Virus record (IMG/VR): IMGVR_UViG_3300033153_008196
Coordinates: 1 to 39,546 of that record
From: a virus
Direction: 5' to 3' (one strand)
Length of the DNA stretch: 39,546 nucleotides
Shown here: piece after piece, positions 1-39,546 of the stretch
How positions within the stretch are numbered: position 1 is the stretch's first letter
Layout of the letters: every line of letters begins with the position of its first letter
Translations under genes and position numbers: made by a program
The notes under the pieces: model-generated
Databases searched by the model: none
What the model saw: only the letters and a program-made list of their open reading frames with translations
Told to the model about the DNA's origin: nothing

Positions 1-142
1 TCGAACGAACCTTACCCCGAGGAAGGAATAAGAGACCGACGAACCCCAGTAACAATACAAGCAAGCATAATCCGCATGCGCGTAGAACCCAGCAACGTAG
101 TCGTTCTTTCGGTTTAAATCAAATGGTTGCTTAATAAAAAAA
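1..142 (-). repeat. Inverted copy of the variable C-terminal domain (fragment)
   Basis: Read on the minus strand, this segment matches 39225-39366 on the plus strand without gaps. The only differences are the terminal base and six bases inside the variable codons. It encodes a C-terminal domain ending in LGVRFVR but has no upstream N-terminal part: homology stops at a run of seven A (136-142), right where the next plus-strand gene begins. It is either a promoterless cassette, one arm of an inverted repeat pair, or an assembly or amplification chimera at the contig end. The variable part is about 1-87. Confidence 0.8.
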
Positions 143-639
143 TGGAAATCACAAAAATATCAGAACTACAAGATAAGCCAAAGAAATATAAAAAGAAACC
201 TATAATAATAATAGCTTCGGAGGTTTTTGAAAAAGAAATGAAAGAATTAGAGAACCTTAAAGAACAACTAAAAAAAGAAACTGATAAATCTGAATGGCTT
301 AAAATACCAGAATTAAAAATTGAAATTCAAATTGAAATTCATCACAAAAACCAAACTTATACAAATTGCGAAAAAGATTTAAACACAGGCGAATCAATAC
401 CAACCTACGAGCAGATTCAATGGTTAAGAAATTCTAAATACAAAAACCAATTAAATTTAGATGATACTTACGAATTTGTTCAGAATCCAGATAATATTTC
501 TAAAGAAAACGGCTATGTTGCTAGGTTCTACGCGTATTCGGATTGTGCTTGCTTGAGTTGTGACTGGGGTTCGTCGGGCTCTGGTTCCGTCCTCGGGGTA
601 AGGTTCGTTCGGAAGTTGAAAGTTGAAAAATTAAGATGA
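142..639 (+). CDS. Variable-domain protein, probable DGR target (copy B)
   Basis: The protein has about 165 aa. The N-terminal half contains a lysine/glutamate-rich coiled coil followed by a DKSEWLKIP motif, also found as DKPEWIKIP in the right-end paralogue (38917-39387). The C-terminal 45 residues form a compact domain (FYAYSD...WGSS...LGVRFVRK) of the C-type-lectin-like kind diversified by DGRs. Nine codons there vary between the three copies in this window, almost all in positions 1 and 2. I prefer the ATG at 142 to the in-frame TTG at 127, because 127-141 belongs to the inverted copy. The stop overlaps the next start (ATGA). The ligand is unknown. No signal peptide is visible, so it is probably cytoplasmic or virion-associated. 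Confidence 0.75.
   Translation: MEITKISELQDKPKKYKKKPIIIIASEVFEKEMKELENLKEQLKKETDKSEWLKIPELKIEIQIEIHHKNQTYTNCEKDLNTGESIPTYEQIQWLRNSKYKNQLNLDDTYEFVQNPDNISKENGYVARFYAYSDCACLSCDWGSSGSGSVLGVRFVRKLKVEKLR
526..612 (+). repeat. Variable region (VR) copy B
   Basis: This stretch aligns base for base with 39280-39366 and with the complement of 1-87. Conserved stretches (TTCTACGCG at the left, CTCGGGGTAAGGTTCGTTCG at the right) flank codons that differ: TGT/TAT/TAT, AGT/TAT/TAT, GAC/TGC/TAC, GGC/GTC/GTC and GGT/GAT/TAT in copies B/C/A. Third positions are identical. This is what adenine-specific mutagenesis of an AAY-rich template produces. The invariant GC-rich right end is a candidate initiation-of-homing site. 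Confidence 0.75.
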
Positions 640-983
640 AACTAAAGAAATTAATTCATAAACCTCTTGAACCGACAGATAAATTAGTAGTTTGCACTTT
701 AGAAAGTGTAAAAAGAGCGGTTCAAAATATCCCATCTCAGCAGGAATTAGAATGGATTGCAAAACATCCAAAACTTTATGCTTTAAAACAAGAATTTATT
801 ATAGATTTATCATTTGACCATCCATATATCAAAAAGTTACATGGTCAAATTGATAAACTAAAAGAAGAAAATGCTGATTTAAAGTCAAATAGAGATATGT
901 ATTTGCAAATCTCTCAAAAACAAGATGCTGAGATGAAAAAAATAAAAAGGTTTATGAAAAAGTTTGGAGGTCAAGATGATTAA
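636..983 (+). CDS. Hypothetical protein with C-terminal coiled coil
   Basis: This 115-aa protein is not recognised. Its start overlaps the stop of the variable-domain gene by 4 nt, suggesting translational coupling. Residues 65-110 (KLHGQIDKLKEENADLKS and following) form a heptad-type coiled coil and the C-terminus is lysine-rich. Position directly after a DGR target suggests a partner or accessory role, but nothing in the sequence shows a catalytic function. Confidence 0.7.
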   Translation: MKLKKLIHKPLEPTDKLVVCTLESVKRAVQNIPSQQELEWIAKHPKLYALKQEFIIDLSFDHPYIKKLHGQIDKLKEENADLKSNRDMYLQISQKQDAEMKKIKRFMKKFGGQDD

Positions 984-1230
984 TTTTTCAAACTACGCAC
1001 CTCAAAGCGTATCGGACAAAGGGAAATCTCACGAGGACGCTATAGCGTCAACTCGTGCCTCACTTCGTTCGGTCGGCGAACAACAAATAAGCGGAAAATC
1101 AATTCGCTTCGCTCAATCGCTTCGTGCGATAAATGATTTTCCCAAATCGCCTACGGCGACTTCGCTTATTCTTTCCATTATGCCTAATTTCAAAATCGCC
1201 CTCCACAGCGGGGGGAAACTATTACGATGA
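976..1230 (+). CDS. ORF over palindromic repeat island, probably not a functional protein
   Basis: A short open frame (about 84 aa from ATG 976) has arginine/serine-rich, low-complexity composition (for example STRASLRSVGEQQ). It lies almost entirely on nested inverted repeats (1031-1170), and its GC content is clearly higher than that of its neighbours. A ribosome site (GGAGGTCAAG) precedes ATG 976 and its stop overlaps the helicase start, so it may be translated as a spacer that keeps the operon coupled. I regard it as a repeat inserted between two genes rather than an ancestral viral gene. Confidence 0.35.
   Translation: MINFSNYAPQSVSDKGKSHEDAIASTRASLRSVGEQQISGKSIRFAQSLRAINDFPKSPTATSLILSIMPNFKIALHSGGKLLR
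1031..1170. repeat. Nested palindrome island
   Basis: Perfect or near-perfect inverted repeats follow each other: a 14-bp palindrome 1036-1049 extended by ACGAG (1031-1035) and CTCGT (1052-1056); GTTCG 1067-1071 with CGAAC 1077-1081; an outer pair AATAAGC 1086-1092 with GCTTATT 1164-1170; an inner pair GGAAAATCA 1093-1101 with TGATTTTCC 1134-1142; and small hairpins 1116-1130 and 1147-1159. Composition differs from flanking AT-rich genes, which suggests a mobile or host-derived repeat. Confidence 0.85.
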
Positions 1231-2480
1231 TAGAAAAATTCAATAAAATAAAACAAATGAGTGAAAGTTTAGATTTAGAACTTGATAGTCTAAAGAGAGA
1301 AGCAGAATTAAAACAAAAAGAATATCAAGAGAAAATATCAAACATTTCTAAAATAACTCAAATAACTGAAGGATTAAATGAAGAAGAATTTAAGAATTTT
1401 GTTAGAGAACCTTATGCTGTTGTTCCAACTGGAAAACAAGAAGAATGGTATGTAATTGTTCCAAAATTTATAAAGATGAATCTTGGTTGGTTAGACCACA
1501 TAACAGAAACTTATAATGTTTTTAGGATAAATAAGTTTATGAAATGGTTAGGAAACATACCATTAGATATTGAAAAGAAATTTAAGTTTGATGTTAAACT
1601 TCCTTTAAAAGTTTTTGATGGAAAAGTTTTATCTGGGAAAGAATATCAAGAAGAAACTTGGAATAAATATAATAAGTTTTTAACAGGAAGAGAAGGAAAA
1701 GATAAACTTAAAATTAAAAGAGGATACGAGTTTAGATTATTAGCCCAAATGATTTCTGATGGAATTTTACCTTTTATGCCAAAACCAATAGAAGATGAAG
1801 ATTTAAGAGATGTTAATTTAAATTTTGAATTAAGAGATTATCAAAGAGAAGGATGGAATAAATTTAAAGAAGTCGGAGCAGTAGGAATTTATTGGGCTTA
1901 TTCTGCTGGTAAAACTTTTTTTGGTTTATATGCTGGAGCAAAATTGAAAGGAAATAAATTTGTTGTCTGCCCAACTACAACATTAGTAGAACAATGGAAT
2001 GATAGAATAAATACCTATTTACCAAATAATAAACACGAGTTTGAAGTTCTTACTTATCACTCTTTTCATAAATTAAAAAATAAAGAATATGTTTTAGGAA
2101 TATTTGACGAGTGCCAACACCTTCCAGCAAATACCTTTTCAAAGTTTGCAACATTAAATATGAAGTATAGAATTGGATTATGCTTAGATAAAAATACATT
2201 AGTTGAAACAAAAAAAGGGAAAAAGATGGTTAAATCATTAAAAATAGGAGAAAAAGTTAAGTCATTCAATTTTCAGAAACAAAAAGAAGAATACAAACCA
2301 ATTGTTAATATATGGAATACGAAAAAGGACACATTAGAAATCTCTTTTTCAACACCAGAAGGAATAAGAAAAATAAAGTGTAGTCCAGAACATAAGATTT
2401 TTGTTAATGGAAAATTCACAAAAGCGAAAGATTTAAGTAGCGGTGAAACCATAATATTTAGGAGTAAAAATGCCAATTAA
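1227..2480 (+). CDS. SF2 helicase N-terminal part fused to N-terminal intein domain
   Basis: Residues 1-318 are the N-extein. After a coiled-coil start they carry SF2 DNA helicase motifs: a Q-like LRDYQREGW segment, motif I AYSAGKT, motif Ia CPTTTLVEQW, and motif II DECQ. The frame then enters an intein at Cys (codon 2181-2183, CLDKNTLVETKKG) and includes the block B region (CSPEHKIF). It stops at 2478-2480, immediately after the N-splicing domain. The helicase resembles the XPB/UvsW-like group used by viruses for branch migration or unwinding. The rest of the helicase is on the overlapping frame from 2470. If the halves splice, the mature helicase is about 500 aa. Confidence 0.85.
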   Translation: MIEKFNKIKQMSESLDLELDSLKREAELKQKEYQEKISNISKITQITEGLNEEEFKNFVREPYAVVPTGKQEEWYVIVPKFIKMNLGWLDHITETYNVFRINKFMKWLGNIPLDIEKKFKFDVKLPLKVFDGKVLSGKEYQEETWNKYNKFLTGREGKDKLKIKRGYEFRLLAQMISDGILPFMPKPIEDEDLRDVNLNFELRDYQREGWNKFKEVGAVGIYWAYSAGKTFFGLYAGAKLKGNKFVVCPTTTLVEQWNDRINTYLPNNKHEFEVLTYHSFHKLKNKEYVLGIFDECQHLPANTFSKFATLNMKYRIGLCLDKNTLVETKKGKKMVKSLKIGEKVKSFNFQKQKEEYKPIVNIWNTKKDTLEISFSTPEGIRKIKCSPEHKIFVNGKFTKAKDLSSGETIIFRSKNAN

Positions 2481-3183
2481 AGTAAAATGCCCAATTTGTA
2501 AAAAAGAATTGAAAGTAAAACCAAGCAAGGTTAGAAGACAGAAAAATGTTTTTTGTTCTATAAAATGTAAGAATGAATTTCAAAAAGGAAAACCAACATG
2601 GAATAAAGGAATGAAAGGAGAATATACTCTATCAGAAAAACATAAAAAACATATCGCAGAAGGAATAAAAGGAAATGAAAAGATAAAAACCACACAATTT
2701 AAAAGAGGGCATAAATGGAAAGAAACAGAAAAAGAAAAAAGAATTAATACAATAAAAAGGGAAAAATCTCTCTCTGGTAAAAGGAATGGTATGTATGGGA
2801 GAAATGGAAAATTAAATCCAAATTGGAAAGGAGGAACAAGTTACTGGAGAAAAAAATACTATAATTCAATTCCCTATAAAGAATGGCAAAAAGCAGTTTT
2901 TAAAAGAGATGATTATAAGTGCCAAATATGTGGGGATACTAAAAAAGAGAAAAAGATTATTCATGCCCATCATATAAAATCCTTTGCTAAATATCCAGAA
3001 TTAAGATTAGAATTAGATAATGGAATAACTTTGTGTAATATTTGTCATGCGAAAGTTCATTCAAAAAGATTTCAATTAGGAAAAGTTTTAAGTGTTGAGA
3101 AAAAAGAAAACAAATCAGATATGGTTGATATTGAAGTAAAAGATAATAATAATTTTTATGCAAATGGAATTCTTGTTCATAAT
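2181..3183 (+). other. Split intein with embedded HNH domain, inserted in helicase motif III
   Basis: The intein starts at Cys1 (2181) and ends at His-Asn (Asn codon 3181-3183), with Ser as the +1 residue. Joining the exteins gives RIGL plus SATPYREDG, an intact helicase motif III, which fixes both junctions. The C-terminal blocks are seen as NNNFYANGILVHN. Between the two splicing domains the frame is broken: the first frame stops at 2480 and the second begins at ATG 2470 behind TTTAGGAG. Splicing would therefore have to occur in trans, or through a +1 shift inside 2455-2480. Confidence 0.85.
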
Positions 3184-3732
3184 TCAGCTACACCATATCG
3201 TGAAGATGGAAGAACAGATTTTATTTTTGCATTAACAGGATTTCCAATTGGATTAAGTTGGGATAATTTAATTGAATTGGGTGTTTTAGAAATCCCAGAT
3301 GTAAGAGTTTATATTGTTTCAGATTGGAGAGCAAAAGAAAGAAAATTAAAAGAAATTCTTGCACAAGGAGATAAAAAAACCATAATTTTCTGCGATGGAA
3401 TTTCTTTAGGGAATAAACTTTCAAAAGAATTAGGAGTTCCATTTGTTCATGGTGGAACAAGTAAAAGATTAGAAATAATTAATAGTGCTGAAGTTTCAAT
3501 AGTTTCAAGAGTAGGAGACGAGGGATTAAGTATCCCAGAACTTCAAAGAATTATAGAGATAGATTTTTTATTTGGAAGTAGAAGACAAGAAGGTCAAAGA
3601 CTTGGAAGATTGTTTCATGGAGAAGATAAAGGAGAACATATTATATTGATGACTGAAAAAGAATTTGAAGATTATGGGAAAAGATTACACGCAATAACAG
3701 AGAAAGGAATTAAATTGGAGATAATAAGATGA
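2470..3732 (+). CDS. HNH endonuclease + C-terminal intein + helicase C-terminal part
   Basis: This 420-aa frame opens with a zinc-knuckle region (CPICKKEL...CSIKC), then NUMOD-like basic repeats (WNKGMKG) and an HNH nuclease (CQICGDT...HAHHIKS...CNICHAKVH, about residues 155-200). The intein C-terminal blocks end in His-Asn at residue 238. The remaining 182 residues are the helicase C-extein: SATPYREDG (motif III) and RRQEGQRLGRLFHG (motif VI). Start ATG 2470 has a good ribosome site, and the same string AATATTTAGGAGTAAAA precedes the gene at 33557, which supports a genuine start. It overlaps the upstream frame by 11 nt. Confidence 0.85.
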   Translation: MPIKVKCPICKKELKVKPSKVRRQKNVFCSIKCKNEFQKGKPTWNKGMKGEYTLSEKHKKHIAEGIKGNEKIKTTQFKRGHKWKETEKEKRINTIKREKSLSGKRNGMYGRNGKLNPNWKGGTSYWRKKYYNSIPYKEWQKAVFKRDDYKCQICGDTKKEKKIIHAHHIKSFAKYPELRLELDNGITLCNICHAKVHSKRFQLGKVLSVEKKENKSDMVDIEVKDNNNFYANGILVHNSATPYREDGRTDFIFALTGFPIGLSWDNLIELGVLEIPDVRVYIVSDWRAKERKLKEILAQGDKKTIIFCDGISLGNKLSKELGVPFVHGGTSKRLEIINSAEVSIVSRVGDEGLSIPELQRIIEIDFLFGSRRQEGQRLGRLFHGEDKGEHIILMTEKEFEDYGKRLHAITEKGIKLEIIR

Positions 3733-3896
3733 AAGAAATTATCCAAGAAATAGAAAAGTTTGGAGAGTTTTATAGAGAAACCGACGATAAAATAATTAGA
3801 GGATGTTACAATAATCATATTGAGCTAATCATAACAGAGGCTCCAAAATCAGAACAATATAATTTATGTAATTACTGGGCGAGGTTGATACGATGA
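3729..3896 (+). CDS. Small hypothetical protein (55 aa)
   Basis: The start overlaps the helicase stop (ATGA) and the stop overlaps the methyltransferase start (ATGA), so it sits as a perfectly coupled operon member. It is acidic at the N-terminus (MKEIIQEIEKFGEF) and contains a CNYWARL ending. No domain is recognised. Confidence 0.65.
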   Translation: MKEIIQEIEKFGEFYRETDDKIIRGCYNNHIELIITEAPKSEQYNLCNYWARLIR

Positions 3897-4495
3897 AAAG
3901 AAAATTAAAAAATCTCAATTTCTCTATTGGTTATGATGGTGATTATTTCCCGGAAGTTTTCACAGCTCATCCAATGCCATCATTGGAAGAAAGAAATGAT
4001 AAATTATTTATTACAGAAGGAGCAGAAAAGTTATTTTATGACAATCGATTAAAAGTTATAGATTTGTTTTCCGGGTGCGGGGGAATGTCATTAGGATTAG
4101 TAAATGCAGGATTAAGAATAGTCGCATCAGTAGAAAACGATGATTCGGCGCATTGCACTTATGCTTATAATATTCCAACCTTTCAGATGGCTCCGATACA
4201 TTGTTATTCTAAAGATATAAGAGAAATATCAGGCAGAGAAATTTTATTTAATCTCGGGTTAGAGGTTGGCGAAGTTGATGTTGTAGTTGGCGGTCCGCCT
4301 TGTCCATCTTTTAGTTATGCCGGTAAAAGAAAAATAGGCGACGAGAGAGATTTGCTTTTATTTGAATTTAAGAGATTAATTGAAGAAATTCAGCCAAAAA
4401 CTTGGGTTATGGAAAACGTGCCAGGCATTAAAACAAAAAAATTCCCAGACGGAACTTTAGTTTTGGATAAATTTTTAGAAGGCATGGAAAGATGA
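3893..4495 (+). CDS. C5 cytosine DNA methyltransferase, C-terminally truncated
   Basis: The 200-aa protein shows the AdoMet motif I (VIDLFSGCGGMSLGL, about residues 55-69), motif IV with the catalytic Cys (GGPPCPSFSYAG, about 133-144) and motif VI (ENVPG, about 173-177). Family members normally exceed 300 aa and continue into motif VIII, a target-recognition domain and motifs IX-X, which are all absent. It may be an inactive remnant, or its missing half may be supplied by another protein. A working enzyme would protect viral DNA from restriction. It is preceded and followed by 4-nt overlaps. Confidence 0.85.
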   Translation: MKRKLKNLNFSIGYDGDYFPEVFTAHPMPSLEERNDKLFITEGAEKLFYDNRLKVIDLFSGCGGMSLGLVNAGLRIVASVENDDSAHCTYAYNIPTFQMAPIHCYSKDIREISGREILFNLGLEVGEVDVVVGGPPCPSFSYAGKRKIGDERDLLLFEFKRLIEEIQPKTWVMENVPGIKTKKFPDGTLVLDKFLEGMER

Positions 4496-4602
4496 ATGAA
4501 CTATGCGATTGCGGGCGGAAATTGGCAACTATTCAAACTACTGACGATGGTGGAATGTGTTCTAAATGTTTTGAGGAGAAATATGGCAAAAGACCCGAAT
4601 AA
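4492..4602 (+). CDS. Zinc-ribbon microprotein (36 aa)
   Basis: A very small coding region with paired cysteines (CDCG near the N-terminus and CSKC near residue 23) that would bind one zinc ion. It overlaps the methyltransferase stop and its last codons (FEEKYGK) contain the ribosome site and ATG of the next gene. Similar zinc microproteins recur at 16806, 33999 and 35826. A nucleic-acid or protein adaptor role is likely but not shown. Confidence 0.65.
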   Translation: MNELCDCGRKLATIQTTDDGGMCSKCFEEKYGKRPE

Positions 4603-5100
4603 AGTAAAACAGGGAAAGAGAAATAAGGCTCAGGGTGCAGCGTTTGAGTTACGCGTGCGGAAAGATTTAGAGGAGAAAGGTTGGATAGTTAGCAAGTGGC
4701 AGAATAATGTTGAGTTGCCTGAAATAATTAAATCTAAGAAAAATCCTGAATTATTAATGGATTGTCTTGATAAGATTAAATCTTTTGGTAAATTAATCCC
4801 AGCAAAAACAAAATGGGCTGGTCCAGGGAGACCTATGGTTCTTGGGAGTGGTTTTCCAGACTTTGTGGCGTTTACGAAAAATACTAAAATTATTAAATGT
4901 AGTCTTGTAAAAGATGAATTTAGACAAGTAGTCATTGGCGTAGAATCTAAAATAAACGGATACTTGACCAAAGAAGAGCGCGCAAAATGCAAGTGGCTTT
5001 TAGATAATTCCGTTTTCTCGAGGATACTCATAGCGCGCAAGACGAAAGTTAAGAATAAGATTAAAATAATCTACGAGGATTTTGAGGAGAAATATGGCAA
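4569..5100 (+). repeat. 21-bp direct repeat around two gene starts (4569-4589 and 5080-5100)
   Basis: The same 21 bases, containing GAGGAGAAATATGGC, occur at both positions. In each case they encode the end of one protein (FEEKYG) and, in another frame, the ribosome site and ATG of the next gene. A looser version (GGAGAAGTATGG, end of a protein in KEKYG) lies at 18891-18902. Confidence 0.85.
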
Positions 5101-5110
5101 TAAAAAGTGA
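4583..5110 (+). CDS. PD-(D/E)XK nuclease, archaeal Holliday-junction-resolvase-like
   Basis: The 175-aa protein begins MAKDPNKVKQGKR and shows the order GAAFELRVRKDLEEKGW (helix with catalytic Glu), then GFPDFVAF (Asp) and VIGVESKING (ExK), the catalytic triad of PD-(D/E)XK enzymes such as archaeal Hjc. An insertion between helix 1 and the PD motif makes it longer than typical Hjc (about 130 aa). Start 4583 was chosen for its GAGGAG site. It likely resolves recombination or replication intermediates before packaging, working with the helicase and the annealase at 36039. Confidence 0.75.
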   Translation: MAKDPNKVKQGKRNKAQGAAFELRVRKDLEEKGWIVSKWQNNVELPEIIKSKKNPELLMDCLDKIKSFGKLIPAKTKWAGPGRPMVLGSGFPDFVAFTKNTKIIKCSLVKDEFRQVVIGVESKINGYLTKEERAKCKWLLDNSVFSRILIARKTKVKNKIKIIYEDFEEKYGNKK

Positions 5111-5288
5111 TGATAAAATAATTTGGACTAACAAACATCAAAGAGGTTTATATTTTAAATTTAGATGTTGGCTGTCTTTTCAATGGTGGTTTCATATAAT
5201 TTTAATTCCTTATCATATTGTTTTGGGATATTATTATGGTTATTCAACTAAAGAAATATATAAATTTTGTATTAAAAGGTTTTTATAA
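5094..5288 (+). CDS. Small membrane protein (64 aa)
   Basis: After a charged N-terminus comes an aromatic-rich hydrophobic stretch (WLSFQWWFHIILIPYHIVLG), one or two membrane passes, then a basic C-terminus. The start lies in the 21-bp repeated coupling sequence. No family is recognised. Confidence 0.65.
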   Translation: MAIKSDDKIIWTNKHQRGLYFKFRCWLSFQWWFHIILIPYHIVLGYYYGYSTKEIYKFCIKRFL

Positions 5289-5524
5289 TGAAAAAGAAAA
5301 TTAAAAGAAGACATGTAAGTAAGCATCATATAATCCCACGTTCAAGAGGCGGTGATTCTAATTTAGAAAATATTGCCAAAACGACTAAAAAACCACATCA
5401 ATATTATCACGCACTTTTTTCAAACAGACGACCAGAAGAAATAGTTGAATATTTGGTTAATGATTTTTGGAATGGGAATTGGGGTTATGTTGAAAAAGCT
5501 TATCGGAGAAACAATGAAAATTAA
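5288..5524 (+). CDS. Small HNH-like protein
   Basis: The 78-aa protein contains HHIIPRSRGG followed by NLENIAKT and HQYYHALFSN, the order of an HNH beta-beta-alpha-metal motif in a minimal, zinc-knuckle-free form. Such short proteins are common in tailed viruses and may act as nicking nucleases or have lost activity. It begins in a TAATG overlap with the preceding membrane gene. Confidence 0.7.
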   Translation: MKKKIKRRHVSKHHIIPRSRGGDSNLENIAKTTKKPHQYYHALFSNRRPEEIVEYLVNDFWNGNWGYVEKAYRRNNEN

Positions 5525-5711
5525 TTTAAAAGATATGGTAAACACTCATTCCAGAAGGATGAGTCCAGATGAAGTATCCAGAGAAATTAAATATTATATG
5601 AAATGCAGACAACCAAAAAAAATAGTGATGACTCTCGAAAGAAATGAAAAAATTGGAGGATTTTATTCAGAAATATATATAACTAAAGATTCTGAAAAAC
5701 CATACATTTAA
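5514..5711 (+). CDS. Hypothetical protein (65 aa)
   Basis: ATG 5514 overlaps the end of the HNH-like gene by 11 nt and follows an AGCTTATCGGAGAAAC ribosome-site region. The product is basic in the middle (YYMKCRQPKKIV) and not recognised. A TATA box for the next gene lies within its last codons. Confidence 0.55.
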   Translation: MKINLKDMVNTHSRRMSPDEVSREIKYYMKCRQPKKIVMTLERNEKIGGFYSEIYITKDSEKPYI

Positions 5712-5714
5712 ATA
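5707..5714 (+). promoter_or_regulatory. Archaeal TATA box (TTTAAATA)
   Basis: TTTAAATA lies 22-29 nt before ATG 5736, the spacing expected when transcription starts at or next to the start codon. It would open a leaderless unit for the regulator cluster 5736-7006. Confidence 0.65.
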
Positions 5715-5735
5715 CATAATTATATTGGTATATTT

Positions 5736-5918
5736 ATGAAGAGGAAAGATATTCATGTCGCGACTTTTAATAAAATAAAAGAATTTCTTGAAAAACAACC
5801 AGCTCCAATATTCAAAGTCGAGATAGTCAAAAAATTAAAAGTCGATTGGGATTCTCTTGCGTTTGCTTTGAAGATGATAAAACATAAAGTATCAGACGAT
5901 GGGAGAGTTTCTATATGA
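5736..5918 (+). CDS. Small winged-helix-like DNA-binding protein
   Basis: This 60-aa protein has the pattern of a helix-turn-helix core: FNKIKEFLEKQPAPIFKVEIV, then VDWDSLAFALKMIKHK, then a short basic wing ending DGRVSI. It is first in a probable leaderless unit and overlaps the next gene by 4 nt. It may regulate the unit itself. Confidence 0.6.
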   Translation: MKRKDIHVATFNKIKEFLEKQPAPIFKVEIVKKLKVDWDSLAFALKMIKHKVSDDGRVSI

Positions 5919-6262
5919 AGTGGGAATGTGCAAAAATTCATTTAAGGGAAGGTAGAAAAATCAGACGACCAAACTGGCAAGAAGAATCATACTGGGTTTT
6001 AAGCAAAGATGGAAACGAAAGAATAATCTGTCAGAACGGAGACAATGCTCGAATTCATCTGCAACAGATTGAGACAAATGATTGGGAAATATTTGAAGAG
6101 AAAAGTCCAGTTGAAGAATGCATAAAAAATTTAGGATGGGAGATTGCATCGAAAACAGAAAAAGCTCTAAAATATTTGGACAAACTTGGAATTGATAAAA
6201 ATAAATGCTTTTTGGATGGAAACAATAATTTAATAATTCCAATACGGGAGTTAGCATGTTAG
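5915..6262 (+). CDS. DUF2829/Tad2-like SH3-fold protein
   Basis: Residues 1-62 follow the pattern of the DUF2829 family: a helix with EGRKIRRPNW, a strand ending SYWVLS, and a closing NDWEIFE. In phages the family includes Tad2, which binds the signal nucleotide of the Thoeris defence system. The C-terminal half (about 63-115) is an added domain without recognised function. Binding-pocket residues cannot be judged from sequence alone, so an anti-defence role is only a hypothesis. It overlaps the following regulator by 7 nt. Confidence 0.55.
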   Translation: MKWECAKIHLREGRKIRRPNWQEESYWVLSKDGNERIICQNGDNARIHLQQIETNDWEIFEEKSPVEECIKNLGWEIASKTEKALKYLDKLGIDKNKCFLDGNNNLIIPIRELAC

Positions 6263-6570
6263 AAATAATCAATCAAAGGTATATGTTTTTTCTTTTTGAA
6301 ATTTCAAAGAGACCAAGAAATATTTCAGAGTTAGCAAAAAAAGGAGATTTTACTCTGAGTGTTGCATCAACTTTAATATCCAGATGGGCAAGAGAAGGCG
6401 TAATCCTCAAACAAAAACCAGAAACAGGGAGAGGTTCGGAAATCATTATCACATTAACAGACTATGGAAAAGCACAAATAAAATTATTGAGAGCATTGAA
6501 TAATAATCACAAAAAAAATCAAAAAGGAGAATTTACTATTATTGAGAAGGAGGTGCAAAATGACATCTGA
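6256..6570 (+). CDS. Winged-helix transcriptional regulator (MarR/PadR-like)
   Basis: The 104-aa protein shows a winged-helix layout: FLFEISKRPRNISELAKK, a recognition helix TLSVASTLISRWAREGVI, and a basic wing (KPETGRGSEIIITLTDYG). It probably binds DNA as a dimer and controls early or late viral promoters. It ends over the strong ribosome site of the next gene. Confidence 0.75.
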   Translation: MLEIINQRYMFFLFEISKRPRNISELAKKGDFTLSVASTLISRWAREGVILKQKPETGRGSEIIITLTDYGKAQIKLLRALNNNHKKNQKGEFTIIEKEVQNDI

Positions 6571-7006
6571 ACAAAAAGATATGGAGACAAAGCTGATATA
6601 CGACGATCGTAAAAAAGAATTGACTCAAGTAAAATCCCAAGTCACAGAAAATAAAACTGACGAAAAAGAAGTTGACGGTAAAAAAGACCCAGCGAAACTT
6701 ATTTCAACAGTTAATCAAAGTATGAATGTGGTTTATACGGAAGAAGGAATCCGATTGGCTCATAAAAATTTAACTGAAGAAATAAAGTTCCTCGAAAAGC
6801 GAGAAATCCAGTTAAGTGAACAACTTGACAATGCCGAAATGACTTTTGAATTAAAAGAGTTAAAAGATAAACTCGACAAAATATCAAAGTATACTCAATC
6901 CGAAAAAGCAAAAGCAGAGCATGAAACTATTATTGAGAGACTCAAGGAACTCAATAAAGATTTAAGTCAACTTAAAGATACAATTGGAACTCGATTAAAA
7001 CTGTAA
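6560..7006 (+). CDS. Coiled-coil protein preceded by strong Shine-Dalgarno
   Basis: This 148-aa protein begins at ATG 6560 behind AAGGAGGTG, the strongest ribosome site in this part, so it may be abundant. Residues 70-145 are a continuous charged coiled coil. No catalytic motif is present. It is last before the terminator hairpin and could be an architectural or scaffolding protein. Confidence 0.7.
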   Translation: MTSEQKDMETKLIYDDRKKELTQVKSQVTENKTDEKEVDGKKDPAKLISTVNQSMNVVYTEEGIRLAHKNLTEEIKFLEKREIQLSEQLDNAEMTFELKELKDKLDKISKYTQSEKAKAEHETIIERLKELNKDLSQLKDTIGTRLKL

Positions 7007-7016
7007 GTTCAAATTT

Positions 7017-7049
7017 ACCGGGAATCCCGGTGTTTTATTTTTTTATTTT
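7017..7049 (+). terminator. Hairpin plus T-rich terminator
   Basis: ACCGGG (7017-7022), loop AAT, CCCGGT (7026-7031) form a 6-bp hairpin directly followed by a T-rich tract to 7049. This separates the early cluster from the packaging genes. Confidence 0.75.
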
Positions 7050-7055
7050 ACACTC

Positions 7056-7124
7056 ATGGAAAACCCAAACGGCTACTCGGTCGTTAGAGTTGAGAGGGAC
7101 CATGAGGGGCATTCTCTGCCTTAG
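7056..7124 (+). CDS. Possible 22-aa microprotein
   Basis: ATG 7056 opens 22 codons (MENPNGYSVVRVERDHEGHS...) ending in TAG. There is no clear ribosome site, and the segment overlaps a putative RNA structure, so it may be a leader peptide or simply chance. Confidence 0.3.
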   Translation: MENPNGYSVVRVERDHEGHSLP

Positions 7125-7142
7125 AATTCCTCTTGACTCATG
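7092..7142 (+). ncRNA. Putative pseudoknotted RNA leader
   Basis: GAGAGGGA (7092-7099) can pair with TTCCTCTT (7127-7134), and CATGAG (7101-7106) with CTCATG (7137-7142). The two helices cross, as in an H-type pseudoknot, and GGCA/TGCC (7108-7120) forms a hairpin in the loop. It ends ten bases before the HExxH gene. Higher GC than the surroundings supports structure. Function is unknown. Confidence 0.4.
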
Positions 7143-7152
7143 AGCAAATAAA

Positions 7153-7485
7153 ATGATGTTAAAAGATTTAGAAAAAATATTGAAAGAGATACCTATTTTA
7201 ATGGCTCCTGTAATTGCAGTTCAGAGGAATGAAGGAACTTGGACAGCCGAAGGAATGGCTATCCAAAGAACCAGGGATGATGGTTCAGTAATGAAGTATA
7301 CTGTGATAAATTACAATTGCGATGATGCAGCAAGAGGACTACTTCACGAATCAATTCATCATTATAATGGAGGAACAGACGAGTGGTATGTAAAACAAGT
7401 AGAAAACTTATTGTGGAAAAAACCAGAATTTAGAAAATTATGCCAGAATAAAATAGTGGAGATGTGCGAGAGATATGATTTATAG
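7153..7485 (+). CDS. Small HExxH zinc-metalloprotease-like protein
   Basis: The 110-aa protein has HESIHHY at residues 65-71, an HExxH zinc site, followed by acidic residues E77 and E84 (DEWYVKQVE) that could supply the third ligand, as in compact ImmA/IrrE- or SprT-like zincins. It may cleave a repressor or a capsid-related protein. It lies between the early terminator and the terminase genes. Start 7153 is a double ATG. Confidence 0.6.
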   Translation: MMLKDLEKILKEIPILMAPVIAVQRNEGTWTAEGMAIQRTRDDGSVMKYTVINYNCDDAARGLLHESIHHYNGGTDEWYVKQVENLLWKKPEFRKLCQNKIVEMCERYDL

Positions 7486-7486
7486 T

Positions 7487-7570
7487 ATGGAAAAATATAT
7501 TATAATTGCTGCAGTTTTGGGAATTATTTTGTTGATATATTTGATATGTGAGAAAATTAAGAGGAGTTGA
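7487..7570 (+). CDS. Single-pass membrane microprotein (27 aa)
   Basis: A short frame encodes one hydrophobic helix (IIIAAVLGIILLIYLIC) followed by a basic tail (EKIKRS). Its ATG follows the HExxH stop by one base and its stop overlaps the next small frame. It could be a holin-like or membrane-tethering peptide. Confidence 0.5.
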   Translation: MEKYIIIAAVLGIILLIYLICEKIKRS

Positions 7571-7626
7571 TGATTGTGGAAAGATGGGAAGAAAGTACTG
7601 GCAAACGTGCCAAAAAAGTCAAATAA
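7570..7626 (+). CDS. Possible 18-aa peptide
   Basis: ATG 7570 overlaps the stop of the membrane microprotein and is preceded by GAGGAG. The product is basic (MIVERWEESTGKRAKKVK). Only spacing and the ribosome site support it. Confidence 0.3.
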   Translation: MIVERWEESTGKRAKKVK

Positions 7627-7666
7627 ACAGCTTTTTGAAGTGTAAAATTCAACAAAAGAAACGAAA

Positions 7667-8029
7667 ATGACCAAATTAAGCAAAAAAAAGGTAAGAAATG
7701 CAATTCCAGGCAGTTTTGGCATCAGAGCAATCATAGCAAAGAAGTGTGAAGTAGAAAGAGGTTCAATAACAAAATTTCTTCAAAAAGAAAAAAACCAGGA
7801 TTTAATTAAAGAGATTGAGGAAGAGCGAGATAAGGTATTAGATATAGGTGAAAAAAAATTAATAGAATTAGTCGACAGAGGTGAATTCCAGGCAGTCAAA
7901 TTTCTATTGTCTACGAAGGGTAAATCAAGAGGCTACATCGAAAAACAAGAAATCGAAATAGCTGGCAATCTCTCAATATTAACAAAAGAAGAAAGACAGG
8001 CAGAAATTAAACGATTATTAAGAAAATGA
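7667..8029 (+). CDS. terS: Terminase small subunit
   Basis: This 120-aa protein has an N-terminal helix-turn-helix (IIAKKCEVERGSITKFL) and the segment GEFQAVKFLLSTKGKSRGY, typical of small terminase subunits, which bind viral DNA at the packaging site and hand it to TerL. It overlaps terL by 4 nt. Position immediately before TerL supports the call. Confidence 0.8.
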   Translation: MTKLSKKKVRNAIPGSFGIRAIIAKKCEVERGSITKFLQKEKNQDLIKEIEEERDKVLDIGEKKLIELVDRGEFQAVKFLLSTKGKSRGYIEKQEIEIAGNLSILTKEERQAEIKRLLRK

Positions 8030-9660
8030 AAGTTTCTAAACAGCAAGTCGGCGAACTATTTGAAAAGGTCAAAGACGAAACTAAACTCCGCGAACTACTT
8101 CAGGAAATATTTTCACGAGAAGAAAATATTGAAACATTTAGTCAAGTAATTTTCCCAAAAACAATAACAAATAAAATACCAGAGTTTCATAGTCAAATTT
8201 ATGAATTTCTTTTTAAGGATGGAAACGGAGCACTTGCAGCACCGAGAGGTCATGCAAAAACAAGCTGTACTGGAATAATATATTTAATTTTTTGTATTGT
8301 TAATAAACTGGAAGAATATATTGTTTACATCTCACAGAATCATGTCAAGACAGTTCAGTTTATTGATCCAATCAGACACGAGTTTAAACACAATAGAATG
8401 TTGAGATTTATTTATGGAGATCTAACACCCAGGGCCAGTAAAGATGATGAAGGCAAAGATAGAGAAGATTGTTTCGATGTAGGTGGATGTAGAGTTGAAG
8501 CAGTTAGTTTTGAAAAGAATTTAAGGGGATTCAAGTATAGAAACATGAGACCAACCTTAATAATCGGAGATGATATAGAATCAGACGAACGAGTGCTAAA
8601 TCCAGAATTAAGAGAAAAAGACCGAAACAAACTAAATAAAGTCATTATTCCGTCGCTGGATATTAAAGGCAGGTTTAAAATGATTGGCACACTTTTACAT
8701 TTGGATTCATTACTCAACAACAAAATAAAATTATACAAAGGAAAAGTATTCAAAGCGTGCGATGAAGAATTAAATAATCTTTTATGGCCAGATAGATTTA
8801 CAAAAGATATATTAAAGAAGATTAAATATGATATAGGCTCGGTAGCCTTCCAGTCGGAATATCTAAACAACCCGATTGACAACACAAGCTCACTAATTAA
8901 GAGAGAGTGGATTGAACAATGCAGGAGACCAGACTTAAGTTCTGAAGATGTGTTTGAGATGCAATTCGAAGTAAAGACAATGGGTGCGGACTTTGCGTTC
9001 TCAGACCGGGTAAGTGCAGATGAAAGTGCTTATGTCGGATTAGGTAAGAAAGATAGATTTTATTATTTATTAAATTGCCAAAAAGACAAAGGATTGTCAA
9101 TCAATGAGCAGATGAAAATAATGAAAGATGAACTGTTCCCAAGATACAGATATGACAAAATGGGATTAGAAGAAAACTCAATTAAGGCAATTAGTAAAGA
9201 CATAAGTAAATGGAAACTTCCTATAACTTTATTTTGGACTGCGGCGTCTGACCCCGCGGCACGAAAGAAGTCAGACTATGATTGGACAGACAAACGTCAC
9301 ACAGTCGGAAAGATTAATTTGATTAATAGACTCGGAACAGCATTCGAAAACAAAGAGTTCATTATTCCATACAAAACAGAAAAAGATAAAGTAATCTTTG
9401 ACAAGATAGTAGCCGAATGCACGTCTTACGCATTATCAGACGGAAAACTTGTCGAGGCAGGGGTTCATCCGGACATACCGATAGCACTTGGATATGCACT
9501 TGAACTCATGACACTTGAAGGAGGGTTTGCAGGTATATTTGTTGGTAAGGAAACAAAACAAGAAGTGGACGGACAAACTTATGGAGAAGATGAAATTCAT
9601 ATTAAGATTATTGATGGAGAAGAAGTCAGGATGATTGGAAATAGAAGGCTGGTTGATTAG
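8026..9660 (+). CDS. terL: Terminase large subunit (ATPase and nuclease)
   Basis: The 544-aa protein contains the Walker A variant AAPRGHAKTS (residues 71-80), Walker B with catalytic acid LIIGDDIE (178-185), the coupling motif region IGTLLHLDS (220-228), and the RNase H-like nuclease opening with MGADFAFSD (D322) and closing near HPDIPIALGYAL. It drives DNA into the procapsid and cuts the concatemer. It is followed by a promoter and an HNH gene that separates it from the portal. Confidence 0.95.
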   Translation: MKVSKQQVGELFEKVKDETKLRELLQEIFSREENIETFSQVIFPKTITNKIPEFHSQIYEFLFKDGNGALAAPRGHAKTSCTGIIYLIFCIVNKLEEYIVYISQNHVKTVQFIDPIRHEFKHNRMLRFIYGDLTPRASKDDEGKDREDCFDVGGCRVEAVSFEKNLRGFKYRNMRPTLIIGDDIESDERVLNPELREKDRNKLNKVIIPSLDIKGRFKMIGTLLHLDSLLNNKIKLYKGKVFKACDEELNNLLWPDRFTKDILKKIKYDIGSVAFQSEYLNNPIDNTSSLIKREWIEQCRRPDLSSEDVFEMQFEVKTMGADFAFSDRVSADESAYVGLGKKDRFYYLLNCQKDKGLSINEQMKIMKDELFPRYRYDKMGLEENSIKAISKDISKWKLPITLFWTAASDPAARKKSDYDWTDKRHTVGKINLINRLGTAFENKEFIIPYKTEKDKVIFDKIVAECTSYALSDGKLVEAGVHPDIPIALGYALELMTLEGGFAGIFVGKETKQEVDGQTYGEDEIHIKIIDGEEVRMIGNRRLVD

Positions 9661-9679
9661 TTGTTAATTTGGACAATAA

Positions 9680-9690
9680 CATTTATAAAA
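9680..9690 (+). promoter_or_regulatory. TATA box (CATTTATAAAA) after terL
   Basis: The string ACAATAACATTTATAAAA resembles the one before the protease gene (GCAATAACATTTATAATC, 13261-13278), so a shared B-recognition plus TATA element is likely. It would transcribe the HNH and portal genes. Confidence 0.55.
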
Positions 9691-9792
9691 TTAAAAATAC
9701 TTAGGTATGTATCACGATTCCCTCCCCGACAGATTATTTACATTCATGGAAAGAAAAGAAAGTTTTTTAAATGGCGGTTTGTATAGAAATAC

Positions 9793-10314
9793 ATGCCAAA
9801 AATTAAACATATTTGTAAAGAATGCGGCAAGGAATTCCTTGCATGGAAATGTCAAAAACGAGTATGCTGTTCTCAAGTATGTGGTCTTAAACAAGTACAC
9901 AGAATTTCTGCTGAGAAACGCAAGACAGGTAAAAACTTTAATTGTCAATATTGTGGAAAGGAGTTTTATGTTTCAAGGTGGAGAACAAAAATTAATAAAG
10001 GAAAGTATTGTTCAAAAAAATGTTATTGGAAAGATAAATCAAGAACATCACTTGGCAAAGGAAACTCTCAATATATCGATGGGCGAGTTAAAAAATACAC
10101 AAAGGCGTTTTACTTTTCAATTGAATGGAGAAGATTGCGAAAATGGATTTATGAACGAGACAATTATGAATGTCAGATATGCGGAAAACATGGCGGACAA
10201 TTGCATGCCCATCATATTATTCCAGTCGGAAAATGCAAAGACCCACTCAGAAAATCAAATATCATCACGTTGTGTAGAGGATGTCACCAACAACAGCATA
10301 GTCTTGAACAATAG
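9793..10314 (+). CDS. HNH homing endonuclease between terL and portal
   Basis: The 173-aa protein carries two zinc knuckles (CKECGKEF...CSQVC and CQYCGKEF...CSKKC) and a C-terminal HNH domain (CQICGKHGGQLHAHHIIPVGK...CRGCHQQQH). A separate TTTTAAAT box at 9766-9773 would allow independent, leaderless expression. It is a free-standing homing nuclease in the intergenic space between two essential packaging genes, where its presence protects this locus from cutting and converts related viruses lacking it. Confidence 0.85.
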   Translation: MPKIKHICKECGKEFLAWKCQKRVCCSQVCGLKQVHRISAEKRKTGKNFNCQYCGKEFYVSRWRTKINKGKYCSKKCYWKDKSRTSLGKGNSQYIDGRVKKYTKAFYFSIEWRRLRKWIYERDNYECQICGKHGGQLHAHHIIPVGKCKDPLRKSNIITLCRGCHQQQHSLEQ

Positions 10315-10329
10315 GCAGGAGGTGAAAAC

Positions 10330-10479
10330 ATGAGTTTTTTAAGTAATATATTCGGAAAGAGCGAGCTGAAAGAAAAGACTTCAACTGTTACAGCATTTGA
10401 AGCAACAAGAGAAGGACAGCCCAAAGCATACATTCCGAATTTCTTCTACAAACCTCCCTTTCGGTTATCCTCGATATAA
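10330..10479 (+). CDS. Portal protein N-terminus (first frame, before +1 shift)
   Basis: ATG 10330, behind AGGAGGTGAAAAC, opens 49 codons (MSFLSNIFGKSELKEKTST and on) ending at TAA 10477-10479. The last meaningful residues, FYKPPF, join naturally to GYPRYKD in the +1 frame, where the rest of the portal continues. The junction is CCC TTT CGG at 10456-10464: Phe-tRNA slipping from TTT to TTC, with a CGG codon that looks rare in this AT-rich genome waiting, is a plausible +1 shift site. A single-base sequencing or replication error is the alternative. Confidence 0.75.
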   Translation: MSFLSNIFGKSELKEKTSTVTAFEATREGQPKAYIPNFFYKPPFRLSSI

Positions 10480-13234
10480 AGATTTACTTTATTATAGACA
10501 ACTTGCAGCATCGATTTATGTTGACATGTGTGAGACTGCAATAATTGATGAAGTATGTTCTGTTGAGTGGGATATTGTCGCGGAAGATAGAGCCGGCAAT
10601 GAAGTTCCAGGCAAAGAAAAAGAAGTTGAGATAGTTCAGGATTTTTTTTATAATCCAAATACAAACAAAGAAAGCTGGGAGACGATTGTTAGAATGATGT
10701 TGCCAGACTTAATTGAAATCAATTCAGGAATAATAGTAAAAATATTTAATGCATTTGGAAAGATGGTTGAAGTAGTCGCCCGAGACGGTGTGGCTTTTAC
10801 AAAGAACCCAGACATTTATGGAATGTATACTGACCGAGCAGATTTAATTTTAATAAAAGATATCATGGGAGATATAGAAAAAACACCCGGAAGTAATCCT
10901 TATCCATTTTTAACAGGATACATAACGGCAGACGAAGCAAGAGAAGAAGGTGCATATTTTCAATATGGATTTAATACTGGAGCCAAACCAGTTCCATTCG
11001 GAAAAAGAGAAATAGTGTGGTTCGAGAAAAAAGTCAGAACAGATGACTTGTATGGTCGTTCAGCTATGGAAGTTTTGGCTAAAACAGTTCAAACACTTAT
11101 TTATGCGGTGGAACATAATCTTGAATATTTTTCTGACAATTCAATTCCTCCGGGAGTGTTGGGAATGGAAGGAATATCTACAAATGATTTAAAGGCATTT
11201 GCTCAGCAATGGACAGAATCTCAAAAGGCACAAGATGACCTCGGAAACTGGAAAAAGAAATTCCACAAATTAGCAATGGTTAATAGAAAACCGACATTTG
11301 AGAGATTAGGATTTACAAACGCAGAATTAGAATTAATTGAATCCCAAAAGTGGTGGAGTAAACTCGTCTGGGGTTGCATGGGCATGACAGCCACAGAATT
11401 GGGATTTGTTGAGGATAGTAAAGGTTCAGCTAATCAAATAGTTCAAAGTTCAATTGCCAAAAAGCGAATTATCTATCCATTATTAAGATTGATTGAATAT
11501 CATGTCAATACAGAAATCATCCCGGAGTTTGGTTTTGAAGGGATTCAATATAAATACAAAATCTTTGATGTTGATGAAGAAACAAAGAAGTGGGGATTAT
11601 ATAAACTTCAAACTGAAGCAGATTTAAAAACAATTAATGAAATAAGAAATACAGAAGGGCTTGACCCTGTCGAGTGGGGAGATAAAAATGTTGGGGACAG
11701 AAGTCCACAATTAGGAACAAATATCAATATGACAGACCCCCGTCAAACAGAGAGTAATCGAATTAATAGCGATAATCAAGATGATCGAGACAAACAAACT
11801 AACAAACCGAAAAAGAAACCTGAAGAAAAAGAATTTAACGATTTTTTATATGGTGGAATGAGTGACAACGTCTACAAAGGATTTGTAAATTATTTGGATG
11901 ATTATTACGAAAATCCAAATCTTTATGATGGATTACTAAATCAGATAAAGAATTACAAAGAGCGCATTTCCAAGACGAAAATTGATATTGAGCAACTTTC
12001 CGAGCAATTTTATGATAAAAATGCCAACCATCAGTTTTCCTCGAAGGACTATTTCGCCAAAAGAAATTACTGGAACAATTCTTTGAGCAAAAACTTCTCT
12101 TTTGTGAGGGAGTGTGCTCAAAAGAACAATTGCAAAATTTGCAAATCGATTTTATACGCTTGTAAAGATGATGTTGAGAACCTCTATGATTTTTTGAATA
12201 GTAAGCACTGGCACATTTTGAAGAGCAAAATCTACGACCTCGCTTATGGTCAGAAGGATATAAAAGATGGTTCTTACCGCATTCAGGACATGATACGCGA
12301 ACATGTTCAACATTTACAAACCTTCCGTCTTTATCCCTTTTCATCATATAAAGATATAGATAATGATACTTTAAAAACCTTGCGAAAGGTAGAAAGTAAA
12401 CCAATGGGACCTTATAAAAATTTCGCATCATGTGTTAGAGCCAATCAAGACAAGAAAGACCCTGAAGCATATTGTGGAGAAATCATGGCCAGAACAGAGA
12501 AAGCACTCGGAACGGACAGCCCTCTAACATTACAACCCGGAGAAGAATTAAGCGCGCGTAAGTTAAAAAAAGGAATTACAAAATTACTCGATGAAAATAA
12601 AAAGAAGATTATAGAGATACTTGAAACTCAAAAACAAGATGATCAGTTAATAAAAATAAAAGGTGTCGATGATATACCCGACATGATTAAAAAAGTATTT
12701 GCATTATTTACATTTAAAGGGTTGTCTGACAGAATTATTCAGGCTCAATTTACTGGTGGATGGGACACAGCCGAAAAGACAATTGACCAAAATGTTGAGT
12801 TTAACTCAAAGGCACTTCAATTCTTGCAGGATCATACATTTGATAATATTAAAGATATGACAGGCGAAATAGCAAATGATTTGAAAGCAGAATTATCTCG
12901 GGGAATTATAAACGGCGAAGGAATTAATAAATTGAAAAAAAGAGTAGACAAAGTTTTTAATGTCGGCGAAAACCGTGCGGAAATGATTGCCAGGACAGAA
13001 GTAAACAGAGCAGAAAACAACGGAAAGTTATTGGCCATGAAAGGATCAGGTTTAGATTATGATAAAAAATGGGTATCCGCAATGGATGATAGAACAAGTG
13101 AATTATGCAAACATTTAGATGGTCAAGTGGTTGGGTTAGATGAAAATTTCCATTATAAAGATTGGACTGGGCAAAGTCCTCCAAGCCATGTCAACTGCAG
13201 ATCTGCCATGGTTTTTATTAAAAAGGAAGAATAA
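10397..13234 (+). CDS. Portal-MuF fusion protein (main frame)
   Basis: True coding in this frame begins at about 10460; the TTG at 10397 is unlikely to be a start. The first 450 residues are a phage portal (DLLYYRQLAASIYVDMCE, later GCMGMTATELGF), the dodecameric ring through which DNA passes. The last 300 form a MuF/head-morphogenesis domain (ARTEVNRAENNGKLLAM, DDRTSELCKHLDGQ, SPPSHVNCRSAM). A CVRANQDKKDPEAYCGEI segment precedes it. Between them, residues about 480-660 are the reverse-strand image of an HNH gene (11835-12347), so that stretch is probably an inserted, non-native linker. Confidence 0.9.
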   Translation: MKQQEKDSPKHTFRISSTNLPFGYPRYKDLLYYRQLAASIYVDMCETAIIDEVCSVEWDIVAEDRAGNEVPGKEKEVEIVQDFFYNPNTNKESWETIVRMMLPDLIEINSGIIVKIFNAFGKMVEVVARDGVAFTKNPDIYGMYTDRADLILIKDIMGDIEKTPGSNPYPFLTGYITADEAREEGAYFQYGFNTGAKPVPFGKREIVWFEKKVRTDDLYGRSAMEVLAKTVQTLIYAVEHNLEYFSDNSIPPGVLGMEGISTNDLKAFAQQWTESQKAQDDLGNWKKKFHKLAMVNRKPTFERLGFTNAELELIESQKWWSKLVWGCMGMTATELGFVEDSKGSANQIVQSSIAKKRIIYPLLRLIEYHVNTEIIPEFGFEGIQYKYKIFDVDEETKKWGLYKLQTEADLKTINEIRNTEGLDPVEWGDKNVGDRSPQLGTNINMTDPRQTESNRINSDNQDDRDKQTNKPKKKPEEKEFNDFLYGGMSDNVYKGFVNYLDDYYENPNLYDGLLNQIKNYKERISKTKIDIEQLSEQFYDKNANHQFSSKDYFAKRNYWNNSLSKNFSFVRECAQKNNCKICKSILYACKDDVENLYDFLNSKHWHILKSKIYDLAYGQKDIKDGSYRIQDMIREHVQHLQTFRLYPFSSYKDIDNDTLKTLRKVESKPMGPYKNFASCVRANQDKKDPEAYCGEIMARTEKALGTDSPLTLQPGEELSARKLKKGITKLLDENKKKIIEILETQKQDDQLIKIKGVDDIPDMIKKVFALFTFKGLSDRIIQAQFTGGWDTAEKTIDQNVEFNSKALQFLQDHTFDNIKDMTGEIANDLKAELSRGIINGEGINKLKKRVDKVFNVGENRAEMIARTEVNRAENNGKLLAMKGSGLDYDKKWVSAMDDRTSELCKHLDGQVVGLDENFHYKDWTGQSPPSHVNCRSAMVFIKKEE
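11835..12347 (-). CDS. HNH homing endonuclease antisense within portal-MuF
   Basis: On the minus strand a 170-aa protein (start MMKRDKDGRFVN) shows zinc knuckles CPECGK...CSSKC and CKFCNC...CSKNC, then an HNH domain (CALCNSL...VIHHKDLD...NLQILCRRCHSFHH). An upstream minus-strand TTTTTAAAGTA about 25-30 nt before the double ATG fits a leaderless archaeal promoter. The whole gene lies inside the plus-strand portal-MuF frame, which stays open across it. Motif content makes the minus strand the informative one here. An ATG at 12431 in the same frame also exists but would start before the promoter. Confidence 0.85.
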   Translation of the reverse strand: MMKRDKDGRFVNVEHVRVSCPECGKNHLLYPSDHKRGRRFCSSKCASAYYSKNHRGSQHHLYKRIKSICKFCNCSFEHTPSQKRSFCSKNCSSNFFWRNSPSRKTDGWHFYHKIARKVAQYQFSSWKCALCNSLSDLVIHHKDLDFRNNHPNNLQILCRRCHSFHHIKNR

Positions 13235-13265
13235 ATATACTCATATATTTCTAAATTCTCGCAAT

Positions 13266-13277
13266 AACATTTATAAT
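13266..13277 (+). promoter_or_regulatory. TATA box of the protease-capsid unit
   Basis: AACATTTATAAT ends 22 nt before ATG 13299, giving a leaderless start. It matches the post-terL promoter, suggesting a common late-gene control. Confidence 0.65.
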
Positions 13278-13298
13278 CATTTTTGAGTTTAACACTGT

Positions 13299-14312
13299 AT
13301 GAATCAAGAGGCGAGTTTTACATTTACTACACCTTTGACAGTTAATATTGTTGAAGTCAAAGGGATAGAACATATATTTGTCGAGGGTGATATCTCCACA
13401 AACGATATAGATTTAGTCAACGACATAATGACAAAAGAGTGTCAAGAATCCATGCAAAAGCAAATTTTAGAACGAAATATGAAATTAGATATTGAACATG
13501 AAGCGTTCCGCGGAGACACAACCGAAGAAAAGGAAATCAACAAAACAAAAATTCCTGCCGGAAAACTAATCGATGCCACGGTTAAAGAATTAGGTAACGA
13601 CAGATATTCAACTCGAGTTAAAGGCGAAATAAACAGATTTAATCCAAACTACGAATCAATTAAGGGAAATTTAAAAGATGCATATTTAGATGCTTTCTCA
13701 GTGGCATTCCTACCGACAGACATCTCGACTAAAAAAGTAGGAGAAAAAACAATCAGACTTCTAAATGACGTTATTTTATTAAATGTCGCATTGACAGGAA
13801 ATCCTTGTAACACAAAAGCTCAACTAATCGATATAGTCGCAAAGTCAATGGATGCTGTCGCAGATTACAAAAAACTTAAAGAATTAGATCCAAGTATTGA
13901 AGATAGATTGGTAGTTAAAAATAAATCACACTTAACCCGTAAGGGAAAAGAACTAACTAAATTTAAAAATTCTAATAAGATGACAGAAGAAAATACAGAA
14001 GAAGGCAAACCCGAAGGTACTGATGCTGGAAACGGCGAAGGAACTGAAGAGGAAGGCGAATCTGTTGAACAAAAAGCTATGCTTAAATCTATATCTGAAG
14101 AAATGAAAACCTTGTCCGGCAAGTATGAGGAAATTGAGAAAGATAATGTTTCTTTAAAGGAAGCTGTGAGTGAAATCGCAAAATCCATTGAAAAGATAAC
14201 TAAAGCTCTATCTCAGCCAATCCACAAGTCTAAAGGTGTTCAAGTTGATGATGAAGAAGAGAAAGCAAAAGCTAATGAAAAATCTGTTGATCCTATAGAT
14301 GCTTGTATGTAA
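13299..14312 (+). CDS. Prohead protease fused to scaffold
   Basis: Residues 1-185 match the HK97-type (S78) prohead protease: catalytic His in MKLDIEHEAF, catalytic Ser in DAFSVAFLP, and the ALTGNPCN segment. Residues 215-337 are acidic, low in order and partly coiled coil (MLKSISEEMKTLSGKYEEIE), as expected of an internal scaffold. The protein would guide capsid assembly and then cleave scaffold and capsid N-termini. The stop overlaps the capsid ATG by one base. The gene has its own leaderless promoter. Confidence 0.9.
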   Translation: MNQEASFTFTTPLTVNIVEVKGIEHIFVEGDISTNDIDLVNDIMTKECQESMQKQILERNMKLDIEHEAFRGDTTEEKEINKTKIPAGKLIDATVKELGNDRYSTRVKGEINRFNPNYESIKGNLKDAYLDAFSVAFLPTDISTKKVGEKTIRLLNDVILLNVALTGNPCNTKAQLIDIVAKSMDAVADYKKLKELDPSIEDRLVVKNKSHLTRKGKELTKFKNSNKMTEENTEEGKPEGTDAGNGEGTEEEGESVEQKAMLKSISEEMKTLSGKYEEIEKDNVSLKEAVSEIAKSIEKITKALSQPIHKSKGVQVDDEEEKAKANEKSVDPIDACM

Positions 14313-14476
14313 TGGTAAATGCTTATACAGGTGGTACGGAAGGTTTGGATATTCAAAATGCATATTTTAAATCATTCGGAAATCTGACACATAAGACAAG
14401 ATACTTAGATGCATTTAGCGGAGTAGATTTAAGAGACCAAGCAGGTTTTAAAGCTACTACAACAACACAAGGCTGA
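14312..14476 (+). CDS. Major capsid protein, N-terminal segment ending at in-frame TGA
   Basis: ATG 14312 opens 54 codons (MVNAYTGGTEGLDIQNAYF, ending ATTTTQG) that stop at TGA 14474-14476. After the stop the same frame continues AGTAGYAMIPVYLSP without a gap into the capsid protein, so this is the missing N-terminal arm. The stop could be one substitution away from GGA (Gly) or TGG (Trp). Read-through, a nonsense mutation in a fraction of genomes, or a base error could explain it. Confidence 0.75.
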   Translation: MVNAYTGGTEGLDIQNAYFKSFGNLTHKTRYLDAFSGVDLRDQAGFKATTTTQG

Positions 14477-14497
14477 GCTGGAACGGCAGGATATGCA

Positions 14498-15412
14498 ATG
14501 ATTCCGGTTTACTTATCTCCTTTGGTCGTAGATCAAACGAGAAAAAGAACACCACTTGTGGAGTTAATTCCTCGAGTTACAAATCTCGGGTTGTACGCTG
14601 ATTGGAACGAAATAACTGCGAAAGGCGCTGGTTTTACTGCGGCTGAGGATGCTGCTTTTGCTGAAACTGACGATACTATTGATAGGTATTCAACTGCTAT
14701 CAAATTCGTTTATTCGGTCGGAAGAGTAACAGGCCCAGCATTAGCAGGACAACCTGCATTCGTACTTGAAGGTTTCCAGGGAACTGGAAGCGGACTGGGC
14801 GGAAGTGCGTTCGGAAATGTTTCGGCACCAAATGCTATGCAATTCAGAATCTTAACTGCTGCAAGAGCTCTAAAGGAAAAGGAAGAAAGTTTGATTGTTA
14901 ATGGTGACGCATCTACAACTGCAACTGAGTTCTCTGGGATTGTAAAATTACAGAGTACGACTAATGTTGTAGATTTAAGTGGTGCATCATTGACATATGA
15001 TGACATTGAAACGGCGGTTCAATATGCGTTTGACGATGGAGGAATCGTTAAGTTAGCAATTGGTTCAAGTGCTGCAGTTAGAGATGTACGAAAGATTATA
15101 TTGGACACATACCGATATTCTCCAAGTGATGTCCCAAGCGGTGTTTTACCTTTCGGTGTACCATCTGCAGTATTGCTTCAGACAATGGTCGGACCAGTTC
15201 CACTGATCCCGTCCATGTATTTGAGTAATACATCAGGCGCAAAACAAATCTATTTCCTGGATACAGATTTCATCGAGATGAGAGTTCTTCAAGATATGAC
15301 TTATGAAAAGTTGGGTAAAAACAACGATTCAGATAAGTTCTTTTTGAAGATTTACGAATGTTTCGTAATGAAGAACCCTAAATTCAACAGCTTTATAGAT
15401 AATATTGAATAA
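14498..15412 (+). CDS. Major capsid protein (HK97 fold), main part
   Basis: The 304-aa frame from ATG 14498 contains the body of an HK97-fold capsid protein: TPLVELIPRVTN, FVYSVGRVTGPA, an A-domain with the conserved run PFGVPSAVLLQTMVGPVPLIP, and a C-terminal KFFLKIYECFVMKNPKFN. There is no ribosome site before 14498, so translation most likely begins at 14312 and reads through TGA 14474. Including the N-terminal segment the protein would be 366 aa. It follows protease-scaffold directly, the usual order. A T-rich terminator comes after it. Confidence 0.85.
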   Translation: MIPVYLSPLVVDQTRKRTPLVELIPRVTNLGLYADWNEITAKGAGFTAAEDAAFAETDDTIDRYSTAIKFVYSVGRVTGPALAGQPAFVLEGFQGTGSGLGGSAFGNVSAPNAMQFRILTAARALKEKEESLIVNGDASTTATEFSGIVKLQSTTNVVDLSGASLTYDDIETAVQYAFDDGGIVKLAIGSSAAVRDVRKIILDTYRYSPSDVPSGVLPFGVPSAVLLQTMVGPVPLIPSMYLSNTSGAKQIYFLDTDFIEMRVLQDMTYEKLGKNNDSDKFFLKIYECFVMKNPKFNSFIDNIE

Positions 15413-15417
15413 ACAAA

Positions 15418-15442
15418 AATTTATTTTTTTTATTTTAATTTA
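15418..15442 (+). terminator. T-rich terminator after capsid gene
   Basis: A tract with two T-runs (TTTATTTTTTTTATTTTAAT) just after the capsid stop fits archaeal termination without a hairpin. Two short inverted repeats (GTTCT/AGAAC and GCCGA/TCGGC, 15444-15475) follow before the next ribosome site. Confidence 0.6.
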
Positions 15443-15501
15443 AATGTTCTCGCCGAAGAACAAAAACTCGGCACCTAACTAAATGAAAATGGAGGTAAAA
15501 T

Positions 15502-15795
15502 ATGACAGCATTAGGAGATGTAGGAACAAACACAGAAATCACGCCTAATTTAGGAGTGAAGATGATTCAGTGTAGTTTTCCAGCAACTGTAATCGGTGGA
15601 ACTGATACAGCAACTGTAGATTTGTCTGAATTCGGATGTACTAATATTCACGGAATAACAGTATACGATGAAACAACGACAGGTTCAGTAGTTGTAGAAG
15701 CAGCACCAACGACAGCGGTAGCATCAAGTGTTTTGACAATCACGTTTGGTGGTTCGGCAACTTGTAAAAAGACAGCGATTATATACGCCTATTAA
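15502..15795 (+). CDS. Small beta-rich capsid decoration-like protein
   Basis: The 97-aa protein starts behind ATGGAGGTAAAAT and is made of alternating Thr/Val-rich strands (TATVDLSEFGCTNIHGITVYD, with cysteines C24, C47 and C88). Size, fold pattern and place right after the capsid gene suggest a head decoration or cement protein. It has no recognised family. Confidence 0.55.
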   Translation: MTALGDVGTNTEITPNLGVKMIQCSFPATVIGGTDTATVDLSEFGCTNIHGITVYDETTTGSVVVEAAPTTAVASSVLTITFGGSATCKKTAIIYAY

Positions 15796-15811
15796 TTGTC
15801 TATAAAATAAG

Positions 15812-16804
15812 ATGGTTAAACAAGGAGTAGTAAGCGGAGATTATTATGGAAATAGGATTTATCATGATCCTGTTACATTTAGTCAAGGTTTATCGGGACC
15901 AAATGGTGAAGGAAAAGTTTGGTTTGTTGACGGAACAAATGGATCTACTGGCGGACCAGGAACGAGTTGGAGAAAGGCTTTTAACACTATTCAATTAGCG
16001 GTTACTGCAGCAAGTGCAGGAGATACAATATATGTCACTGCAAAAGACCTAACTGATTTTACTGGAGATCCAACAAGTTATGCCGAAACAATTATAATTC
16101 CAGCAGCGACGAGTAATTTGTCGATTATTGGAGTTAGTAGAGGACGAACTCAAGGCGGATTACCACAGGTTAAGATTGGAGCGGGATCAACTGCTATGCT
16201 TACAGTTAGAGCACCAGGTTGCTTAATTGCAAATATGGGCTTTAATGGAATAAATTCAACAGGCGGAGGAATTTTGCTTGATGATGATTATGCGGCTAAA
16301 TGTGCTTTTGGAACAACAATAGTTGGATGTCACTTTAAGAATTGTGTAGTTACAACATTGCATGCAGAAACTGGTGGAGCGATTTATACAACTTCAGCAG
16401 GAAATTGTTGGCAAGTTTATATTGGTGGAAATAGATTCTATAAGAATATGGGAGATATTACATTAGTAGGAACTTCAAATACAGTGCCACAAGACTGGAT
16501 TATTGAAAATAATATTTTTAGTGGACCAGCGGCAAATGTAGATTGTAATATTTACACCGGCGGAAGTGGGATTAACGGATTAATTGTTCATAACAATATA
16601 TTTTCATGTGATCCAGCAGTAAGTTCAGGAACAAACAATGTCACATGTAAGTTGACTGGTAGCGTCGGAGTATATTCAAATAATATACATGGACATACTG
16701 GATTAACACTCGGCGATGGAACAGTAACTGGCGGAGTAATTCCGACTACAATGTTTATGGCAAATAATTATCAGGAAGATGCAATCATAACTCGAACAAG
16801 TTAA
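15812..16804 (+). CDS. Right-handed beta-helix virion protein
   Basis: The 330-aa protein shows a pectate-lyase-like repeat pattern: RKAFNTIQLAVTAASAGDTIYV opening, then repeated N-rich turns (NRFYKN, IIENNIFSG, LIVHNNIF, VYSNNIHGH). Such beta-helices serve as tailspikes or head fibres that bind or cleave surface polysaccharides. No catalytic residues can be assigned, so binding is safer than hydrolysis. It sits among head genes, so a capsid appendage is possible. Confidence 0.75.
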   Translation: MVKQGVVSGDYYGNRIYHDPVTFSQGLSGPNGEGKVWFVDGTNGSTGGPGTSWRKAFNTIQLAVTAASAGDTIYVTAKDLTDFTGDPTSYAETIIIPAATSNLSIIGVSRGRTQGGLPQVKIGAGSTAMLTVRAPGCLIANMGFNGINSTGGGILLDDDYAAKCAFGTTIVGCHFKNCVVTTLHAETGGAIYTTSAGNCWQVYIGGNRFYKNMGDITLVGTSNTVPQDWIIENNIFSGPAANVDCNIYTGGSGINGLIVHNNIFSCDPAVSSGTNNVTCKLTGSVGVYSNNIHGHTGLTLGDGTVTGGVIPTTMFMANNYQEDAIITRTS

Positions 16805-16805
16805 G

Positions 16806-16937
16806 ATGGCAGATAAAGATAATCATTGTTATGAATGCGCAGGAAAAGCAAAAGCTAAAGGTGAAGAATGTTCAACTTGCGACGGCGAAGGAAATCTGAA
16901 ATCGGTCAAGAAGAAACCAAAGAAGAAATCCAAATAA
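16806..16937 (+). CDS. Zinc-finger microprotein (DnaJ-like CxxC pair)
   Basis: The 43-aa protein has CYEC and CSTCDGEG, the CxxC...CxxCxGxG pattern of a half DnaJ zinc module, then a tail of lysines (KSVKKKPKKKSK). It may help fold virion proteins or bind nucleic acid. It starts one base after the beta-helix stop. Confidence 0.65.
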   Translation: MADKDNHCYECAGKAKAKGEECSTCDGEGNLKSVKKKPKKKSK

Positions 16938-17030
16938 TTTATTTTTTTATTTTTTTCTTGTTTTTTATTCTAAAAACAAGAAGTCTTAGGACTTAAAATA
17001 AGCAAGAAGATTTAAATAATCAGGAGGATT
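16938..17030 (+). terminator. T-rich terminator with hairpins, then promoter/ribosome site
   Basis: A T-tract (16938-16957) is followed by a 9-bp hairpin CTTGTTTTT/AAAAACAAG (about 16957-16981) and a 5-bp hairpin AAGTC/GACTT. GATTTAAATAATC (about 17010-17022) and AGGAGG before ATG 17041 then serve the next unit. Confidence 0.6.
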
Positions 17031-17040
17031 AAAAAACACA

Positions 17041-17376
17041 ATGGGAAGAAAAGTACTATCACAACAAAGCATTTGCGTAGAGGAAACAACCAATTTGGAT
17101 GGTGTCACGAGTGCAACGACAGGCAGTAAAATAGATATGAGATGGTATAATAAAATAACCGTTCAGATTAATTGCTCAGTAAATACAGGAGCAGTAACAG
17201 TAACAATCCAGGGAAGTGTAGACGGAACAAACTGGCATGATTTAAATGCCAAAACTTACACAGCCACGACAGGAGTTGATCTTTACAAATATACATCTTA
17301 TTATCCATACATCAGAACTAAAACATCTACACATTCAAATTCAACGGTTACGACTTATGTGGCCGGGAGATCATAA
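17041..17376 (+). CDS. Small beta-sandwich virion protein
   Basis: The 111-aa protein is beta-rich with a SVDGTNWHDLN turn and ITVQINCSVNTGAVTVTIQG strands, a pattern seen in phage structural proteins of the discoidin/jelly-roll kind. It lies between head and exported proteins and ends in a 1-nt overlap with the next gene. The exact role is unknown. Confidence 0.5.
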   Translation: MGRKVLSQQSICVEETTNLDGVTSATTGSKIDMRWYNKITVQINCSVNTGAVTVTIQGSVDGTNWHDLNAKTYTATTGVDLYKYTSYYPYIRTKTSTHSNSTVTTYVAGRS

Positions 17377-18194
17377 TGAAGAAAATATTTATATTAGGAA
17401 TTGTGTTTTTTATAGCGTTAGTTAGCGCGGCGATTTATCAAGAGCCATGGATTCAGAATCAACTTGGAGATCAGCATAATTTAACAGATATGGATTGGAT
17501 TTCTGCAAATACATTAAATGGGACTACGATAACAGGAACATTTACTGGGGAAGTGACAGGCTCAATGAATTGGACAAAATTAAAAAATTATCCTTCTGCA
17601 TGTCCGGGAAGTTCTGCAATCACTCTTCTTAATGATTCAGTAACATGTTCAGATTTATGGGTTGATACGGCAGGCGACAATATGACCGGGAATTTAAATG
17701 TTACAGGAGATATTATTGTATCTGGAGAAATCAATGCTACAAATATTAATTTGGATAAATATGGAGTTTCAGCTTATTTAAATGCAACAGCGACGACGAC
17801 AACCACATTGGCAGACACATGGTATCCAATCAATGGAACATTTATTAATGAAATTATGGAAGGATTTTATTTAAATATCACAGATCCATTAGATCCTTCG
17901 ATTGTTTACAATGGCACAGAAACGCAGTATTTTGATATTGATTGGGCTGCATCAGTAGCTACAGATGCCGCAGCGACAACTGTTCATATCGGAGCAAGAA
18001 ATGGAGCTACCCCAGACGGCTGGGAAATGGCAACATTATGCAAAACAGCTGGCGAAGAATATTTTATTGGTGGCACTATGTCGATAGAATTATCTCAAGG
18101 AGAAAGAGTACAGTTAGTTATCCAAAGTGATGATGCTGGAGATGTTATCAGCGTGATACATTTCACGACTAAAATAAGGGAGAGTTTCGCATAA
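17376..18194 (+). CDS. Exported, sequon-rich fibre-like protein
   Basis: An N-terminal signal peptide (MKKIFILGIVFFIALVSAA) precedes a 250-aa secreted region with many N-x-S/T sites (NLT, NGT, NMT, NVT, NAT) suited to archaeal N-glycosylation. The central WVDTAGDNMTGNLNVTGDI resembles repeats in phage tail fibres, and the C-terminal half looks like a trimeric head. It could be an adhesin assembled outside the cytoplasm or a host-surface modifier. Confidence 0.6.
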   Translation: MKKIFILGIVFFIALVSAAIYQEPWIQNQLGDQHNLTDMDWISANTLNGTTITGTFTGEVTGSMNWTKLKNYPSACPGSSAITLLNDSVTCSDLWVDTAGDNMTGNLNVTGDIIVSGEINATNINLDKYGVSAYLNATATTTTTLADTWYPINGTFINEIMEGFYLNITDPLDPSIVYNGTETQYFDIDWAASVATDAAATTVHIGARNGATPDGWEMATLCKTAGEEYFIGGTMSIELSQGERVQLVIQSDDAGDVISVIHFTTKIRESFA

Positions 18195-18523
18195 TGGAAA
18201 ATAAAAAATTAACAATTGGGGCGATAATTACATTGATATTGGCGGTATCGGGAACTTATTTTATTGCTGACGGTGATACAGCGTATTATTGTGAAGATAA
18301 AGATATGGTTATGATTTGTGAGAAACTCTCTGGGGGCATAGGTTCAAGATGTTATTATGAAGATACTTATAAAATATGTTCAAGTGGTTGGGTTGAAATC
18401 GAAGTAGGTCAAGAAGTATGGAGTGAACAATCTATCCCGGACACGACTCCGACAGATATACCTTCGTCAGCTGGTGGAATTAAATGGGAATGTTCACCGA
18501 GTAAATGTGTTCGAATTGAATGA
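18194..18523 (+). CDS. Membrane-anchored cysteine-rich protein
   Basis: The 109-aa protein has one N-terminal hydrophobic helix (LTIGAIITLILAVSGTYFI) and an external domain with six cysteines (YYCEDK, MICEK, RCYY, KICSSG, WECSPSKC), probably disulfide-bonded outside the cell. It is flanked by a 1-nt overlap before and a 4-nt overlap after, and may cooperate with the exported fibre-like protein upstream. Confidence 0.55.
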   Translation: MENKKLTIGAIITLILAVSGTYFIADGDTAYYCEDKDMVMICEKLSGGIGSRCYYEDTYKICSSGWVEIEVGQEVWSEQSIPDTTPTDIPSSAGGIKWECSPSKCVRIE

Positions 18524-18912
18524 AGTTTATAAATAATAAATCAGACATGAAAATTCGGATAGGTGATTCTAATGATTGTTATTGGAAAACATTAAGAGTT
18601 GGAGAAACTATTGACTTGCCAAAAAAAGTCGGTAAAGCTCTCGAACTTACAGAAGTCACTAATAGTCACCCAAAGTCACCCAAAGTCACAGAGGGGCAAA
18701 TTGGAAATAAAAAAGTTGAAACAAAACAACTTGAAAACGATTTTTTAAAAGAATTAATCAAAATTAAAGGTATCGGCAAAAAAACAGCTGAAGATATTGT
18801 TCGAATATTCCCTGAAAGAAAAGATCTAAAAAATGCAATCTATAACAATGAGAAAATTCCTCTCAGGGATGATGTTTGTGAATTATTAAAGGAGAAGTAT
18901 GGTAGCAGTTAA
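18520..18912 (+). CDS. Helix-hairpin-helix protein
   Basis: Residues 1-45 form a beta-rich module (MKIRIGDSNDCYWKTLRVGE); residues 75-110 contain a helix-hairpin-helix (LIKIKGIGKKTAEDIVRIF), usually a sequence-independent DNA-binding element. Such proteins occur near head-tail connector genes. It ends in KEKYGSS, whose codons hold the ribosome site and ATG of the next gene. Confidence 0.6.
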   Translation: MKFINNKSDMKIRIGDSNDCYWKTLRVGETIDLPKKVGKALELTEVTNSHPKSPKVTEGQIGNKKVETKQLENDFLKELIKIKGIGKKTAEDIVRIFPERKDLKNAIYNNEKIPLRDDVCELLKEKYGSS

Positions 18913-19114
18913 TATTCTGGCCAGGGAGAATCGTGTTATGATTAATTCTATGAAAGGAGATATTAAAGCTATTCGAGGAGATATTAAAGATACCAGAATA
19001 GAAATGACTAATATATCAAATCATTATTCAAAACGACTTCCACTTCCTGCGACGATAATGATTACAATTCTTGCAAGTTTATGCACTGGGTTAATTGTGA
19101 GGGCGTTAACATGA
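18899..19114 (+). CDS. Coiled-coil protein with C-terminal membrane helix
   Basis: The 71-aa product has a central amphipathic helix (MKGDIKAIRGDIKDTRIEM) and a C-terminal membrane segment (ATIMITILASLCTGLIV). This layout resembles haemolysin XhlA-type and holin-accessory proteins. A role in membrane damage at virus release is possible but not shown. Confidence 0.55.
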   Translation: MVAVNILARENRVMINSMKGDIKAIRGDIKDTRIEMTNISNHYSKRLPLPATIMITILASLCTGLIVRALT

Positions 19115-19776
19115 GTTTTAAAAAAGGAAATGTCCCATGGAACAAAGGGACTAAAGGAGTTATGAAAGCGTGGAATAAAGGTAAAAAAGGATGTGTAAAT
19201 AGTGGGAGTTTTAAAGTTGGTCATGTGGTTTCGCAAGAAGTCAGGGATAAACTTTCAATGGCGAATGTTGGGAAAGAATATTCCGAAGAATATAAAAAGA
19301 ATATGTCGATGATAAAAAAAGGGCAAAAACATAGTGATGAAACTAAAAGAAAAATAAGCAAAAGATTAACTGGAAGAAAATTATCAGAGGAGCATAGATT
19401 AAAATTATCAAAAGCATTCAAAGGAAGAACACCTTGGAATAAAGGTATTACCGGAGAGGAAAGTCATAGTTGGAAAGGAGATAATATGTCTTTTAATAGA
19501 AAATTGAGAAGGAGCAGTTTATTTAAGATTTGGAGAGAAGCAGTTTATTTGAGAGATAATTTCACTTGTCAAAATCCAAACTGCGAATTTTGTAATAATA
19601 AAATTGGTGCTTATTTACATTCTCATCACATAAAACCACTAAGTTTATTCCCAGAATTAGCATTTAAAATTGATAATGGAATAACTTATTGTGCCGAATT
19701 TCATTTAAAATCAGGATTACATAAAAATATTCAAGAAAATGAAATAGTTGTAGGAGTGAAGTATGGGCGAATATGA
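19111..19776 (+). CDS. HNH endonuclease with NUMOD3 repeats
   Basis: The 221-aa protein begins with WNKGTKG/WNKGKKG motifs, then several NUMOD3-type DNA-binding repeats (SEEYKKNMSMIKKGQKHSDE, SEEHRLKLSKAFKG) and a C-terminal HNH (CQNPNCEFC...LHSHHIKPLS...CAEFH). The last histidine cluster deviates from the CxxCH form, so activity is uncertain. It overlaps both neighbours, having inserted cleanly between the membrane protein and a connector gene. Confidence 0.8.
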   Translation: MSFKKGNVPWNKGTKGVMKAWNKGKKGCVNSGSFKVGHVVSQEVRDKLSMANVGKEYSEEYKKNMSMIKKGQKHSDETKRKISKRLTGRKLSEEHRLKLSKAFKGRTPWNKGITGEESHSWKGDNMSFNRKLRRSSLFKIWREAVYLRDNFTCQNPNCEFCNNKIGAYLHSHHIKPLSLFPELAFKIDNGITYCAEFHLKSGLHKNIQENEIVVGVKYGRI

Positions 19777-20596
19777 CGGCGACTTTGTTACTCTTGTGAG
19801 TGTTAGAAGAACCGCTGGGATAGCGAGTTCTGAAATATCAGATGCAGATGTAAAGGCAACAATCGATGAAGTTGAACCACAAATATATAGGCATTTTAAT
19901 ACGTTTTTTGTTCCGACAGAAAAAATAGAAACTCTCGACGGAGACGGTACAAATAGATTACTTCTTAACCAAAATCCGCTTTTGAGTGTCCGGGAACTTA
20001 AAATAGATGGTGATACAGAGGACCCGGAAAACTTAGAAATTTATAAGGATTCTGGATATATCTTCTTGGGAGAAAATGCAGACATATCAAAATTTAAAAG
20101 TGGTAGAAATAAAGTTGTTGTAAAATATATTTATGGAACAGTTGAGCATTCATCTACGACTACAACCACGTCTGACGATGAAGTGGCTGGAACAGATGTG
20201 TCAATTGGGGTTGCGAGTACTACTGGTTTTGCGGATGAAGACTGGGTTGAAATAGTCGGCATGGATGGACACCGAGAAGTCGCGCAAATCAACGCAGAAC
20301 CTGCTGGAAGCACGATTGTAGTGGACAAACTTGTACAAACTCACGAATCAGGAAGTTCAGTTGTTAAACTTCAAATTAATGAAAATTATAAAAAGCTGAT
20401 GAATATTACTTGCGCGTTGGCAATGGTTGCTCGAATAGTCGGACAATCTTATACTGATATTGTAGGTTATGAAATAAGCGGAATGAGAGTACAAAAAGGT
20501 GAACCCTATACTCAGTGGAGAGAAACTGCAGTCCAATTAATTAAAGAGAGGGATCGTTTATTGTCAATGTTGGCAATCCGACCCTATGTAGTATGA
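19763..20596 (+). CDS. Head-tail connector (adaptor) protein
   Basis: Residues 1-120 and 215-277 look like a gp6/gp15-type adaptor: DADVKATIDEVEPQIYRHFN, then LLLNQNPLLSVRELKIDG, and a C-terminal helical part. A Thr-rich inserted region (TTTTTSDDEVAGTDV, about 133-210) adds a beta domain. The adaptor ring docks onto the portal and starts the neck. ATG 19763 lies inside the HNH gene's end. Confidence 0.65.
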   Translation: MGEYDGDFVTLVSVRRTAGIASSEISDADVKATIDEVEPQIYRHFNTFFVPTEKIETLDGDGTNRLLLNQNPLLSVRELKIDGDTEDPENLEIYKDSGYIFLGENADISKFKSGRNKVVVKYIYGTVEHSSTTTTTSDDEVAGTDVSIGVASTTGFADEDWVEIVGMDGHREVAQINAEPAGSTIVVDKLVQTHESGSSVVKLQINENYKKLMNITCALAMVARIVGQSYTDIVGYEISGMRVQKGEPYTQWRETAVQLIKERDRLLSMLAIRPYVV

Positions 20597-22479
20597 AACG
20601 AAAAATATTATTTATAGGATTAATATTATTTATAGGATTAATAGGATTAGTTAGCGCTGTAGATTTTACGCCCCAGGGAAACATAGATTTAATAGGAGAA
20701 TATTCAATATTTAATGCAACAACAATTAATGCGACTGGCAACATAACGACAGATAGTTGGTTTAGGGGATTATTTAATTGGTCTATTGTGAGTAATTTTT
20801 TATCTTTTGATGGGAATACTTTAACATTTGATGATACTCAGTTAAACGAAACAATAAATAGTTCGATTGATTTGAGAAGTGGCAGTATAAATGTCAATTC
20901 TTCGGATTGGTGGGATGGTTACAATACTGTAAGTGATCTGAATAATTTAATCACAATCCAGGGGGAAAATATTTCTGGTGGAACAATTAACTTTGATAGA
21001 CTTCCAACTTTAACAAATATGTTAACATTAGATTGGGCAAATATCACAAATAAATTTATTACAGCTGTAGATAATATTTATATTTATATGAGTGGTACAA
21101 CAGTAACTTTTAATGAAACAAAATTAAATAATTCAATTAGAATTATAGATACAGCAACAAATGATTCAATGAAATCTTATGTTGACGGAACTTTTATAGT
21201 ACAAACAGATGAGGGAAATTTAAATGTCAATTCATCAGAATATTGGGATGACATGAATACGATTAATTCTACTCAAATGGAAGATTTATCTGGCGAACTA
21301 AATATTAAAGAAAGTTGGTTGACGGTTTTTTGGGATAAAATTATGGGACTTCGAACAACTGATAATTTAACAGAAGGAATAATTAATCTTTATGATAATC
21401 AGACTTGGAACGAAACTCGAGCAACTACTTTATATGCAGGGATTGAATGGGACTACAATCAAACAATACCAGCAAACACTTATGCAGATGAGGTTAATTC
21501 ATCGCAGACAACTTGGACGACAGCAGAAATTATATTAGCAAATACTTCTGCAATAGCGTATGTTGACAGTCAAGACACAGTATTTAATAATTCTATAAAA
21601 TCTTATGTAGATTCACTTGACATTTCTACAAACACATCTCTTTATAATTGGATTATAGCTCAAAGTTATCTGGTCGCTGAAACTCTTTGGAATGCAAACT
21701 ATTCAACTTTCTTAACTCATATTGATTGGGGAGATGCAACGAATGGCACTTTGGCTTTGAGTTCAGAAATACCAACAGACAATAGCGAATTAGCAAATGG
21801 AAATAATTATTGGAATAATACATTTGCAACTTTTAATAAAACTTATGGAGATACTCTTTATGCTACAATAAATGAGCCACTTTGGACAGATAATACTTCA
21901 ACCGTGGCAAGAATTGGAAATTGTCCAGCAGGTCAAATTGTAATGAACACAACAATAAGTGGAGTTGAATGTGTTGTCGCTGGAGCTGGAACAGTGACAA
22001 GCGTAGCAACAGACGACACTTATTTGACAGGTGGAGCAATTACTACGACAGGGACGATAACATTTAATACGACTTTAGCTGGAACGAGTTTGGCAGTTGA
22101 TAGTGCAGATAAATGGGATGCACTAGATAGTCCGAGTGATATTAATGCTGGAGATATTACAGACGACGGAACTTATAGATTAGAAAGTTGGGATAATTTT
22201 ACTGGTATACCAATTGCTACACCGAGCGATGGAGACACAACTCATCTTTCAACAGCTGACCAAATTAGAGATTATGTTATAGGGTTAAGTTATATTACAA
22301 GTTTAATTAGCGATACATCTCCTCAACTGGGCGGATATCTTGATACGGCTGGACAAAATATCGGCTCAACAGCCGATGAAATTGAAAATGTATACGTAGC
22401 AACTAATTCGAGAATTTATTTTGGAGACGGACAGGAGGCGTCTGTTTATTATAACGGGACGGTTTTAATAATAGGCTAA
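20593..22479 (+). CDS. Large exported, sequon-rich fibre/adhesin
   Basis: A signal peptide (residues 1-22, hydrophobic LFIGLILFIGLIGLVSA) precedes about 600 secreted residues densely filled with N-x-S/T sites. The motif NVNSS(D/E)xWD occurs twice (about residues 99 and 213). The C-terminus (ISDTSPQLGGYLDTAGQNIG, IYFGDGQEASVYYNG) matches the usual end repeats of phage tail fibres. Likely role: recognition of the host or modification of the host surface. It is unusual that a virion-like protein carries an export signal. Confidence 0.6.
   Translation: MKRKILFIGLILFIGLIGLVSAVDFTPQGNIDLIGEYSIFNATTINATGNITTDSWFRGLFNWSIVSNFLSFDGNTLTFDDTQLNETINSSIDLRSGSINVNSSDWWDGYNTVSDLNNLITIQGENISGGTINFDRLPTLTNMLTLDWANITNKFITAVDNIYIYMSGTTVTFNETKLNNSIRIIDTATNDSMKSYVDGTFIVQTDEGNLNVNSSEYWDDMNTINSTQMEDLSGELNIKESWLTVFWDKIMGLRTTDNLTEGIINLYDNQTWNETRATTLYAGIEWDYNQTIPANTYADEVNSSQTTWTTAEIILANTSAIAYVDSQDTVFNNSIKSYVDSLDISTNTSLYNWIIAQSYLVAETLWNANYSTFLTHIDWGDATNGTLALSSEIPTDNSELANGNNYWNNTFATFNKTYGDTLYATINEPLWTDNTSTVARIGNCPAGQIVMNTTISGVECVVAGAGTVTSVATDDTYLTGGAITTTGTITFNTTLAGTSLAVDSADKWDALDSPSDINAGDITDDGTYRLESWDNFTGIPIATPSDGDTTHLSTADQIRDYVIGLSYITSLISDTSPQLGGYLDTAGQNIGSTADEIENVYVATNSRIYFGDGQEASVYYNGTVLIIG
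20605..20640 (+). repeat. 18-bp perfect tandem repeat within signal peptide
   Basis: ATATTATTTATAGGATTA occurs at 20605-20622 and 20623-20640, with a further half unit (ATAGGATTA) at 20641-20649. It doubles six residues of the hydrophobic core, and slippage would change the core length in frame. Confidence 0.9.
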
Positions 22480-24260
22480 TGGTTAAACGAATTTATTTCG
22501 AGACAGTAAAAAAATGGGCTAAAGGATTAGGAATTACAGGTGGAACTCTGATTGGATTAATATTTATGTATCTGTTTGCAGTAGGGGCTATATCGAATGT
22601 TTCTTTTTCTGGGGATACAATCTGTGCCGGGACTATTGAGGACCCATGTTATGCTTATATTAATTTCACTGCAAATGAAGATATATTTATTTATCCTACT
22701 GATTATGACCCTTGGGGTAGAGATACATTATTTTCTTTCGACCCAAATGTTAAGTCTTGGAAATTAGAAAGAAGTTGGGGAAATTATTGGTGGGAATATA
22801 ATTTATCAGAACCTTGTACCTCTCCAAGATGTGGGGCCAGACAAACAGGTGAACCAACATATAGTCTCGCATGGAGGAAAGGAAAAGATTATCAAATAAG
22901 GATAACTGCTTATAAAAATAATCCAACAGATGATATAAAGTGGGGTGCATTTTCAGGAGTAGATAATATCGACCCAGTTTGGTATGGAATTGAAAATGTT
23001 TTTCTTCCAACCTTGAATGAATATGGGGAAATAAAATATGGAAAGAATTATGATGATATTCCTATAGGAAATGGACAACGACAATTTATTTCTTATGGAT
23101 TAGAAACAGACTTTCCAAGAAACGTTAATTATAATGGAAAGAAATATAGAATTGAAAAATCACCTTCCTTAATGGAAGAATTTGATGGTCAATTTCTTGT
23201 TAATGGAGATGGTATTAATTTTATTAGAATAGTGGATTTTAACTTAACAAATGTTTATATGTGTTTAAAATCAGGAAATATAGGTAATGTTCCTCTTAGG
23301 GTTTTTAAAGAAAATAAAGAATTTGATAAAAAAACAAATGAATTTATAATTAAAAAAAAATATATATATGAAACCAATATTAATATTCTATCAAAGAATA
23401 CTGAACAGTGCTTTTGGATTAACCAAAATTTATTAGAGGTTACTTTAGAATTTGGGGAAAATTCTACGGAGATAAATATAATTTCGACAACAGCTGATGG
23501 GAGAATAATAAGAGATGCCGGAGAGGCATGGGATGATTGTCATGGTTCTGGAACTGGCACAAGTTTATCAAGCACACTCTCCTTTAATACTGTGCAAGCA
23601 GACCACCCAAGTACTCAATGTATTATTACAAGGTCATTTACATATCACGATACGAGTAGTATTCCTGATGGTTCAATTATTGATAGTGTTTCTTTAAATA
23701 TGTATGGTTGGATTGTCGAAGGCGGTAATGTTTCGGTTCAAGAAGGAACACAAGCTGCATCACTAACCACTGCTGATTATGATTCTTGTAATCCATCACC
23801 TGCAAGTGGTGGGGGGGAATACGGACATACCGTTGGTTTTGCATTATCTCAATGGAATGTAGTAGAGTTTAATGAATTAGGAAAAAGTAAGATTAACGAT
23901 GTGGGAGAAACAAAATTGTGTCTTCGTCATTATAATAATGATTATTTAGATTCAGAACCAAGTGGTTCAACCTCTGGGGCAGGCTGGTATTCTGCAGAAG
24001 GAGCCCAAGATAAAATCTTTCTTAATGTAACTTATTCAGAATTAACAGATACCTGCACATATTCATCAGGAGATTGGGAGGTGGTTTGTTCAGATAATTG
24101 TAGCATTGTAGATAATGTCAACCTTGGTGGAAATAATTTAAGTTTTACTGGAACAGGAGTTTTTAATATTCAAGCAAATATAACAAATTTTGATAAAATA
24201 TTTAAGCCAAATGGTTGTCAGATAAATATAAAATTAGGAGATGGGAGTTTAAGTAAATAA
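22479..24260 (+). CDS. Large membrane-anchored extracellular protein
   Basis: The 593-aa protein has an uncleaved-type N-terminal anchor (LGITGGTLIGLIFMYLFAVG), then an extracellular region with many cysteines (DTICAGTIEDPC, EPCTSPRCG) and N-x-S/T sites. A C-terminal jelly-roll-like domain (about 345-510, SFTYHDTSSIPDGSIIDSVS) resembles carbohydrate-binding repeats. It follows the exported fibre with a 1-nt overlap, and both interrupt the connector genes. The style is that of host-derived surface proteins. Confidence 0.55.
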   Translation: MVKRIYFETVKKWAKGLGITGGTLIGLIFMYLFAVGAISNVSFSGDTICAGTIEDPCYAYINFTANEDIFIYPTDYDPWGRDTLFSFDPNVKSWKLERSWGNYWWEYNLSEPCTSPRCGARQTGEPTYSLAWRKGKDYQIRITAYKNNPTDDIKWGAFSGVDNIDPVWYGIENVFLPTLNEYGEIKYGKNYDDIPIGNGQRQFISYGLETDFPRNVNYNGKKYRIEKSPSLMEEFDGQFLVNGDGINFIRIVDFNLTNVYMCLKSGNIGNVPLRVFKENKEFDKKTNEFIIKKKYIYETNINILSKNTEQCFWINQNLLEVTLEFGENSTEINIISTTADGRIIRDAGEAWDDCHGSGTGTSLSSTLSFNTVQADHPSTQCIITRSFTYHDTSSIPDGSIIDSVSLNMYGWIVEGGNVSVQEGTQAASLTTADYDSCNPSPASGGGEYGHTVGFALSQWNVVEFNELGKSKINDVGETKLCLRHYNNDYLDSEPSGSTSGAGWYSAEGAQDKIFLNVTYSELTDTCTYSSGDWEVVCSDNCSIVDNVNLGGNNLSFTGTGVFNIQANITNFDKIFKPNGCQINIKLGDGSLSK

Positions 24261-24871
24261 TGGCATTAACACTTGCAACATTCAACGGCACCGGAGTAGA
24301 TTGTTCTGGTAATTCAAGAGAGAGAAACAGAGTTTTAACACTTTCAAATACTGGGATAACCAAACAGGACGGCTTTTTGGTTTATGTGAGCGGTTTGGCG
24401 CTCGGATTGACAACTGAATATACAGTATCTCATAAATCAGCTTCGACAGAAGTAACTTTTTTAAATCCGCTTTTGGATAAAATGACGGTTATTGTTCAAT
24501 ATTATGAAAATATAACTGAACTTGGAAGTGATTTTGAATTAGGACCATTAAGTGACTTTGGTGTGGAGGTTGTAAGAACTCCAGTAACGGTCACTACAAA
24601 TTATTCTGGAAATAAAACATATACTGACGGCACAAACGAAACAATCGAGGTAGTATTTGTTAATCCTGATAAAAATTTTGATTTAGATAAAGCTGGTTTG
24701 ACAGAATCGTATGATGCGATAATGAATACAAAACCAAATCAAACAATTAATAAATACGATAAAATAACTTACGATTCAAAAGTATATAGAGTAGAAACCG
24801 TCAATCCGAGAAATTTTAATGGAACTCCTTTATTTATAATGGTTGGGTTGTTTTTTTTGAAAGATGAGTAG
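24260..24871 (+). CDS. Head-completion (stopper) protein
   Basis: The C-terminal 90 residues (TESYDAIMNTKPNQTINKY, then YDSKVYRVETVNPRNF) have the compact beta pattern of gp16/gp7-like stoppers that close the portal after packaging. The N-terminal 80 residues form an extra beta domain. It lies between adaptor and neck genes, the expected order once the exported genes are ignored. Confidence 0.6.
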   Translation: MALTLATFNGTGVDCSGNSRERNRVLTLSNTGITKQDGFLVYVSGLALGLTTEYTVSHKSASTEVTFLNPLLDKMTVIVQYYENITELGSDFELGPLSDFGVEVVRTPVTVTTNYSGNKTYTDGTNETIEVVFVNPDKNFDLDKAGLTESYDAIMNTKPNQTINKYDKITYDSKVYRVETVNPRNFNGTPLFIMVGLFFLKDE

Positions 24872-25124
24872 TCTCCCAGATGATGTTTTGTTTAGGATTG
24901 CCAATAGATTACTTTCAGAATTGATAATTACCGCGCCCGTCGACACGGGACGCCTTCGCAACAGTTTAAAAGTAAAACCAACAAAAAAAGGTTTAATTAT
25001 TTGGATGGTCGACTATGGAATGTTTGTAGAATTTGGAACTTTTAGGCAGAGACCAAATCCATTTATTAGAAATGCAATTCAGACAAAACTTCAAAATATT
25101 ATAATTGAGGAGTTAGGGATTTAA
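24864..25124 (+). CDS. HK97 gp10-like neck protein
   Basis: The 86-aa protein shows the hallmark order APVDTGRLRNSL, then YGMFVEFGT, then RPNPFIRNAI, seen in gp10-type head-tail joining proteins. It is on the short side for the family (usually 100-150 aa). It overlaps the stopper by 8 nt. Confidence 0.85.
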   Translation: MSSLPDDVLFRIANRLLSELIITAPVDTGRLRNSLKVKPTKKGLIIWMVDYGMFVEFGTFRQRPNPFIRNAIQTKLQNIIIEELGI

Positions 25125-25133
25125 GAAACAAGA

Positions 25134-25141
25134 TTTAAATA
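25134..25141 (+). promoter_or_regulatory. TATA box before tail genes (TTTAAATA)
   Basis: TTTAAATA follows the neck gene stop by about 10 nt and lies about 46-53 nt before ATG 25187, leaving a short leader with AAGAGG as ribosome site. Confidence 0.5.
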
Positions 25142-25186
25142 CTTTGAAGAATTTAAGAGAATAACCAAGTGGTAGGATCCAAGAGG

Positions 25187-25837
25187 ATGACGTTAAACAT
25201 ACAATCAGTTAAGCAAGAGCAAGTAGACTTCTTAAGAAATAATGACGTTTTTAGTACTACGATTCGAGGAGTAACGACAGCGAGTGCGACTGGTACACTT
25301 TCTGGGACAAAAGTTATAACAATCAACAGAGTAAATGTTAAGAATATTCGAAGCATTACAGTTGCCGCAGTTAGTAAGGTATTGGGAACTGACTGGACAG
25401 CAGATTATAAACACGCAAATGGATGTGTAATTACATTCGGAGAAAATCAAACTGGAGATTATATAGTAAGTCACGATTACGGAAAAGATAAAATTTTTCC
25501 TGATTTTCCGAGAGATGATTTAGATATTAATTCATTTCCGCGAATAGCTGTTGATATTTTGAATGTTTCTACTGATGCTTTTGGAATCGGAGGAAGTCAG
25601 TTTATATCTAACGTGGCATTAACTATCGTAGTGTATGATGATGATTCAGACGACTTGGATTCGTATATTCAAACGATTAAAGATTTGTATGTTTCAAATG
25701 CTAAAAACTTTTATTATCTGAAATTTGTTAAGCCAACACTTATTGGACCAACAATTAATAGTCCTGACAAAAAGGATGAAATTATGCAAAAAAATATCGA
25801 TTTGCTGGGGATGTTCAGCATTGATACAGCGACTTAA
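25187..25837 (+). CDS. Tail terminator/completion protein
   Basis: The 216-aa protein has an N-terminal beta extension (residues 1-100) and a region (DINSFPRIAVDILNVSTDA, SNVALTIVVYDDDSDDLDS) typical of tail terminators that cap the tube and join it to the neck. ATG 25187 is preferred to GTG 25169 because AAGAGG precedes it. It stands before the tail tube gene, the normal place. Confidence 0.65.
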   Translation: MTLNIQSVKQEQVDFLRNNDVFSTTIRGVTTASATGTLSGTKVITINRVNVKNIRSITVAAVSKVLGTDWTADYKHANGCVITFGENQTGDYIVSHDYGKDKIFPDFPRDDLDINSFPRIAVDILNVSTDAFGIGGSQFISNVALTIVVYDDDSDDLDSYIQTIKDLYVSNAKNFYYLKFVKPTLIGPTINSPDKKDEIMQKNIDLLGMFSIDTAT

Positions 25838-25838
25838 A

Positions 25839-26003
25839 ATGGCAAATAAAAAACTCAAAAAAATTATGACTGACCTTGCGGCCGGACATATAACAAAACA
25901 ACAGGCAGAATCACTCACAAAGGGCAAGAAAGTCGAAAATTCAAAGGCGAAAACGCCAAAGAAACAACTAAATATAATAGGAGGAAAAAATCATGGCGAA
26001 TAA
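25839..26003 (+). CDS. Small basic protein (54 aa)
   Basis: The product (MANKKLKKIMTDLAAGHITK and on) has a predicted helix followed by a lysine-rich tail ending in IGGKNHGE. Its last codons hold the GGAGG ribosome site of the tail tube gene. Unrecognised. Confidence 0.6.
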   Translation: MANKKLKKIMTDLAAGHITKQQAESLTKGKKVENSKAKTPKKQLNIIGGKNHGE

Positions 26004-26997
26004 TTTTATTAGTGGCGGAGAATCTGTTGGACTTTTTGCTTTTGAGGATCAAGATGGTTGGTCTGCAGTAGCTGCAAGTCACACAAAAAGCGATGAAACA
26101 TATATGCCCTTTGGACAAGGTGTCGAGATAAGCGTATCTCGAAACAATAATGCGGAAAGAATTTATGGCATAGGAGCGCGGAATGCGACAGCGACTATTA
26201 ATAAACAATATGCAGGAACTGTAACGATAAACGGAGCACTTACTCATGCTTATTGGTTATTGGGAGTTTTAGGCGCAAATGCAGATAGTGGAACAGCAGG
26301 AGCGTATACTCATACTTATACTGAGTTGAATAGAATAACGAGTTTTACAACGAATACAAGTTTTGAGTTGGGAACAACTGACGCGGCAAGTGATTTAATC
26401 GGATGCAGAGTAAATACCTGTACAATCAGCGCAGCAGTAAACGAACCTTTAAGATTTAGTCTTGAATGTCCATATAGATACGAAGCGTTAGGTACGTCTG
26501 CGACGGCTAACTTAGCAGATGTTGAGCCAGTATTTACATTTGCGCATGGAAGTATAGAAATGCCAGACGGAACAACAATTGCAGCAGTTCAATCTTTTGA
26601 GTTGACTATCAATAATAATCTTGATCAGGTGTACGGAATCGGAAGCAGATTTATGACAGATCAAGTTGCAAAAAATAGAGAGTATAATTTTTCTATGACT
26701 GCGGCATTCAAATCTCATACCGCACTTTTGACATATTTTCTAAACGGAACAAGTAGTGCAACTGCACCAGATGCAGGAAGTGGCACAGAAATTGCAACTT
26801 TAGAATTAACATTCACAAATGATGATGGAGATATACTTGACATTAATTTGACAGGGGTTCATCTAAATGAAGAAACTCTACCACAAAATGTTAACGAAGT
26901 AGTCAAAGAAGATGTCACAGGTTGGGCGCGAGCCTGCGCAAACATAGTCTATACAAATGATATTGAAATTGCCCCAGCGGCAGCAGACAATATTTAA
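25993..26997 (+). CDS. Major tail tube protein
   Basis: The 334-aa, Thr/Asn-rich beta protein contains GQGVEISVSRNNNAERIYGIG and a second related half (SFELTINNNLDQVYGIGSRF), suggesting an internally duplicated tube fold with alternating strands. It begins behind AGGAGGAAAAAATC and is followed by a T-rich terminator, both signs of high expression. Confidence 0.8.
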   Translation: MANNFISGGESVGLFAFEDQDGWSAVAASHTKSDETYMPFGQGVEISVSRNNNAERIYGIGARNATATINKQYAGTVTINGALTHAYWLLGVLGANADSGTAGAYTHTYTELNRITSFTTNTSFELGTTDAASDLIGCRVNTCTISAAVNEPLRFSLECPYRYEALGTSATANLADVEPVFTFAHGSIEMPDGTTIAAVQSFELTINNNLDQVYGIGSRFMTDQVAKNREYNFSMTAAFKSHTALLTYFLNGTSSATAPDAGSGTEIATLELTFTNDDGDILDINLTGVHLNEETLPQNVNEVVKEDVTGWARACANIVYTNDIEIAPAAADNI

Positions 26998-27020
26998 ATT
27001 TTTTTATTTTTTTATTTTTG
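26995..27020 (+). terminator. T-rich terminator after tail tube gene
   Basis: The tract ATTTTTTTATTTTTTTATTT immediately follows the tail tube stop. It would reduce transcription into the chaperone and tape-measure genes. Confidence 0.65.
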
Positions 27021-27063
27021 TCGATGGGTAGACATAAAAACCCAAACTAAATTGGAGGAAAAA

Positions 27064-27432
27064 ATGACAGAAAAACAAGGAAAGCAAGTGCCAGACTTGA
27101 AGTTAGATGAACAGCAAAGAGTATCTATTCAGACGAAAGATATACCTTTGACAATTAACGGAAAGGAAGCCAAAGTTGTTATTAGAAAGTTGAGTACTGG
27201 AGTACGAAATAAAATTCGTAGCGAATGTACTGAAACTAAGATATTAGCTGGGCAACCAAGCGTTAAAGTAAACGATACAGAAATTCAAGAGAAAATTTTG
27301 TATGCGTGTATTGTTAAAGCACCGTTTAAAACATCATTAAGTGATATTAAAGAACTACCTGCAGAGGTAAGTGATTATTTGTTTGATGAATATAACAGCT
27401 TTGCTGAACCAACGGATAAAAAAAAAGACTGA
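27064..27432 (+). CDS. Tail assembly chaperone G
   Basis: The 122-aa protein (start ATG 27064 behind TTGGAGGAAAAA) has a beta-rich front (IPLTINGKEAKVVIRKL) and a helical back, as in gpG-type chaperones. Its end DKKKD-stop lies on a run of nine A (27418-27426). It occupies the obligatory position between tail tube and tape measure. Confidence 0.8.
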   Translation: MTEKQGKQVPDLKLDEQQRVSIQTKDIPLTINGKEAKVVIRKLSTGVRNKIRSECTETKILAGQPSVKVNDTEIQEKILYACIVKAPFKTSLSDIKELPAEVSDYLFDEYNSFAEPTDKKKD

Positions 27433-27620
27433 TTCGTGAGGGACTAAAAGGACATCATCAAGATAATAGCGAGATATCAGACGAATTAATGTACTGGTTT
27501 TTTGCTAAAAATTTCGGGTTTGAACCAGATATGGTCGACAAACTTCCTTATGATAGGGTTGTTTATATGATGGACTTGGAAATAGAATCACAGAAACAGC
27601 AAAAAAATTCAATGAAATAA
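27064..27620 (+). CDS. Tail assembly chaperone GT (product of -1 frameshift)
   Basis: After slippage by -1 on the nine-A run, reading continues RLIREGLKGHHQDNSEIS, then ELMYWFFAKNFGFEP, ending at TAA 27618-27620, two bases before the tape-measure ATG. The extension has no start or ribosome site of its own. This is the archetypal G/GT arrangement, in which the rarer fused form binds the tape measure. Confidence 0.8.
27418..27426 (+). other. Slippery A-run for -1 frameshifting
   Basis: Nine consecutive A (GAT AAA AAA AAA GAC TGA in the first frame) allow tandem -1 slippage of two Lys-tRNAs just before the stop codon. Confidence 0.75.
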
Positions 27621-27621
27621 T

Positions 27622-28662
27622 ATGGCAGGTAAATTTCAAATAGAAGTGCCGATCTCCGTTAAGGGAGGTACTGGCGGAAAGAAAATTGGGGAAACGATAG
27701 CGGAGCAAATCAAAAAATCATTAGGATCTATTGGTATTAAGGAGGGCAGAGCTAGTGGTGGAGGAGCAATTGGTGGAAAGGGACTTGGTAAAGGGATGTT
27801 AAAACTTGGTGGTGTACTCGGTTTAATTTTAGGAGCGCTTGATTCTTTGATGTTTATAATTAAACCAATTATGGATTTGTTTAAAATTATTTTAATGTTA
27901 TTATTTCTTCCGTTGGTTCCAATATTAAAACCAGTGATGCAAGGATTGGCTGCTTTTATTAAGTGGTACGCGCCATTAATGAAAAGAGTGGCAGCACATA
28001 TTGAAAAGTTTGTTTCAGTACTTGGAGATGGAATTTCATGGGTGTGGGAGAATATATTGAAACCAATTTGGGCTGGAATAAAAGAAACATTCAGTATTAT
28101 TTTAGATGCTGGTCAGTGGATATGGGATAATATTATTGTTCCATCTTTTAGTTTTTTGAAAGATGCCGGAATTTGGTTATGGGATATGTTTGTTCAAGGA
28201 TTTTCAACTGTCTTAAATTTTGGAATTTGGTTATGGGAATTAATGAAAAAAGGTTTTGGTTTTTGGGTAGATATTGGGGAAAAGTTGTGGAATTTTATTA
28301 AGGGATTATTCAAAGGAACAATTAGCGTCGGTAGCACACTTTGGGAATGGTTTAAAGGATTATTCAAAGGAACAATTAAAGTAGCTACAACGGTTTGGAG
28401 TTGGTTTAAATCTTTATTCAAAGGCAATGGTGGAGATTCTACAAGTGTTGATGATGCAATTATAACACCCAGGGGAATTGTTCATACAAATCCACAAGAT
28501 TATATAATCGCAACAAGGGATCCTGCAAGTTTAGGCGGAGGAAGTTCGGTGGTAATAAATATAAACAATCCATCGATTAGGCAAGATAATGATATCAAAA
28601 AAATAGCAAATCAAGTTAGTATGGTACTTCAAAGGCAGATGCCAGGGAGAATTGCGCAATGA
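27622..28662 (+). CDS. Tape measure protein (short, Trp-repeat)
   Basis: The 346-aa protein has a glycine-rich region (about 45-65), two hydrophobic segments (about 66-125: LKLGGVLGLILGALDSLMFI and LLFLPLVPILKPVMQGLAA), then repeats of about 18-25 residues centred on W-x-W (WVWENI, WIWDNI, WLWDMF, WLWELM, LWEWFKGLFKG). At about 1.5 angstrom per residue of helical tape measure, it predicts a tail near 50 nm. The hydrophobic part may insert into the host membrane during entry. Confidence 0.8.
   Translation: MAGKFQIEVPISVKGGTGGKKIGETIAEQIKKSLGSIGIKEGRASGGGAIGGKGLGKGMLKLGGVLGLILGALDSLMFIIKPIMDLFKIILMLLFLPLVPILKPVMQGLAAFIKWYAPLMKRVAAHIEKFVSVLGDGISWVWENILKPIWAGIKETFSIILDAGQWIWDNIIVPSFSFLKDAGIWLWDMFVQGFSTVLNFGIWLWELMKKGFGFWVDIGEKLWNFIKGLFKGTISVGSTLWEWFKGLFKGTIKVATTVWSWFKSLFKGNGGDSTSVDDAIITPRGIVHTNPQDYIIATRDPASLGGGSSVVININNPSIRQDNDIKKIANQVSMVLQRQMPGRIAQ
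28303..28378 (+). repeat. 22-bp direct repeat in tape measure gene
   Basis: A 22-bp string starting GGATTATTCAAAGGAAC is identical at 28303-28324 and 28357-28378 (period 54 bp, 18 codons). It encodes the GLFKGTI repeat core and shows recent duplication of a tape-measure unit. Confidence 0.85.
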
Positions 28663-28880
28663 ACGAAAAAGAATTAAAAGAACTTAAAGAGATCAATAAA
28701 ACACTTAGTTCTATTCGAACATTTATAATTGCAGAATCACAACTAACAAAAAATATATATGTCGAACTTTCAAAACAGGGACGAGATATTCAAAAAATTA
28801 AATCAATAATGGAGGAGAAAAATGGCAGCGACAATTGGTGGAAAATCACTTGGAGACGTATCAAGCGAAAGTTCAACTAA
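28659..28880 (+). CDS. Small coiled-coil protein (73 aa)
   Basis: The product (MNEKELKELKEINKTLSSIR) is a helical, charged protein with a basic tryptophan-containing end (WWKITWRRIKRKF). Its last 59 nt overlap the next gene in a different frame, and the GGAGGAG ribosome site for that gene lies within it. Function unknown. Confidence 0.6.
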   Translation: MNEKELKELKEINKTLSSIRTFIIAESQLTKNIYVELSKQGRDIQKIKSIMEEKNGSDNWWKITWRRIKRKFN

Positions 28881-29190
28881 ATCTTCAAATTTGTTTAATA
28901 CACCTTTACCTTTTTCTGATAGTGATGCGACTTTAATAATGGATTTATTGGGTACAAATCGAACAATAACCGTGAATGGTGTAAAAACAGGGACGGTGGC
29001 ACAATTAAGAACATTTATTACAGATATAGAAGGATTGCAAAATGGAGCACAATCAAGTTTAACGTTTGTAAGTAGCTGGACAAATGTTAATAAAAATGTT
29101 TTAATTCAGGATTTTACTCATGATAAAGTTAAGTCGGATGAAAATAAAGTTAGTTATACAATTACACTATCGGAGGGTACAGCACTTTAG
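28822..29190 (+). CDS. Tail protein, distal-tail-like
   Basis: The 122-aa protein begins MAATIGGKSLGDVSSES behind GGAGGAGAAAA and has the pattern ITVNGVKTGTVAQLRTFIT with a beta-rich C-terminus (KVSYTITLSEGTAL), resembling small phage tail or baseplate proteins that sit between tape measure and hub. Family assignment is tentative. Confidence 0.55.
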   Translation: MAATIGGKSLGDVSSESSTKSSNLFNTPLPFSDSDATLIMDLLGTNRTITVNGVKTGTVAQLRTFITDIEGLQNGAQSSLTFVSSWTNVNKNVLIQDFTHDKVKSDENKVSYTITLSEGTAL

Positions 29191-29223
29191 AAGGTTTTTT
29201 AAATCAACTAAATATAAAATAAT

Positions 29224-29328
29224 ATGAGAAAACCTAAAAAGTTTCAAGCGAGTTGGGGTTGGTTCTGGTTTTGGATGTTTGTCTTTTTGCCAGTAGCTAT
29301 GTGTTATTATTTTTGTAATTACGAATGA
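29224..29328 (+). CDS. Tryptophan-rich membrane microprotein (34 aa)
   Basis: A short basic N-terminus is followed by a dense aromatic membrane helix (WGWFWFWMFVFLPVAM). TATA-like AAATATAAAAT lies just upstream of ATG 29224, and the stop overlaps the hub gene start. Might be a small membrane-active peptide. Confidence 0.55.
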   Translation: MRKPKKFQASWGWFWFWMFVFLPVAMCYYFCNYE

Positions 29329-31238
29329 AATTAACAAAAGTAATAATTGCAGGAATTACTGTCAAGGATTCAGACGGATCTCCGGACCCAAGCAAATTAA
29401 TAAGTTGGGAATCTGAAAAAGATGACGACGCAATTTCAGAAGCGGAGATAATTCTTCCAAGAAGTGTAAATGATTTAGTTGATTTAAACAATGGTCAATT
29501 AGTAGAAATATGGGCCGGATGGACAACCTCGACGGACACAAGATATTTTTATGGTTATATTGATAAAATACAACCAGACGGAGCAACCATAAAGATTATG
29601 TGTAAAAACGAAATGATTAAGTTAGTTAGAAAAAACGTCAATCATATTTATGATAGCTCAATAGATGCAAGCGCCGGAGAAGTAAGTGAAATAGTTGAAG
29701 ATTTAATTGAAACCTATGGTGGAATGACTGGAACAGTCCAGGCAAGCGGAACTGAAGATGGAAAACGAGTTGATCAGTTTAAATGTATTAATGCGGATAT
29801 TTTTGAGAGAGTTATGGCTCTTAAAAAAGCTCTCGACTGGGAATTATATTATAACGATTCAGATAGGGTAGTATATTTTGAACCACTTGGTTATAATAAT
29901 TCAGGGAAAACACTAACGGTAGGAACAGAAATAGTAAGTATGCCAGAATGGGATTTTGATGATTCAAATATGATTAACGATTTGAGGGTAGACGGAGCGA
30001 CTACTCAAACAAATATAACCGAATCCGGTCAAATTGAAACTGATTCAGGATATTTAAATGAAAGTATTTTGTTAACTAATACTCCAGATATAGTAGAGCT
30101 TTATATGGATGCAGCTGATCCTCCAACTACCCAACAAACAGGCGGAACTAAAGATGCATCTACTGGGCATTTTTATTATGTAGATAGAGAAAATAAGAAA
30201 ATCATGCCCACAACAGATACGACATTTACAACAGATCATTATGCGATAGTCAATTATGTTTTTTCTGCGCCTGCGCCAGTTCACATGATAAATCAAGATA
30301 GTATAGACACTTATGGAATCAAACAAAAACAAATGGATTTATCTGATATAAGTTCTGTAGCTGATGCAGAGAGCCGAGTAAGTAGTATTTTGGCAAAACG
30401 GAGTGTTCCGTTTATTACAGGTAAAATTTTAGTTAAAAGTGAAAATGCTAACATCCCAAATCGTGGAGAGATAGTCTGCATAGTTGATACAAAAACTACA
30501 AAAGTAAATGGATTAAATTTAAGCGGAGAATATATCGTAAATAAAATAAAATATAAATTTCCGAGTGCCGTCGAGGAATTAGAAATCGGAGACAAACAAT
30601 GGAGATTGGCAGACTGGCAACAAACTACAGAAGAACGATTAAAGAGACTAGAGGAACAATTTGTAAGAAATCAAGATATTTTATTAGAATTAGTTGACAT
30701 TCAACACACAAATACAGAAAACTTTTTGAAACCAACGCCTAGATATTTTACGACAATTACTGAGGCATATAATACAACAAATAATATTATGATATGGGGA
30801 AATGCTACTCATGGGATTTGGGGAACAGACAAATGGGGAACTCAGGGAAATGCTTTTGATTCAGAGGTTACGGAATTTATGATGCAGTATGAAAATTTAT
30901 ATACAGAAAATTTCATTGATTCCGATTTTGAAGATACAGGAACTACTGATTGCACGTGGGATGATGATGGGAGTATAGTATTTACTTCGGGAGAAATTGC
31001 CCAAAGCTTATATGTTGATTATGCAAATGGAACTATCACAACGGCCACTTTAACAAGCACGGAAGTGACTGGAGATTTTGATTATGAAATGACCGCCGAC
31101 GGAACAAATTGGGAAAGTGTCACGAGTGGAACAGCCCACACATTTTCAGATACAGGAACAGATTTAAGGTGGCGCGCAACTGAGAATGCAGCAAGCACAG
31201 GTGAAATAAGTAAAATTATAGTGAGTGATTATCACTAA
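29325..31238 (+). CDS. Tail hub/baseplate protein (gp27-like) with C-terminal binding domain
   Basis: Residues 1-400 follow the layout of phage tail hub proteins: WESEKDDDAISEAEIILP, then VEIWAGW...YFYGYIDKIQP, and a later domain IPNRGEIVCIVD. A coiled coil (RLKRLEEQFVRNQDIL, about 440-460) and an extra beta domain (about 530-637, ITTATLTSTEVTGDFDYEM) follow and may bind the host surface. The largest tail protein here. Confidence 0.7.
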   Translation: MKLTKVIIAGITVKDSDGSPDPSKLISWESEKDDDAISEAEIILPRSVNDLVDLNNGQLVEIWAGWTTSTDTRYFYGYIDKIQPDGATIKIMCKNEMIKLVRKNVNHIYDSSIDASAGEVSEIVEDLIETYGGMTGTVQASGTEDGKRVDQFKCINADIFERVMALKKALDWELYYNDSDRVVYFEPLGYNNSGKTLTVGTEIVSMPEWDFDDSNMINDLRVDGATTQTNITESGQIETDSGYLNESILLTNTPDIVELYMDAADPPTTQQTGGTKDASTGHFYYVDRENKKIMPTTDTTFTTDHYAIVNYVFSAPAPVHMINQDSIDTYGIKQKQMDLSDISSVADAESRVSSILAKRSVPFITGKILVKSENANIPNRGEIVCIVDTKTTKVNGLNLSGEYIVNKIKYKFPSAVEELEIGDKQWRLADWQQTTEERLKRLEEQFVRNQDILLELVDIQHTNTENFLKPTPRYFTTITEAYNTTNNIMIWGNATHGIWGTDKWGTQGNAFDSEVTEFMMQYENLYTENFIDSDFEDTGTTDCTWDDDGSIVFTSGEIAQSLYVDYANGTITTATLTSTEVTGDFDYEMTADGTNWESVTSGTAHTFSDTGTDLRWRATENAASTGEISKIIVSDYH

Positions 31239-31245
31239 CAACAAA

Positions 31246-31254
31246 ATTTAAATA
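31246..31254 (+). promoter_or_regulatory. TATA box before distal tail genes
   Basis: AATTTAAATAC lies 21-30 nt before ATG 31275, compatible with a leaderless transcript for 31275-32656. Confidence 0.6.
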
Positions 31255-31274
31255 CAATGGAAATATAGAATACT

Positions 31275-31673
31275 ATGGCAACGGGTCAAGTCGTGACTAA
31301 TAATGGATTAAAATTGGCATTAAATAGAATTTTCAAAGTTACGCCAGATTATCTAGCACCATCAAAATTTAAAATAGGAACTGGAACTACTACTCCGACA
31401 GTTACAGACACCGACGTAGAAACCGGTGTGAATATTAACGGCGGAGCGATTAAATCTTTTGTGACTGGATATCCAATTTTAGATGAATCAAATTTCCAAG
31501 CTACGTTTAGATGTTTTTTAGATACTACTGAGGGAAACGGAAACAACCTAACTGAATTCGGATTGTTTAATGAAGATGGATCTCCTCTTATGTATAATCA
31601 TGCAGTATTTACGTCAATAACTAAAACAACATCTGTTCAGATTTCATTTATTCAGAAGGATCAATTCGCATGA
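31275..31673 (+). CDS. Distal tail/baseplate fibre-base protein
   Basis: The 132-aa protein (NNGLKLALNRIFKVTPDYL, FKIGTGTTTPTVTDT, LTEFGLFNEDGSPLMY) resembles short tail proteins that attach fibres to the baseplate. It has its own TATA box and overlaps the next gene by 4 nt. Confidence 0.55.
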   Translation: MATGQVVTNNGLKLALNRIFKVTPDYLAPSKFKIGTGTTTPTVTDTDVETGVNINGGAIKSFVTGYPILDESNFQATFRCFLDTTEGNGNNLTEFGLFNEDGSPLMYNHAVFTSITKTTSVQISFIQKDQFA

Positions 31674-32167
31674 CAATTCCAAATACTTTTTCAAATGGGA
31701 CAGCCGCTGACGGAACGGAAGTTAATGAGAATTTTACTTATGTGACAAATAAAATTCATCAAATTTATACAGACAATGGATTAGATATTAGTGAGACTGG
31801 AGCTGGTGATTCAAATAGTGTAGAATTAGATGCTGTTAGTTCGGCAAATTTAGCTGGTAGAACATATTTAAAAATATCTATAACAGCAGCGGCAAGATCG
31901 AGTGGGACTAGTGCTCCTCAAATAAATTTCAAAATAGAAACAAAAGAAATAGGTGGTGAATATTCAGATTCTTTAGCTATAATAGATTGGGTAGAGGCGG
32001 ATGTTACACAATTAACAACTCGAACATTAAGTTGGGTTCATACTCTAACAGGTGGAGAAAAAACAAATGGCGTTCAAGTTCAATTAACTACAAGTGCTCC
32101 GGCTAATGGCGATGGAGTTCAACAATTTACTAATATTCAAATAATTGAGGAATCGATAGGTAACTAA
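31670..32167 (+). CDS. Tail appendage protein
   Basis: The 165-aa protein opens with TFSNGTAADGTEVNENFTYV, a fibre-base motif found in many phage tail proteins, followed by a beta-sandwich-like region (LKISITAAARSSGTSAPQIN). Likely the last structural tail protein. Confidence 0.6.
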   Translation: MTIPNTFSNGTAADGTEVNENFTYVTNKIHQIYTDNGLDISETGAGDSNSVELDAVSSANLAGRTYLKISITAAARSSGTSAPQINFKIETKEIGGEYSDSLAIIDWVEADVTQLTTRTLSWVHTLTGGEKTNGVQVQLTTSAPANGDGVQQFTNIQIIEESIGN

Positions 32168-32168
32168 T

Positions 32169-32489
32169 ATGTTTTTATTAACTTGGTTAATGTGGACGGT
32201 GATTATTTTAGTAGCAATGACAATAGATAATTTTAATTGGATCACAAGTTCACCTGAGTGGTCAAAAATAAGAAAGAGAAGTTATTTAGGATTTTTAAAA
32301 TATGTTTGGAAAGATAGAGTAATTCCAGTTTGGACAGATTATCGAGATATTATCCCGGCAATAATAACAGGATTTATGGCGACTTTGATATGGTTTGGAT
32401 TTTATTGGCAGGCGGCTGTAGTTTTTGTTATAGTGTTGAAGATTAATCTTAAAATTATTTATAAAAATAAGGAGAGATCTTGGAAATGA
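32169..32489 (+). CDS. Membrane protein with three predicted helices
   Basis: The 106-aa protein has hydrophobic segments at about 2-18 (FLLTWLMWTVIILVAM), 62-80 and 82-98 (WQAAVVFVIVLKINLKI). Location after the tail genes and pairing with a second membrane protein suggest a holin-like pair used for release. Confidence 0.55.
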   Translation: MFLLTWLMWTVIILVAMTIDNFNWITSSPEWSKIRKRSYLGFLKYVWKDRVIPVWTDYRDIIPAIITGFMATLIWFGFYWQAAVVFVIVLKINLKIIYKNKERSWK

Positions 32490-32656
32490 AAAACAATAAA
32501 TACAGCTTTTTAGTTGGCCTTGGGAAAACAGCGAAAAACTCGGCTTATCTATTGGCACCATTTGCGATAGCGATACTGATTGGTGTGCCAAAAGAATATG
32601 CCTGGGTTACTGGTCCGGTTGTCTATATGCTGAAAAATTACGCAGAAAACAAATAA
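32486..32656 (+). CDS. Small membrane protein, holin-like candidate (56 aa)
   Basis: ATG 32486 overlaps the preceding gene by 4 nt. The product has a glycine/alanine-rich hydrophobic segment (SAYLLAPFAIAILIGVP) and a second short one (AWVTGPVVYMLKNY). It ends the plus-strand structural unit. Confidence 0.55.
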   Translation: MKNNKYSFLVGLGKTAKNSAYLLAPFAIAILIGVPKEYAWVTGPVVYMLKNYAENK

Positions 32657-32689
32657 CCAAACATTTATTAACTTCTTTTTTCTTTTATT

Positions 32690-32800
32690 ATTGAATAATT
32701 CGGACAACCTCCGTGTTGTTCGGGGGTGATGGCGTCTTTGTGGTCTTTGCCCCCGGGGGCAATTGTTTCTTTTGCGAGTGTCATTTGCCCCCATTTTTTT
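32690..32800. terminator. Strong hairpins between convergent units
   Basis: The region holds an 8-bp hairpin CGGACAAC/GTTGTTCG with loop CTCCGT (about 32701-32722) and a perfect 16-bp palindrome TTGCCCCCGGGGGCAA (about 32748-32763), then a T-rich end. It lies between the plus-strand tail unit and a minus-strand HNH gene and can stop both. The GC-rich palindrome is conspicuous in this AT-rich DNA. Confidence 0.75.
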
Positions 32801-32802
32801 CA

Positions 32803-33201
32803 TTAAAAATACGTTTGTTTGTTCTTTATTTTAGTCTTTATCATCTTATTTAATTTATTTTTTATTTTTTTGGAATGTATTAATAAATGATGGTTTTGGC
32901 ACAATGGAACTAAATTATTTATATTATTGTTATTATGATTGCAATCTATGTGATGAATATGCACACCTAACTCAAAACCACAAATAATACATTTATTAAA
33001 TCCTTTTGTAGGAATGTTATATCTGTATTGTTTATTATAGCAGTTTGCACACAATCCTTTAGCGTGATGTATTCTTATTTTTCCACAGCATATACATATC
33101 TTTTTATTAGGTTTCCACTTTAATTTTTTATAACAAGAACAGCAAAGACCTTTAGCGTGATGTTTTTTTTCTAATTTACAATTAATACATTTTTTTATCA
33201 T
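32803..33201 (-). CDS. HNH endonuclease with duplicated zinc fingers
   Basis: The 132-aa minus-strand protein has two near-identical zinc units (CINCKLEKKHHAKGLCCSC and CICCGKIRIHHAKGLCANC), a third half unit (CIICG) and an HNH core (HIHHIDCNHNNNNINNLVPL, then CQNHH). The start is preceded by ATTTAAATAA at about 30 nt on the minus strand. It is the only gene in the right third on this strand. Confidence 0.8.
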   Translation of the reverse strand: MIKKCINCKLEKKHHAKGLCCSCYKKLKWKPNKKICICCGKIRIHHAKGLCANCYNKQYRYNIPTKGFNKCIICGFELGVHIHHIDCNHNNNNINNLVPLCQNHHLLIHSKKIKNKLNKMIKTKIKNKQTYF

Positions 33202-33202
33202 A

Positions 33203-33260
33203 GCGAACTTATGCGAACGGATTATTTAAATGTTTCTATAAATATGAGTGTGCGAACGGA
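33203..33260. promoter_or_regulatory. Divergent promoter region with GCGAACGGA direct repeats
   Basis: TGCGAACGGA is repeated at 33212-33221 and 33251-33260, with a shorter GCGAAC at 33203-33208. They bracket AT-rich TATA elements usable in both directions (minus: AGAAACATTTAAATAA; plus: TTTCTATAAATATG). The arrangement suggests operators for a viral repressor. Confidence 0.55.
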
Positions 33261-33307
33261 ATTGAAATTATAGAAACTTTTAAAAAGGAAAAAGATAAAG
33301 GATTGTC

Positions 33308-33475
33308 ATGATATTCGCAAAAAGATGTGATATTTTAACTAAACAGAATCAAACAAGATTCGGTAGAACTGAGAAACTGGGTGATACACGTTTAACTCGC
33401 TATTTTTGTCATTCGACCAGCTGGCTTTGTGGTGTGCGGAAGGGTAAGGTTATACTTTTAGGAGGCAAAATGTAA
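33308..33475 (+). CDS. Small basic hypothetical protein (55 aa)
   Basis: ATG 33308 opens 55 codons (MIFAKRCDILTKQNQTRFGR, then YFCHSTSWLCGV). Three cysteines and a histidine could bind zinc. No clear ribosome site. It fills most of the gap between the divergent promoter and the next gene, so coding is plausible but not certain. Confidence 0.45.
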   Translation: MIFAKRCDILTKQNQTRFGRTEKLGDTRLTRYFCHSTSWLCGVRKGKVILLGGKM

Positions 33476-33556
33476 GATTTCTTTTTTTTATTAAAAATTG
33501 AAAATTGATAAACTCAGTTTGAAAAGAAAAAGAAAAAAATAATATTTAGGAGTAAA

Positions 33557-33847
33557 ATGGATGAAATAGATAGATACTTAAAAAAAACAATAGGGTTTAA
33601 ACCAAATACTGACTTCCTCTCCAGAGAAGGTATAACCTTTTTGAAGAATCTTGGAGAATACGGCGAACGAAGCAGGTGGATAAGTCAGGCCTGTGAATTT
33701 ATGTTTCACTATGAACAAAATAAAAAAGGATTTTTTGTAAGATTAATAGATTTGCATTTTGCAGACATTAAACAATTGGTTAGAAAAATTGGTCGGGCCA
33801 AACAAAAGGCTCACGAATCTTCGGGAGAATATTGGGATGGGAATTAA
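33557..33847 (+). CDS. Hypothetical protein (96 aa)
   Basis: The product (MDEIDRYLKKTIGFKPNTDF) is helical and charged, with no recognised domain. The ribosome site AATATTTAGGAGTAAAA is identical to that before the intein HNH frame at 2470. First gene of a run of small early-type genes. Confidence 0.65.
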   Translation: MDEIDRYLKKTIGFKPNTDFLSREGITFLKNLGEYGERSRWISQACEFMFHYEQNKKGFFVRLIDLHFADIKQLVRKIGRAKQKAHESSGEYWDGN

Positions 33848-34051
33848 ATGAAAATGATTAAATTTAATTTAGACAAAGCGTTGGAAAATTTCTGTAAAGA
33901 ATTTGGAGGCTTGAGGGAAATTAGAATGGGTGGCAGAAAATCATACCCCTTGAAAAAATTGAAGCAGATCCACGATGTTCATTTAAGGAGAAGAAAAAAT
34001 GAAAAAATGTCCATGTTGCAACTCAACTCGAATCTCCGAAGAAATTATTGA
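33848..34051 (+). CDS. Hypothetical small basic protein (67 aa)
   Basis: Starts directly after the previous stop. The C-terminal third is very basic (HDVHLRRRKNEKM) and overlaps the next zinc-ribbon gene in another frame, so the real end may be less constrained. Unrecognised. Confidence 0.5.
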   Translation: MKMIKFNLDKALENFCKEFGGLREIRMGGRKSYPLKKLKQIHDVHLRRRKNEKMSMLQLNSNLRRNY

Positions 34052-34112
34052 CGGAGAATTAATTATTTTATGTCTTAAATGTGGATTTCTAAACAAGCGT
34101 AAACTCAAATAG
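33999..34112 (+). CDS. Zinc-ribbon microprotein (37 aa)
   Basis: MKKCPCCNSTRI and LCLKCGFLN give two CxxC pairs about 22 residues apart, a minimal zinc ribbon like that of TFIIB. AAGGAGAAG precedes ATG 33999. Might influence host transcription. Confidence 0.65.
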   Translation: MKKCPCCNSTRISEEIIDGELIILCLKCGFLNKRKLK

Positions 34113-34143
34113 TATACATAAAGGTATACATAAAGGTATATAT
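34112..34143 (+). repeat. Tandem 12-bp repeat GTATACATAAAG
   Basis: Two perfect copies (34112-34123, 34124-34135) and a partial third (GTATATAT). They lie upstream of an HNH gene and could be an operator or a replication-related iteron; too few copies to decide. Confidence 0.85.
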
Positions 34144-34215
34144 CGACGACGATTGAAGGTTTTCATTAATTTAATGCAATAGAAAGTTTTAAAAACACAA
34201 AGAGCATATATTTTT

Positions 34216-34746
34216 ATGATAAAAAGGTGTGTATTTTGTAGAAAGAAAATCAATCCATTGAGAATCACATCATACAAAGTAAAATATTGTTCTCGCAAAT
34301 GCAGTCAGTTAGCATATTATTACAGAAACCGAAAAGCAAAAGCGGAATATACAAAAGAATATCAGTTGAAAAATTTTGAAAGAGATAAGGACAAGAAAAA
34401 AATTCAAATGAAAAATTGGTATAATAAAAATAAAACAAGGCAAAAGAAAAATGTTTTAAGAAATTATCATAAAAATAAAGCAAAGTGGCGTGAAAGAAAA
34501 AATACACATATACATCGGGAAGAAATTTTCTTTACTTTACAAAATATTTGTAGTAATTGCGGAAAGACAGAAGTTAAAATAATACATCATCAAATATATG
34601 GCAAATATCCAAAGCGGATTAAAGGCGATAGAGAGGTGAATAAGCAAAGAAGAATAGAATATTATAAGAAATATTTACTTCTTTTTTGTAGTAAATCGTG
34701 TCATAGGGAATATGAGAGAAAAATGAGAAAAGGGAAAGTTTTATAA
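34216..34746 (+). CDS. Zinc-finger HNH-like endonuclease
   Basis: The 176-aa protein has an N-terminal knuckle (CVFCRKKI...YCSRKCSQ), a long lysine-rich helical linker (KNFERDKDKKKIQMKNWYN) and a C-terminal HNH-like core (CSNCGKTEVKIIHHQIYGK ... CSKSCHREY). ATATATTTTT upstream of ATG 34216 may be the TATA box. The HNH core has an extra insertion before the last cysteines. Confidence 0.75.
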   Translation: MIKRCVFCRKKINPLRITSYKVKYCSRKCSQLAYYYRNRKAKAEYTKEYQLKNFERDKDKKKIQMKNWYNKNKTRQKKNVLRNYHKNKAKWRERKNTHIHREEIFFTLQNICSNCGKTEVKIIHHQIYGKYPKRIKGDREVNKQRRIEYYKKYLLLFCSKSCHREYERKMRKGKVL

Positions 34747-34768
34747 AGGCAATAGTCTATAGTATAAC

Positions 34769-34918
34769 ATGAAAAAAGTAACAATAAAAAAGGAAATCGA
34801 ATACTGGGTAGAAACTTGTAAAAAATGCGGAAAGAAAATCACAGGCACATCAGAATCTCAAACAAGGCACAATATGAAAATTCACAAAATGAGTAAGGAG
34901 TGTAACAATGGAAATTAA
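34769..34918 (+). CDS. C2H2-type zinc-finger microprotein (49 aa)
   Basis: CKKCGKKITGTSESQTRHNM followed by H39 forms a C-x2-C...H-x4-H finger, a common archaeal-virus DNA-binding module. TATAGTATAACATG precedes the start. Its end overlaps the next small gene. Confidence 0.65.
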   Translation: MKKVTIKKEIEYWVETCKKCGKKITGTSESQTRHNMKIHKMSKECNNGN

Positions 34919-35027
34919 AAAAGGGATGAAGGACACCGGATTCGGAGTTTCAATCGACGTGATAAAAATAAACGGAACAGTAACCAGAATCAGAAACGAC
35001 TGGAACAATCAGGAGATGGCTTTATGA
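34908..35027 (+). CDS. Small hypothetical protein (39 aa)
   Basis: ATG 34908 follows AAGGAGTGTAAC. The product (MEIKKGMKDTGFGVSIDVIK) is not recognised. Overlaps on both sides (11 nt before, 4 nt after) fit the compact operon. Confidence 0.55.
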   Translation: MEIKKGMKDTGFGVSIDVIKINGTVTRIRNDWNNQEMAL

Positions 35028-35491
35028 AATTTGAAAGAATAGTGAACTTTAGTCAACCATTTGACAAAAGGAGTAACGATCCAAATAAAAATTATGGGAT
35101 AGGTAGTTTGAGAATTCGCTTTATTTTAAAAGGGAAAAAGGGAGCTGTTCAAATTTTATTAGGAGCAAATATGTATCTTAGTGCAACAATTAATGAATAC
35201 AATAAAAAAGGGATAAATTTATTTACTAATTACAAAGGAGACGATAAACCTGTTTATGATTGCTGGGACGTCGGATACCACTCTAAAAAACCAATGTATG
35301 AAGGACAAGAAAAAATGGATTGTGATATATTTAAGAATGGATGTTATTATGATGGAAGTAGCCTGCGAGGAAGGGACGATAAAGTTGCTGAAATGTTTTT
35401 AGAAAAAGGCGAAGATGCAATCTGGGAATATTTAGAAAAATATTATTATGGGATATTCCCAAAATCTAAACCAAAGGAGAAATCAAAATGA
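35024..35491 (+). CDS. Hypothetical protein (155 aa)
   Basis: A mixed alpha/beta protein with a beta front (LRIRFILKGKKGAVQILLG), a middle YDCWDVGYHSKKPMYEGQ, and a CDIFKNGCYYDGSSL segment. I do not recognise the family, although phages and mobile elements carry similar small proteins in recombination clusters. Its end overlaps the next start. Confidence 0.65.
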   Translation: MKFERIVNFSQPFDKRSNDPNKNYGIGSLRIRFILKGKKGAVQILLGANMYLSATINEYNKKGINLFTNYKGDDKPVYDCWDVGYHSKKPMYEGQEKMDCDIFKNGCYYDGSSLRGRDDKVAEMFLEKGEDAIWEYLEKYYYGIFPKSKPKEKSK

Positions 35492-35616
35492 ACGCCCAGA
35501 CGATAATCAACGAGTGCCAAACACAAAAATTCAATCCAAGACAATTTAGGGGCGAGGTAAACATTTCTTGGCTTATTAACGATGCTAAAAAGGAGTTTAA
35601 AAAACAAAATGGATAA
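35488..35616 (+). CDS. Small hypothetical protein (42 aa)
   Basis: ATG 35488 follows AAAGGAGAAATC. The product (MNAQTIINECQTQKFNPRQF) is unrecognised. It overlaps the neighbours by 4 and 8 nt. Confidence 0.55.
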   Translation: MNAQTIINECQTQKFNPRQFRGEVNISWLINDAKKEFKKQNG

Positions 35617-35833
35617 AATAAAAAAGTTAATGCAAGAATTAATTAATGAAGGAATTAAGATCGAAAGAGATTTTTATAAAAGGCAAATCAAAGGATTAAT
35701 TTTAATACTTCAACAGAACGACAGCGATAAAAATTTTATGGTCGCAAGAACTTATGTCATTCAAAAACTAAACATGATATTAAACGGCGGAATCGGATTT
35801 CATTCGAGCATCCTGGAGAAATTAGATGAGTAA
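35609..35833 (+). CDS. Helical hypothetical protein (74 aa)
   Basis: MDKIKKLMQELINEGIKIER opens a two-helix protein with no recognised domain. Start 35609 chosen for the upstream AAGGAG and the overlap with the preceding stop. Confidence 0.6.
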   Translation: MDKIKKLMQELINEGIKIERDFYKRQIKGLILILQQNDSDKNFMVARTYVIQKLNMILNGGIGFHSSILEKLDE

Positions 35834-36011
35834 AACAGGAAGTAGATTCACAAGAAAAATAAAAATGAATTTTCCAACAGAAATGAAAGATGGAAAACGG
35901 AGATGCGGAAAGTGCGGAGAATGGAACCCATTAGCAGATTATAAAACTAACAAACCAGGTTATCATTGGAAATGTAGCGATTGTAGAAAATATACGGAGA
36001 CGTACAAATGA
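35826..36011 (+). CDS. Zinc-ribbon protein (61 aa)
   Basis: A basic N-terminus precedes CGKCGEWNPLADY and WKCSDCRKY, two CxxC pairs that resemble the zinc module found next to HNH or recombination proteins. Located just before the annealing protein. Confidence 0.65.
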   Translation: MSKTGSRFTRKIKMNFPTEMKDGKRRCGKCGEWNPLADYKTNKPGYHWKCSDCRKYTETYK

Positions 36012-36038
36012 AATTCAAAAACGGAGAAGGAGGTAGAA

Positions 36039-36593
36039 ATGGAAAAATTAACAAGAAATGTTAAGGCAGTTTCTCTCGGGAGAATAGAGGATGGTTCAAT
36101 TGGATTTTTAACGACTCAGAAAGGAGAAGAAAAACTATGGTACAATGTAGCTGGCGAAAAAGAAATACTTGAAGAACTTGTAAAAAATGTGATTTCAAAA
36201 GGAAATACTATTGAGTTTGAGTACAATAATAATGTAGTCGGTAGCTTGAAGTTAATCGAAAAAGCTAAAGAAGAAAAAAAGAGCTGGGCAGACGATATGA
36301 CGAACTTTGAGGATTTATTGAGCGATATGCACAATAAGTTTAAAGGATCATTCAGTATCAAGACAGAATTAATATCTGTAGATTATGAAAAAAGCCAGGC
36401 AATCTTTAGTGCTGCAGTAAGTGTAGAATATGAAAATCGAACTACAGTATTTACAGGCCACGGAGATGCTGAAGGAATCAAAAGTGAAAATATTAAACCA
36501 CACTTTATTCGTATGGCAGAAACTCGAGCCGTGGCCAGGGCCTTACGCTTTGCTACAAATAATGCAAAGGTATCTAAAGAGGAAACCAAATAA
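36039..36593 (+). CDS. Single-strand annealing protein (Rad52/Erf-like)
   Basis: The 184-aa protein has an N-terminal beta module (residues 5-75, LWYNVAGEKE...VVGSLKLIEK) that could be an OB-type ssDNA-binding part, then a C-terminal half with VSVEYENRTTVFTGHGDAEG and the signature FIRMAETRAVARALRFAT (157-173), as in viral annealing proteins. Start follows AGAAGGAGGTAG. It probably drives recombination-dependent replication together with the helicase and resolvase-like nuclease. Confidence 0.65.
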   Translation: MEKLTRNVKAVSLGRIEDGSIGFLTTQKGEEKLWYNVAGEKEILEELVKNVISKGNTIEFEYNNNVVGSLKLIEKAKEEKKSWADDMTNFEDLLSDMHNKFKGSFSIKTELISVDYEKSQAIFSAAVSVEYENRTTVFTGHGDAEGIKSENIKPHFIRMAETRAVARALRFATNNAKVSKEETK

Positions 36594-36597
36594 TAAT

Positions 36598-37107
36598 ATG
36601 GCACCACTAAAGGGATTTATACCATGGAATAAAGGACTTACTAAACATACTAATAAGTCACTAATGGAAACATCTAAAAGATTTAGTGGTAAAAATAATC
36701 CAAGATTTGGCAAAATACCACACAATAAAGGAATTCATGATAAAAGTATAAAATCTAAATGTTTGACTTGTGGAAAAGAGTTTTATTATTTTAAGGGTTG
36801 CTCGACTGGGAAATTTTGTTCAAGGAAATGTTTTGGAAAATATTATAGCGGAGAAAATAATCCTTATTGGAATGGTGGATCACCAAACTCGTATTATGGA
36901 AAGATTTGGAAAGTTATAAGAGAGGATGTTATTAGAAAATATGGAAATAGGTGTCAGAATTGTGGTTCGAAAGAAAGAATACAAATTCATCATATAATTC
37001 CTTTCAAAAAAATTGGTAAACATTCGTTAGATAATCTCATACCACTATGTATTTCTTGCCATAAGCGAGAAGAATGGAAAATAATTAAATCCAGGAGGAA
37101 TAAATAA
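36598..37107 (+). CDS. HNH endonuclease with NUMOD-type motifs
   Basis: The 169-aa protein begins with FIPWNKGLTK, has a zinc knuckle (CLTCGKEF...CSRKC) and an HNH core (CQNCGSKERIQIHHIIPFKK ... PLCISCHKREE). It lies four bases after the annealase stop and overlaps the next start by one base, a clean insertion in the recombination cluster. Confidence 0.85.
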   Translation: MAPLKGFIPWNKGLTKHTNKSLMETSKRFSGKNNPRFGKIPHNKGIHDKSIKSKCLTCGKEFYYFKGCSTGKFCSRKCFGKYYSGENNPYWNGGSPNSYYGKIWKVIREDVIRKYGNRCQNCGSKERIQIHHIIPFKKIGKHSLDNLIPLCISCHKREEWKIIKSRRNK

Positions 37108-37292
37108 TGGTAGAAGATATTGAAAACACACAGCAAGTAACTATGGAACAAAAAAGTTCTGTCAAAGTAACTAAAAACTCGAAAGGTTACAATTGGGAAG
37201 TCAAAGTTTATGACGACAATCCTGACAAAGCTTTAGAAAAGATGATTGAGTTGGAATTGAAGTGTTCGGAGAAATACGGAGAAAAAGATTAA
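37107..37292 (+). CDS. Small protein following annealase cluster (61 aa)
   Basis: VKVTKNSKGYNWEVKVYDD is the pattern of small accessory proteins beside single-strand-annealing genes. AGGAGGAA ribosome site inside the preceding HNH gene. It ends in KYGEKD just before a non-coding stretch. Confidence 0.6.
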   Translation: MVEDIENTQQVTMEQKSSVKVTKNSKGYNWEVKVYDDNPDKALEKMIELELKCSEKYGEKD

Positions 37293-37359
37293 TTTATTAA
37301 AACTCAATTTGAGGATAAACTAAAATGTGCTATTAAACTGAAAATTAGTACATCTTAAT

Positions 37360-37443
37360 GCGAGAGTTTAAGGTAGAGCGAAACTACACATTGGGACGTC
37401 CTTTAACGATGGACGATAGCGGGTTCGAATCCTGCCTCTCGCT
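37360..37443 (+). tRNA. Degenerate tRNA or tRNA-like element
   Basis: GCGAGAG (37360-37366) pairs with CTCTCGC (37436-37442), and a near-perfect T-arm GCGGG-TTCGAAT-CCTGC precedes the 3' strand. GGTAGAGCG recalls the D-arm, and CGTCC/GGACG encloses a 9-nt loop (TTTAACGAT). The 5' half is too long for a standard cloverleaf and the anticodon cannot be assigned. It may be a class II tRNA, a decayed tRNA or a tRNA mimic. No CCA is encoded. Confidence 0.55.
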
Positions 37444-37566
37444 TTGGGGTAATTTTCCCTTGACACTAACGAAAGTTAAAGACTAAAGAAATTTGACACT
37501 CGGGAAAGACCGGGAATGTGGGAAGACTGGAAGTAACCGCGGAGGTCAAGTCCGCATTTTATAATC
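37444..37566 (+). other. Non-coding stretch with small hairpins
   Basis: No credible gene. Hairpins TAAC-GAAA-GTTA (near 37470) and GCGGA-GGTCAAG-TCCGC (37539-37555) and a duplicated TTGACACT are seen. The end ATTTTATAATCA (about 37556-37565) is repeated at about 37697-37707 before the following gene. Confidence 0.5.
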
Positions 37567-37674
37567 ATGGAAACAAATAAACAAAGAATAGAAGATTTAG
37601 AAGAAAAAGTGACAAAAATAATTATAGTCTTGGAAAAAGTTGTTGCTATTAAAATTTGGTCAGTCCAAAATTAG
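37567..37674 (+). CDS. Small coiled-coil protein (35 aa)
   Basis: METNKQRIEDLEEKVTKIII is a short leucine/isoleucine heptad. It resembles the N-terminus of the next protein (MKVIEEAIKNMIRRIEKLEN), and both follow the same ATTTTATAATCA string, suggesting a partial duplication. Confidence 0.4.
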   Translation: METNKQRIEDLEEKVTKIIIVLEKVVAIKIWSVQN

Positions 37675-37721
37675 CAGGTGAAAATCCTTCGCCCACATTT
37701 TATAATCAGGAAAAAAAGAAA

Positions 37722-38045
37722 ATGAAAGTAATAGAAGAAGCAATAAAAAACATGATAAGACGTATTGAGAAGTTAGAAAATATAATTAAAAATTTGAATT
37801 ATCAAAAAGAATATAATAAAAATTATTTTGAACCAACTAATTCAAATTTTAAACCCGGAACGGCAAGCAAAGCCCAAATAAATTATTTAAGAAGTCTTGG
37901 CGGAAAAGTCTGGGACGGTATGTCTAAACAAGAAGCCGGAAAAGGAATTGACAACGCACTATTTAATAAAAAAATATCTAAAGAAATAATCGAGCCAAAA
38001 GAAGTTGATACTGACGATGCCGGACTGGATGGAGAATTATTATGA
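37722..38045 (+). CDS. Coiled-coil protein with C-terminal TASKAQ module
   Basis: After a coiled coil (residues 1-35) comes TASKAQINYLRSLGGKVWDG followed by SKQEAGKGIDNAL, a helical module that often forms the tail of phage ssDNA-binding or annealing proteins. Start 37722 is preferred to TTG 37656 because TTTTATAAT lies 17-25 nt upstream. Probably part of the recombination machinery. Confidence 0.6.
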   Translation: MKVIEEAIKNMIRRIEKLENIIKNLNYQKEYNKNYFEPTNSNFKPGTASKAQINYLRSLGGKVWDGMSKQEAGKGIDNALFNKKISKEIIEPKEVDTDDAGLDGELL

Positions 38046-38182
38046 GTTTAGATTTATCACAACCAGCACTTGGAAAGAGATTGATTCCTATTTATTTAGA
38101 TTCGAATATTATTATTGATTCGAATATTATTATTTATAGTTTTGAAACATTTTTTAACATCACCGACGGGGATTTAAAATGA
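38042..38182 (+). CDS. Small hypothetical protein with hexapeptide duplication (46 aa)
   Basis: The product (MSLDLSQPALGKRLIPIYLD, then DSNIII twice) contains an 18-bp perfect tandem repeat at 38099-38134. Both ends overlap neighbours by 4 nt. Unrecognised. Confidence 0.55.
   Translation: MSLDLSQPALGKRLIPIYLDSNIIIDSNIIIYSFETFFNITDGDLK
38099..38134 (+). repeat. 18-bp perfect tandem repeat
   Basis: GATTCGAATATTATTATT occurs twice without a gap, adding six codons in frame (DSNIII). Confidence 0.9.
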
Positions 38183-38376
38183 AAGTCATAAGTTTAAGCA
38201 AATACAGAATTAGAAAATCACTCGAAGAACAGAAAATATGTAAGATGACATTTTTAAAATATTTTAATCCCTTATTTTATATATTTTTATTCATTTCATT
38301 GTGTGTGATGATAATATCTAAAACCGTAGAAGATGTTGAAGGTTTTCTTTGGGAAATAGAAAAAAAAATACAATGA
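38179..38376 (+). CDS. Single-pass membrane protein (65 aa)
   Basis: A basic N-terminal helix is followed by one hydrophobic segment (YFNPLFYIFLFISLCVMIIS) and an acidic tail. Overlaps neighbours by 4 nt on both sides. No family recognised. Confidence 0.6.
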   Translation: MKVISLSKYRIRKSLEEQKICKMTFLKYFNPLFYIFLFISLCVMIISKTVEDVEGFLWEIEKKIQ

Positions 38377-38810
38377 GAATAATAGGATTAACCAATATAT
38401 ACGAAGGCAAAGTTTATGTAATTGATGAAAAAAAGTTAATCGTTAAGTTAGATTGCCTATGTCCTGATTTTCAATTCAGACGAATCAAAAAAGTAGGAGA
38501 ACTTAACGATATTAAGTATTTTGCTTTGCCTTGTAAACACCTCAAACCAATAGTCGAGGCACTCGAAAAACAAGGATATAAGTTAAAAGTTCCCGAAGAA
38601 ATGGTAGGGTTAGACAAACTAACTCCCAAACTAAAACAAGAATTATTAGAACGAGCAAACTATAAATGCGAGGCAGATAATTGTAAAGAAGTAGAAAATT
38701 TGGAAATCCACAGAAAAACTCGAAAGTCAAATGGCGGTAAATATAATAAAAAAAATTGTTCGGTTTTATGCAACGAATGTCATAAGACTCGACATAGGAA
38801 CGAGTTTTAA
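38373..38810 (+). CDS. SWIM zinc-finger protein fused to HNH nuclease
   Basis: The 145-aa protein has CLCPDFQF...LPCKHL (about residues 29-57), the CxC...CxH pattern of a SWIM finger, and then an HNH domain (YKCEADNCKEVENLEIHRKT ... CNECHKTRH, about 102-142). The fusion is unusual: SWIM fingers bind DNA or protein, so it may direct the nuclease. It starts in a 4-nt overlap with the membrane protein. Confidence 0.75.
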   Translation: MRIIGLTNIYEGKVYVIDEKKLIVKLDCLCPDFQFRRIKKVGELNDIKYFALPCKHLKPIVEALEKQGYKLKVPEEMVGLDKLTPKLKQELLERANYKCEADNCKEVENLEIHRKTRKSNGGKYNKKNCSVLCNECHKTRHRNEF

Positions 38811-38887
38811 TGTCTAAATCTTCATAAGGACAAAAAAGTTTTATTGGAGTATCTGGATAAAATAACAAAATTATAATATTAGAAACA

Positions 38888-38895
38888 TTTAAATA
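38888..38895 (+). promoter_or_regulatory. TATA box of the right-end variable-domain gene
   Basis: AGAAACATTTAAATA (TATA part 38888-38895) is 22-29 nt before ATG 38917. The same 15 bases occur in reverse orientation before the minus-strand HNH gene (about 33222-33236). Confidence 0.65.
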
Positions 38896-38916
38896 GTAAT
38901 TATAATTATAATAATT

Positions 38917-39387
38917 ATGAAAGCACAAGATATTCAAAAACAAATAAAAAAACTGGAAAGCAAAAAAGAAGAAATTGACAAAAAAATCAATTCTTTTAAA
39001 ATTAAATTAGAAAACGAATCTGATAAACCTGAATGGATTAAAATTCCAAAAACTAACTATGAGGTTACAAAAAATGTATTATATAAAGGAAAATCTTATG
39101 ATGAAATTATAAAATTAAAAAAGCCAGAAGAAGAATTACTAACTCTAAAAATTATAGGAATAATTTGTGAACATCCAGATTTAATAAAACAATTAAAGAT
39201 GGACGGAAGTTCATCAAAAGACGATTTTTTTATTAAGCAACCATTTGATTTAAACCGAAAGAACGACTACGTTGCTGGGTTCTACGCGTATTCGGATTAT
39301 GCTTACTTGTATTGTTGCTGGGGTTCGTCGGTCTCTGATTCCGTCCTCGGGGTAAGGTTCGTTCGGAAGTTGAAAGATAAGAAATGA
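38917..39387 (+). CDS. Variable-domain protein, probable DGR target (copy C)
   Basis: This 156-aa protein starts with a coiled coil (IQKQIKKLESKKEEIDKKIN), then DKPEWIKIP shared with the paralogue at 142-639, a middle region, and the variable C-terminal domain (FYAYSDYAYLYCCWGSSVSD ... LGVRFVRK). It has a clear leaderless promoter, so it is expressed alone. Its last 142 bases recur inverted at the left end of the window. No reverse transcriptase lies nearby. Confidence 0.75.
   Translation: MKAQDIQKQIKKLESKKEEIDKKINSFKIKLENESDKPEWIKIPKTNYEVTKNVLYKGKSYDEIIKLKKPEEELLTLKIIGIICEHPDLIKQLKMDGSSSKDDFFIKQPFDLNRKNDYVAGFYAYSDYAYLYCCWGSSVSDSVLGVRFVRKLKDKK
39280..39366 (+). repeat. Variable region (VR) copy C
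   Basis: Gapless match to 526-612 and to the complement of 1-87. Against the inverted copy the six internal differences are TAT/CAT, TCG/GCG, TAC/TGC, TGC/TAC, GAT/TAT and GTC/TTC, all at codon position 1 or 2. Flanking bases are identical. Confidence 0.75.
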
Positions 39388-39391
39388 TAAA

Positions 39392-39523
39392 ATGGCATTA
39401 ACACAAATAGATTTTAACGAAAAAGAAGAAGCGATTATTGAAAAAGTTTCTAAAAAATATAAAATCAATAAACCAAAATCCGTAAAGAAAATAATTTCAG
39501 AATATAAGGAGAGTAAAGAATGA
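39392..39523 (+). CDS. Small ribbon-helix-helix-like protein (43 aa)
   Basis: MALTQIDFNEKEEAIIEKVS and NKPKSVKKIISEYKE follow the strand-helix-helix pattern of small DNA-binding regulators. It begins five bases after the variable-domain gene and may control it. Confidence 0.55.
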   Translation: MALTQIDFNEKEEAIIEKVSKKYKINKPKSVKKIISEYKESKE

Positions 39524-39546
39524 AAACAAAAAGAATCACCGAAACA
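39520..39546 (+). CDS. Partial gene running off the right end
   Basis: ATG 39520 overlaps the previous stop (ATGA) and gives MKTKRITET before the window ends. Too short to identify. Confidence 0.4.

Follow-up and report, generated by a model that had tools for sequence, protein, structure and literature searches.

The window analysed here, the whole 39,546-nucleotide stretch of IMG/VR record IMGVR_UViG_3300033153_008196, is best explained as the greater part of the genome of a tailed archaeal virus with two nanoarchaeal-type DGR target genes, A and B (Table 1), a reading in which we place high confidence. The assignment to a tailed virus was made from genes encoding a terminase (TerL), a portal/MuF fusion, an SU10-type MCP, a tail tube, a tape measure and a baseplate hub; the named records best by coverage for the portal were haloarchaeal tailed viruses, at 25% identity. 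The host is probably a DPANN (nanoarchaeal-type) archaeon, as judged at the sequence level from the locations of homologous cassettes and from the distant structural genes. Both contig ends lie inside the DGR cassette, with gene B, a small ORF and the start of a next gene at the right end and gene A at the left end, an order that fits the related locus L001 and is found adjacent in both L001 and L064. A circularly permuted genome is probable, in which a stretch between positions 39546 and 142 was left unassembled. Across the right end, window positions 38881-39531 are 74% identical in nucleotide sequence to L001 9056-9710, and the gene cut by the contig end is possibly another target gene, its first nine residues, the only ones available, resembling the start of a target in locus L019 (MKTKKISEN).

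Table 1. Coordinates of the features of the window and of the RT-16 RNAs of related loci.
Feature	Position	Strand	Basis or remarks
Most likely an alternative gene B VR allele with 56 nt of gene B flank, in an inverted join to the start of gene A; not an intact gene	1..143	-	96% complementary to 39224-39365
Gene A, encoding a 165-aa DGR target protein with a coiled-coil N-terminus and a C-terminal variable domain	142..639	+	ORF
VR block of gene A	517..622	+	Ends in IMH-like CTCGGGGT, 3' flank identical; gapless against 39271-39376
Small HNH-domain ORF, start ATG 38373	38349..38810	+	In place of the relatives' template and most of the RT
Putative DGR RT remnant (LHKDKKVLLEYLDKITK..., just past the expected YVDD position), both sides deleted	38819..38901	+	76% nt identity over 75 nt to L001 RT
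Gene B, encoding a 156-aa DGR target protein with a predicted C-type lectin fold	38917..39387	+	Homology and AF2 model
VR block of gene B	39271..39376	+	Gapless alignment with the gene A block
Small ORF between target genes	39392..39523	+	Counterpart of L001 9567-9701
First codons of another gene (MKTKRITET...), truncated at the contig end	39520..39546	+	Sequence
RT-16 RNA	L001 7755-7906; L019 2675-2828; L064 7831-8004; L065 9440-9579; 21 other loci		Rfam

Three 87-nt copies of a variable region (VR), at 526-612, 39280-39366 and the complement of 1-87, had been reported in a first-pass annotation; their coordinates were right and the copies aligned without gaps. Nine codons (12 alignment columns) vary, with changes at codon positions 1 or 2 only and all third positions fixed, as had been described, and the sole difference among the three copies outside the variable codons is the contig's first base (CGG/CGA). 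When the 12 columns were compared with the L064 template by gapless alignment, 11 coincided with template adenines (hypergeometric p = 2e-6), and the same 11 of 12 was obtained with the homologous templates of L001 (p = 1e-5) and L065 (p = 7e-6); the twelfth column (TCG/GCG) fits the ACG codon that the earlier reading had predicted. Since no template repeat (TR) fitting the window VRs was seen, their adenine specificity is taken from these homologous TRs. Genes A and B have a common 3' block of approximately 105 nt with 13 differences, all located where related templates have an adenine or a predicted adenine, these being the 12 VR columns and an A/G difference at 523, a position that is likewise A in related templates (GCTAGG). 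The gene bodies 5' of the block are ~72% identical, and the block itself contains no non-adenine difference. The IMH motif CTCGGGGT is present at the VR 3' end in all three copies in the window, and the VRs of the relatives end in CTTGGGGT or CTCGGGGT where the TR has GGAAT or GAAAT. The window IMH, CGGGGT, is of the nanoarchaeal type, reported as TGGGGT (Paul et al., 2015; PMC4372165); a hairpin with a GNRA or GRA loop was sought downstream of the VR and weak folds only were found. The template of the window VRs is predicted to have the form TTCTAC(G/A)CGAAYACGGATTATGCTWACTTGAATTGTAACWGG...TCGTCG...AAYTCTAATTCCAACCTCGGAAT.

The copy at the left contig end, one of the three variable-domain copies of the first-pass annotation, is most likely not a third target. 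The reverse complement of 1-143 differs from 39224-39366 at 7 positions in 143 nt: the 56 nt preceding the VR are unchanged, six differences lie in VR codons (positions 1/2) and one is at the contig edge; the copy lacks the 5' part of the gene, including its start, and ends at a run of A, abutting the start of gene A on the opposite strand. It is therefore most likely another VR allele of gene B in an inverted join, the join at the poly-A having arisen either as a chimera during assembly or amplification or by genuine rearrangement; alternatively, it may derive from a third, closely related target gene. With differences confined to VR codons and a flank that matches gene B exactly, the additional gene B allele hints at variation within the sampled population, the evidence for which consists of this one fold-back allele. 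The same copy was tried as a candidate template and rejected, as it has no adenines at the variable positions. Gene A has approximately 30 extra N-terminal residues (142-228) compared with its L064 counterpart, its true upstream sequence being masked by the fold-back join.

Complete cassettes were found in four related loci (L001, L019, L064 and L065). In L001 (IMG/VR contig IMGVR_UViG_3300022542_001402), an RT-16 RNA, a template, an RT, a gene B homologue, a small ORF and a gene A relative follow one another in this order. The locus is 99.95% identical over 11.8 kb to L012 (JAUUWR010000025.1), which lies in a MAG with one contig encoding an IF5A-like protein, consistent with an archaeon. VR-TR differences fall on template adenines in 13/13 and 11/11 cases for the two L001 targets (24 in total), in 11/11, 17/17 and 11/11 cases for the three targets of L019, from the same MAG as L012 (39/39), and in 13/13 and 14/14 cases for L065 (27/27), amounting to 90 of 90 for these three clean cassettes; the corresponding counts for L064 are 9/11 and 11/16 (20/27), with 2 and 5 non-adenine changes. 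The cassette order is TR-RT-VP_B-small ORF-VP_A in L001 and TR-RT-VP-VP in L064 and L065, matched in the window by RT scar-B-small ORF...A; in L019 the target genes come first, followed by RT-16-TR-RT. Of 279 genomes sampled from one phylum, that of the archaeal MAG G009, 89 had RTs of this clade; we infer that the phylum is a DPANN one from the match to published nanoarchaeal DGRs and the small genomes. The complete cassettes, together with 20 further RT loci of the clade that have RT-16 upstream, bear out the first-pass annotation in its recognition of a DGR mutation signature and of a DPANN-type DGR. Among the proteins compared, the target genes are the only ones common to the window and L001, L064 and L065, and the cassette thus appears to have moved between unlike elements. 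The L001/L012 locus resembles the window in having gene B, the small ORF and the gene A relative in the same order and an RT peptide that matches the scar; unlike the window it has RT-16, TR and RT complete, and with only the target genes in common among the proteins compared it represents a different kind of element. Further cassettes of the L001 type were seen in genome G336, where contig C15 has two apparent DGR cassettes (2582-4777 and 29979-32177) and contig C24 a third; the template at C15:30012 is almost the same as that at C24:9431, so that a single RT might act on several targets there.

Genes A and B align with the targets of the RT-16/TR/RT cassettes in L001, L064, L065 and L019. 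Gene A matches the second target of the complete cassette in L064 with 74% amino acid identity across 116 aa, and gene B is 72% identical to L001 9092-9565 and 68% identical to L065 7779-8249, both in complete cassettes. No close relatives of gene B besides L001 were found in IMG/VR and none in phage records, and the target proteins had no family match in Pfam, PHROGs or NCBIfam. A C-type lectin fold with a C-terminal VR is predicted for gene B by an AF2 model (pLDDT 85): in VIA-align the model aligned over residues 37-156, and the great majority of the best rows were C-type lectin folds (Z 8-9, top Z 9.2), the match to BPP-1 Mtd (1yu2) having a Z of 8.1 over 116 residues, and the Foldseek match was weak (E only 0.1). 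Judging from the modelled fold, the target proteins would bind a ligand; a receptor-binding role in the virion is not implied, because they are short, stand-alone and encoded away from the tail genes. Given the VR pattern, the complete cassettes of the relatives, the CGGGGT IMH and the modelled C-type lectin fold, the DGR reading is strong, and the identification of genes A and B as nanoarchaeal-type DGR targets is well supported.

The window was found to contain neither an RT nor a template, in agreement with the earlier reading: no match to RVT_1 was obtained, tblastn and profile matches were confined to a scar of ~80 nt in a contig that is incomplete at the cassette, and an adenine-tolerant scan of both strands returned only the three VRs. 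RT-16 RNA was not found in the window. We read the segment directly upstream of gene B as an RT scar on the basis of its DNA alignment with L001 and of its position, which is the RT's place in L001. Its local alignment score is 60, whereas the highest value among 2000 shuffles was 48 and that among 731 other pieces of the window was 43; by protein profile alone it has E=0.5, and it does not stand out when compared with the other RTs tested. The adjacent HNH-domain ORF matches Pfam HNH with E=0.0013, below the curated cut-off, and an NCBIfam IscB-like HNH stretch with E=7e-7. A template search carried out in 371 DPANN-phylum genomes and in IMG/VR yielded none close enough to the window VRs: exact and degenerate patterns recovered the relatives' templates only, and when the window VRs were compared with the relatives' TRs none fitted, the best having 9 non-adenine mismatches in 79.

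The source of the RT and template was weighed among several explanations, and the weights given to an assembly gap, to supply in trans and to loss are judgements, not measurements. Diversification in trans by a host DGR, as had been suggested, is possible; however, there is an RT scar and the contig ends lie inside the cassette, so that the RT and TR may be in the assembly gap. A chance just short of even is given to an ordinary cis DGR with its RT and template in the unassembled stretch between the contig ends, the assembly having broken in repeats. Both ends are inside the cassette in the order found adjacent in L001 and L064, L019 has RT-16-TR-RT after its target genes, repeats and VR variation break assemblies, and the left end bears a chimeric fold-back; however, the scar upstream of gene B means that the original RT is gone and that a second copy would be needed, and the synteny of the cut gene depends on 9 residues. 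The scar speaks instead for a virus that has targets only, with RT and template supplied in trans by the host chromosome or by a different element, an explanation that we regard as plausible while rating it below even. A precedent is provided by G194:C11 (L095 10661-11104), a 61-kb tailed-virus-like contig with a tail-tube relative and an internal, isolated target gene, in which no RT, TR or RT-16 was found and whose MAG gave no RT match; the VR of this gene fits the TR of L019, from a different genome, with 2 non-adenine mismatches in 79, and the gene bodies are 79% identical. Target genes without an RT have already been reported from nanoarchaeal genomes (Paul et al., 2015; PMC4372165), and in line with that report G194:C11 indicates that RT-less targets exist in the group; the occurrence of RTs of the clade in the DPANN-phylum genomes given above also favours supply in trans. 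It is opposed by the finding of no TR fitting the window VRs in the 371 genomes or IMG/VR, and by the incompleteness of the MAGs (perhaps including G194) and of the window contig. We tentatively suggest, as something short of probable, that a tailed DPANN virus dropped its own DGR enzyme and borrows an RT and template from the host or from an element in the same cell, one retroelement diversifying several replicons.

It is improbable that the genes are fossil targets, their VRs frozen by a recent deletion of RT and TR. Such a loss would agree with a scar deleted on both sides, an HNH gene in its place and no RT, TR or RT-16 in the window, but the zero non-adenine differences between the A and B blocks and the gene B allele varying only at VR codons point to recent activity. 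An origin without any DGR, by gene duplication and diversifying selection or by shufflon-like recombination or inversion of alternative C-termini, is highly improbable: the inverted copy at the contig end would suit it, but third positions are fixed, the changes fall at the adenines of homologous templates and the homologues sit in complete RT/TR cassettes. Shufflon-type inversion was rejected as a candidate, the inverted copy having no gene start, the differences being base changes and not blocks, and no invertible arrangement being seen.

For the preferred DGR reading, the proposed mechanism is that a template RNA whose 5' domain is the structured RT-16 would be reverse-transcribed with errors at adenines, that the cDNA would replace the C-terminal ~70-80 nt of both genes through mutagenic retrohoming at the CGGGGT IMH, and that approximately nine residues of the C-type lectin ligand-binding face would be changed. 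DGR activity on the window VRs is likely to be current or very recent, as the VRs of genes A and B show no difference at any non-adenine site and a co-assembled gene B allele differs only at VR codons. In each of the 25 nanoarchaeal-type DGR loci whose sequence was inspected, RT-16 (RF03019) immediately precedes the template, ending at or a few bases from the 5' boundary of the template repeat, and in many loci the 5' end of RT-16 pairs with bases that directly follow the template (mean longest helix 9.1 bp, compared with a maximum of 8.3 in 200 re-pairings). RT-16 is probably the structured 5' domain of the archaeal DGR template RNA.

The nanoarchaeal (DUSEL4) DGRs (PMC4372165) are similar in their small targets, C-terminal VR, IMH ending in GGGGT and several targets, and RT-less targets with adenine-directed changes occur there too; they differ in belonging to cellular genomes, whereas the window targets are in a tailed virus, the adjoining RT is a scar and no TR was seen. 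ANMV-1 (Paul et al., 2015) is likewise an archaeal virus with a DGR-diversified protein of C-type lectin type, but its RT/TR/Avd cassette is complete and its putative tail-fibre target lies within the tail genes, whereas the window targets are short, stand-alone, away from the tail genes and without RT or Avd. With Bordetella phage BPP-1 Mtd the targets have in common a C-type lectin fold, modelled in the case of the window, that is diversified at template adenines; Mtd serves as the receptor-binding protein of the tail fibre and belongs to a complete cis cassette that includes Avd, whereas a virion role is not implied for the window targets. Nanoarchaeal-type DGR target genes are now placed in a tailed virus, and the scarred RT, the VRs identical at non-adenine sites and the isolated target of G194:C11, whose VR nearly fits the template of another genome, offer a concrete case in which to ask whether DGRs work across replicons.

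Some minor observations were also made. A target-like gene ending in RVARFYAYSDRAVLDCYRDPGYSDWSLGVR (L013 1619-2239), in a MAG with no RT match, lies beside a glmS-like gene on a chromosome-like archaeal contig. In the window, HNH/NUMOD-type homing endonuclease genes with repeated motifs are scattered at 2584-3036, 19081-19776, 36430-37107 and 38349-38810, one of them in the place of the lost RT, and positions 1227-3732 encode an XPB-like helicase with an intein-like Hint domain and an HNH endonuclease inside, read as two ORFs that overlap at 2470-2480.
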